A DNA stretch of 33,421 nt from Spirochaetia bacterium (GTDB taxonomy: Bacteria > Spirochaetota > Spirochaetia > CADAEX01): positions 1 to 33,421 of the forward strand of contig JAFZIU010000120.1 of assembly GCA_017554185.1 (NCBI GenBank), given 5' to 3'. The position numbers were made by a program, and so were the translations under genes. How positions within the stretch are numbered: position 1 is the stretch's first letter; the number at the start of each line of letters is the position of its first letter. The notes under the pieces were generated by a model. The model had not been told where the DNA came from, ran no database searches, and saw only the letters and a list, made by a program, of their open reading frames with translations. This document shows positions 1-33,421 of this stretch, piece after piece.

Positions 1-274
1 CCGGCACCTTCATGTCGGCAACAACCTGGGCAACCTCTGCCACATGGGGGCTCATCAGCATGATGTTCACACCGAAGGGATTCTTGCTCAGGCTTCTGGC
101 AGTCTCAATCTCCTTCTTAAGGTAGTCGGCTCCGGCATTCATAGCAGAGATTATTCCCAGTCCGCCAGCCTCGGAGACAGCTGCAGCCAGCTTTCCGTCG
201 GCAATCCAGGCCATTCCCCCCTGGAAGATAGGATACTCAATTCCCAGGATAGAACAGAGTTCTGAGTTAAGCAT
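1..274 (-). CDS. fabK: Enoyl-ACP reductase II FabK (3' part beyond the window)
   Basis: FabK is the FMN-dependent enoyl-ACP reductase that completes each elongation cycle of type II fatty-acid synthesis in the cytoplasm. Only the first 91 codons are visible; the gene runs off the left edge. The N-terminus carries the FabK signature YPIFQGGMAWIADG (about residues 14-27), then SEAGGLGIIS and NPFGVNIMLMSP, which match the start of the NAD(P)H:flavin TIM-barrel family (2-nitropropane dioxygenase fold). The start ATG lies inside the last codons of acpP, an 8-bp overlap that implies translational coupling. The order fabT-fabH-acpP-fabK is the one known from Firmicutes. A distantly related nitronate monooxygenase is the only real alternative, and the operon context argues against it. 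Confidence 0.93.
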   Translation of the reverse strand, partial: MLNSELCSILGIEYPIFQGGMAWIADGKLAAAVSEAGGLGIISAMNAGADYLKKEIETARSLSKNPFGVNIMLMSPHVAEVAQVVADMKVP

Positions 275-506
275 TCTCTTTCTCCTTAAGGCGCTTCTCG
301 ATGAACTCAACCAGGTCGCCTACTGTGGTGACTGCCTCGTCGAACTCCAGCTCCACGCCCAGCTCCTCCTCCAGGTCCATGATCATCTCCACTGTGTCCA
401 GTGAATCGATTCCCAGACCGATAAGGGATGTATCCTTTGTAACCTTGCTGGGGTCACATTCAATCTTTTCTACGATCTTTGCTTTAAGTTTCTCAAAAAT
501 ATCCAT
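267..506 (-). CDS. acpP: Acyl carrier protein
   Basis: A 79-residue acidic carrier protein that holds growing acyl chains as thioesters on 4'-phosphopantetheine. The attachment serine is Ser35 in the motif GLGIDSLDTVEM, preceded by the usual N-terminal helix and followed by the acidic recognition helix (EELGVELEFDEA). Length and motif are standard for AcpP. It sits between fabH (10-bp gap) and fabK (8-bp overlap), so it is the fatty-acid synthesis ACP rather than a carrier for a secondary-metabolite pathway. Confidence 0.96.
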   Translation of the reverse strand: MDIFEKLKAKIVEKIECDPSKVTKDTSLIGLGIDSLDTVEMIMDLEEELGVELEFDEAVTTVGDLVEFIEKRLKEKENA

Positions 507-516
507 GTTTTTCTCC

Positions 517-1470
517 TTACCATCTGATTATGCAGGCCGCACTGGAGAGTCCGCCCCCGAAGGCGCAGAGAGCTAACAGCTCGCCTCTCTTGAAACAGCC
601 CTTTCTATTAAGTTCATCAAGCGCGATGGGAATGCTTGCTGAAGAGGTGTTTCCATATCGTTCAATATTAAGGTAGAAGCGGTCTTCCGGGATAGGAAGC
701 TTCTTCTTTGCATAGTCGATTATCCTGCTGTTGGCCTGATGCGGCACTACCCAGCTTATATCCTCCACCTTTATTCCTGCATCGGCAGCCACATCTGCAA
801 TATCCCTGCAGATAGCCTTTACAGCAAATTTGAAGGTCTCCTGGCCATGCATGTTGATGACCGGCTTCTCGATGGGCCCCTTGTAGAATGGGGAATCTCC
901 GCCGTAGTTGGGGATGCGGATGATGTCGTTATCACCATAGGAGTGGAGCCGTGATGAGAGGTAGTTCTCCCCTTTCTCAAGGAGCACTGCACCGGCACCG
1001 TCACCGAAGATAACGCATGTGGAGCGGTGGCTCCAGTCCACAGTTGCAGAAAGGCGCTCGGCCCCCACCACCAGAATCCGCTCTGCCTTGCCCCGGGCAA
1101 AGAACCCGGCTGCAGTATCCAGGGCGAAAACAAAGGCGCTGCAGGCACAGTTTATGTCCATGGCAGGACAGGTTGCCCCCAGCTTCTTCTGTATCATGCA
1201 TGCCACGTTTGGCGATTTGTACTCCGCAGTTATTGATGCGCAGATTATCATATCAATCTGGTCTGCTGTAACTCCTGCAGCATCCAGGGCCCGCTGTGCC
1301 GCCTTATATCCCAGCTCCGATGTAGGTTCGTCAACAGAGATATGCCTCTCCTTGATCCCTACCCTCTGGGTTATCCATTCATCGTTTGTCTCCACCATGT
1401 GGGACAGCTCATCGTTGGTCAATATCTTCTCGGGCACATAGCTGCCGGTTGAAACAATTCTAAAGCTCAT
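517..1470 (-). CDS. fabH: Beta-ketoacyl-ACP synthase III FabH
   Basis: FabH condenses acetyl-CoA (or a branched acyl-CoA) with malonyl-ACP to start fatty-acid synthesis. The 317-residue thiolase-fold protein has the full triad: Cys110 in NCACSAF, His244 in VVPHQAN and Asn274 in YGNTSSASI. The glycine-rich C-terminus (AFGGGLSSAACIIRW) is also typical. The start ATG overlaps the stop of the upstream MarR gene by 4 bp (ATGA), so the two are coupled. No residue needed for catalysis is missing. Presence of ilvE elsewhere in the window is compatible with branched-chain primers, but that is only an inference. Confidence 0.96.
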   Translation of the reverse strand: MSFRIVSTGSYVPEKILTNDELSHMVETNDEWITQRVGIKERHISVDEPTSELGYKAAQRALDAAGVTADQIDMIICASITAEYKSPNVACMIQKKLGATCPAMDINCACSAFVFALDTAAGFFARGKAERILVVGAERLSATVDWSHRSTCVIFGDGAGAVLLEKGENYLSSRLHSYGDNDIIRIPNYGGDSPFYKGPIEKPVINMHGQETFKFAVKAICRDIADVAADAGIKVEDISWVVPHQANSRIIDYAKKKLPIPEDRFYLNIERYGNTSSASIPIALDELNRKGCFKRGELLALCAFGGGLSSAACIIRW

Positions 1471-1928
1471 TCTATCCTTTCCAGACTCTCTTTGAAGTAA
1501 ATGTTGATTTTCTCGAATGCCTTTACCAGGAATTCTTTCTCCTGGTCGGTGAGACCGTCGTTAATCTTCTTGACCATGCGGCGCCGGAAATACTTATAGT
1601 AGGAATTCACCAGAGAACCCTCGCGGGTAAGCATAACTTTGACAGAACGGCCGTCCTCCTGGCTCTGGAGCTTCTCAAGGAAGCCCTTCTTCTCCAGCTT
1701 GCTGACCATTACAGTCACCGAAGGCTTTGAGACACCAAGCATAGCTGCCAGCCTGCTTACAGTGCATCCTTTCCTGCATCCAGCCCCTACCGCCTCAAGA
1801 AAATGGATCTCGTTGATAGTCAGGTTGATGCGGGAATTCACGTTTTTCCGGGCATTTTCCTCCAGGTTTATGACATTTTTATACATGTTGAGAAGAATGC
1901 CACTTAACTGTTCAGAAAAAGTATCCAT
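1467..1928 (-). CDS. fabT: MarR-family regulator, FabT-like
   Basis: A 153-residue winged-helix repressor. The central DNA-binding part (about residues 45-110) shows the MarR pattern: EIHFLEAVG, then VSRLAAMLGVSKPSVTVMVSKLEKKGF as recognition helix, then a wing ending in DGRSVKVMLTREG. As first gene of a fabH-acpP-fabK operon it corresponds by position to FabT, the acyl-ACP-responsive repressor of fatty-acid synthesis in streptococci and relatives. A palindromic operator lies just downstream of the promoter's -10 element, which fits autoregulation of the operon. The FabT name rests on context; the MarR assignment rests on sequence. Confidence 0.88.
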   Translation of the reverse strand: MDTFSEQLSGILLNMYKNVINLEENARKNVNSRINLTINEIHFLEAVGAGCRKGCTVSRLAAMLGVSKPSVTVMVSKLEKKGFLEKLQSQEDGRSVKVMLTREGSLVNSYYKYFRRRMVKKINDGLTDQEKEFLVKAFEKINIYFKESLERIE

Positions 1929-1944
1929 ACACCACCATCACAAT

Positions 1945-1967
1945 TTTAGTTAGTTTATCTAACTAAA
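1945..1967. promoter_or_regulatory. Palindromic operator of the fabT-fab operon
   Basis: Perfect inverted repeat with 9-bp arms TTTAGTTAG / CTAACTAAA and a 5-bp spacer. It starts 3 bp downstream of the -10 element and covers the expected transcription start, 17 bp before the fabT start codon. Symmetry, size and position fit a MarR-family dimer site, presumably bound by the adjacent FabT-like protein. Confidence 0.8.
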
Positions 1968-1970
1968 TTC

Positions 1971-1999
1971 AATATACTACCCTTTTTCACGGTTGTCAA
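1971..1999 (-). promoter_or_regulatory. Sigma-70 type promoter of fabT-fabH-acpP-fabK
   Basis: On the minus strand TTGACA (1994-1999), a 17-bp spacer and TATATT (1971-1976). It is close to consensus and correctly placed upstream of fabT and its operator. Confidence 0.82.
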
Positions 2000-2037
2000 G
2001 TTAATAAATAAGAAGAAATATTGATTGAGAGGCTGTT

Positions 2038-2385
2038 TTGTGGTATATGGAAATCATGTGGTACACAGTCCTATTATTGCTTATTTCCAACACTTTCATG
2101 ACCTTTGCATGGTACGGGCATCTCAAGCACAAGTCTGCAAGCCTTCTTATCGTGATACTGGTAAGCTGGGGAATCGCCTTCTTCGAGTATTGTTTCCAGG
2201 TGCCTGCCAACCGTATCGGCTCACGCTACTGCACCACCGCCCAGCTCAAGATAATACAGGAAGTCATATCACTTTCAGTCTTCTCGGTATTCTCTGTCAT
2301 GTACCTGCGTGAGGAGTTCAAGTGGAACTACCTGGCCGCATTCCTGTGCATTCTGCTGGCTGTAGTGTTTGTGATGAAGAAATAA
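2038..2385 (+). CDS. DUF486 / DMT-superfamily small membrane protein
   Basis: A small four-helix inner-membrane protein of about 110 residues. It matches the DUF486 family: the block SNTFMTFAWYGHLKH near the N-terminus, then WGIAFFEYCFQVPANR, then the conserved loop TTAQLKIIQEVISLSVF. Four hydrophobic segments lie at about residues 7-23, 36-52, 73-90 and 97-112. The family belongs to the drug/metabolite transporter superfamily, but its substrate is not known. The start is uncertain: TTG at 2038 has GAGAGG 5 bp upstream, while ATG at 2047 or 2056 fits the family's usual N-terminus better. It diverges from fabT and no strong promoter of its own is seen. Confidence 0.85.
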   Translation: MWYMEIMWYTVLLLLISNTFMTFAWYGHLKHKSASLLIVILVSWGIAFFEYCFQVPANRIGSRYCTTAQLKIIQEVISLSVFSVFSVMYLREEFKWNYLAAFLCILLAVVFVMKK

Positions 2386-2399
2386 GGCTCTGCCGCTTT

Positions 2400-3215
2400 T
2401 TATTCTACAGAATCAAGTATTTTGAGTACAATCTGGCTTGAATTTGCTCCGGCTATGTCTCCGAAATCTTTATAGCTGTCGTGTGCCTTGCCGTCTGCCT
2501 TGTCAGATAAAGCACGGATGACAACAAACGGCTTGTTATAGTTCAAACAGATGACTGCAACCGAAGCTCCTTCCATCTCGCAGGCATATGCGTTGTATTC
2601 CTCTTTAAGCCTCTGCACATATTCTTCGGATGCTATGAACTGGTCTCCTGTGGCAATAGTTCCCTTGAACACATGCTCTTTGCCTACTGTCTCCACAGCT
2701 GCCTTGTATGCAAGCTCCACAAGAGTATCATCACAGTAATAGTATTCACCGGCTGCCCTGCTTATCCCAGGATCGCCCGAAACCCATATGAAACCATCGT
2801 TGCTGACTATACCATAGTCGTGTTCCACCAGCCTGGTGCCCACAATAATATCAAGAACCTGGGTGTCGTCGGCAACTCCACCTGCAATGCCGGTAAACAG
2901 CACCTTCGAGATATTATACCTGTTGAACATGGCTGTAATTCCCGAAGAAGCCCTCACCTTGCCTATTCCCGCCCTTGTGATCACCACATCCTTGCCACGC
3001 AGCGAACCTACGTAATACTTGACACCGCCTATCTGGTCAACCTGTTTTATGTCAGCTTCATCAAGCAGCACCTTTATCTCGTTATCCATAGCCGAGATAA
3101 TTCCTATGCGCTCTTTCTGCTCCAAAGAGGAGCTTTTTCCTTCATTAAGCTTTACACCTATTATTGCAAGCAGTAACACAACAGCCACGACAGGGATAAC
3201 AATATGTTTTTTCAT
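2400..3215 (-). CDS. MTA/SAH nucleosidase with N-terminal membrane anchor or signal
   Basis: The enzyme cleaves the glycosidic bond of 5'-methylthioadenosine or S-adenosylhomocysteine, releasing adenine. The nucleosidase domain (about residues 36-271) has the PNP_UDP_1 landmarks: GIISAMDNEI (Glu46, equivalent to E. coli Glu12), FTGIAGGV, CEMEGASVA (Glu215) and RALSDKAD (catalytic Asp238). Unlike cytoplasmic MtnN/Pfs it is preceded by a lysine-started hydrophobic stretch (residues 4-21) and a short polar linker. This predicts export or membrane anchoring, with no lipobox cysteine. Its ATG overlaps the DUF2442 stop (ATGA), so it is translated with that gene. Other nucleoside phosphorylases are less likely because the MTAN residues are all present. 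Confidence 0.9.
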   Translation of the reverse strand: MKKHIVIPVVAVVLLLAIIGVKLNEGKSSSLEQKERIGIISAMDNEIKVLLDEADIKQVDQIGGVKYYVGSLRGKDVVITRAGIGKVRASSGITAMFNRYNISKVLFTGIAGGVADDTQVLDIIVGTRLVEHDYGIVSNDGFIWVSGDPGISRAAGEYYYCDDTLVELAYKAAVETVGKEHVFKGTIATGDQFIASEEYVQRLKEEYNAYACEMEGASVAVICLNYNKPFVVIRALSDKADGKAHDSYKDFGDIAGANSSQIVLKILDSVE

Positions 3216-3463
3216 GCGTTTTTTCTCTTTCTGACAAGACTCTTTATAAACTCAGGGGCAAAGTCAACACCATTGCTCCATGTTATAGTATCAGCTTCAA
3301 TCCAGAAATTCTTGAATAATTCTATATCCTGCAGTTCACGTATAATTGGGCGGTGATCAGTGGACACCTTCTGTTTAAAATCTGCAATTCCAGATGTTGA
3401 GTCATTGAATTTAACTTTAATCTTATAATCGCCAGCATATTCTGCTGAAACAACATGAATCAA
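3212..3463 (-). CDS. DUF2442 domain protein
   Basis: An 83-residue protein of the DUF2442 family, judged by the order of an N-terminal strand pair (VVSAEYAGDYKIKVKFNDS), GIADFKQKV, and the C-terminal ITWSNGVDFAPEFI. Function is unknown. DUF2442 proteins commonly stand next to DUF4160 proteins, as here (9-bp gap), in two-gene cassettes suspected of toxin-antitoxin or mobile behaviour. It reads into the nucleosidase gene with a 4-bp overlap. A relic of a second copy of its C-terminus is found at 4473-4514. The gene is AT-rich relative to the flanking housekeeping genes. Confidence 0.8.
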   Translation of the reverse strand: MIHVVSAEYAGDYKIKVKFNDSTSGIADFKQKVSTDHRPIIRELQDIELFKNFWIEADTITWSNGVDFAPEFIKSLVRKRKNA

Positions 3464-3472
3464 CTTTTTCTC

Positions 3473-3733
3473 CTATACAAGAGGTTTAATCTTCTTGTAT
3501 TTTCCAGTTTCTTTTAAATTGTTCCAGTTGTCAAGTAATTCTTCTTCATGAAGTTCAGCCCATTCGGTGACAAGTCCGATTATTCTTGGTGGTAGATTAC
3601 CTGCAGAATATTTTAAAGATGATAGTGTAAATTTTCCCCTATACCCATTATATTTTGCATGAAAATGAGGTGGGTTATGTTCATCGTAATACATATGAAT
3701 TGAGATCCCTAAAAAATAACATATTCTCGGCAT
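3473..3733 (-). CDS. DUF4160 domain protein
   Basis: An 86-residue DUF4160 protein: MPRICYFLGISIHMYY followed by the family signature DEHNPPHFHAKYNG, then LVTEWAELHEEELLDNW. The start at 3733 is preferred because AAGGAG (3740-3745) lies 6 bp upstream of this ATG; a TTG five codons further out would put the ribosome site inside the gene. It is the first gene of the DUF4160-DUF2442-nucleosidase group. The NPPHFH motif suggests a metal or nucleic-acid site, but no function is established. Confidence 0.82.
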   Translation of the reverse strand: MPRICYFLGISIHMYYDEHNPPHFHAKYNGYRGKFTLSSLKYSAGNLPPRIIGLVTEWAELHEEELLDNWNNLKETGKYKKIKPLV

Positions 3734-3905
3734 ATACAACTCCTTCAAAATGATTTACCTGTATACACACAAAAAAAGTTATTTTTGCTTCAATTTTTGG
3801 GAAAAAAGTTGGATATTTTTTGTTATGGTAAAAGCGGATTGCATGAGATAAGATGTTTAATTTGTTGTATGTATTTTAGCCCGAAGGCCGATCACTTCAT
3901 TTTTG

Positions 3906-3934
3906 TTGACTTAGAAATTTATAAGTATTAAACT
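3906..3934 (+). promoter_or_regulatory. Promoter of the first Nif11-peptide pair
   Basis: TTGACT (3906-3911), a 17-bp spacer and TAAACT (3929-3934), followed by AAGAAAAGAGGT as leader and ribosome site before the ATG at 3951. The same layout (TTGAC, then about 23 bp, then AAAAGAGGT) recurs before the second pair at 6490-6535, so the two control regions are probably paralogous. Confidence 0.6.
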
Positions 3935-3950
3935 AAGAAAAGAGGTATAA

Positions 3951-4211
3951 ATGGAAAAATTTGATTTAGACTCTTTTACCAAAGAGCAAATAGCCAAAGC
4001 AATGGAGTGTAAAACACCCGAAGAACTCATAGTAGTTGCAAAGAAAGCAGGTGTTGAATTCACAAAGGAACAAGCAGAAGCCTATCTTGGAGAACTTAAT
4101 AATGTAAAACTTGACCCAGAAGCACTTGAAAAAATTGCTGGGGGGACAGGTACTCCCTGTGTCCGCCTTGTTTGTCATAAAGACTTACATTGTTTATTAA
4201 ATAAAAATTAG
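3951..4211 (+). CDS. Nif11-like leader RiPP precursor peptide 1
   Basis: An 86-residue predicted precursor of a ribosomally made, modified peptide. Residues 1-65 form an acidic helical leader of the Nif11-like type: MEKFDLDSFTKEQI, then CKTPEELIVVAKKAGVEFTKEQ. It ends in the double-glycine cleavage motif EKIAGG (Gly64-Gly65). The 21-residue core has Cys70, Cys75 and Cys81, two threonines near the cleavage site, and two histidines. Peptides with such leaders are normally matured by a modification enzyme and cut after GG by a C39-peptidase ABC exporter. Neither is present in this window, so the gene would depend on enzymes encoded elsewhere. The next gene, 8 bp downstream, is a paralog. The name Nif11 does not imply nitrogen fixation. 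Confidence 0.83.
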   Translation: MEKFDLDSFTKEQIAKAMECKTPEELIVVAKKAGVEFTKEQAEAYLGELNNVKLDPEALEKIAGGTGTPCVRLVCHKDLHCLLNKN

Positions 4212-4219
4212 GATTCAAT

Positions 4220-4459
4220 ATGGAAAAACTTGACATAAACTCTTTCACAAAAGAACAGATTGAAAAAGCAAGGGAGTGTAAGACACCAGAAGAACTCATA
4301 GAACTTGCTAAGAAAGCAGGTGTTGAACTTACACTTGAACAGGCAAAGGCTTATTTTGAAGAATTACAAGATGTAGAACTTGACCAGGAAGCACTTGATA
4401 AAGTTGCTGGTGGATTTATGCCTCCTTTCAATTACAGAGTAGAAAAGCGCAGGAGGTAA
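4220..4459 (+). CDS. Nif11-like leader RiPP precursor peptide 2, cysteine-free core
   Basis: A 79-residue paralog of the preceding peptide. The leader is well conserved (MEKLDINSFTKEQIEKARECKTP at the start, then ELAKKAGVELTLEQ) and ends in DKVAGG at residues 64-65. The 14-residue core is unlike the others: FMPPF, then NYRVEKRRR, with no Cys, Ser or Thr and a very basic tail. It therefore cannot form lanthionine, thioether or disulfide rings. It may be a decayed core, a helper or bait leader, or a linear cationic peptide. It is co-transcribed with peptide 1. Confidence 0.8.
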   Translation: MEKLDINSFTKEQIEKARECKTPEELIELAKKAGVELTLEQAKAYFEELQDVELDQEALDKVAGGFMPPFNYRVEKRRR

Positions 4460-4472
4460 AATATAGAAGCCC

Positions 4473-4514
4473 TCATCTCCCCTTTTTGACAAGACTCTGT
4501 ATAAACTCCGGAGC
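4473..4514 (-). pseudogene. Relic of a second DUF2442 gene (3' end only)
   Basis: Minus-strand codons read PEFIQSLVKKGR and then stop. The intact DUF2442 gene at 3212-3463 ends PEFIKSLVRKRKNA. Over the 28 bp around TGACAAGACTCT the two loci differ at only three positions. No upstream part of the gene remains; the frame hits a stop just before the relic. It shows that a DUF2442 cassette once lay on this side of the peptide genes too. Confidence 0.62.
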
Positions 4515-4516
4515 TC

Positions 4517-4575
4517 AGAAAAAGGCACCCCGGTCGGTATTTCAGGCCAAAGGCCGTCCACCGAGCCGGGGTGTC
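4517..4575 (-). terminator. Rho-independent terminator of tRNA-Arg
   Basis: Ten-base-pair outer stem (4524-4533 with 4566-4575, one G-U pair) enclosing an inner hairpin GGCC-AAA-GGCC (4545-4555). On the minus strand it is followed by a run of T (4519-4523). It lies 24 bp past the tRNA 3' end. It could also stop plus-strand transcripts leaving the peptide genes, although the T-tract on that side is poor. Confidence 0.7.
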
Positions 4576-4598
4576 TTATTTCTGGGCTATGTTATGTA

Positions 4599-4671
4599 TG
4601 GACGATGGGGGACTCGAACTCCCGGCCCCTTCCTCCGGAGGGAAGTGCTCTATCCACTGAGCTAATCGTCC
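4599..4671 (-). tRNA. tRNA-Arg (anticodon CCG)
   Basis: A 73-nt cloverleaf on the minus strand. The acceptor stem GGACGAT/ATCGTCC is perfect, the D-stem is GCTC/GAGC, and the anticodon stem CTTCC/GGAAG encloses loop CTCCGGA with anticodon CCG (codon CGG). The T-loop is TTCGAGT. The T-stem has one A-C mismatch (positions 52-62). The discriminator is A and CCA is not encoded, so a CCA-adding enzyme is required. A20 in the D-loop agrees with arginine identity. Confidence 0.93.
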
Positions 4672-4681
4672 AGCACCTAAA

Positions 4682-4710
4682 ACTATATTTAGGCTTAGGG
4701 AAACTGTCAA
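4682..4710 (-). promoter_or_regulatory. Promoter of tRNA-Arg
   Basis: Minus strand TTGACA (4705-4710), 17-bp spacer, TATAGT (4682-4687), ending 10 bp before the mature tRNA 5' end. Near-consensus, as expected for a stable RNA. Confidence 0.85.
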
Positions 4711-4743
4711 GAGTGAATACAGCCCATCCCGCCAGCTACATAT

Positions 4744-5118
4744 TTATTTCTTGATATGCTCTGAAATGCTTACGGCGTATCCGGAGGGTGCGAACAGCAT
4801 GGTAGCCTTTGAAGAACTTGTATTTGTCACTCTCCCTTCTCCACGTGGATTTACAAATCCCTTTGCAATAAAGAAATCGTATGCCTCCTGAAAATTGTCA
4901 ACATTGATTGCTATTCCGGTAAGATCCTTTGGCATATTGTCTGACTTTGCAACAGCAACTCGGTTGCCATTGGCATCCTTCATTACAACAGCAAAGACTG
5001 TTCCCCCTTCAATATCTGTTTTTGTGTGGCGCCTCTCGAATCCGAGTTCCTCAAAAACTTTAATAATAGGCTCGGGCTCTTTTGTTACGATAAGTGGGCA
5101 AATACCTGTAATTTTCAT
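4744..5118 (-). CDS. VOC (glyoxalase/bleomycin-resistance fold) protein 1
   Basis: A 124-residue VOC-superfamily protein and last gene of a four-gene minus-strand operon. It has one full set of paired beta-alpha-beta-beta-beta units: MKITGICPLIVTKEPEPIIKVFEELGFERRH, then VMKDANGNRVAVAK, then a second unit with AINVDNFQEAYDFFIAKGF and MLFAPSGYAVSISEHI (shown in parts). It is clearly paralogous to the proteins at 5133-5501 and 6055-6429, sharing the FEELGFE-RH, MKDANG and NVDNF blocks. Metal-binding histidine/glutamate positions typical of glyoxalase I are not obvious, so a ligand-binding rather than catalytic role is possible. The substrate is unknown. Confidence 0.82.
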   Translation of the reverse strand: MKITGICPLIVTKEPEPIIKVFEELGFERRHTKTDIEGGTVFAVVMKDANGNRVAVAKSDNMPKDLTGIAINVDNFQEAYDFFIAKGFVNPRGEGRVTNTSSSKATMLFAPSGYAVSISEHIKK

Positions 5119-5132
5119 TTTATTCTCCTTTT

Positions 5133-5501
5133 TTATTGTATATGCTGTGAGACAGAAAAAATAGTTCCAGATGGCGACACCATGATGTTGATCTTGGAAG
5201 AGCCTGTATCGATGGTATCATGGGCAGCCTCATGTCTTGCCTTATGGAATCCCCTGGATTCAAGAAACTTCACGGTCTCCTCAAGGTTATCCACGTTCAT
5301 CCGAATCATTGTCCATTCACCGGAGCCTTGTGAAATATCCACATGAAAGCCGTTAGCATCCTTCATCCTGATGTCAGTGACATTATTTTTGCCAATGCCT
5401 TCCTTGGCATGGCGTTTCTCAAAACCAAGTGCCTCGAAAAGAGCAATGACAGGCGCTGAATCTTTGGTTACAATCAGCGGATTAAAAGATGTAATTTTCA
5501 T
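5133..5501 (-). CDS. VOC (glyoxalase/bleomycin-resistance fold) protein 2
   Basis: A 122-residue paralog of its neighbours, sharing FEALGFEKRHAKEGIG, IRMKDANGFHVDIS and IRMNVDNLEETVKFLESRGF. It lies 14 bp upstream of VOC protein 1 and 14 bp downstream of the HdeD-like gene, so it is co-transcribed. Compared with VOC 1 it retains a histidine in FHVDIS (also in VOC 3), which may be a ligand-site residue. It ends in SVSQHIQ, like the QHI/EHI tails of the other two. The reaction cannot be told from sequence. Confidence 0.82.
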   Translation of the reverse strand: MKITSFNPLIVTKDSAPVIALFEALGFEKRHAKEGIGKNNVTDIRMKDANGFHVDISQGSGEWTMIRMNVDNLEETVKFLESRGFHKARHEAAHDTIDTGSSKINIMVSPSGTIFSVSQHIQ

Positions 5502-5515
5502 AGAAAGCCTCCAAC

Positions 5516-6043
5516 CTACAGCAGTCTGTTCACGCCTGCCAGGAAGATGAACCGGTTCACACCGCGGGTGATCAAGGCAAAGCCCACCATGAATGTAATT
5601 GTGAATGCACTGAGTGCCGGATCCACAAAAGATAATACTGCAAACAGCACGGTGAGAATGCCGAGCACCAGGAACATATGCCAGATACTGAACCCTGCCC
5701 TCTTGAAATCAAAGGCATGAATCACTGCCTGAATGCCGGCCATCAGGAGCATTGCTGCAAAAACAAAGGGAATAGCGGCTGCAACAAGCACCTGGTTGGC
5801 AAGAAAAATAATTCCTATAATGATATCAGCAATAGCTGAGAAAAGTACATAACCGCTTCCTGAAACTTCTTTGAAAACAGTAATATAAAAATACAGAGAC
5901 AGGATTCCTGAAATCAGAGTAAAGAACCCTAAAAGCCAAGCCAGTGACAGCAGTGTGGCCCCTGCGCTGGAAAGACACATGATTCCGGCGATAATGAACA
6001 ATGCCCCTGAAAGGCCGATACATACTTTTGAACTTGTGCTCAT
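5516..6043 (-). CDS. HdeD-like (DUF308) membrane protein
   Basis: A 175-residue integral membrane protein with about six hydrophobic helices in two similar halves. Characteristic pieces are GALFIIAGIMCL, GFFTLISGILSLYFY, AIADIIIGIIFL and GFALITRGVNRFIFL. This is the DUF308/HdeD architecture known from E. coli HdeD (acid resistance), but the exact function of most members is unknown. It lies between VOC proteins 3 and 2 with gaps of 11 and 14 bp. A membrane protein embedded in a VOC operon suggests a shared stress or self-protection role, which is inference only. Confidence 0.82.
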   Translation of the reverse strand: MSTSSKVCIGLSGALFIIAGIMCLSSAGATLLSLAWLLGFFTLISGILSLYFYITVFKEVSGSGYVLFSAIADIIIGIIFLANQVLVAAAIPFVFAAMLLMAGIQAVIHAFDFKRAGFSIWHMFLVLGILTVLFAVLSFVDPALSAFTITFMVGFALITRGVNRFIFLAGVNRLL

Positions 6044-6054
6044 ACAATTCTCCT

Positions 6055-6429
6055 TTATTTTATATGCTGGATCAAGTTGATCGCGAAACCGGTGGGTGAA
6101 ATCATGATGGCAGACTTGCCGGTTCTGGTGCCAGTTACTTTGTCTCCATAGAAATTCTTGAAACCATGGGAAACAAGAAGCTTATAGGCTTCATCGAAGT
6201 TATCCACATTCATGCGTACAGCCACCAGATCGGGTCCTGGAGGCAGCGAATCAGGCTGTGATATATCCAGATGGAAGCCGTTTGAGTCCTTCATGCGTAT
6301 ACCGGTTACGTCCATCTCGCCTATTCCTTCCTGCTGATGCCGTTTTTCAAAGCCCAGCTCCTCGAACAGCTTGACGAGTGCTTCTGCATTCCTTGTTATT
6401 ATCTGTGGGTTGAAAGTAGTAATTTTCAT
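6055..6429 (-). CDS. VOC (glyoxalase/bleomycin-resistance fold) protein 3, first gene of the operon
   Basis: A 124-residue VOC protein at the head of the VOC3-HdeD-VOC2-VOC1 operon. Shared family blocks are FEELGFEKRHQQEGIG, IRMKDSNGFHLDIS and VRMNVDNFDEAYKLLVSHGF. It differs from the others in a PDSLPPGPDL loop at about residues 59-68. Tandem paralogy indicates duplication in place. AAGGAG sits about 14 bp upstream of the ATG, which is a long spacing. Its promoter is back-to-back with that of the next Nif11-peptide pair. Confidence 0.82.
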   Translation of the reverse strand: MKITTFNPQIITRNAEALVKLFEELGFEKRHQQEGIGEMDVTGIRMKDSNGFHLDISQPDSLPPGPDLVAVRMNVDNFDEAYKLLVSHGFKNFYGDKVTGTRTGKSAIMISPTGFAINLIQHIK

Positions 6430-6455
6430 TTTGTTAATAACGCTCCTTATTTATA

Positions 6456-6486
6456 ATTATAATATATCGAATAAAAGTCCTGTCAA
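6456..6486 (-). promoter_or_regulatory. Promoter of the VOC/HdeD operon
   Basis: Minus strand TTGACA (6481-6486) followed by TATTAT (6459-6464, 16-bp spacer) or TATAAT (6456-6461, 19-bp spacer). The -35 box is only 3 bp from the divergent TTGACA at 6490-6495, forming TGTCAA-CAA-TTGACA. Confidence 0.7.
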
Positions 6487-6489
6487 CAA

Positions 6490-6518
6490 TTGACATCTGG
6501 TTTTCCATATATTAGATT
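6490..6518 (+). promoter_or_regulatory. Promoter of the second Nif11-peptide pair
   Basis: TTGACA (6490-6495), a 17-bp spacer and TAGATT (6513-6518), then AAAAAAAGAGGT as leader and ribosome site before ATG 6536. Its layout parallels the promoter at 3906-3934. Confidence 0.65.
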
Positions 6519-6535
6519 AAAAAAAGAGGTTTGTA

Positions 6536-6790
6536 ATGGAAAAACCTGACATTAACTCTTTCACCAAAGAGCAGATTGCAATGGCTGCCAAGTGCAAGAC
6601 ACCCGAGGAGCTCATTGAACTGGCAAAAAAAGGTGGCATTGAGCTTACAAAAGAACAGGCAGAAGCCTATCTTGATGAACTTTCAAACTATGAACTTGAT
6701 GAAGCTGCGCTTGATAAAGTTGCAGGCGGAGAGGGTTCTTGCTATCTGAAAGATGGTAGATGCAGTTTCTTGTGCGGTTCAATTAAATAG
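6536..6790 (+). CDS. Nif11-like leader RiPP precursor peptide 3
   Basis: An 84-residue precursor. The leader MEKPDINSFTKEQIAMAAKC, then KTPEELIELAKKGGIELTKE, ends in DKVAGG (residues 64-65) and is nearly identical to that of peptide 4. The 19-residue core begins EGSCYLKDGR and has Cys69, Cys76 and Cys80 plus serines 68, 77 and 82. It starts with the same E-x-S-C-Y pattern as peptide 4 and then diverges. The 14-bp gap and conserved intergenic bases show that peptides 3 and 4 arose by tandem duplication. No maturation enzyme is adjacent. Confidence 0.83.
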   Translation: MEKPDINSFTKEQIAMAAKCKTPEELIELAKKGGIELTKEQAEAYLDELSNYELDEAALDKVAGGEGSCYLKDGRCSFLCGSIK

Positions 6791-6804
6791 TATTGTGGGA
6801 AAAC

Positions 6805-7053
6805 ATGGAAAAACTTGACATTAACTCTTTCACAAAAGAGCAGATTGCAATGGCTGCCAAGTGCAAGACACCGGAAGAGCTCATTGAACTAGCCAAGAAA
6901 GGTGGCATTGAACTTACAAAAGAACAGGCAGAAGCTTATCTTGCAGAACTTGCAAACTATGAACTGGATGAAGCTGAACTGGAAAAAATTGCCGGTGGCG
7001 AAGATTCATGTTATATGAAAAATTGCATCGCATGGTGCGGGATAGTTTATTAG
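6805..7053 (+). CDS. Nif11-like leader RiPP precursor peptide 4
   Basis: An 82-residue precursor. The ATG at 6805 aligns with the starts of the other three copies; an in-frame TTG at 6793 is unlikely. The leader ends in EKIAGG (residues 64-65). The 17-residue core EDSCYMKNCIAWCGIVY has Cys69, Cys74 and Cys78, one serine and no threonine. That makes a classical lanthipeptide with several rings impossible; a disulfide-knotted peptide, or a radical-SAM thioether peptide, would fit better. The ribosome site is weak (GTGGGA), so translation may be coupled to peptide 3. A PspC-like gene follows 18 bp downstream. Confidence 0.82.
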   Translation: MEKLDINSFTKEQIAMAAKCKTPEELIELAKKGGIELTKEQAEAYLAELANYELDEAELEKIAGGEDSCYMKNCIAWCGIVY

Positions 7054-7071
7054 TATTGGTAAAACATTGTC

Positions 7072-7260
7072 ATGAGCTACAGAAGACTTACAAAATCAAG
7101 AGATAAGAAAATCTTCGGCGTTTGCGGCGGGTTCGCAGAATACTTTGACATGGATCCGACAGTAATCAGGATTATCTGGCTTCTTGCTGTTCTCTGTGCC
7201 GGAACAGGTGTCCTTGCTTATTTAATCGCTGCTCTTCTGATGCCGGATCCAGATTTTTAA
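7072..7260 (+). CDS. Small PspC-domain membrane protein
   Basis: A 62-residue protein made of a single PspC domain: [21 protein letters not shown], then [18 protein letters not shown] and one transmembrane helix ending in ALLMPDPDF (shown in parts). PspC domains sense or protect the membrane in phage-shock and envelope-stress responses. The gene follows Nif11 peptide 4 with no clear ribosome site or promoter of its own, so it is probably read from the same transcript. The bases before it resemble those before peptide 4, with the peptide start codon changed to ATT. It could guard the cell membrane against the peptides, which is inference. Confidence 0.85.
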
Positions 7261-7272
7261 TCCATCAAGTCT

Positions 7273-7890
7273 CTATTTCTCATTCTCTTTTATATAGTTG
7301 TCCAGTTCCTTCTTCCAATCATCGCCGAGAGGTTCAGCCTTGCAACAGCATTCACAGGCCATTCCTACAGCATCATAGACCATATTGATTCCTTTTTTAG
7401 TCTTTCTGTAGTTTGCGGTGTGATCTGCACTTATTCCAATAGCGCTTGCCTCCTCATAGGAATCGATACCTGCCCCGATATACATGAACTCCCAGTCGGA
7501 ATGACCTGTGATCATCTCTTTGATCTGCTCCTTTGTATACTCCCGGGAAGCATTCTCATAGCCATCGGTAGTAATTGCAAACAGCACCTTCCCTTTCGCC
7601 TTCTTCTCCATCAGCTTGATTGTCTTTCCCACAGCATCCAGCAAAGCTGTGCAGCCTCTGACATAATAGGTCTTCTCATCAAGATTTTCCACTTCGCTTA
7701 TCTTCTCCTGCTCATAAAGCTTCTCATACCTGTCATCGAAGAGAATGGTGGTCACCAGGTAATTCTTCTTCCTGTTCTTCTTAAGATAGCTGTTGAAACC
7801 TCCGATTGTATCTGCCTCCGAGCCGCCCATGCTTCCGCTTCTGTCCAGGATAAATACAACGTCCATCTGTTTTTCAATACTTTTTTTCAT
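7273..7890 (-). CDS. von Willebrand factor A domain protein
   Basis: A 205-residue single-domain vWA protein, presumably cytoplasmic, with no signal peptide. The metal-ion-dependent adhesion site is complete: Asp16-x-Ser18-x-Ser20 in DRSGSMGG, Thr81 in GCTALLDAVG and Asp109 in ITTDGYEN. The C-terminal part carries an odd cysteine run CECCCKAE before the basic end. Proteins of this type resemble TerY/YfbK-like vWA proteins of stress operons. AAGGAAGG lies upstream of the ATG. It diverges from the gene at 7978 across an 87-bp region containing an inverted repeat, suggesting joint control. Confidence 0.85.
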   Translation of the reverse strand: MKKSIEKQMDVVFILDRSGSMGGSEADTIGGFNSYLKKNRKKNYLVTTILFDDRYEKLYEQEKISEVENLDEKTYYVRGCTALLDAVGKTIKLMEKKAKGKVLFAITTDGYENASREYTKEQIKEMITGHSDWEFMYIGAGIDSYEEASAIGISADHTANYRKTKKGINMVYDAVGMACECCCKAEPLGDDWKKELDNYIKENEK

Positions 7891-7942
7891 AACTTTTACC
7901 TTCCTTTGTGATTAAATTTTAGAAGATTTTTTGCTTAAAATG

Positions 7943-7971
7943 GTCACTTTCAAAGCGACAAATGATATAAT
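7943..7971 (+). promoter_or_regulatory. Inverted repeat and -10 box of the HTH-like gene
   Basis: GTCACTTT (7943-7950) and AAAGCGAC (7952-7959) form an inverted repeat with one mismatch and a 1-bp centre. It replaces a recognisable -35 box. TATAAT follows at 7966-7971, only 6 bp before the ATG at 7978. The arrangement suggests an operator overlapping the promoter and an mRNA starting at or next to the start codon. Confidence 0.55.
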
Positions 7972-7977
7972 ATAAGT

Positions 7978-8505
7978 ATGGTGAACCTGAAAGAAAAATT
8001 ACAGAAATACATCGACAAATACCTGAAAGAAGAAGAACTAGTATCAAGCGAAAAAATTCAAACTGTAAAACTGGATATCTGTGAGAGTCTTGCTTACGCT
8101 CCAAGGTCCTGCTCGGCAAAAGTATGTTCAGACCCAGTCAAGACATTCATCAAAGAAACCATAGATCCGAATGATTTCAAGACAGTCCTGTTCAGGATGA
8201 TTGAAGAGCGGAACCTGAATGACAGCGAGGTATACAACAAGGTGCACATCGACCGCAGGCTGTTCTCAAAGATACGCAGCGACAAGAACTACCACCCTAG
8301 CAAGGATACAGTGATATTGCTGGGGCTTTCCCTCGAACTGAAGGTAGGTGAAATTGAAGAACTGCTTGACAGCGCAGCCTACTCACTGCCTAAGACCAAC
8401 TATTTTGACCTGATAATCAGATTCTGTTTCCTTAACAGGATATATGATGTAAACACAGTCAACGATCTGCTTGACGAGTATAACTGCAGATTGTTAAACT
8501 GCTGA
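7978..8505 (+). CDS. Helix-turn-helix-like protein paired with the vWA gene
   Basis: A 175-residue protein with an N-terminal charged helix (NLKEKLQKYIDKYLKEEE) and a central region resembling a Cro/XRE-type fold: RMIEERNLNDSEVYNKVHID, then RRLFSKIRSDKNYHPSKDTV and ILLGLSLELKVGEIEELLD. Similar proteins occur in Firmicutes beside vWA genes, so it may be the regulator of the divergent vWA gene. There is no Shine-Dalgarno sequence; TATAAT ends 6 bp before the ATG, pointing to a leaderless mRNA. A bidirectional terminator follows. DNA binding is inferred from the pattern, not proven. Confidence 0.7.
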   Translation: MVNLKEKLQKYIDKYLKEEELVSSEKIQTVKLDICESLAYAPRSCSAKVCSDPVKTFIKETIDPNDFKTVLFRMIEERNLNDSEVYNKVHIDRRLFSKIRSDKNYHPSKDTVILLGLSLELKVGEIEELLDSAAYSLPKTNYFDLIIRFCFLNRIYDVNTVNDLLDEYNCRLLNC

Positions 8506-8527
8506 GAAACAGCTGTATCCTAAATAA

Positions 8528-8562
8528 AAAGGACATCCAGCCGGATGTCCTTTAATTTTTTT
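8528..8562. terminator. Bidirectional rho-independent terminator
   Basis: Stem AAAGGACATCC (8528-8538), loop AGCC, GGATGTCCTTT (8543-8553), with a T-run on the plus side (8556-8562) and an A-run before the stem that serves the minus strand. It separates the convergent HTH-like gene and tctA. Confidence 0.9.
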
Positions 8563-8576
8563 AAAGTATTTCTTTA

Positions 8577-10076
8577 TCAAAGACTGCTTTTGTTCATCTT
8601 CTTTGCCTTGATTCTGGCTGAAACAACCGGATATACAAGTGCAGCTATAGAAATGACAAAAAGGATGACAGTAAAAGGTCTCTGGACAAAGCCTACAGGT
8701 CCGGTGACCATAAGGGTCTGCACATAGTTGGTCTCTATGAGCTTGCCAAGAATAAGTCCCAGTACCAGCGGCGAAGCAGGATATTTATATTTCTTGAACA
8801 TCCATCCCACAAGACCGAAGGCAAGGCAGGTGCCCACATCGAACATTGACTTCTTGATCGAGTAGCTTCCAAGAATTGCAAATGCGAAGATGAGCGGATA
8901 AAGGATAGTCTTCTTTATGTACCCTACTCTCACCCACAGCTTGGAGCCATATGTTCCAACCAGCACCATAAACAGGTTAGCCGCAAACATAGAGGCAAAC
9001 AGTCCATAGACCAATTCAGGCTGCTCTGTGAAGAGCTTAGGTCCCGGATTAAGGTTGTGGATCATAAGTGCAGAAAGCAGCACCGCAGCCGTTGATGAGC
9101 CTGGAATACCAAGGGTCAGAAGAGGAACCATGGCACCGCCTACCGAACCGGAGTTGGAAGCTTCTGCGGCAGCAACGCCCTCGGGTGCTCCATTGCCGAA
9201 ATCGGCAGGATGCTTGCTCATTCTCTTTTCTGTGTCGTAGGCAAGGAAAGAGGCAATAGTACCGCCTGCTCCCGGGAAAATACCTATGATACAGCCTATG
9301 ATACCAGCCCTGATGATGGAGAATTTAAGCTTCCAGTAATAGATAAGCTTAGGCAGCTTATAATCCACGTTCTGACGTACAACTGCAGCCGACTTGTAAT
9401 GCTCCAGGTTGCTCAGCACCTCGCCGAGGGCAAACAGACCTATAAGCACAGGCACCATCTCAAAACCGTCAAACAGCTTGGTCACCTTGAAGGTAAAACG
9501 CTTGATACCAAAGGTAGGATCAAGGCCTACTGTGTTCAGGAGAAGACCGAACAGACAGGTGACAAGTGCTTTCTGCCAGTTTTTACCCCCCAGGGTTGCT
9601 ACAGTAGTCAATCCCATGATACAGAGGGCAAAGTACTCTGAAGGCCAGAATTTAAGTGCCACCTTTGACAGCGGAACGCTGAAGAAGATCAGGATTACTG
9701 CACCGATGATACCACCCATTACAGATGCCCACAGTGAAATACCCATTGCCTCCCCTGCTTTTCCGTTTTTGAGCATAGGGTAACCATCAAAGGCTGTGAC
9801 AGTTGCCGAAGGGGTTCCAGGGGTATTTATTGCGATTGCCGTGATGGAACCGCCATAATTTGCCCCTATGTAGATGCCCATGAGCATGACCATAGCCATG
9901 ATAGGTGAAAGCGAATAGGTTATAGGAAGCAGCAGCGCCACCGCCATGGAGGGGGATATGCCTGGAATAGCTCCTCCCAGGATACCTACACATACGCCCA
10001 GAAGAACCAGGAACAGAGCCTGGAAACTTGCTATGACGCTGAAGCCCATTGCTAAATTGCTTAATATATCAGCCAT
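8577..10076 (-). CDS. tctA: Tripartite tricarboxylate transporter, large membrane subunit TctA
   Basis: A 499-residue membrane protein with about 11-12 helices. It is the channel subunit of a TTT-family secondary transporter that imports di- or tricarboxylates delivered by the binding protein TctC. Two family signatures are visible: GGAIPGISPSMAVALLLPI near residue 34, and its internal counterpart GIFPGAGGTIASFLAYDTE near residue 270, reflecting the ancient internal duplication. AGGAGG precedes the ATG. It is the last gene of the tctC-tctB-tctA set (9-bp gap after tctB) and ends before a strong terminator. Citrate is the classical substrate, but TTT systems also carry aromatic and other carboxylates. 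Confidence 0.95.
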   Translation of the reverse strand: MADILSNLAMGFSVIASFQALFLVLLGVCVGILGGAIPGISPSMAVALLLPITYSLSPIMAMVMLMGIYIGANYGGSITAIAINTPGTPSATVTAFDGYPMLKNGKAGEAMGISLWASVMGGIIGAVILIFFSVPLSKVALKFWPSEYFALCIMGLTTVATLGGKNWQKALVTCLFGLLLNTVGLDPTFGIKRFTFKVTKLFDGFEMVPVLIGLFALGEVLSNLEHYKSAAVVRQNVDYKLPKLIYYWKLKFSIIRAGIIGCIIGIFPGAGGTIASFLAYDTEKRMSKHPADFGNGAPEGVAAAEASNSGSVGGAMVPLLTLGIPGSSTAAVLLSALMIHNLNPGPKLFTEQPELVYGLFASMFAANLFMVLVGTYGSKLWVRVGYIKKTILYPLIFAFAILGSYSIKKSMFDVGTCLAFGLVGWMFKKYKYPASPLVLGLILGKLIETNYVQTLMVTGPVGFVQRPFTVILFVISIAALVYPVVSARIKAKKMNKSSL

Positions 10077-10085
10077 GTCCCCTCC

Positions 10086-10652
10086 TTACCTGAAAAGTCC
10101 AGTAAACAGGCTGCCGAAAGGCAGGCTGATAAACAGAAGCTTATAAAAGACAAAATAGGTGAAAACGCACCATGCAACAGGTACCAGGACAAGCTGAAGC
10201 TTGTTCTTCTCCCCCATGGCCAGCATCACCACCAGGATGAAGATGGCGCTGGAAAGGTAGTAACCTATAATGTTGAACATTATGACGCTGAATATTGAGC
10301 CGGCTCCTACAAGGAGGGCGAACACCCACCTGTCAAACTTCTCATCCGGTTTGCTGCTGTTCTTCAGGATAGCAAAGGCTGCTCCGGCCGAGACAAAAAC
10401 CATGAAGAATGCCCAGAGACGGGGCATAGTCCTTGGAGTTGCCCCAGCCTCTGCAGCAATTTTACTTACTCTCAGGCTGAAAGAAAGAAGATAAAAGAGC
10501 AGTGTTATCAGATCCATGCCGCAGAGGCAAAGGAGCTGCCCTTTTACAGGTTTTGTCCTCTCAATGCTGTTGAAAAGGAAGTAAAGCCCCACCAGCAGGA
10601 GAGTCAAGCCGCCTAATATCCACCAGTAACTCAGGTTGGCCAATTTTTCCAT
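10086..10652 (-). CDS. tctB: Tripartite tricarboxylate transporter, small membrane subunit TctB
   Basis: A 188-residue protein with four predicted helices (about residues 12-26, 40-58, 79-97 and 118-175 as a broad hydrophobic end). It has the poorly conserved character usual for TctB. TctB assists TctA in the inner membrane; its precise role is unclear. Identification rests mainly on position: it abuts tctC without a single base between stop and start and lies 9 bp before tctA. Confidence 0.85.
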   Translation of the reverse strand: MEKLANLSYWWILGGLTLLLVGLYFLFNSIERTKPVKGQLLCLCGMDLITLLFYLLSFSLRVSKIAAEAGATPRTMPRLWAFFMVFVSAGAAFAILKNSSKPDEKFDRWVFALLVGAGSIFSVIMFNIIGYYLSSAIFILVVMLAMGEKNKLQLVLVPVAWCVFTYFVFYKLLFISLPFGSLFTGLFR

Positions 10653-11660
10653 TTACCGTTTGTATCCTTTGCTGATCTGATCAACACTCTTGAGAACCTC
10701 AATTGTGCTTACAACCTCGTTCTCAACTGTCTTGGTGAATGCTTCGGTCTTATCCTTAAGAACAGTAAGCTTAAGATCTGTCATGTATTTAATCCAGTCC
10801 TCGTCGGCAGCAACCTTGTCGCAGATATCCTGGAACCAGGTGATCATTCCTTTCGGAGTGTCCTTTCTGACAGCATAACCTCTCCACATTGAGATCTTGT
10901 CAAGATCTTCGGAATAACCGAGCTCCTTATAGTTCGGAATATCCTCAAGGCCAGGAACCTTGGTCGGGTTTCCGATAACCAGTGCTCTTACGTCATACTT
11001 CTTTGTGTCGCCCGGGTTACCTACAGAGGCAACAGTCTGACCGCCTAAAAGGGCTGCAAAGTTCTTCTTTGCGCTCTCGTAGGAAATAGCCTTGTATGAA
11101 ACTCCCTGGATTGAGCCGAATACCTGTACAGCATCAATATACTTAGCTCCGTAGTTAGGCTCTGACAGAGTGATTGTATTTCCCTGCTTTGACCAGTCGA
11201 TAAGGTCCTTGAATGTCTTGAACTGTGAATTTGACGGAACCAGGACGCAGTATGGGTCTGCCATAAGGTTGTAGATGTATGCGAAGCCGTCCACATACTC
11301 GGAGCATTCAAGCTCGGACTGGATTACTGCATCAATATAGGTCGGTGCAAGAGCAAAGACTGTATAGCCGTCGGCAGGCTGGTTAAGAACCCACTCTCCT
11401 GCTGTAAGGCCGCTGGCACCTGAGTTGTTGTCTACAACAAATGTGGCATCGGTGTACTTTGCAGCAAGCTCAACCCACTTTCTGGAATAGAGGTCCATGG
11501 CTCCGCCAACTGCAACATGGTTCATAATAGTTATTGGTCTTTCAGGTTTCCATGCTTCTTCTGCAGCAGCTTCTGCAGTTTTCTTCTTTGCACATCCTGT
11601 AAAAGACAGAACCGATAATGCTACGATACAAATCAAAAATATTAATAAAGCCTTTTTCAT
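10653..11660 (-). CDS. tctC: Tripartite tricarboxylate transporter substrate-binding lipoprotein TctC
   Basis: A 335-residue extracytoplasmic solute receptor. Residues 1-22 form a signal peptide ending in LSFTGC with Cys23 as lipid attachment site. The usual soluble TctC is thus replaced by a lipoprotein, as expected for a spirochaete. The mature part shows the Bug/TctC features RPITIMNHVAVGGAMD near the start, VDNNSGASGLTAGEWV, and a late WFQDICDKVAADEDWIKYM region. AAGGAG precedes the ATG. Only 20 bp separate it from the ppx-like gene upstream, leaving little room for an independent promoter. Confidence 0.93.
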   Translation of the reverse strand: MKKALLIFLICIVALSVLSFTGCAKKKTAEAAAEEAWKPERPITIMNHVAVGGAMDLYSRKWVELAAKYTDATFVVDNNSGASGLTAGEWVLNQPADGYTVFALAPTYIDAVIQSELECSEYVDGFAYIYNLMADPYCVLVPSNSQFKTFKDLIDWSKQGNTITLSEPNYGAKYIDAVQVFGSIQGVSYKAISYESAKKNFAALLGGQTVASVGNPGDTKKYDVRALVIGNPTKVPGLEDIPNYKELGYSEDLDKISMWRGYAVRKDTPKGMITWFQDICDKVAADEDWIKYMTDLKLTVLKDKTEAFTKTVENEVVSTIEVLKSVDQISKGYKR

Positions 11661-11680
11661 AAAAATCTCCTTTTTTATCT

Positions 11681-12598
11681 TTATTTCTGGAACAGGTCAA
11701 ATGCCAGTCCATGTCTGAGTCCTCTGTCAGAGATTGTCAGGCCATCAGCCCCAAGCCGGTCTGTAATGACCTTGAGGATGCAGGCTCCTGCAAGGATTAC
11801 ATCGGCTCTCTTAGGCTGCAGTCCCGGAAGCTCCTTCCGCTGCTCGACAGTCCGTTTTGAATACTCTGCAATCTGATCCTCAATATCTTTCTTCAGAAGC
11901 TTTGAGCCCTGGATGACAGCCGGGTCATACTTAACCATCTTGTGCTTTACAGCACCCATGCTGGTTACAGTTCCGCCCATTCCCACAAGCTGCTTTGGCC
12001 GGCCTTCCACTCCTGCCTCTGCAAACTCCTTGTCAATCTGTGCAATTGCAGCTTTAACCTCATCCGGAGTGACAGGATCGGACTTAAGATAATTCTCTGT
12101 AATCCGGACAGCTCCCAGGTTGACAGAGAATCGCTTTATCATCTCTGTTCCCTTGCCATAGATGAACTCTGTGCTCCCGCCACCTGTGTCAAACACAACC
12201 AGATTGGCATCCTTATCCAATGGAAGTCCGGAAAGAATGGCAAGATAGCTCAGCCTTGCCTCCTCCTCTCCAGGGATGATATTCACATCAACTCCGCATG
12301 CATCCTTTACTTTCTTTACAAAGATGCCGGAGTTGCCGGCTTTTCTCAAAGCCATGGTGCCTACGCTCACTATCTGGTCTGCCCCCAGTTCTCTTGCCTT
12401 TGCTGCGAATGCTGCAACAGAAGCCACATTCCGCTCCATAGCCTCGTCGCTGATAAGTCCGGTGGCATCAAGCCCTTCGCCCAGCCTTGCTATGTCGTTG
12501 GTATCCAGCACTGTCCTTATGGTCTTATCCTCGGCAAGTTCACCCACAAAGAATTTTATCGAGTTGGACCCGATATCAATGATTGCTTTTCTGCTCAT
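11681..12598 (-). CDS. Ppx/GppA family phosphatase (exopolyphosphatase-like)
   Basis: A 305-residue member of the ASKHA-fold Ppx/GppA family, which hydrolyses polyphosphate from its ends or pppGpp to ppGpp. Landmarks are AIIDIGSNSIKFFVGE (phosphate 1), VSVGTMALRKAGN, PGEEEARLSYLAI (catalytic Glu region), VFDTGGGSTEFIYG (phosphate 2) and the late GMGGTVTSMGAV. The length fits the short, two-domain type lacking the C-terminal HD domain of E. coli Ppx. It follows a CYTH-like gene by 21 bp. CYTH enzymes act on triphosphate or polyphosphate groups, which favours exopolyphosphatase over pppGpp hydrolysis, by inference. Confidence 0.92.
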   Translation of the reverse strand: MSRKAIIDIGSNSIKFFVGELAEDKTIRTVLDTNDIARLGEGLDATGLISDEAMERNVASVAAFAAKARELGADQIVSVGTMALRKAGNSGIFVKKVKDACGVDVNIIPGEEEARLSYLAILSGLPLDKDANLVVFDTGGGSTEFIYGKGTEMIKRFSVNLGAVRITENYLKSDPVTPDEVKAAIAQIDKEFAEAGVEGRPKQLVGMGGTVTSMGAVKHKMVKYDPAVIQGSKLLKKDIEDQIAEYSKRTVEQRKELPGLQPKRADVILAGACILKVITDRLGADGLTISDRGLRHGLAFDLFQK

Positions 12599-12619
12599 TG
12601 TCTTCCTCCGCAGTCCGGC

Positions 12620-13216
12620 TCATACCCATGCCGGCATGCCCACAGCCTGTTTCATAGCCTTGAGGTAGTTGATGTTAGGACAGCCCTCGACTCCAAGCTC
12701 CTTGACAACCTTCATGACCAGAGCCGGATCGATATGCTCAACACATATTGTCCTGTTCGGAATTCCGTTGAACTTGGTCTCGGCAATCTCTACAGTTGCT
12801 TCATCTATAGTATAGATTGAGCGCTCCTTGTAGACATCTACAATAACCAGGTCGCTGCACTTTGACACCAACTCGTCCAGATACTGCTCATAGGTATACT
12901 CTTCCCTCTCAAACTTAGGTACAGCCACCTTGAAGAAGTTCTTGAACAGGTTCTCGATGTCTCCCTTTTTCAGCGGGAAGGTAAGCTTCATTGTAGGATA
13001 CCACTGCTCAAGCTTGTCTGCATTGATCTGCCTGAGGGACTTGATATCCATAAGATCATCCCTTATCTTGCAGTTCTCGTTGCTGTTCTTAGAAAGGATG
13101 TATTTCTCTGAACTCTTCTTGAAAGTTCCCAGCTCATGTGCCTTGATACGGTTCTCACCTTCTCCGAAAGCACTTCCAAAAGTACGCCATTCCCAGCGCG
13201 GAATAATTTCACCCAT
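12620..13216 (-). CDS. CYTH-like (triphosphate-tunnel) domain protein
   Basis: A 198-residue soluble protein. Alternating charged strands such as RWEWRTFG at the start, NCKIRDDLMDIKSL, PTMKLTFPL, VDVYKERSIYT and EATVEIAETKFNG resemble the triphosphate-tunnel fold of CYTH enzymes, and a C-terminal helix bundle follows. The strict ExExK start motif is not clear, so the assignment is tentative. Location directly upstream of a Ppx/GppA gene supports a role in polyphosphate or triphosphate metabolism. A good promoter lies at 13260-13288 and GGAGG sits 7 bp before the ATG. It heads an apparent five-gene unit that ends with tctA. Confidence 0.55.
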   Translation of the reverse strand: MGEIIPRWEWRTFGSAFGEGENRIKAHELGTFKKSSEKYILSKNSNENCKIRDDLMDIKSLRQINADKLEQWYPTMKLTFPLKKGDIENLFKNFFKVAVPKFEREEYTYEQYLDELVSKCSDLVIVDVYKERSIYTIDEATVEIAETKFNGIPNRTICVEHIDPALVMKVVKELGVEGCPNINYLKAMKQAVGMPAWV

Positions 13217-13259
13217 ATATATACCTCCAAATTACATTTTCAGGATTATATCCTTATAT

Positions 13260-13288
13260 ATTTTATATCATGTATTTTCTGCCGTCAA
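13260..13288 (-). promoter_or_regulatory. Promoter of the CYTH-ppx-tctCBA unit
   Basis: Minus strand TTGACG (13283-13288), 17-bp spacer, TAAAAT (13260-13265). It is the only clear promoter found upstream of this gene run. Confidence 0.72.
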
Positions 13289-13315
13289 ACACTTTTTTAC
13301 CCCCTTAAAAGCGTG

Positions 13316-13343
13316 TTGAATTATTTCAGAAATAGTTTAAAAT
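13316..13343 (+). promoter_or_regulatory. Promoter of the hypothetical gene at 13362
   Basis: TTGAAT (13316-13321), 16-bp spacer, TAAAAT (13338-13343), with AGAGG as ribosome site 6 bp before the ATG. It diverges from the promoter at 13260-13288. Confidence 0.6.
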
Positions 13344-13361
13344 AAGGGCCAGAGGCAATTT

Positions 13362-13871
13362 ATGCAGATTTTTGTAAACGGTGTGGAAGTGGCGTTCACA
13401 CGGCATGATGAGACATATATCAGCGAGGTGCTGGTGGGGTTCAAGAGCTGGCTGGAGAAGAACGGATTCTACCTTGAGTCGGTGGCTGTGGACCATGTGG
13501 TGTATCACGCCGGGAACATAACAGAGCTGGCCGAGAAGAAGATTGATGATGTCCAGAAGATAGAGGTTACTGCCCTTTCCAAGCTGGAGATTGAGTTTAT
13601 CCAGTATTCGCTGGTGCGGAACTACTTCCAGGCCCTGATCAAGGCTATTGATGACAAGAACCAAGATGCCCTTGCAAACCTGGCTGCCCAGTACGACGAG
13701 ATTCAGAAGACACTTTCCCTGAATGTGAAGTTTGCCCAGGGGGATGAGAACAAGCTGGAACTGATGCTCAAGAACCCTTCTGACGGCGATAATCCCGAGG
13801 CCATAAAGAATGCGGCTTCTTCCATAGTAAAGCTGTGCGAGAGCGGCCTGGAAGAGCTGAAAAAGTGTTAA
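13362..13871 (+). CDS. Conserved hypothetical protein
   Basis: I do not recognise this 169-residue protein. It is soluble, acidic and mostly helical. An N-terminal beta-rich segment (MQIFVNGVEVAFT, ESVAVDHVVYHAGN), loosely like a ubiquitin-type or ThiS-type fold, is followed by ITELAEKKIDDVQKIEVTAL and a long helical region rich in Lys and Glu. No signal peptide, membrane segment or catalytic motif is seen. Codon use is like its housekeeping neighbours and it has a promoter and ribosome site, so it is very likely a real gene. It diverges from the CYTH-ppx-tct unit. Confidence 0.78.
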   Translation: MQIFVNGVEVAFTRHDETYISEVLVGFKSWLEKNGFYLESVAVDHVVYHAGNITELAEKKIDDVQKIEVTALSKLEIEFIQYSLVRNYFQALIKAIDDKNQDALANLAAQYDEIQKTLSLNVKFAQGDENKLELMLKNPSDGDNPEAIKNAASSIVKLCESGLEELKKC

Positions 13872-13901
13872 TTGACTGAATGTATTCTATACAATTATAA
13901 T
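13872..13901 (+). promoter_or_regulatory. Promoter of the ankyrin gene with -10 box 6 bp before the ATG
   Basis: TTGACT (13872-13877), 18-bp spacer, TATAAT (13896-13901), then TAAAGT and ATG at 13908. The predicted start of transcription falls on the start codon and there is no ribosome site, so the mRNA is probably leaderless. The -35 box begins at the stop codon of the preceding gene. Confidence 0.75.
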
Positions 13902-13907
13902 TAAAGT

Positions 13908-15104
13908 ATGAAAAATAGATTCCTGTTCTGTTTAAGCTTAATTGCCATATTTATGTTTATTGCTGTCTCTGCCATTGCAGATGACAATCCGAAAGAGATG
14001 TACAACGCCATTACAGCTGGTGATGCTGCTAAAGTAAAGACTATGCTCGACAGCGGCTTTGACCCGAATTCATTCATGCCTGACGGACAGCCAGCACTGA
14101 TGGCTGCCGCAAATGCCGGAAATGCAGAAATAGTTTCACTTTTTATCAAGGCTGGAGCTGATGTATCCATTGGCGCAAACGACATTCTTGGGGGCAATGC
14201 CCTGACAGGCGCAGTATGGAGCACCGGTGACACCCATGACCCGGCAAACACCATAAAGATAATCCAGACGCTGTTGGATGCCGGCATAGATATCAATTCT
14301 GGCGAAGTACGGGATGAATCAAGCGATTTCAATGCTGGCGGCAGCAATTGGCAAGCCTATGTCAATCCTGTCTGGTATGTGACAGGCAGCAGCAACTGCA
14401 GTGCCGATGTGCTTGAGTTCATGCTGAACAAGGGCTGCACCCCTTCCCGGGCCTTTGCTGTAAGCGAAGCAAATGGTGAAAAGAAGGATTTTGGAGTGGA
14501 CGACCTGATTGATGCTGTAAAAAAATCAAAGACAAATAAAGCTGATAGAAAAGAGTACAACAGGATTGTCAAACTCCTAAAGGATGCAAAGGACAAGCAG
14601 AAACCTGCAGCTCCAGCTGTAGAAAAAGCACCAGAACCTGCAGCTCCGGCCCAGCCGCAGAAACCAGAGTCAGAAGTTACAGCCCCTGCAGCACAGCAGC
14701 CAAAGCAACCGCCAGTAAAACAGACAAAGAAAACAGTAGATAAGCCAAAACAACAGAAACAGCCAAAAGAGCTAAAAACAGAGCCTGTAAAGCAGACTTC
14801 GGCAATACTTACTCCAGATGAAGCCACAGAACTGCTGCGTAAATCTGTGACTGACAAGAATAAAGAAAACTTCTACCGTTCACTGACTATGGGCGCTGAT
14901 ATAAATTCTGTAGACAAAGATAATAAAACACCACTGCTTTTGGCAGTAATGTCACAAAGTTATGAGATGGTGGAAGTCCTTATTTACAAAGGTGCAGACT
15001 TGAATGTCAGGTCAAAGGGTGGCAATACACCTCTGTCCATGGCCAAGGACCTTGGAGCAACAGATATAGAAAAGGCCCTGCTTAACGCAGGTGCTAAAGA
15101 ATAA
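13908..15104 (+). CDS. Exported ankyrin-repeat protein with Pro/Ala/Lys/Gln-rich linker
   Basis: A 398-residue protein. Residues 1-24 are a signal peptide (KNRFLFCLSLIAIFMFIAV, cleavage near SAIA-DD), so it acts in the periplasm or outside. Ankyrin repeats follow: NAITAGDAAKVKTMLDSGFD, LMAAANAGNAEIVSLFIKAG and a less regular third and fourth. A flexible region at about residues 224-298, rich in Pro, Ala, Lys and Gln, separates these from two further repeats (NFYRSLTMGADINSVDKDNK, PLSMAKDLGATDIEKALLNA). The linker resembles periplasm-spanning segments. The partner is unknown. It ends at a bidirectional terminator shared with tRNA-Ala. Confidence 0.9.
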   Translation: MKNRFLFCLSLIAIFMFIAVSAIADDNPKEMYNAITAGDAAKVKTMLDSGFDPNSFMPDGQPALMAAANAGNAEIVSLFIKAGADVSIGANDILGGNALTGAVWSTGDTHDPANTIKIIQTLLDAGIDINSGEVRDESSDFNAGGSNWQAYVNPVWYVTGSSNCSADVLEFMLNKGCTPSRAFAVSEANGEKKDFGVDDLIDAVKKSKTNKADRKEYNRIVKLLKDAKDKQKPAAPAVEKAPEPAAPAQPQKPESEVTAPAAQQPKQPPVKQTKKTVDKPKQQKQPKELKTEPVKQTSAILTPDEATELLRKSVTDKNKENFYRSLTMGADINSVDKDNKTPLLLAVMSQSYEMVEVLIYKGADLNVRSKGGNTPLSMAKDLGATDIEKALLNAGAKE

Positions 15105-15133
15105 AAAAAGTCACCCACAGTGTGGGTGACTTT
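15102..15133. terminator. Bidirectional terminator of the ankyrin gene and tRNA-Ala
   Basis: Stem AAAGTCACCCAC (15107-15118), 3-nt loop, GTGGGTGACTTT (15122-15133). On the minus strand the stem starts at the tRNA discriminator base and runs directly into a T-tract, so the tRNA has essentially no 3' trailer before the hairpin. Confidence 0.85.
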
Positions 15134-15205
15134 GGAGCATATGGGACTCGAACCCATGACCTTGTGGCTGCCAGCCAAACGCGCTACCAGTTGCGCCAAT
15201 GCCCC
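15133..15205 (-). tRNA. tRNA-Ala (anticodon GGC)
   Basis: A 73-nt cloverleaf on the minus strand. The acceptor stem GGGGCAT/ATGCTCC contains the G3-U70 wobble pair that is the alanine identity element. The D-stem is GCGC/GCGC, the anticodon loop CTGGCAG has anticodon GGC (codons GCC/GCU), and the T-arm is ATGGG-TTCGAGT-CCCAT. One U-C mismatch sits in the anticodon stem (28-42). CCA is not encoded. Confidence 0.93.
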
Positions 15206-15214
15206 TTTTTAATA

Positions 15215-15244
15215 ATTATACTCAGCAATCAACTCCGCCGTCAA
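15215..15244 (-). promoter_or_regulatory. Promoter of tRNA-Ala
   Basis: Minus strand TTGACG (15239-15244), 18-bp spacer, TATAAT (15215-15220), 9 bp before the tRNA. The TGA inside the -35 box is also the stop codon of the small ORF at 15241-15369. Confidence 0.85.
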
Positions 15245-15369
15245 CTGCTGCTGTTTTCCTTTTTTGAGCCCTTCTTCTGAGCCACATGCACCGATACAAT
15301 GACCGAAATAAGGGGGCCGATGGCACATATGACAAAAAGAAAGATGCCGAAACCGATTGCTAATTTCAT
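15241..15369 (-). CDS. Small single-span membrane protein (42 residues) coupled to proC
   Basis: A 42-codon ORF reading MKLAIGFGIFLFVICAIG, then PLISVIVSVHVAQKKGSK and a short polar tail. It has one long hydrophobic helix (about residues 3-29) and a basic C-terminus, typical of small membrane proteins. The start ATG shares its A with the last base of the proC stop codon (TGATG), an arrangement typical of translational reinitiation. The following 36 bp hold the tRNA-Ala promoter. No family is recognised. It is short enough to be missed by gene finders, but the overlap and coherent helix make it plausible. Confidence 0.55.
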   Translation of the reverse strand: MKLAIGFGIFLFVICAIGPLISVIVSVHVAQKKGSKKENSSS

Positions 15370-16160
15370 CAAAGGCCCTTTGTCTTATCGTAAGCTGCAA
15401 TAACAGCCTCGGATACTATACCACGGAAGCCGCCCCGCTCCAGAGCCAGCACCCCCTCTATGGTGGTGCCGCCGGGACTGCACACTGCGTCCTTGAGCTC
15501 ACCGGGGTGTCTGCCAGTCTCGATCACCATCTTGGCGGCACCAAGCAGTGTCTGGGCTGCCAGAAGCTGTGCCTGGGCTCTCGGGAGTCCGCAGTCCACC
15601 CCGCCGTCGGCCAGGGCTTCGATGAACATGAAGGCATAGGCGGGGCCGCAGCCAGACACTGCGCTGCCGGCATCCATAAGCTTCTCGTCCACAGCGGCCA
15701 GCTTGCCGGCGTGGCCCATGGCGCAGAGGAAAGCCTCTATATCGTTTTCAGAGGCCTTGTGGCTGCAGTAGAGTATCATACCCTCGCCCACCGAGGCCGG
15801 AATATTAGGCATTATACGGATAATTGGCCAGTCGCCGGCCATCTTTACAAGCCGTTCTATGGAGATGCCGGCAGCCATAGAGACAAGTACAAAGTGATCC
15901 TTGCGGGCGGCAAGGGTTTTCTTGATCTCGGCCAGCATGTCGGCCATAACCTGCGGTTTAACACCCAGGAAGATGCAGGTACACTTGGAAGCGATATCCT
16001 GTATCTTCTTTGCTTGAGCCCCGGTCTCTTTTGCCAAGGCATCCCGTTTATCAGAATCCTTGTCGGTGATCCATATATTCTTGGGTGAAACAGACTTTGC
16101 TGCTGCTCTGATAAGGGCACCGCCCATGTTTCCGCAACCGATGAATCCGTACTTTTCCAT
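15369..16160 (-). CDS. proC: Pyrroline-5-carboxylate reductase
   Basis: The final enzyme of proline synthesis, reducing pyrroline-5-carboxylate with NAD(P)H in the cytoplasm. This 263-residue protein has the N-terminal Rossmann motif YGFIGCGNMGGALI, then IFLGVKPQVMADML, RIMPNIPASVGEG and the C-terminal dimer domain with VSGCGPAYAFMFIEALADGG (one block per phrase). The CSPGGTTIEGVLALE block is the substrate site. It is the third gene of proB-proA-proC, 8 bp after proA. Confidence 0.96.
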   Translation of the reverse strand: MEKYGFIGCGNMGGALIRAAAKSVSPKNIWITDKDSDKRDALAKETGAQAKKIQDIASKCTCIFLGVKPQVMADMLAEIKKTLAARKDHFVLVSMAAGISIERLVKMAGDWPIIRIMPNIPASVGEGMILYCSHKASENDIEAFLCAMGHAGKLAAVDEKLMDAGSAVSGCGPAYAFMFIEALADGGVDCGLPRAQAQLLAAQTLLGAAKMVIETGRHPGELKDAVCSPGGTTIEGVLALERGGFRGIVSEAVIAAYDKTKGL

Positions 16161-16168
16161 AGTCTCTC

Positions 16169-17428
16169 CTATTTTCTCACCTGGCCGTTGCCAGTGATGA
16201 CATACTTATAGCTTGTAAGCTCCTCAAGCCCCATAGGGCCCCTTGCATGAAGACGCTGGGTCGATATTCCCATCTCGCATCCTAATCCGAACATACCACC
16301 GTCGGTGAACCGGGTGGAAGCATTTACATAGACCGCAGCGCTGTCCACATGGGATGTGAAGTAGTCTGCATTCTCCTTATTATCTGTAACAATTGCCTCG
16401 CTGTGGTGTGTGGAATGCTGTGCAATGTGCTCTGCTGCCTCCTGCACATTCTCAACCACCTTGACTGCCAGGATATAGTCCAGGAACTCTGTATCAAAGT
16501 CTTTTTCGGTGGCTGCAGTCCCAGAAATAATGGCAAGGGCTTCTGGGCAGAGACGCAGTTCCACAGGCTTTTTACCAGCTGCAATGCGGTCATCCACCAG
16601 CACCTTCTTAAGCTTTGGCAGGAACTCACCAGCAATAGCGCGGGCCACAAGACAGGTCTCCTCCGCATTGCAGACCGAGGGGCGCTGGGTCTTGGCATTC
16701 TCTATTATGCGCAGCGCCTTATCCTGGTCGGCAAACTTATCTACATAGACAGTACAGATACCTGTGCCAGTCTCGATGCATGGCACTGTGGCATTCTCCA
16801 CACAGCTTTTTATAAGCCCCGCACCGCCCCTCGGGATAAGAAGGTCCACATATCCGTTTGCCTTCATAAGCTCGGCAGCGCCGGCCCGTGTGGTGTCGTC
16901 CAGTATCTGTATGATGCCGCTCTTAAAGCCAGCCTTCTCAAGACCGCTCTTCATAGCTTTCACAACAGCATGGGATGAGCGGTATGCCTCTTTGCCTCCA
17001 CGCAGGATGCACACATTGCCGCTTTTTATGCAAAGGGCTGCGGCATCGGATGTGACATTGGGCCGGCTCTCGTAGATAATGGCAATCACTCCGATCGGAA
17101 CAGAAATCTTCTTAAGCAGAAGGCCGTCTGCAGTAGTCCGCTCTGTAAGGATGCGCCCCACCGGGTCTGGAAGTTCAATCACATCCCGGATTCCCTGGGC
17201 CATCCCCTCTATCCTCTCCTTGGAGAGCATAAGGCGGTCAAGCATCACATCGCTTACAGTTCCCCTTACTGCCTCTATATCCTGTGCATTGGCCTCGAGA
17301 ATAGAACTGCAATCCTCTTCCATAGCAGAAGCCATGGCAGAAAGAGCCCTGTTCTTCTCGGACTCTGACAGAGTGGCCAGATAGGATTTAGCCTCCTTTG
17401 CTGCAACAAGTATTTCCTGTGTGGTCAT
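16169..17428 (-). CDS. proA: Gamma-glutamyl phosphate reductase
   Basis: The second enzyme of proline synthesis, converting gamma-glutamyl phosphate to glutamate semialdehyde. The 419-residue aldehyde-dehydrogenase-fold protein shows [40 protein letters not shown], the catalytic cysteine in [13 protein letters not shown], and the end block [20 protein letters not shown]. The length is normal. The ATG overlaps the proB stop by 4 bp (ATGA), giving stoichiometric synthesis with the kinase that hands it an unstable intermediate. Confidence 0.97.
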
Positions 17429-18201
17429 GCTTTCTTCCTTTTGGCATAGAAACGGGTTCCAGCCGGCTTGCCTTCGGCAATCTTATAGAGCACTGTGGGG
17501 TCGGATCCGTTGGCAATTATCATGTCACAGCCGGCCTCGGTGCAGATTTTGGCTGCCGAAAGCTTGGTCTTCATGCCGCCGGTGCCAAGGGTAGATGAGC
17601 TCTTGCCACCCAGTGCCATGATCTTGTCATCAATCTTATGGACCTCGGGAATAAGCTTTGCCTTCTTATTTGTATTGGGGTTGGCAGTATAAAGCCCGTC
17701 TATATCGGACAGAAGCACCAGAAGGTCTGCCTGTGCACTTGTGGCTACAATTGCAGCCAATGTATCGTTGTCCCCCACCCCGATCTCTTCGGTTGCTATG
17801 GAGTCGTTCTCGTTTATGATAGGGATTACACCCAGCTCCAGAAGCCGGTTCAGTGTATTGGAGAAGTTCTTGTGCCGCTCCTTGTGCTGGATATCTTCGG
17901 CAGTGACCAGAATCTGCCCGACAGTATGCCTGTACTCTGAGAAGAGCTTGTCGTAGGTGTACATAAGCTCGCACTGCCCCACTGCGGCTGCAGCCTGCTT
18001 GGTAGGCATGTCGGAAGGCCGCTCCTTGAGCGACAGCTTTCCAGTTCCCATTCCGATTGAACCGGAAGAAACCATGATAATCTCAATTCCAGAGTTCTTA
18101 AGGTCGCTTATGATCTTGCAGATCTCCTCTGTGTGCCGGATATTTAGCCTTCCGCCAGGATAGGCCAGTGTAGAAGTTCCAATTTTGACTACAATTTTCA
18201 T
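17425..18201 (-). CDS. proB: Glutamate 5-kinase, short form without PUA domain
   Basis: Phosphorylates glutamate to start proline synthesis. The 258-residue protein has the amino-acid-kinase fold: [64 protein letters not shown] and the ATP-site block [14 protein letters not shown]. It lacks the C-terminal PUA domain (about 100 residues) of E. coli ProB, a variant known in several lineages that may change feedback control. The TTGACA promoter is good, but there is no ribosome site; the -10-like TACCAT ends 6 bp before the ATG, so the mRNA may be leaderless. Confidence 0.95.
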
Positions 18202-18207
18202 ACTGTA

Positions 18208-18237
18208 ATGGTATCAATAATCCTTACCCTTTGTCAA
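18208..18237 (-). promoter_or_regulatory. Promoter of proB-proA-proC
   Basis: Minus strand TTGACA (18232-18237), 18-bp spacer, extended -10 TGA-TACCAT (hexamer 18208-18213), then TACAGT and the ATG at 18201. The distance predicts transcription starting at the A of the ATG. Confidence 0.6.
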
Positions 18238-18247
18238 ACTTTATAAC

Positions 18248-18276
18248 TTGATATTTACCTATTAATTTAGTATATT
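18248..18276 (+). promoter_or_regulatory. Promoter of nifS-nifU
   Basis: TTGATA (18248-18253), 17-bp spacer, TATATT (18271-18276), with AGGAG as ribosome site before the ATG at 18301. It diverges from the proB promoter. No IscR-like regulator gene is nearby. Confidence 0.75.
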
Positions 18277-18300
18277 TTACTAAGAATTTTAGGAGTTCCC

Positions 18301-19506
18301 ATGGATTACAGAAAAGTCTATATGGATTACAACGCCACCACTCCTATCCACCCCGAAGTAAAAAAGGTGATGATAGAGTCCCTGGATATATTTGGAAACG
18401 GCTCCAGCATGCATGGCTTCGGCCGAGAGGCTGGAATGCTTATTGATAAGGCAAGAAATCAGATTGCCCACCTTATAAATGCTGACCCCAGCGAGATTAT
18501 CTTTACAGCAGGCGGTTCTGAGTCTGACAACACAGTCCTTAAATATGTAGGCTGTCAGAAAAGTTCATGCGTGGCTAAAGAATACTGCGCCCGGTGCGTG
18601 AAGAACGAGATAATCACCACCCCTATCGAGCACCCGGCCATACTTGAGACTGTAAAGTTCCTCAAGGGAAGCGGCATAAACACCAAGTTCCTCAAGGTGG
18701 ACTCCACCGGACTGGTGAACCCCGAGGAATTGTATGACCTGATCACCGACAAGACAGCCCTGGTATCGGTAATGGCTGCCAACAATGAGATTGGCACCCT
18801 GCAGGATATAAAGCGGATTGCCCAGATCTGCCACGAGAAGGGAGTTCTTTTCCACACCGATGCAGTGCAGGCTATCGGAAAGATTCCAATAGATGTAAAG
18901 GCAATGGGAATCGACTACCTGAGCATGTCGGGCCACAAGATCTACGCTCCAAAGGGAATAGGAATCCTGTATGCAAGAAAGGGAGCCCCCTACTGTCCGT
19001 TCGTACACGGAGGGCACCAGGAGGCAGGACGCCGGGCCGGAACCATGAACACAACCGGTATTGTATCCCTGGGCAAAGCAGCAGAACTTGCAGAGCAGGA
19101 ACTGGAAGCTGAATCGGCACGCCTTCTGGCACTTCGGAACAAGCTTAAGGCCGGCATAATAGCATCTATCCCAGATATCAAGATAAATGGCAACCAGGAG
19201 CACACCCTGCCCAACACCCTGAATGTATCATTCACAGGAGCCGAGGGCGAGTCTATCCTTCTTTACATGGACCTTGAGGGAATTGCTGTATCCACAGGAA
19301 GTGCCTGCTCAACAGGCTCCCTGGAACCATCCCATGTGCTTATGGCCACCGGAGTTGATGCAGAGCTTGCCCACGGCTCCATCCGTTTCAGCCTGGGACG
19401 GGAGAACACCGAGGAAGACATCGACTATGTGCTTGAGAAGCTTTCTCCGATAATCGAAAAAATCAGGAAAATGTCCACTGTATATAAGAAAGGAGAGACA
19501 AAATGA
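18301..19506 (+). CDS. nifS: Cysteine desulfurase NifS, with a four-cysteine insertion
   Basis: A PLP enzyme that removes sulfur from cysteine and passes it to the scaffold protein for Fe-S cluster building. The 401-residue class V aminotransferase fold has YMDYNATTPIHPEV, FTAGGSESDNTVLKY, PLP lysine Lys213 in MSGHKIYAPKG and the mobile loop cysteine Cys336 in STGSACSTGS. Between SESDNTVL and the IEHPAIL histidine (His111) there is an insertion with Cys85, Cys90, Cys96 and Cys99 (C-x4-C-x5-C-x2-C), absent from well-known NifS/IscS proteins. It could bind metal or a cluster. The stop overlaps nifU by 4 bp. Confidence 0.95.
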   Translation: MDYRKVYMDYNATTPIHPEVKKVMIESLDIFGNGSSMHGFGREAGMLIDKARNQIAHLINADPSEIIFTAGGSESDNTVLKYVGCQKSSCVAKEYCARCVKNEIITTPIEHPAILETVKFLKGSGINTKFLKVDSTGLVNPEELYDLITDKTALVSVMAANNEIGTLQDIKRIAQICHEKGVLFHTDAVQAIGKIPIDVKAMGIDYLSMSGHKIYAPKGIGILYARKGAPYCPFVHGGHQEAGRRAGTMNTTGIVSLGKAAELAEQELEAESARLLALRNKLKAGIIASIPDIKINGNQEHTLPNTLNVSFTGAEGESILLYMDLEGIAVSTGSACSTGSLEPSHVLMATGVDAELAHGSIRFSLGRENTEEDIDYVLEKLSPIIEKIRKMSTVYKKGETK

Positions 19507-20102
19507 TTTCATGGGTATATACAGAAAAAGTTAAAGATCATTTCACCAATCCCCGGAATATCCTTGAGGATGAGGCATCCTACCAGGCAGACGGCTGGGG
19601 AAAGGTCGGAAATATAACCTGCGGCGACGAGATGCTTGTAGGAATCAAGGTGAAAGATGACAAGATCGAAGATATAAAGTGGAAGACCTACGGCTGTGCC
19701 AGCGCCATTGCCAGCACCTCCATGATGAGCGAGATGGTCAAGGGCATGCCTATTAAAGAAGCATATAAGATCAAGCCTGAAGACATCGTAGGCCAGCTTG
19801 GCGGCCTGCCGGACCACAAGATCCACTGCTCTGTCCTGGGAGACCGGGCTCTCCGCGCAGCAATCGAGGATTACTGCAAGAAGAACGGCAAAGAGGATAT
19901 GCTTGAAAAAGAAGTTGCAAAAGTAATCTGTGTATGCAACAATATAACTGATGCAGATATCGAGAACTTTGTCAAAGCCGGGGGCAAGACCTTCGAGGAG
20001 CTTCAGGAGAAGACCAAGCTGGGCAAGGTCTGCGGTGGATGCATTGAAAAAGCCAAGGAGCTTTTTGAAGACTATCTTCATATTTTCGGAGGGAGAAAAT
20101 GA
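19503..20102 (+). CDS. nifU: NifU-like Fe-S scaffold with BFD-type [2Fe-2S] domain
   Basis: A 199-residue scaffold on which clusters are assembled. Domain 1 (about residues 1-130) is IscU-like, with ligands Cys40 and Asp42 in NITCGDEM, Cys65 in TYGCASAIAS and Cys109 in KIHCSVLGD. Domain 2 (about 138-185) is a bacterioferritin-associated-ferredoxin type [2Fe-2S] domain with Cys143 and Cys145 (VICVCNNIT) plus Cys177 and Cys180 (KVCGGC). The C-terminal Nfu domain of classical NifU is absent. It is translationally coupled to nifS at its start (ATGA) and to the next small membrane gene at its end (ATGA). Confidence 0.95.
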   Translation: MISWVYTEKVKDHFTNPRNILEDEASYQADGWGKVGNITCGDEMLVGIKVKDDKIEDIKWKTYGCASAIASTSMMSEMVKGMPIKEAYKIKPEDIVGQLGGLPDHKIHCSVLGDRALRAAIEDYCKKNGKEDMLEKEVAKVICVCNNITDADIENFVKAGGKTFEELQEKTKLGKVCGGCIEKAKELFEDYLHIFGGRK

Positions 20103-20347
20103 GTAAAAAGAACAATACTGTTGCAATTATCTTTTTTGCACTAGTGGGATTAGTAATCGGATACTTAATCTTTGCAAAAACAAATAGTGGCTGGATTAGT
20201 ATACCAGATTTATGTTTCCCAGCAAAAGGTTTAAAAAAGGTTGCAAGTAAATTGGGTGATATGGGAACTATCAGACTTGAGATACTTGGCTGTGGTGCAG
20301 CTGGTGTTGTATTAGGCTATCTGTTTGGGAAAATCAATAAAAAATAA
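20099..20347 (+). CDS. Small two-helix membrane protein in the nif/isc operon
   Basis: An 82-residue hydrophobic protein with helices at about residues 8-25 (VAIIFFALVGLVIGYLIF) and 60-77 (EILGCGAAGVVLGYLFGKI), and a polar loop between them. No family is recognised. Its ATG overlaps the nifU stop by 4 bp, so it is co-translated. The gene and its follower are noticeably more AT-rich than nifS-nifU, suggesting later acquisition or relaxed constraint. Confidence 0.72.
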   Translation: MSKKNNTVAIIFFALVGLVIGYLIFAKTNSGWISIPDLCFPAKGLKKVASKLGDMGTIRLEILGCGAAGVVLGYLFGKINKK

Positions 20348-20363
20348 TATTTAAAGGTTTATT

Positions 20364-20681
20364 ATGGCTTCAGAAGATGTATATAATCAGTGGCGAGAAA
20401 ACAAAGAAAATATAAAAACTGAAGAAAAAAAAGTTAAAGAAAAAGCTGGAGGCCTATTAGGCTTTTTAGTGGATTCTTATAAGGGTTTGATAAGCGTTAT
20501 AGCTTGGCTATTACTTATATTTGGTTGTATCATTGGAGCTTACGAACATGGATTTTTAGGTGCAATAATTGGTGCAATAGTAATATTTATTTCAGAAGCT
20601 TTAATTATTCCACCACTAATAATCCTTTTCTCTATTCATTCTGAACTTCAAGATATTAAAGCGATATTGAAAAACAAATAG
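20364..20681 (+). CDS. Hypothetical membrane protein
   Basis: A 105-residue protein with a charged N-terminus (VYNQWRENKENIKTEEKK, probably a short helix) and two strongly hydrophobic helices (GLISVIAWLLLIFGCIIG and AIIGAIVIFISEALIIPP), ending in a polar tail. No family is recognised. It lies 16 bp after the previous small membrane gene in the same operon and is similarly AT-rich. The two may act together, but their link to Fe-S assembly is only positional. Confidence 0.7.
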   Translation: MASEDVYNQWRENKENIKTEEKKVKEKAGGLLGFLVDSYKGLISVIAWLLLIFGCIIGAYEHGFLGAIIGAIVIFISEALIIPPLIILFSIHSELQDIKAILKNK

Positions 20682-20709
20682 GAAATAGAGAACATAAAGG
20701 AACAAAAAA

Positions 20710-20901
20710 ATGCCTATCTACACATATGAATGTCAGAGCTGTAAGCATGTCTTCGAAGTTGAGCAGTCCATGTCTGACGCGCCTATAAAAAAGTGCATCA
20801 AATGTGGAAAGGCAGTGAAAAAGATAATCCCTCAGGGCTCTAAAATTGGGATAATCTTCAAAGGCAGCGGATTCTACTCCACTGATAATCCGAAAAAATA
20901 A
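20710..20901 (+). CDS. FmdB-family zinc-ribbon protein
   Basis: A 63-residue protein with the FmdB/CxxC_CxxC_SSSS zinc ribbon: MPIYTYECQSCKHVFEVEQS, then CIKCGK. The ligands are Cys8, Cys11, Cys29 and Cys32. The C-terminus FKGSGFYSTDNPKK is also typical of the family. FmdB was named as a putative regulator of formamidase genes, but most members are uncharacterised. It lies 20 bp before the mscS gene and is probably co-transcribed with it. Confidence 0.9.
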   Translation: MPIYTYECQSCKHVFEVEQSMSDAPIKKCIKCGKAVKKIIPQGSKIGIIFKGSGFYSTDNPKK

Positions 20902-20921
20902 TTTAAAAGGAGAAATAAAGA

Positions 20922-21785
20922 ATGGAAAATATTCTTCCAGAAAGTGTCATGGACGTTCTGAACGCCATCTATGCATTTATCAACAAGCCTTTCCTGACAG
21001 CAGGAAGCATAAGCATTTCGATCCTTACCCTGCTGCTTTTTATTCCTGTAGTAATTATTGCGCAGAAAATAGGAAAGATAGTAGGCAAGCTGGTTAAGCT
21101 GTCCCTTAAAAACAAGCCGCTTTCTGAAACTTACCAGTTCAGGCTGGTTAAGTTCATCAGCTACGGTGTTACAATAACAGCCCTGTTCATAGGCTTCACT
21201 ATGCTTGGAATCAACCTGTCGTCCATCGCAGTTATACTGGGAGCTTTAGGTATAGGCGTCGGCTTCGGATTGCAGACCCTTATCTCCAACTTCTCTGCCG
21301 GTCTTGTCATCCTGTTCACCGGTCCTATCAAGGAAGGGGACAGAATTACAGTAAGCGGGACAGAAGGATACATAACCAAGATCAACTTCATTAACACAGT
21401 GGTCACCACACTTATGAACGAGACCCTGATTGTACCTAACTCAATCCTTATCTCCGAAGTATGCCACAGCCATACCTTCGGCGACGACAAGAGCGTGACA
21501 ATCGACACCACAATCAAGATTGACTACTCTGCCGACGTGGACAAGGCAATGAAAGTTATGGCCGAAACAATTAATAAGAACCCTGCAAATGCAGAGGATG
21601 CCAAGGCAGATGTACGTATTGCATCCTTTGAAGAGCTGGGAATCCAGCTGGTTGCCTACATCAAGATCAAGGATGTGGCTGACAAGGGAACTGCAAAGTC
21701 CTGGAACAACATTGCACTGGTACACGCATTCCAGGAACAGGGCATTCCACTGCCATCCAGAAGAATCCAGATCAAGAATATCTGA
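20922..21785 (+). CDS. mscS: MscS-family mechanosensitive channel
   Basis: A 287-residue small-conductance mechanosensitive channel that releases solutes upon osmotic downshock. Three hydrophobic helices (about residues 20-50, 72-90 and 94-125) include the glycine/alanine-rich pore helix IAVILGALGIGVGFGLQT. The beta domain follows (GDRITVSGTEGYITKINFIN, then VPNSILISEV), with a C-terminal alpha/beta cage ending PLPSRRIQIKNI. AGGAG precedes the ATG. It is the last gene before a strong terminator. Confidence 0.93.
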   Translation: MENILPESVMDVLNAIYAFINKPFLTAGSISISILTLLLFIPVVIIAQKIGKIVGKLVKLSLKNKPLSETYQFRLVKFISYGVTITALFIGFTMLGINLSSIAVILGALGIGVGFGLQTLISNFSAGLVILFTGPIKEGDRITVSGTEGYITKINFINTVVTTLMNETLIVPNSILISEVCHSHTFGDDKSVTIDTTIKIDYSADVDKAMKVMAETINKNPANAEDAKADVRIASFEELGIQLVAYIKIKDVADKGTAKSWNNIALVHAFQEQGIPLPSRRIQIKNI

Positions 21786-21820
21786 GTTTCCCTCTGGACT
21801 TGTTTCAGTTTTACAGGGAC

Positions 21821-21853
21821 AAAAAAAGCCGGTCTATGTGACCGGCTTTTTTT
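21821..21853. terminator. Bidirectional terminator between mscS and efp
   Basis: AAAAAAAGCCGGTC (21821-21834), loop TATGT, GACCGGCTTTTTTT (21840-21853). Both strands have a good T-run, serving the convergent mscS and efp genes. Confidence 0.93.
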
Positions 21854-21886
21854 ACCTCTAAGAAAAAAACAAATATTGATAAAGAA

Positions 21887-22459
21887 TTACTTATTTACAC
21901 GCTCCTGGTACTCGCCAGTCTCGGTGTTGACCAGAATCTTCTCTCCCTCTTTGATGAACAGAGGAACCTTAACTACCAGGCCGGTCTCGGTCTTGACAGG
22001 CTTTGTGGTCTTGGTGACTGTATCGCCCTTGATTCCCTCGGAGCCTTCGGCAACTACGAATACCATCTTTGCAGGAAGCTTGATGTCAACAGGATTGCCT
22101 TCCCACTTGATAACTCTGTATTCCTCGCCTTCCCGGATGTAGTAGATCTTATCTTCCATTCCAGCCCGCGGCATAGCAAACTGCTCGAAAGATTCGCTCT
22201 CCATGAAGTAGTAGTTCTCGTCATCTGCATACATATACTGGCAGTTGCACTCTGTAACCTCGGTCATCTCCACGTCCTCGTTGGATTTCATGGTGGTGGC
22301 AAGGCCCTGACCGTTAAGAAGGTTCTTAAGCTTAAGACGGCAGAATGCAGAACCCTTACCTGGGTTTACAAACTCTCTGTCTACAACATAATAAGGTGCA
22401 TTCTTGATCATAAGGAACATTCCCTTATCAATTGCTACAGCTTTGATAATCTCGCTCAT
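21887..22459 (-). CDS. efp: Translation elongation factor P
   Basis: EF-P binds the ribosome between the P and E sites and relieves stalling at polyproline stretches. The 190-residue three-domain protein has the domain I loop PGKGSAF with Lys35 at the tip (the position modified in many bacteria), domain II with NYYFMESESFEQ, and domain III ending ILVNTETGEYQERV. No EpmA/EpmB or other modification genes are in the window. The proline-rich proteins at 13908 and 29348 would be plausible clients. Confidence 0.96.
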   Translation of the reverse strand: MSEIIKAVAIDKGMFLMIKNAPYYVVDREFVNPGKGSAFCRLKLKNLLNGQGLATTMKSNEDVEMTEVTECNCQYMYADDENYYFMESESFEQFAMPRAGMEDKIYYIREGEEYRVIKWEGNPVDIKLPAKMVFVVAEGSEGIKGDTVTKTTKPVKTETGLVVKVPLFIKEGEKILVNTETGEYQERVNK

Positions 22460-22511
22460 TTTTATACCCCGACTTTAAAAAGTTTACTGTAATTATAAAT
22501 TTGACTTATTA

Positions 22512-22540
22512 ATTATATCAAATTCATTTTATTTTTACAA
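22512..22540 (-). promoter_or_regulatory. Promoter of efp
   Basis: Minus strand TTGTAA (22535-22540), 17-bp spacer, TATAAT (22512-22517), leaving a leader of about 45 nt. Confidence 0.7.
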
Positions 22541-22570
22541 TTGCTTTTTCCTGCAAACATATGGTAAAAT
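22541..22570 (+). promoter_or_regulatory. Promoter of the cytidylate-kinase-like gene
   Basis: TTGCTT (22541-22546), 18-bp spacer, TAAAAT (22565-22570), then GGAGGT (22577-22582) before the ATG at 22589. It is directly adjacent to and divergent from the efp promoter. Confidence 0.6.
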
Positions 22571-22588
22571 TACCTTGGAGGTATTTGA

Positions 22589-23416
22589 ATGGCTATCATC
22601 ACTATCGCACGGCAGGAAGGAAGTCTCAGCAAGGAGATCTCTCAGGGACTGGCAGAACGGTTCGGCTGGCAGTTCATCTCTAGGGATCTTATCAACAAAG
22701 AACTGGCAGGTTACTACGGAATCACAGAGAAAAGCATCTCTAAATTCGACGAGAAAAAACCAGGCCTTCTGGCAAGCTTCTCAAATCAGCACGACAAATA
22801 CAACAACTATTTCAAACTCTATTTCTTCGAGAAAGTCATCGATACTCCGCAGTGCATCCTTTTGGGACGGGGCGGCGCCTTCTTCCTTAAGAATGTACCC
22901 GGTGTACTGCGCATAAGAATAATCGGAAGCGAGAATGTGCGCGTGGCCCGGATAATGGACCGCTACCACCTGGACGAGAAAGCAGCCCGCAAGCTGGTGA
23001 ACCAGCGGGATGACGAAAGAGCAGGCTACACACGGTTCTTCTATAATATGTCCTGGGATGATCCAGGTTCCTACGATATGGTGATCAACACCGATGTCCT
23101 GGGCACCGAGGTTGTATACAGAATGGTGGAGGGAGCAATCGAGGTCTTCAACCACGAGAACTACACCGAAAAGCTGGTTAAACGGCTCAAGGAGCTGTAT
23201 CTGGCCCAGAAGATTGTCATCTACCTGCTGTATGAAGAGAAGATTCCAGTTCACTTCCTTGAGGTGGATGTACACGACAATACAGCAACAATCATGGGTA
23301 CTGTTGAGGTACGTGGCCTGATTGACCAGGTGGGACAGGCAGTTGCAGCCTATGAAGGCGTTGAAAAAGTGGAGAACAAGGTGGTGTTCGTGAACACCTA
23401 CCCACCTATCGCCTGA
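22589..23416 (+). CDS. Cytidylate-kinase-like protein with C-terminal BON domain
   Basis: A 275-residue cytoplasmic protein. Residues 1-190 match the cytidylate kinase-like family: IITIARQEGSLSKEISQGLA (P-loop region, not the canonical GxxGxGKS), GWQFISRDLINKELA, CILLGRGGAFFLKN, and the NMP-binding and lid-type helices with RVARIMDRYHLDEKAARKLV. The tail (about residues 205-275) looks like a BON domain (FLEVDVHDNTATIMGTVEVR, YEGVEKVENKVVFVNTY). True CMP kinase activity is doubtful given the altered P-loop. The last 11 bp overlap the convergent lipoprotein gene. Confidence 0.82.
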   Translation: MAIITIARQEGSLSKEISQGLAERFGWQFISRDLINKELAGYYGITEKSISKFDEKKPGLLASFSNQHDKYNNYFKLYFFEKVIDTPQCILLGRGGAFFLKNVPGVLRIRIIGSENVRVARIMDRYHLDEKAARKLVNQRDDERAGYTRFFYNMSWDDPGSYDMVINTDVLGTEVVYRMVEGAIEVFNHENYTEKLVKRLKELYLAQKIVIYLLYEEKIPVHFLEVDVHDNTATIMGTVEVRGLIDQVGQAVAAYEGVEKVENKVVFVNTYPPIA

Positions 23417-24242
23417 CTAGGTCAAAGGAATAAAAGCTTTTTTTCTCTCCCCTGCCGGAAGCAAGCTCTAATATTGCGCTCTTGAAGGATGTGGCAAAGT
23501 CATAGCAGATATAGGCATCTACCCTCTTTTTCATATATGGGTCCACATAATCGGGGGTTCCTGGAAAATTAACAACCCTTATCTTGCCTGTAATAGCTCT
23601 GGAAGATGCAAAGCTTTTGAAACACTTTCCATAGCTGGCCACAATCATATTATCAGTAAGAGGCATTATAACGCTGTTTGCATTAAGTTCCACCTCGAAC
23701 AGTGTGACACTTTTTCCAGCACCATCTAAGAAAGCCTGGGTAATCCGATTCTGAAAACCACTTTTCAAGGCCACAAAATTCATCTTCTGACCTGTGGAAG
23801 CCAGCATTCTACCCTCTTCCTCCAGCACTCTGAAGCCATTCCCTATTATTTTCAGCTTATCCAGAGGAATATCCACGGCAGCACCAACCACTGCACACTT
23901 ATACCCTGCAAGAAGCTCCTGGATCTCCGGCACATTGTAGAGGAACGAGGTTATCATCACCTGCTTATTCTGCTGAGGCAGCCTGCCCTGGAAAGAGCTG
24001 ATATAATTCTCCTGCAGAATATCAACCGGAACATATTTCAGAGAATAGCCCGATTCCTTGGCAACATTGGAAAGTTCAGGAAAAAGGGGCTCTGAATGGC
24101 CCGAGAATAGATCCGGGGTGAACTCTGCCACCTGGCCGAAATCAGTATCATAGAAGAAAACCAGCTTCTCTCCTTTATCCATGGTGCAGTTTGAGAAAAG
24201 AAGAACAATAAGGGAAGTGATGATCCAGAACCTGAATCTCAA
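23406..24242 (-). CDS. Lipoprotein, possibly with periplasmic-binding fold
   Basis: A 278-residue predicted lipoprotein: signal peptide RFRFWIITSLIVLLF, then lipobox LLFSNC with Cys19. The mature part alternates strands and helices (KLVFFYDTDF, KQVMITSFLYN, YKCAVVGAAVD, MNFVALKSGFQNRITQAFLD), suggesting a two-lobed periplasmic-binding-protein-like fold, but no specific family is recognised. The ATG overlaps the stop of the upstream membrane protein (ATGA), so the two form one unit. The relaxed lipobox is the spirochaete type. Confidence 0.78.
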   Translation of the reverse strand: MRFRFWIITSLIVLLFSNCTMDKGEKLVFFYDTDFGQVAEFTPDLFSGHSEPLFPELSNVAKESGYSLKYVPVDILQENYISSFQGRLPQQNKQVMITSFLYNVPEIQELLAGYKCAVVGAAVDIPLDKLKIIGNGFRVLEEEGRMLASTGQKMNFVALKSGFQNRITQAFLDGAGKSVTLFEVELNANSVIMPLTDNMIVASYGKCFKSFASSRAITGKIRVVNFPGTPDYVDPYMKKRVDAYICYDFATSFKSAILELASGRGEKKSFYSFDLVRR

Positions 24243-24901
24243 GCCTTATGCCTCCGGAAAATGATAAGAAGCGGCAGGATAACCACAAGCGCAGCCCCAT
24301 AGAGGATTGCCAGGATCTCCAGTGCCTGGCAGACAAAGCTTGTGTAGTAGAGATACGACACAGGGGCAGTGGCAAACGGAATAGCCAGCAGAATAACCAG
24401 TGCCGGTATAATCTTCCATATCCGATATGGCTTTATAAGGAGCAGAGGGGCTGCAAAGGCAAAGACAATGCACTGGAGCACCCTGCTTCCTGTAAGGAAG
24501 AATAGGAAATATGGATCTGCCCAGCCGCCATGGGCTGAATAGAAGAATGAAGCCAGCATGGCAAGGAACATATAGAAGCCGAAGAGCACAAGGCAGATTG
24601 CCCGGGATGCCCCGATGGTGGCCTCTCTGCGGAGACAGAGCATGCAGATGAGCACTGTCACTGCCCCCGGGTAATAGAAGAACAGGTGGTCGTGAACCAT
24701 GTAATGGACCAGGATCCCTGTTGTGTCATCTGCAAGGGGTAAGGTTTTCTTTATAAAGCTGTAAAGGAAGCTTACCAGAAAGGATGCCAGAAGGGCTATG
24801 ACACAGCTTAGAATAAAGCCGGAATCTCGCTTGGAAGCGGGAATAAAGGTCAAGCCCAGAATAATTAAAAGCGCAAAAACACCCAATGGAAACCAGATCA
24901 T
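24239..24901 (-). CDS. Polytopic membrane protein upstream of the lipoprotein
   Basis: A 220-residue protein with six or seven hydrophobic helices (WFPLGVFALLIILGLTF, FILSCVIALLASFLVSFLY and others). It has a polar middle loop containing HYMVHDHLFFYYPG and ends in a basic tail FRRHKA. No family is recognised. It is coupled to the lipoprotein by a 4-bp overlap, so a membrane-anchored receptor or envelope complex is likely. There is no ribosome site close to the start: GGGAGG is about 16 bp away and the -10-like TAGTAT ends 6 bp before the ATG. Confidence 0.78.
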   Translation of the reverse strand: MIWFPLGVFALLIILGLTFIPASKRDSGFILSCVIALLASFLVSFLYSFIKKTLPLADDTTGILVHYMVHDHLFFYYPGAVTVLICMLCLRREATIGASRAICLVLFGFYMFLAMLASFFYSAHGGWADPYFLFFLTGSRVLQCIVFAFAAPLLLIKPYRIWKIIPALVILLAIPFATAPVSYLYYTSFVCQALEILAILYGAALVVILPLLIIFRRHKA

Positions 24902-24907
24902 ACCTGT

Positions 24908-24936
24908 ATACTATTATTTTCCTCCCCTTTTTGCAA
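24908..24936 (-). promoter_or_regulatory. Promoter of the membrane protein/lipoprotein pair
   Basis: Minus strand TTGCAA (24931-24936), 17-bp spacer, TAGTAT (24908-24913), then ACAGGT and the ATG at 24901. Both hexamers are imperfect. The geometry matches the three other candidate leaderless starts in the window. Confidence 0.45.
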
Positions 24937-25008
24937 CAAAAACTATTCCCTAATTTTTTATTAAATGATAACATTTTTGTATAAATCTTATTTAAAGAGA
25001 AGTGGAAT

Positions 25009-26034
25009 ATGGAAAAGAAAAACATTGACTGGGGAAATCTTGGATTTGCTTATATGCAGACCGACAAGAGATTTGTTTCAAATTACAAGAACGGCGCATG
25101 GGATGAAGGAGCTATCATCTCTGATGCAACCGTAGCAATCACTGAATGTGCAGGTGTATTCCAGTACGCTCAGACATGTTTTGAAGGCCTCAAGGCTTAT
25201 ACAACCGAGGATGGCAGCATTGTATGCTTCAGACCTGACCTTAACGCAGAGCGTATGAAACAGAGTGCAGAGCGGCTTGAGATGCCTGTATTCCCGAAAG
25301 ACCGGTTCATCAAGGCTGTCATCGACACAGTAAAGGCAAACGAAGCGTGGGTTCCACCTTACGGCTCCGGCGCAACACTGTATATCCGGCCTAACATGAA
25401 CGCTACCGGCGCAGTAATCGGCGTAAAGCCTGCTGACGAGTATCAGTTCAGAATCTTCGTTACCCCTGTAGGACCTTACTTCAAGGGCGGAGTTAAGCCT
25501 CTTACACTGCGTATCTGCGACTTTGACCGGGCTGCACCTCATGGAACTGGCCATATCAAGGCTGGTCTTAACTATGCAATGAGCCTCCATGCCATCGTAG
25601 ATGCACACAAGCAGGGATTTGACGAGAATATGTTCCTGGACTCTGCAACACGGACAAAGGTTGAGGAGACCGGCGGAGCAAACTTCCTGTTCGTAACCAA
25701 GGACAACAAGGTTGTAACACCTAAGTCCAACTCCATCCTTCCATCAATCACCAGAAGATCCCTTATGGTAGTTGCAAAAGACTATCTGGGCCTCGAGGTT
25801 GAGGAAAGAGAGATCTACAAGGAAGAGATTGCAGACTTTGCAGAATGCGGCCTTTGCGGAACAGCAGCAGTTATCTCTCCTGTCGGAAAGATCAACGACC
25901 ACGGCAAGGAAATCTGCTTCCCAAGCGGCATGACCTCCATGGGTCCGATCACAAAGAAGCTGTACGACACACTTACTGGTATCCAGATGGGAAGAATCAA
26001 GGGACCAGAAGGCTGGGTTGTAAAGATCTGCTGA
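25009..26034 (+). CDS. ilvE: Branched-chain amino acid aminotransferase
   Basis: Transfers amino groups between glutamate and the keto acids of leucine, isoleucine and valine. The 341-residue fold-type IV PLP enzyme has the eukaryote-like BCAT II layout: FQYAQTCFEGLKAYTTEDGS, TLYIRPNMNATGAVIGV, PLP lysine Lys184 in GHIKAGLNYA, EETGGANFLFVTKD, and CGTAAVISPVGKI near the end. AGAGAAG precedes the ATG. It stands alone between the divergent membrane protein gene and a terminator. The promoter is weak by eye (TATAAA at 24980-24985, no clear -35), so regulation is unclear. Confidence 0.95.
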   Translation: MEKKNIDWGNLGFAYMQTDKRFVSNYKNGAWDEGAIISDATVAITECAGVFQYAQTCFEGLKAYTTEDGSIVCFRPDLNAERMKQSAERLEMPVFPKDRFIKAVIDTVKANEAWVPPYGSGATLYIRPNMNATGAVIGVKPADEYQFRIFVTPVGPYFKGGVKPLTLRICDFDRAAPHGTGHIKAGLNYAMSLHAIVDAHKQGFDENMFLDSATRTKVEETGGANFLFVTKDNKVVTPKSNSILPSITRRSLMVVAKDYLGLEVEEREIYKEEIADFAECGLCGTAAVISPVGKINDHGKEICFPSGMTSMGPITKKLYDTLTGIQMGRIKGPEGWVVKIC

Positions 26035-26055
26035 TTTTTATCAGCTTTTTATCAG

Positions 26056-26084
26056 AGGCATCCTTTTACAGGATGCCTTTTTTT
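26056..26084 (+). terminator. Rho-independent terminator after ilvE
   Basis: Stem AGGCATCC (26056-26063), 7-nt loop, GGATGCCT (26071-26078), then a run of T to 26084. Confidence 0.9.
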
Positions 26085-26110
26085 GTGTACAATCAAATCA
26101 AGGCAATAAC

Positions 26111-27514
26111 ATGACAATAAGCGCAGGCAAGCGGGACTTATTTGAATCTATGCCTGTATCCAAGGCTATCAAGGCAATGGCTATACCTACAATTGTAAGC
26201 CAGCTGGTTAACCTGATATACAGCATTGTAGACACATTCTTCATAGGCAGGACAGGAAACTCCTACATGATGGCAGCCGTAACTGTCACCTTTACCCTGT
26301 TCATGATGAATATCTCATTTGCCAACCTGTTCGGCATAGGAGGGGGCAGCCTCATTGCCCGCCTTTCCGGTGCACAGGACCTTGACAATGCAAAGAAGGT
26401 GGCCTCGGCCAGCCTTTACTTTGCCATGGCTTCTGCCCTGCTCTATTCCCTGCTTCTTCTGGTGTTCCTTACCCCTATACTGCGCTTCCTGGGAGCCTCT
26501 GATGCCACACTGCCATATGCAAAGCAGTATGTCATGGTGGTGCTGGTGATCGGCAACTTTCCTACCATAGTCTCCCTGACGGCGGCCCACCTGCTGCGGA
26601 ACACCGGCTACTCCAAGCAGGCCAGCATAGGGCTTTCGGGCGGCGGCATCCTTAATGTAATACTGGACCCTATATTCATGTTCCGCCTTATGAGTCCCGG
26701 CAACGAGGTGCTTGGAGCAGCCCTGGCCACCGCAATTTCCAACACAGTTGCCTGCATATTCCTGCTGGCATACCTTAAGAAAGTGTCTAAAACTGCGCCT
26801 CTGAGCACCAGCCTGAAGGAGGCCCTGGGCCTGCGGATGGCCGACTTCAAGGCGCTTATGGCGGTGGGAATCCCCTCCTCATGCCTCACTTTGCTCTTTG
26901 ACATTGCCAATATAGTGCTGAACATCCTGATGGCCGGATGGGGCGACCTGCAGCTGGCCGCCATAGGCATAGTGATGAAGGCCGAGCGGCTGCCAAATGC
27001 CATAAACATTGGCATCTGCCAAGGAATGCTCCCTATCGTGGCCTACAACTATGCATCGGGCAACCACGAAAGAATGAAGAGCGTTATCCGTACCGGGCGC
27101 CGCTACGGTCTTATAGTAAGCGCAATAAGCATGGCGCTGTTCCTGGTTATGGCCTCCCCTATAGTGCGGGTATTCATGAGCACCTCCACCGGGTATTCCA
27201 AGGAAGCGTTCACAACTATTGCATTCGGAATAGTGTTCCTGCGCATCAGGTGCATGGCTTCTCCATTCCAGTTCCTGAACTACCATTCCTCCTTCTGCAT
27301 GCAGGCCATGGGGAACGGCGCCGGCACATTTATTCACGCGGTGGTAAGAGAGCTGGTGTTCTATATTCCATTCATGTACCTGCTGAACAGGCTTTTCGGG
27401 ATATCGGGACTGGTTTCTGCCATTATCGCAGGAGAAGGTTGCGGCGCCCTGTTTGCCTTAATCCTTCTTAAGGCTTATATAAAAGCCCACAAGAATAATT
27501 GCAATTCCAACTAA
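26111..27514 (+). CDS. MATE-family multidrug/solute exporter
   Basis: A 467-residue inner-membrane exporter with 12 helices in two homologous halves, driven by Na+ or H+. The first half starts MPVSKAIKAMAIPTIVSQLV and contains YSIVDTFFIGRTGN; the second half contains the matching GIPSSCLTLLFDIANIVLNI and GICQGMLPIVAYNYASGN. This pattern is the NorM/DinF-like MATE type common in Clostridia and spirochaetes. Substrate unknown. AAGG lies before the ATG. The last 57 bp overlap the end of the convergent EamA gene. It could export a modified peptide, but nothing specific shows that. Confidence 0.93.
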   Translation: MTISAGKRDLFESMPVSKAIKAMAIPTIVSQLVNLIYSIVDTFFIGRTGNSYMMAAVTVTFTLFMMNISFANLFGIGGGSLIARLSGAQDLDNAKKVASASLYFAMASALLYSLLLLVFLTPILRFLGASDATLPYAKQYVMVVLVIGNFPTIVSLTAAHLLRNTGYSKQASIGLSGGGILNVILDPIFMFRLMSPGNEVLGAALATAISNTVACIFLLAYLKKVSKTAPLSTSLKEALGLRMADFKALMAVGIPSSCLTLLFDIANIVLNILMAGWGDLQLAAIGIVMKAERLPNAINIGICQGMLPIVAYNYASGNHERMKSVIRTGRRYGLIVSAISMALFLVMASPIVRVFMSTSTGYSKEAFTTIAFGIVFLRIRCMASPFQFLNYHSSFCMQAMGNGAGTFIHAVVRELVFYIPFMYLLNRLFGISGLVSAIIAGEGCGALFALILLKAYIKAHKNNCNSN

Positions 27515-28327
27515 GCTGTTCCATGTTATCTCCTCGTGGAGCACCATGGCTGCGGCAACTACAGCCACCACCGGCTTTAAGAAGAAAGTGATGGAAGCGT
27601 TGGAGGGGCCTGCCATCTCTATAGCACCAAGATAGGTATAATATCCAAGCCCTGTGACAATGAAACCGATATAGAGAAGAACCGGACAGGTCTTGAGTGT
27701 AATTCCGCTGAATACAGGCTCGTGCAGCACAATAAGAAGGAAAAAGTTAAGGACACTGGCTATGAGGAACGGGAAACAGTTCTGGATAATGCCTCCAAGC
27801 CGCGCTGCCTTTACCTTTCCCATTGCAGAATAGAAGGCAAAGGAGACCAGCGCCACAGCCATATAGATAAAACCCTTTGCTGTGTTGCCGGGAGCCACAT
27901 GGAACGGATTGGCTACAAAGAGCAGCCCTACGGCAGAGATAAGGAGCACCAGTGCTTTCTTAAGGGTAAATTTATCGTGGACCAGGAAATGGGCAAACAT
28001 CATGGTGAAAACCGGATTGCAGGAGATCATGATGGCAGCAGTATGGGCATTCAGGTATACAACTCCAATCTGGAAGAAGGACATGCTGAAGGATATTCCC
28101 ACTGCAGCCAGAAGAGTCATATAACCCCAGTCCGAGGCTGTAAGGGTAAGATTACGCTTCTTAAGCTCCCTGATGGCCAGTGGAAGAAGGATGATGCCGC
28201 CTATAAGGAAGCGGAGGAAGTTCATCTGGAGCGCAGTAAAGGAATGCTCCCCCACCTTGAGGGCTACCTCCATGGTTCCGAAACATAGCGCTGTTATGAT
28301 GATATACAGAATACTTTTCTTAGACAT
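27458..28327 (-). CDS. EamA-family (DMT) transporter
   Basis: A 289-residue transporter with ten helices in two EamA repeats of five: GTMEVALKVGEHSFTALQ and FLRFLIGGIILLPLAI in the first half, PSNASITFFLKPVVAVVAAA and LVGIAIILVGFYISL in the second. Members export or exchange amino acids and other metabolites. The start abuts the tsaD stop, so it is translated from the mfd-trmB-yibQ-tsaD run. Its 3' end overlaps the MATE gene on the other strand by 57 bp. Confidence 0.92.
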   Translation of the reverse strand: MSKKSILYIIITALCFGTMEVALKVGEHSFTALQMNFLRFLIGGIILLPLAIRELKKRNLTLTASDWGYMTLLAAVGISFSMSFFQIGVVYLNAHTAAIMISCNPVFTMMFAHFLVHDKFTLKKALVLLISAVGLLFVANPFHVAPGNTAKGFIYMAVALVSFAFYSAMGKVKAARLGGIIQNCFPFLIASVLNFFLLIVLHEPVFSGITLKTCPVLLYIGFIVTGLGYYTYLGAIEMAGPSNASITFFLKPVVAVVAAAMVLHEEITWNSLVGIAIILVGFYISLKKD

Positions 28328-29344
28328 CTACCTAGGATAGCTCCTGTGGAAAGCCATGACCTTGGACATGATGGAGAGGGAAAGATCGGATGTCATGCCA
28401 TCCTTCAAGAAATGATAACCCAGTGCCGCAATCATAGCACCGTTGTCACCGCAGAGCTTCATTGAAGGGATATATACATTCATTCCTTTAAGCTCAGACA
28501 GGGCCTTGCGGAGATACGAGTTGGCAGCCACACCGCCTCCTGTCACCACAGTATTGAGCCCTGCTGCCTGGGCTGCCTTCTTAAGCCGCCTTATGAGCAT
28601 GTCGATAGCTGCCTTCTGGAAGGAGGCGGCAATATTCTCCGGTGTGGCCTCGTAGCCCGGGTTTTGGAACTGGTGAAGCTGGTTGATCACTGCAGTCTTT
28701 AGGCCGGAATAGGAGACATCATACTTGTGCTCCCCTTTGTGGAGCGACGGATCCGGGAAGGAGAAGGCGTTGGCATCCCCTTTCTGTGCCATCTTATCAA
28801 TGACTACCCCGCCAGGATATCCCCAGCCGTAGAACTTGGCAATCTTGTCAAAGGCCTCGCCGCAGGCATCATCGATGGTGGTACCCATAATCTGCATCTT
28901 GTCGTAGTTCTCCATGATTGCAATAAGGGTATGGCCGCCCGAGACCAGAAGTGCCACATAGGGGTACTGGATGTCGTATTCAATATGGGCTGCATGGATA
29001 TGGCCGTAGATATGGTTTATGCCGATATATGGTATGCCTGTTGCATAGGAGAGAGCCTTGGCATAGGAAAGGCCTACCAGAAGGGATCCGGCCAGACCCG
29101 GCTTGGCTGTCACGGCAATGCCGTCTATATCCTTGATAGTGCATCCTGCAGTCTCCAGCGAGTTGTGCACTACCCCTTTGATCCATTCAACATGGGTGCG
29201 TGAAGCAATCTCGGGCACCACTCCCATATATGGCTGGTGAAGCGGAATCTGGGTTGCCACCACATTTGACAGGACTTTCTTGCCGTCTACAACAACTGCT
29301 ACAGAGCATTCATCACAAGAGGACTCAATACCAAGAATATTCAA
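28328..29344 (-). CDS. tsaD: tRNA N6-threonylcarbamoyladenosine synthase subunit TsaD
   Basis: TsaD transfers threonylcarbamoyl to A37 of tRNAs reading ANN codons, working with TsaB and TsaE, which are not in the window. The 338-residue ASKHA protein has NILGIESSCDECSVAVVVDG at the start, the metal-site motif INHIYGHIHAAHI (histidines spaced H-x3-H), LLVSGGHTLIAIM, DDACGEAFDKIAKFYG and VVTGGGVAANSYLR. The usual acidic residue in H-x-E-G-H is tyrosine here (HIYGH), a variation also seen in other bacteria. It lies 3 bp after the YibQ-type gene. Confidence 0.96.
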   Translation of the reverse strand: MNILGIESSCDECSVAVVVDGKKVLSNVVATQIPLHQPYMGVVPEIASRTHVEWIKGVVHNSLETAGCTIKDIDGIAVTAKPGLAGSLLVGLSYAKALSYATGIPYIGINHIYGHIHAAHIEYDIQYPYVALLVSGGHTLIAIMENYDKMQIMGTTIDDACGEAFDKIAKFYGWGYPGGVVIDKMAQKGDANAFSFPDPSLHKGEHKYDVSYSGLKTAVINQLHQFQNPGYEATPENIAASFQKAAIDMLIRRLKKAAQAAGLNTVVTGGGVAANSYLRKALSELKGMNVYIPSMKLCGDNGAMIAALGYHFLKDGMTSDLSLSIMSKVMAFHRSYPR

Positions 29345-29347
29345 TCT

Positions 29348-30295
29348 TTATTCCTTGGAATCATCTTCCAGTTCGAAGAAATCAGCAACAGACTCAAAGC
29401 AGTACCCCTCTTCTATGAATTCAGGATAGAGCTCGATCATGGTGCTGGCAAGATTATCTGACCATACGTGACCGATCATCACTGCATAGCCGTTCTTATC
29501 TGCAATTGCCTTACCTGAGTTGAACGCTTCCATTATCTTTTCCTTGCTTTTGTCATTATCGAGAAATATATTACGTTTTGCAATACGCATTCCATTCTTT
29601 TTAGCCACCTTGGCGCACACAGTGCCTGCATGGGTAAAGCTGTCCACAAAGAAGAGGTTCCTCTTTTTGGCAACCTTGAGCACTACATCCATAACCCGCT
29701 CGTCGCTGGTTGCGGCAGAACCCATATGGTTGTTGAAGCCCACCACATGGGGAACAGAATCCAGGTTGTCGTTAAGAGTCTTGCGCACCTCGTCGTCGCT
29801 CATGGTGACATAGATGGCGCCGGCACCCGGATCTGCCTTGCCCAGGGGCTGCATAGGCTGGTGCAGCATGACAGTCTTGCCGCTTTTGTAGATAAGTTCA
29901 GCAGCTTCCTTTGAATAAGCAAGACGTGGGATTACAGCGATTGAGAGCGGCCCCGGGAACTCCAGGAAAGGCTTAAGCTGCTTGGTGTTATGACCGGCAT
30001 CATCAAGGATGATGTAAATGCGCTTCTTCGGCTTTTCGGCCTTAGCCTCCGGCTTAGGGGCAGGGGCTGTTTCGGGTGCCGGCTGGGGCTGCACCTGGGG
30101 TTCGGGCTCTGGTTTTGGCTGCGGTTCTGGCACAGGTTCCGGCTGTACCGGGGTCTCCGGTTCTGCCGGCTCTGAAGAAGGCTGATAGCTTATGACTACA
30201 ACTAAGACCAAAAGGGATACAAGAAGGATAGCTGCTGCTATAATAAGAGGATAATTCTTCTTTGAGATCTTATTCCTTTTACGACTTTTTGCCAC
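29348..30295 (-). CDS. Divergent polysaccharide deacetylase, YibQ type, membrane anchored
   Basis: A 315-residue envelope protein. One transmembrane helix (about residues 16-35) follows a basic start. A flexible Pro/Glu/Gln-rich linker (about 38-92) leads to a divergent polysaccharide deacetylase domain: RIYIILDDAGHN (Asp-Asp of the NodB-like site), IAVIPRLAYSKEAAEL, MLHQPMQP and GFNNHMGSAATSD. Such proteins are thought to act on cell-wall or envelope glycans. The start codon is GTG at 30295, with GGAGGAGG about 9 bp upstream. The polyproline-type linker would need EF-P. Confidence 0.88.
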   Translation of the reverse strand: MAKSRKRNKISKKNYPLIIAAAILLVSLLVLVVVISYQPSSEPAEPETPVQPEPVPEPQPKPEPEPQVQPQPAPETAPAPKPEAKAEKPKKRIYIILDDAGHNTKQLKPFLEFPGPLSIAVIPRLAYSKEAAELIYKSGKTVMLHQPMQPLGKADPGAGAIYVTMSDDEVRKTLNDNLDSVPHVVGFNNHMGSAATSDERVMDVVLKVAKKRNLFFVDSFTHAGTVCAKVAKKNGMRIAKRNIFLDNDKSKEKIMEAFNSGKAIADKNGYAVMIGHVWSDNLASTMIELYPEFIEEGYCFESVADFFELEDDSKE

Positions 30296-30337
30296 AGCAG
30301 TGCCCCTCCTCCTTTATATTATTATAAAAGAGCATAA

Positions 30338-31033
30338 TTAGCAAGTTTTTACAAAATAGGATTCGAAAATAGTTCTGCCCACTGCCAAACCTTTGCGCTC
30401 AAACTTGGTCTGGGGCCTCCAGGGGACAATCTCATTGCCCTTATCTGCAAAGCCCTCAAAAGGAGACGAAAGTCTCTTCTCACCCCGCAGAACCTCCTGC
30501 ATCTGATGGGCATAGTCCTCCCAGTCGGTGACACAGTAGATATAACCGCCCTCTTTAAGCTTATTCACAAGGGTTGCAACAAAGGTGCTGTTTATAAGCC
30601 GCCGTTTGTAATGCCGTTTCTTCTGCCAAGGGTCTGGAAAGAAGATGTGGAAGCCGCTTACAGAACCGTCGGGGATCATGTTCTCCACCACCTCGGCGGC
30701 GTCGTGGTGCACAATGCGCACATTGGAAAGGTGCTTTGTATGGATTACATCAAGGAGGGCTCCGACTCCCGGCGGGTAGACATCCATAGCCAGGTAGTTC
30801 ATATCTGGATTGCGTTCTGCCATCTGATATGTGGCCTCTCCGTCCCCGAAACCGATCTCGATCACTATAGGGCTGCTGTTGCCGAAGATGGAGGCAAAAT
30901 CAAGCTTCTTATCGGCATCATAAGGGATGCAGTAGAGCTGTGCATAGTTATCCAGAGCATGCTGCTGAAGCTTGGTTATCCGTCCGCTCCTGAGTACAAA
31001 GCTTTTTATAGTCCTGTGAAAAACCTCTTCCAT
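30338..31033 (-). CDS. trmB: tRNA (guanine-N7-)-methyltransferase
   Basis: Methylates G46 of tRNA using SAM. The 231-residue Rossmann methyltransferase has the SAM site VIEIGFGDGEATYQMAERNP, the inner motif IVHHDAAEVVENMI, and the TrmB hallmark FFPDPWQKKRHYKRRL. AGGAG precedes the ATG. It lies 8 bp after mfd and 42 bp before the YibQ-type gene on the same strand. Confidence 0.95.
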   Translation of the reverse strand: MEEVFHRTIKSFVLRSGRITKLQQHALDNYAQLYCIPYDADKKLDFASIFGNSSPIVIEIGFGDGEATYQMAERNPDMNYLAMDVYPPGVGALLDVIHTKHLSNVRIVHHDAAEVVENMIPDGSVSGFHIFFPDPWQKKRHYKRRLINSTFVATLVNKLKEGGYIYCVTDWEDYAHQMQEVLRGEKRLSSPFEGFADKGNEIVPWRPQTKFERKGLAVGRTIFESYFVKTC

Positions 31034-31041
31034 AAGCTCTC

Positions 31042-33421
31042 CTATACCAGCTGCATCAGCTTATCCCGCAGGAAGGCTGATTTCTCCTTCAAATCAACAA
31101 GATCTGTGGTGATAATCATCTTATTTGCCTCGTGGGGCGACGGCTTTATCTTGCCCCCGCTTTCCTTTATAAGACGCATATATTTCTCTATGCTGATCAC
31201 ATGAACCTTTCCGAAGGTGATCTCTATCTCCCCATGGTGCTCCTTCATGGAAGTTATGTAAAGCTTTCCGCAGAGCACCCTTATCTCGGCTAAGGAGACA
31301 AGGCTCTCAACCTCGTCCGGAAGCGGACCGAAACGGTCTTCCAGCTCGCTGCATATAGTGTCAAGCTCGCTTTCAGAGACCACAGAGGCAATCTTCTTAT
31401 AGATTTCCATTTTCTCGCTCTGGTCCCGTATATAGGTGTCCGGGATAAAGCCTGAGTACTCAAGTTCAAGATAGACATCGTGGACATCAAGCTCTTCCTT
31501 CCTGTGCTCATCCAGGGCCCGGACTGCCTCGTCAATAAGGCGCAGGTACATATCAAAGCCTACAGCGCTTATCTCGCCGCTCTGGTCACGTCCCAGCAGG
31601 TTCCCTGCACCCCGCACCTCAAGGTCTTTCATAGCCACCTTGAAGCCCGCACCAAGGCCGGTGTTGTCGGAGATTATACGGAGCCGTTTCATGGCCAGCT
31701 CTGTCATGGCAGTCTGATCCGGATAAAGCAGATAGGCGTATGCAAGCCTGTCGGACCGCCCCACCCGGCCCCGGAGCTGGTAGAGCTGGGAGATGCCGTA
31801 CATGTCGGCCCGGTCTATTATTATGGTGTTCACATTGGGGATATCGATACCATTCTCGATTATAGTTGTAGAGATAAGCACATGAATCTCCTGGTGCACA
31901 AACCTGTCCATTATATCCTCAAGCTCGGTACCGCTCATCTTGCCGTGGGCTGTCTCCATGATAAGCTCCGGCATCATATGCTCCAGAGTCAGGCGCACAT
32001 TCTCTAATGACTCCACCCTGTTGTGGAGGTAATAGACCTGGCCTCCCCTTGCAATCTCCTGAAGGATAGCTTTTCTGACCACCTCCATGCTGTAGGGCTG
32101 TACAAAAGTCTCGATAGGACGCCGGTTCCGGGGCGGTGTCTCCAGCACAGAGAGGTCCCGTATCTTAAGGAGCGACATGTGGAGGGTGCGTGGAATCGGG
32201 GTTGCAGAAAGGGAAAGACAGTCGATGGAAGTCTTGAGCTCCTTCATCTTCTCCTTGTCCTTGACTCCGAAACGCTGCTCCTCGTCCACCACAATCAGGC
32301 CAAGGTTGTTGAATATTACATCCTTCTGGAGGATGCGGTGTGTCCCTATGATGATATCGGCCCTTCCATCCTTAAGGTCCTGTATGACTGCCTTCTGCTG
32401 TCTTGGAGGGACAAACCGGGAAAGAAGGCGGATCTCTACCGGGAAGTTCTTGAACCGGTCAAGGAAGTTCTCGTAGTGCTGCTCTGCAAGGATTGTGGTC
32501 GGGCACAGGAAGGCAGCCTGCTTGCCGCCGGCCACCGCCTTGAACACGGCCCGCATGGCAACCTCGGTCTTGCCGAAACCTACGTCGCCGCAGATGAGCC
32601 GGTCCATAGGGTTGGGCCGCTCCATATCGGCCTTGACCTCCTCTATGCACCGGAGCTGGTCGTCGGTCTCGTCGTATGGGAAGGCGGCCTCGAACTCCAT
32701 CTGCATATCGGTGTCGGAGGGGAATGCAAACCCCTTTGCATTCTGCCGCCTTGAATAGAGCTTGATAAGCCGTGCGGCCAGCTCCTCTGCGGCTCTGCGG
32801 GCCTTGCTCTTGCGGGCCTCCCATGCCTTGCCCCCGATGTGGTCAAGGTGGGGCGCTTTGCCCTCCCCGCCTATATACCGCTGTATCAGGTTCACCTGCT
32901 CTATGGGGATGAATACAGTCTCTTCCCCTGCATACTCAAGGTGGATGTAGTCCCGCTCTGTACCGGTGGACTTAATGCGGTCTATGCCGATGAAACGGCC
33001 GAGTCCATAGTTTATGTGGACTATATAGTCTCCCTTGTTAAGCTCTACAAATGAGTCTATAGGGCTGCTCTTCACCTTTTTCACCGATGCAGGGGGCCGT
33101 TTCTTGCGGCCGAATATCTCATTCTCCTGGATGGCGATTATATGGCTGTCGGGGAGGACAAAGCCGCCGGAGATTGCACCCATTATCACCTGTACATCCA
33201 GATCCTCAAGTATCTTGCCTATCCTCTGGGCCTGGACACCGGAGCTTGAGAAGATGTAAACCTTATAATCGTTCTTAATCAGCTGGAAAAGCTCATCCTT
33301 AAGGTAAGCAAAGTTGCCGAAGAATGAACGGCCCGACTCGTAGGAATAAGTGATGGTCTGGTCATCCTGCCGGCTGTCGTGCAGAAGAGGCAGAACTATG
33401 CGCCTCTCTATACCCTCTGTC
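31042..33421 (-). CDS. mfd: Transcription-repair coupling factor Mfd (N-terminus beyond the window)
   Basis: Mfd removes stalled RNA polymerase from damaged DNA and recruits UvrA. About 792 residues are visible; the open frame continues past the right edge, so the UvrB-homology modules are only partly present. In order: the CarD-like RNA polymerase interaction domain (KGDYIVHINYGLGRFIGIDR), Walker A in CGDVGFGKTEVAMRAV, Walker B/DEEQ box in VVDEEQRFGV, the TRG-type RecG-like motif HNRVESLENV, LRGRVGRSDRLAYAYLL and the C-terminal TRCF domain. The frame is intact throughout the visible part. Confidence 0.97.
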   Translation of the reverse strand, partial: TEGIERRIVLPLLHDSRQDDQTITYSYESGRSFFGNFAYLKDELFQLIKNDYKVYIFSSSGVQAQRIGKILEDLDVQVIMGAISGGFVLPDSHIIAIQENEIFGRKKRPPASVKKVKSSPIDSFVELNKGDYIVHINYGLGRFIGIDRIKSTGTERDYIHLEYAGEETVFIPIEQVNLIQRYIGGEGKAPHLDHIGGKAWEARKSKARRAAEELAARLIKLYSRRQNAKGFAFPSDTDMQMEFEAAFPYDETDDQLRCIEEVKADMERPNPMDRLICGDVGFGKTEVAMRAVFKAVAGGKQAAFLCPTTILAEQHYENFLDRFKNFPVEIRLLSRFVPPRQQKAVIQDLKDGRADIIIGTHRILQKDVIFNNLGLIVVDEEQRFGVKDKEKMKELKTSIDCLSLSATPIPRTLHMSLLKIRDLSVLETPPRNRRPIETFVQPYSMEVVRKAILQEIARGGQVYYLHNRVESLENVRLTLEHMMPELIMETAHGKMSGTELEDIMDRFVHQEIHVLISTTIIENGIDIPNVNTIIIDRADMYGISQLYQLRGRVGRSDRLAYAYLLYPDQTAMTELAMKRLRIISDNTGLGAGFKVAMKDLEVRGAGNLLGRDQSGEISAVGFDMYLRLIDEAVRALDEHRKEELDVHDVYLELEYSGFIPDTYIRDQSEKMEIYKKIASVVSESELDTICSELEDRFGPLPDEVESLVSLAEIRVLCGKLYITSMKEHHGEIEITFGKVHVISIEKYMRLIKESGGKIKPSPHEANKMIITTDLVDLKEKSAFLRDKLMQLV

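What the first reader, a model, noticed from the sequence alone, without database searches (positions are those of the whole stretch)
3951..7053. Four paralogous Nif11-leader peptides with diversified cysteine cores, in two tandem pairs
Leaders of 65 residues are nearly invariant and all end in AGG at the same position. The following 14-21 residues differ strongly. Three cores have exactly three cysteines with different spacings: x4/x5 (peptide 1), x6/x3 (peptide 3), x4/x3 (peptide 4). This pattern of conserved leader and variable core is the hallmark of RiPP families made by one promiscuous enzyme. No modification enzyme or C39 peptidase transporter lies in the window, so the precursors may be served in trans. 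Few Ser/Thr residues argue against classical lanthionine chemistry. The Nif11-like assignment is established knowledge; the natural product is inference.
Basis: partly seen in the sequence, partly recalled or inferred. Interest (0 to 1): 0.78.

Follow-up and report, generated by a model that had tools for sequence, protein, structure and literature searches.

The report
Dispersed Nif11 peptides of rumen spirochaetes
Four small genes in a rumen spirochaete encode raw material for modified peptides; their processing enzymes and exporter sit elsewhere in the genome, as part of a large mix-and-match peptide library that had not, as far as I could find, been described in spirochaetes.

Summary
Four Nif11-leader peptides (3951-4211, 4220-4459, 6536-6790, 6805-7053) lie in two tandem pairs. 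Leaders have 65 residues, are 72-91% identical for the pairs measured (not 'nearly invariant') and end in AGG; the cores differ and Cys spacings are as stated. Leaders of peptides 3/4 are under purifying selection (dN/dS about 0.09). 'Served in trans' is well supported. This 1.61-Mb rumen Spirochaetia MAG has 16 Nif11 matches, one C39 exporter (TIGR03796), its partners TIGR03797/TIGR03794, a B12 radical-SAM methyltransferase (TIGR03975) and several radical SAM/SPASM maturases. All the enzymes are on other contigs, interleaved with Nif11 genes of the same leader type. No LanC-like or YcaO match was found. Six species of the genus have 14-29 Nif11 matches, the exporter and the maturase; the seventh lacks all three. 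Three congeners keep the surrounding gene block without Nif11 genes. In relatives, cores have moved between leaders with breakpoints at the AGG codons, and some precursors carry a Hint (intein-like) domain behind the core. Architecture resembles prochlorosins and NHLM/N11P systems, with radical SAM in place of LanM. Product chemistry, expression and function are untested. New variant of a known kind.

The parts
3951..4211 (+). Nif11-leader precursor 1: leader residues 1-65 (ends IAGG), core TGTPCVRLVCHKDLHCLLNKN
4220..4459 (+). Nif11-leader precursor 2: leader 1-65, core FMPPFNYRVEKRRR (no Cys)
6536..6790 (+). Nif11-leader precursor 3: leader 1-65, core EGSCYLKDGRCSFLCGSIK; core related to cores next to the radical SAM maturase (score 57 vs null maximum 39)
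6805..7053 (+). Nif11-leader precursor 4: leader 1-65, core EDSCYMKNCIAWCGIVY; tandem duplicate of 3
3906..3934 (+). sigma-70-like promoter candidate ahead of pair 1 (TTGACT-17-TAAACT, 9/12); consensus match only
6490..6518 (+). sigma-70-like promoter candidate ahead of pair 2 (TTGACA-17-TAGATT, 10/12); consensus match only, divergent from one for the VOC gene at 6486-6459 on the - strand

Best explanation
The four genes are satellite precursor genes of a genome-wide RiPP library. Proposed course, inferred from homology: each pair is transcribed from its own promoter; the roughly 65-residue Nif11 leader is recognised by the radical SAM/SPASM maturases encoded with the central cluster (contigs C48, C13, C63); these modify the short variable core, most plausibly by thioether cross-links from Cys in the cores that have it, with possible C-methylation by the B12 radical SAM enzyme; the single C39-peptidase exporter (TIGR03796, with TIGR03797, TIGR03794 and a TolC-like protein) cuts after AGG and exports the core. 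Leader and core are separable modules: relatives show recombination at the AGG codons that puts one core behind different leaders. Shown here: sequences, homologies, genomic positions, co-occurrence, selection on the leader, core exchange in relatives. Inferred: leader recognition, chemistry, cleavage, export, biological role.
For: Own genome: 16 TIGR03798 matches on seven contigs. C63 holds in one stretch MATE, B12 radical SAM TIGR03975 (457 bits, cut-off 282), TIGR03794 HlyD (298, cut-off 156), TIGR03796 C39-ABC (987, cut-off 853), TIGR03797 ABC (755, cut-off 709), a periplasmic binding protein, a TolC-like protein, SPASM proteins, a radical SAM/SPASM maturase, a Nif11 precursor and a DUF7005 protein. 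C13 and C48 carry Nif11-rSAM-Nif11 and Nif11x4-rSAM. Co-occurrence in the genus: 6 of 7 species have 14-29 Nif11 matches plus exporter and rSAM maturase; G005 (96% complete) has none of the three. Same leader type next to the maturase: window leaders are 77-83% identical to leaders about 1-3.6 kb from the rSAM gene in other species, and a related leader lies directly before a second rSAM gene on C13. Core 3 matches IKTCYMIDGCAFKCGTLKDC, encoded directly upstream of the maturase in G003/G004, beyond all 100 shuffles. Satellites are general: 64 of 112 full-leader precursors lie on fetched stretches without an rSAM gene, including genes on 118-228-kb contigs of G001, whose only hit to this rSAM is on C5. 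Gain at this locus: G003, G004 and G002 keep the FabH-MarR-SMR / VOC-HdeD block without Nif11. Core exchange: leaders 58-60% identical by protein carry a core whose DNA, with the following about 100 nt, is nearly identical in G001, G002 and G006. Leader constraint: dN/dS about 0.09 for 3/4; mean identity of leaders 0.63 vs cores 0.13 (shuffled cores 0.11) over 97 precursors.
Against: No expression, mass or binding data. The window peptides score below the curated TIGR03798 cut-off. The maturase scores far below every curated radical SAM family cut-off (best 163 vs 525), so its chemistry is not assigned. The model of its N-terminus, where a leader-binding RRE would sit, is low-confidence. Peptide 2 and 15 of 101 short cores have no Cys, so Cys thioethers cannot be the common product. 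The genome is a 131-contig MAG at 94% completeness, so an unseen enzyme nearer the window locus cannot be wholly excluded.
Confidence: 0.83

Rival explanations
1. The window genes are decaying or silent copies left behind by precursor duplication; they are neither modified nor exported.
For: Three syntenic congeners lack them; truncated and broken Nif11 copies exist in relatives (for example L074, L079); cores 1, 2 and 4 have no significant relatives.
Against: All four ORFs are intact; leaders of the recent duplicate pair have dN 0.044 vs dS 0.47, i.e. changes were mostly silent after duplication; promoter-like sites precede both pairs.
Confidence: 0.12
2. The leader domain is a stable small protein with a role of its own (Nif11-like protein) and the C-terminal tail is incidental.
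For: PF07862 Nif11 began as a family of unknown function (PMC2887384); a short Nif11-like tail also ends the Hint fusion proteins.
Against: Family similarity stops at AGG; tails are Cys-rich (10.9% of residues) and hypervariable; the genes co-occur with a double-glycine peptidase exporter and lie among radical SAM genes.
Confidence: 0.05
3. Products are lanthipeptides or azole peptides made by a LanM/YcaO enzyme, as in prochlorosins or TOMMs.
For: These are the classical fates of Nif11 precursors (PMC2887384, PMC10783134).
Against: No LanC-like and no YcaO match in the genome; window cores have 0-3 Ser/Thr.
Confidence: 0.03

Closest known systems
Prochlorosins / synechococsins (ProcA-ProcM)
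   Same: Nif11-type leaders ending in GG, strongly variable Cys-containing cores, large paralogous family, precursor genes spread over the genome singly or in tandem, one enzyme for many substrates (PMC10783134).
   Different: ProcM is a LanM enzyme; here no LanC-like match and radical SAM/SPASM maturases instead; different phylum; cores seen behind different leaders; Hint-fused members.
NHLM/N11P systems of Haft et al. 2010 (TIGR03793-TIGR03798)
   Same: TIGR03798-like precursors with the TIGR03794/TIGR03796/TIGR03797 export trio over cut-off; precursor genes may lie far from enzymes and exporters, as that paper notes (PMC2887384).
   Different: The enzymes in the passages read there are cyclodehydratases or LanM; the terms 'radical SAM' and 'Spirochaet' do not occur in its main text. 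Window peptides score below the TIGR03798 cut-off.
Spliceotide system PlpA/PlpX/PlpY
   Same: Radical SAM enzyme acting on precursors with NHLP/Nif11-type leaders (PMC11002830).
   Different: No splicease-type family among the listed hits of the maturase (best 25 shown); none of the four window cores has an XYG motif, although some relatives' cores do.
Cys-directed radical SAM/SPASM maturases (TIGR04463, CefB, Clo7bot, PapB ranthipeptide; solved relative 5wgg)
   Same: Best-scoring families for the maturase; 5wgg/5why in the PDB at E 1.6e-19.
   Different: All family scores far below curated cut-offs; those systems are not known to me to use Nif11 leaders (own knowledge).

Membership tests
Nif11-like leader RiPP precursors (TIGR03798 / PF07862) | Leader scoring over the curated TIGR03798 cut-off | tested here: not met
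   Window peptides 22.5-27.4 bits vs cut-off 32.3. A sibling in the same genome passes (C13, 33.8), as do Nif11-Hint members (36.6 and 47.3), and the window leaders align with their siblings: homology clear, formal cut-off missed.
Nif11-like leader RiPP precursors (TIGR03798 / PF07862) | Gly-Gly cleavage motif ending family-wide similarity, followed by a short variable core | tested here: met
   AGG at 63-65 in all four; leader identity 0.63 vs core 0.13 over 97 precursors.
NHLM/N11P export system | TIGR03794 + TIGR03796 + TIGR03797 in the same genome | tested here: met
   All three over cut-off on C63.
Prochlorosin (lanthipeptide) family | LanM/ProcM-type enzyme with LanC-like domain | tested here: not met
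   PF05147: no match in the genome.
Prochlorosin (lanthipeptide) family | Ser/Thr plus Cys in the core for (methyl)lanthionine | tested here: inconclusive
   2, 0, 3 and 1 Ser/Thr; three cores have both Cys and some Ser/Thr, peptide 2 has neither.
Azole (TOMM/YcaO) RiPPs | YcaO cyclodehydratase | tested here: not met
   PF02624: no match in the genome.
Sactipeptide/ranthipeptide | Radical SAM/SPASM maturase of a recognised thioether-forming family | tested here: inconclusive
   PF04055 and SPASM domains present; best NCBIfam hits are Cys-rich-peptide maturases but all below cut-off.
Sactipeptide/ranthipeptide | Thioether cross-link in the product | not testable with these tools
   Needs mass spectrometry/NMR.
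RRE-dependent RiPP maturases | RRE domain in the maturase | tested here: inconclusive
   N-terminal strands 23-28 and 33-38 then helices 39-46, 55-63, 72-81 in a low-confidence model (block pLDDT about 30-62 there).

The most novel reading that the evidence does not exclude
The genus runs a modular peptide library: a few radical SAM maturases and one exporter serve 14-29 dispersed precursors per species, and recombination at the AGG-coding junction moves cores between leaders. A sub-class carries a Hint domain directly behind the core, which could release or activate the core's C-terminus, so that the core would be trimmed at both ends.
Probability: 0.3. Interest if true: 0.75.

Novelty: new variant of a known kind. 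Interest (0 to 1): 0.55.

Why it matters
It would give a second, radical-SAM-based example of the prochlorosin strategy (one enzyme set, many scattered substrates), in rumen spirochaetes, a group with few described RiPPs. Core exchange at a fixed junction offers a natural experiment on how leader recognition and core tolerance are separated, and the maturase is a candidate promiscuous peptide-modifying enzyme.

Tried and rejected
Lanthipeptide and azole routes: no LanC-like, no YcaO. Phage or plasmid carriage: no match of peptide 3 in either collection. The VOC genes between the pairs as a linked immunity function: the other VOC genes in the genus are mostly on contigs without Nif11 hits, so no association. 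The shared core AKARLFGCSGVY between own contig C78 and G004/G006 was not used as evidence of transfer: it lies at the end of contig C78 with identical DNA, so a chimaeric contig end is possible. Apparent read-through of TAG in Nif11-Hint genes looks like a frame running into the next precursor, not recoding. Structure of the Hint fusion: model too poor to use (pLDDT 41); no fold search was made. Significance of cores 1, 2 and 4 against other cores: within the null.
Full report
What is there. The window is contig C115 of a 1.61-Mb, 131-contig genome. Four ORFs on the + strand form two tandem pairs with 8 and 14 nt between the genes of a pair. Each has a 65-residue Nif11-like leader ending in AGG and a core of 14-21 residues. 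Leaders are 91% identical within the second pair and about 72% within the first (counted by eye), so 'nearly invariant' should read 'conserved'. In the second pair the leader shows dN 0.044 against dS 0.47, so the coding sequence is under purifying selection; the core dN of 0.375 rests on 17 codons and is only indicative.

What surrounds it. The rest of the contig is ordinary: ACP-FabH-MarR, TctABC-like proteins, Ppx, proline biosynthesis, EF-P, TsaD, Mfd (names are my reading of the ORFs). No maturase, protease or exporter for peptides was found in it. Three congeners keep this block: in G003, G004 and G002 the genes FabH, MarR, SMR, tRNA-Arg, VOC and HdeD lie together, with no Nif11 hit in the stretches fetched. 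The window species differs by the Nif11 pairs, extra VOC genes, a DUF4160/DUF2442 pair, a moved MTAN gene and an inverted tRNA. The pairs are therefore most simply read as a gain in this lineage, though loss in three relatives is not formally excluded.

Where the machinery is. The genome has 16 TIGR03798 matches, one C39 peptidase match and radical SAM maturases on C13, C48 and C63. C63 carries the complete TIGR03794/TIGR03796/TIGR03797 export set and a TIGR03975 B12 radical SAM protein, all over their cut-offs, with a TolC-like protein, SPASM proteins and DUF7005. The 3' ends of C13 and C63 encode overlapping parts of one radical SAM protein, which suggests that they belong to one cluster broken by the assembly; this join was inferred from the translations, not assembled. 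No LanC-like or YcaO match was found.

Why 'in trans' is likely. First, co-occurrence: of seven genomes of the genus, six have Nif11 genes (14-29 matches), the exporter and the maturase, and one has none of them. Six against one on a tree is few events, so this is supporting, not decisive. Second, satellites are general: 64 of 112 full-leader precursors lie on fetched stretches with no rSAM gene. Some of these stretches end at short contigs, but in the less fragmented G001 several lie on contigs of 118-228 kb while its only match to this rSAM is on C5. Third, the window leaders are 77-83% identical to leaders encoded about 1-3.6 kb from the maturase in other species. Fourth, core 3 resembles cores encoded directly upstream of the maturase in G003/G004 and on C48 of the own genome (scores 57 and 41; null maximum 39 in 100 shuffles); cores 1, 2 and 4 have no significant match.

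Modularity. Among 97 non-redundant precursors of the genus mean leader identity is 0.63 and mean core identity 0.13, against 0.11 for shuffled cores. Several near-identical cores sit behind dissimilar leaders. For the core GKPGSCQVR(M)YSSNK, DNA alignment of G001, G002 and G006 shows divergent leaders up to the AGG codons and near-identity from there through the core and about 100 nt downstream; a second case is GK/RHNTEMSGKINAKLYG in G003 and G004. The first case is seen in MAGs from different projects (titles; the match of handles to titles rests on contig lengths), which argues against assembly chimaeras. A similar case in the own genome (C78) is at a contig end and was set aside. No such exchange was shown for the four window genes themselves.

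A side branch. About ten ORFs of 225-260 residues in the genus, one on C130 of the own genome, have a Nif11 leader, a core, then a Hint domain (PF13403 at 35.8 and 40.0 bits for two tested, cut-off 28.4), and in most a truncated Nif11 tail. The leading Cys (CFAGDS-like) is present in all. The usual block-B His position reads TTESQ and no C-terminal His-Asn is seen (the comparison with canonical inteins is my own knowledge), so splicing is unlikely; cleavage at the Cys is possible but untested. In a sample of 297 genomes of the class, fusions were found only in this genus.

Spread. In that class sample TIGR03798 hits at 1e-5 occurred in 11 genomes, six of them of this genus. A rumen Veillonellaceae MAG has a similar arrangement, Nif11 genes with a 59%-identical maturase and a SPASM protein (L061), and its core YCHRTSPCGKVFS resembles YCHRTTPCTEVFR of G001. 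Horizontal exchange is a reasonable guess; no tree was built.

Literature. Dispersed Nif11 precursors served by remote enzymes are established (PMC2887384, PMC10783134). Searches of the held open-access library found two papers with 'Nif11' and 'rumen', neither with a title about rumen bacteria, and none combining Nif11, intein and leader peptide or precursor peptide, Hint domain and RiPP. Most subscription papers are not held, so this is not proof of absence. The spirochaete RiPP clusters tabulated in PMC4289311 are azole-type in Brachyspira.

Verdict. Ordinary in principle, since it is a Nif11 precursor family with remote enzymes; notable in its radical SAM enzymes, its host, the core exchange and the Hint fusions. 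Chemistry and biological role remain open.

Noticed in passing
L022:3-755 (own contig C130); also L070, L047, L074, L080, L084, L098, L102: Nif11 leader plus core fused to a Hint (intein-like) domain, most with a truncated Nif11 tail; leading Cys conserved, block-B His replaced by Gln, no C-terminal Asn.
   Followed up: partly
L069:5101-5334, L080:5708-5947, L104:3718-3957; L086:5928-6170 and L098:455-700: Same core and downstream DNA behind different leaders, with the breakpoint at the AGG codons.
   Followed up: yes
L098:4476-5339: DUF7005 protein whose first about 25 residues match the Nif11 leader; DUF7005 genes recur in the cluster.
   Followed up: no
window 4744-6429: Three VOC (glyoxalase-like) genes and an HdeD-like gene between the Nif11 pairs; congeners have a single closely related VOC gene there.
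   Followed up: partly
window 2400-4672: Relative to congeners the MTAN gene has moved beside SMR and tRNA-Arg(CCG) is inverted, with the DUF4160/DUF2442 pair and Nif11 pair 1 between them.
   Followed up: partly
window 3232-3258 and 4487-4513: A short near-copy of the end of the DUF2442 gene lies behind peptide 2, by eye 24 of 27 bases; possible trace of a duplication.
   Followed up: no
L077:489-767 and L063:9980: Cores VCWTNCPSESSCPHHVCGTVGWENFKGC (spirochaete) and VCWTNCPKEAECPGHACGTVGWENLIG (rumen Lachnospiraceae MAG) are alike across phyla.
   Followed up: no
L023:1-310 (end of own contig C78): Core and following DNA identical to G004/G006 behind a different leader; may be a chimaeric contig end.
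   Followed up: partly
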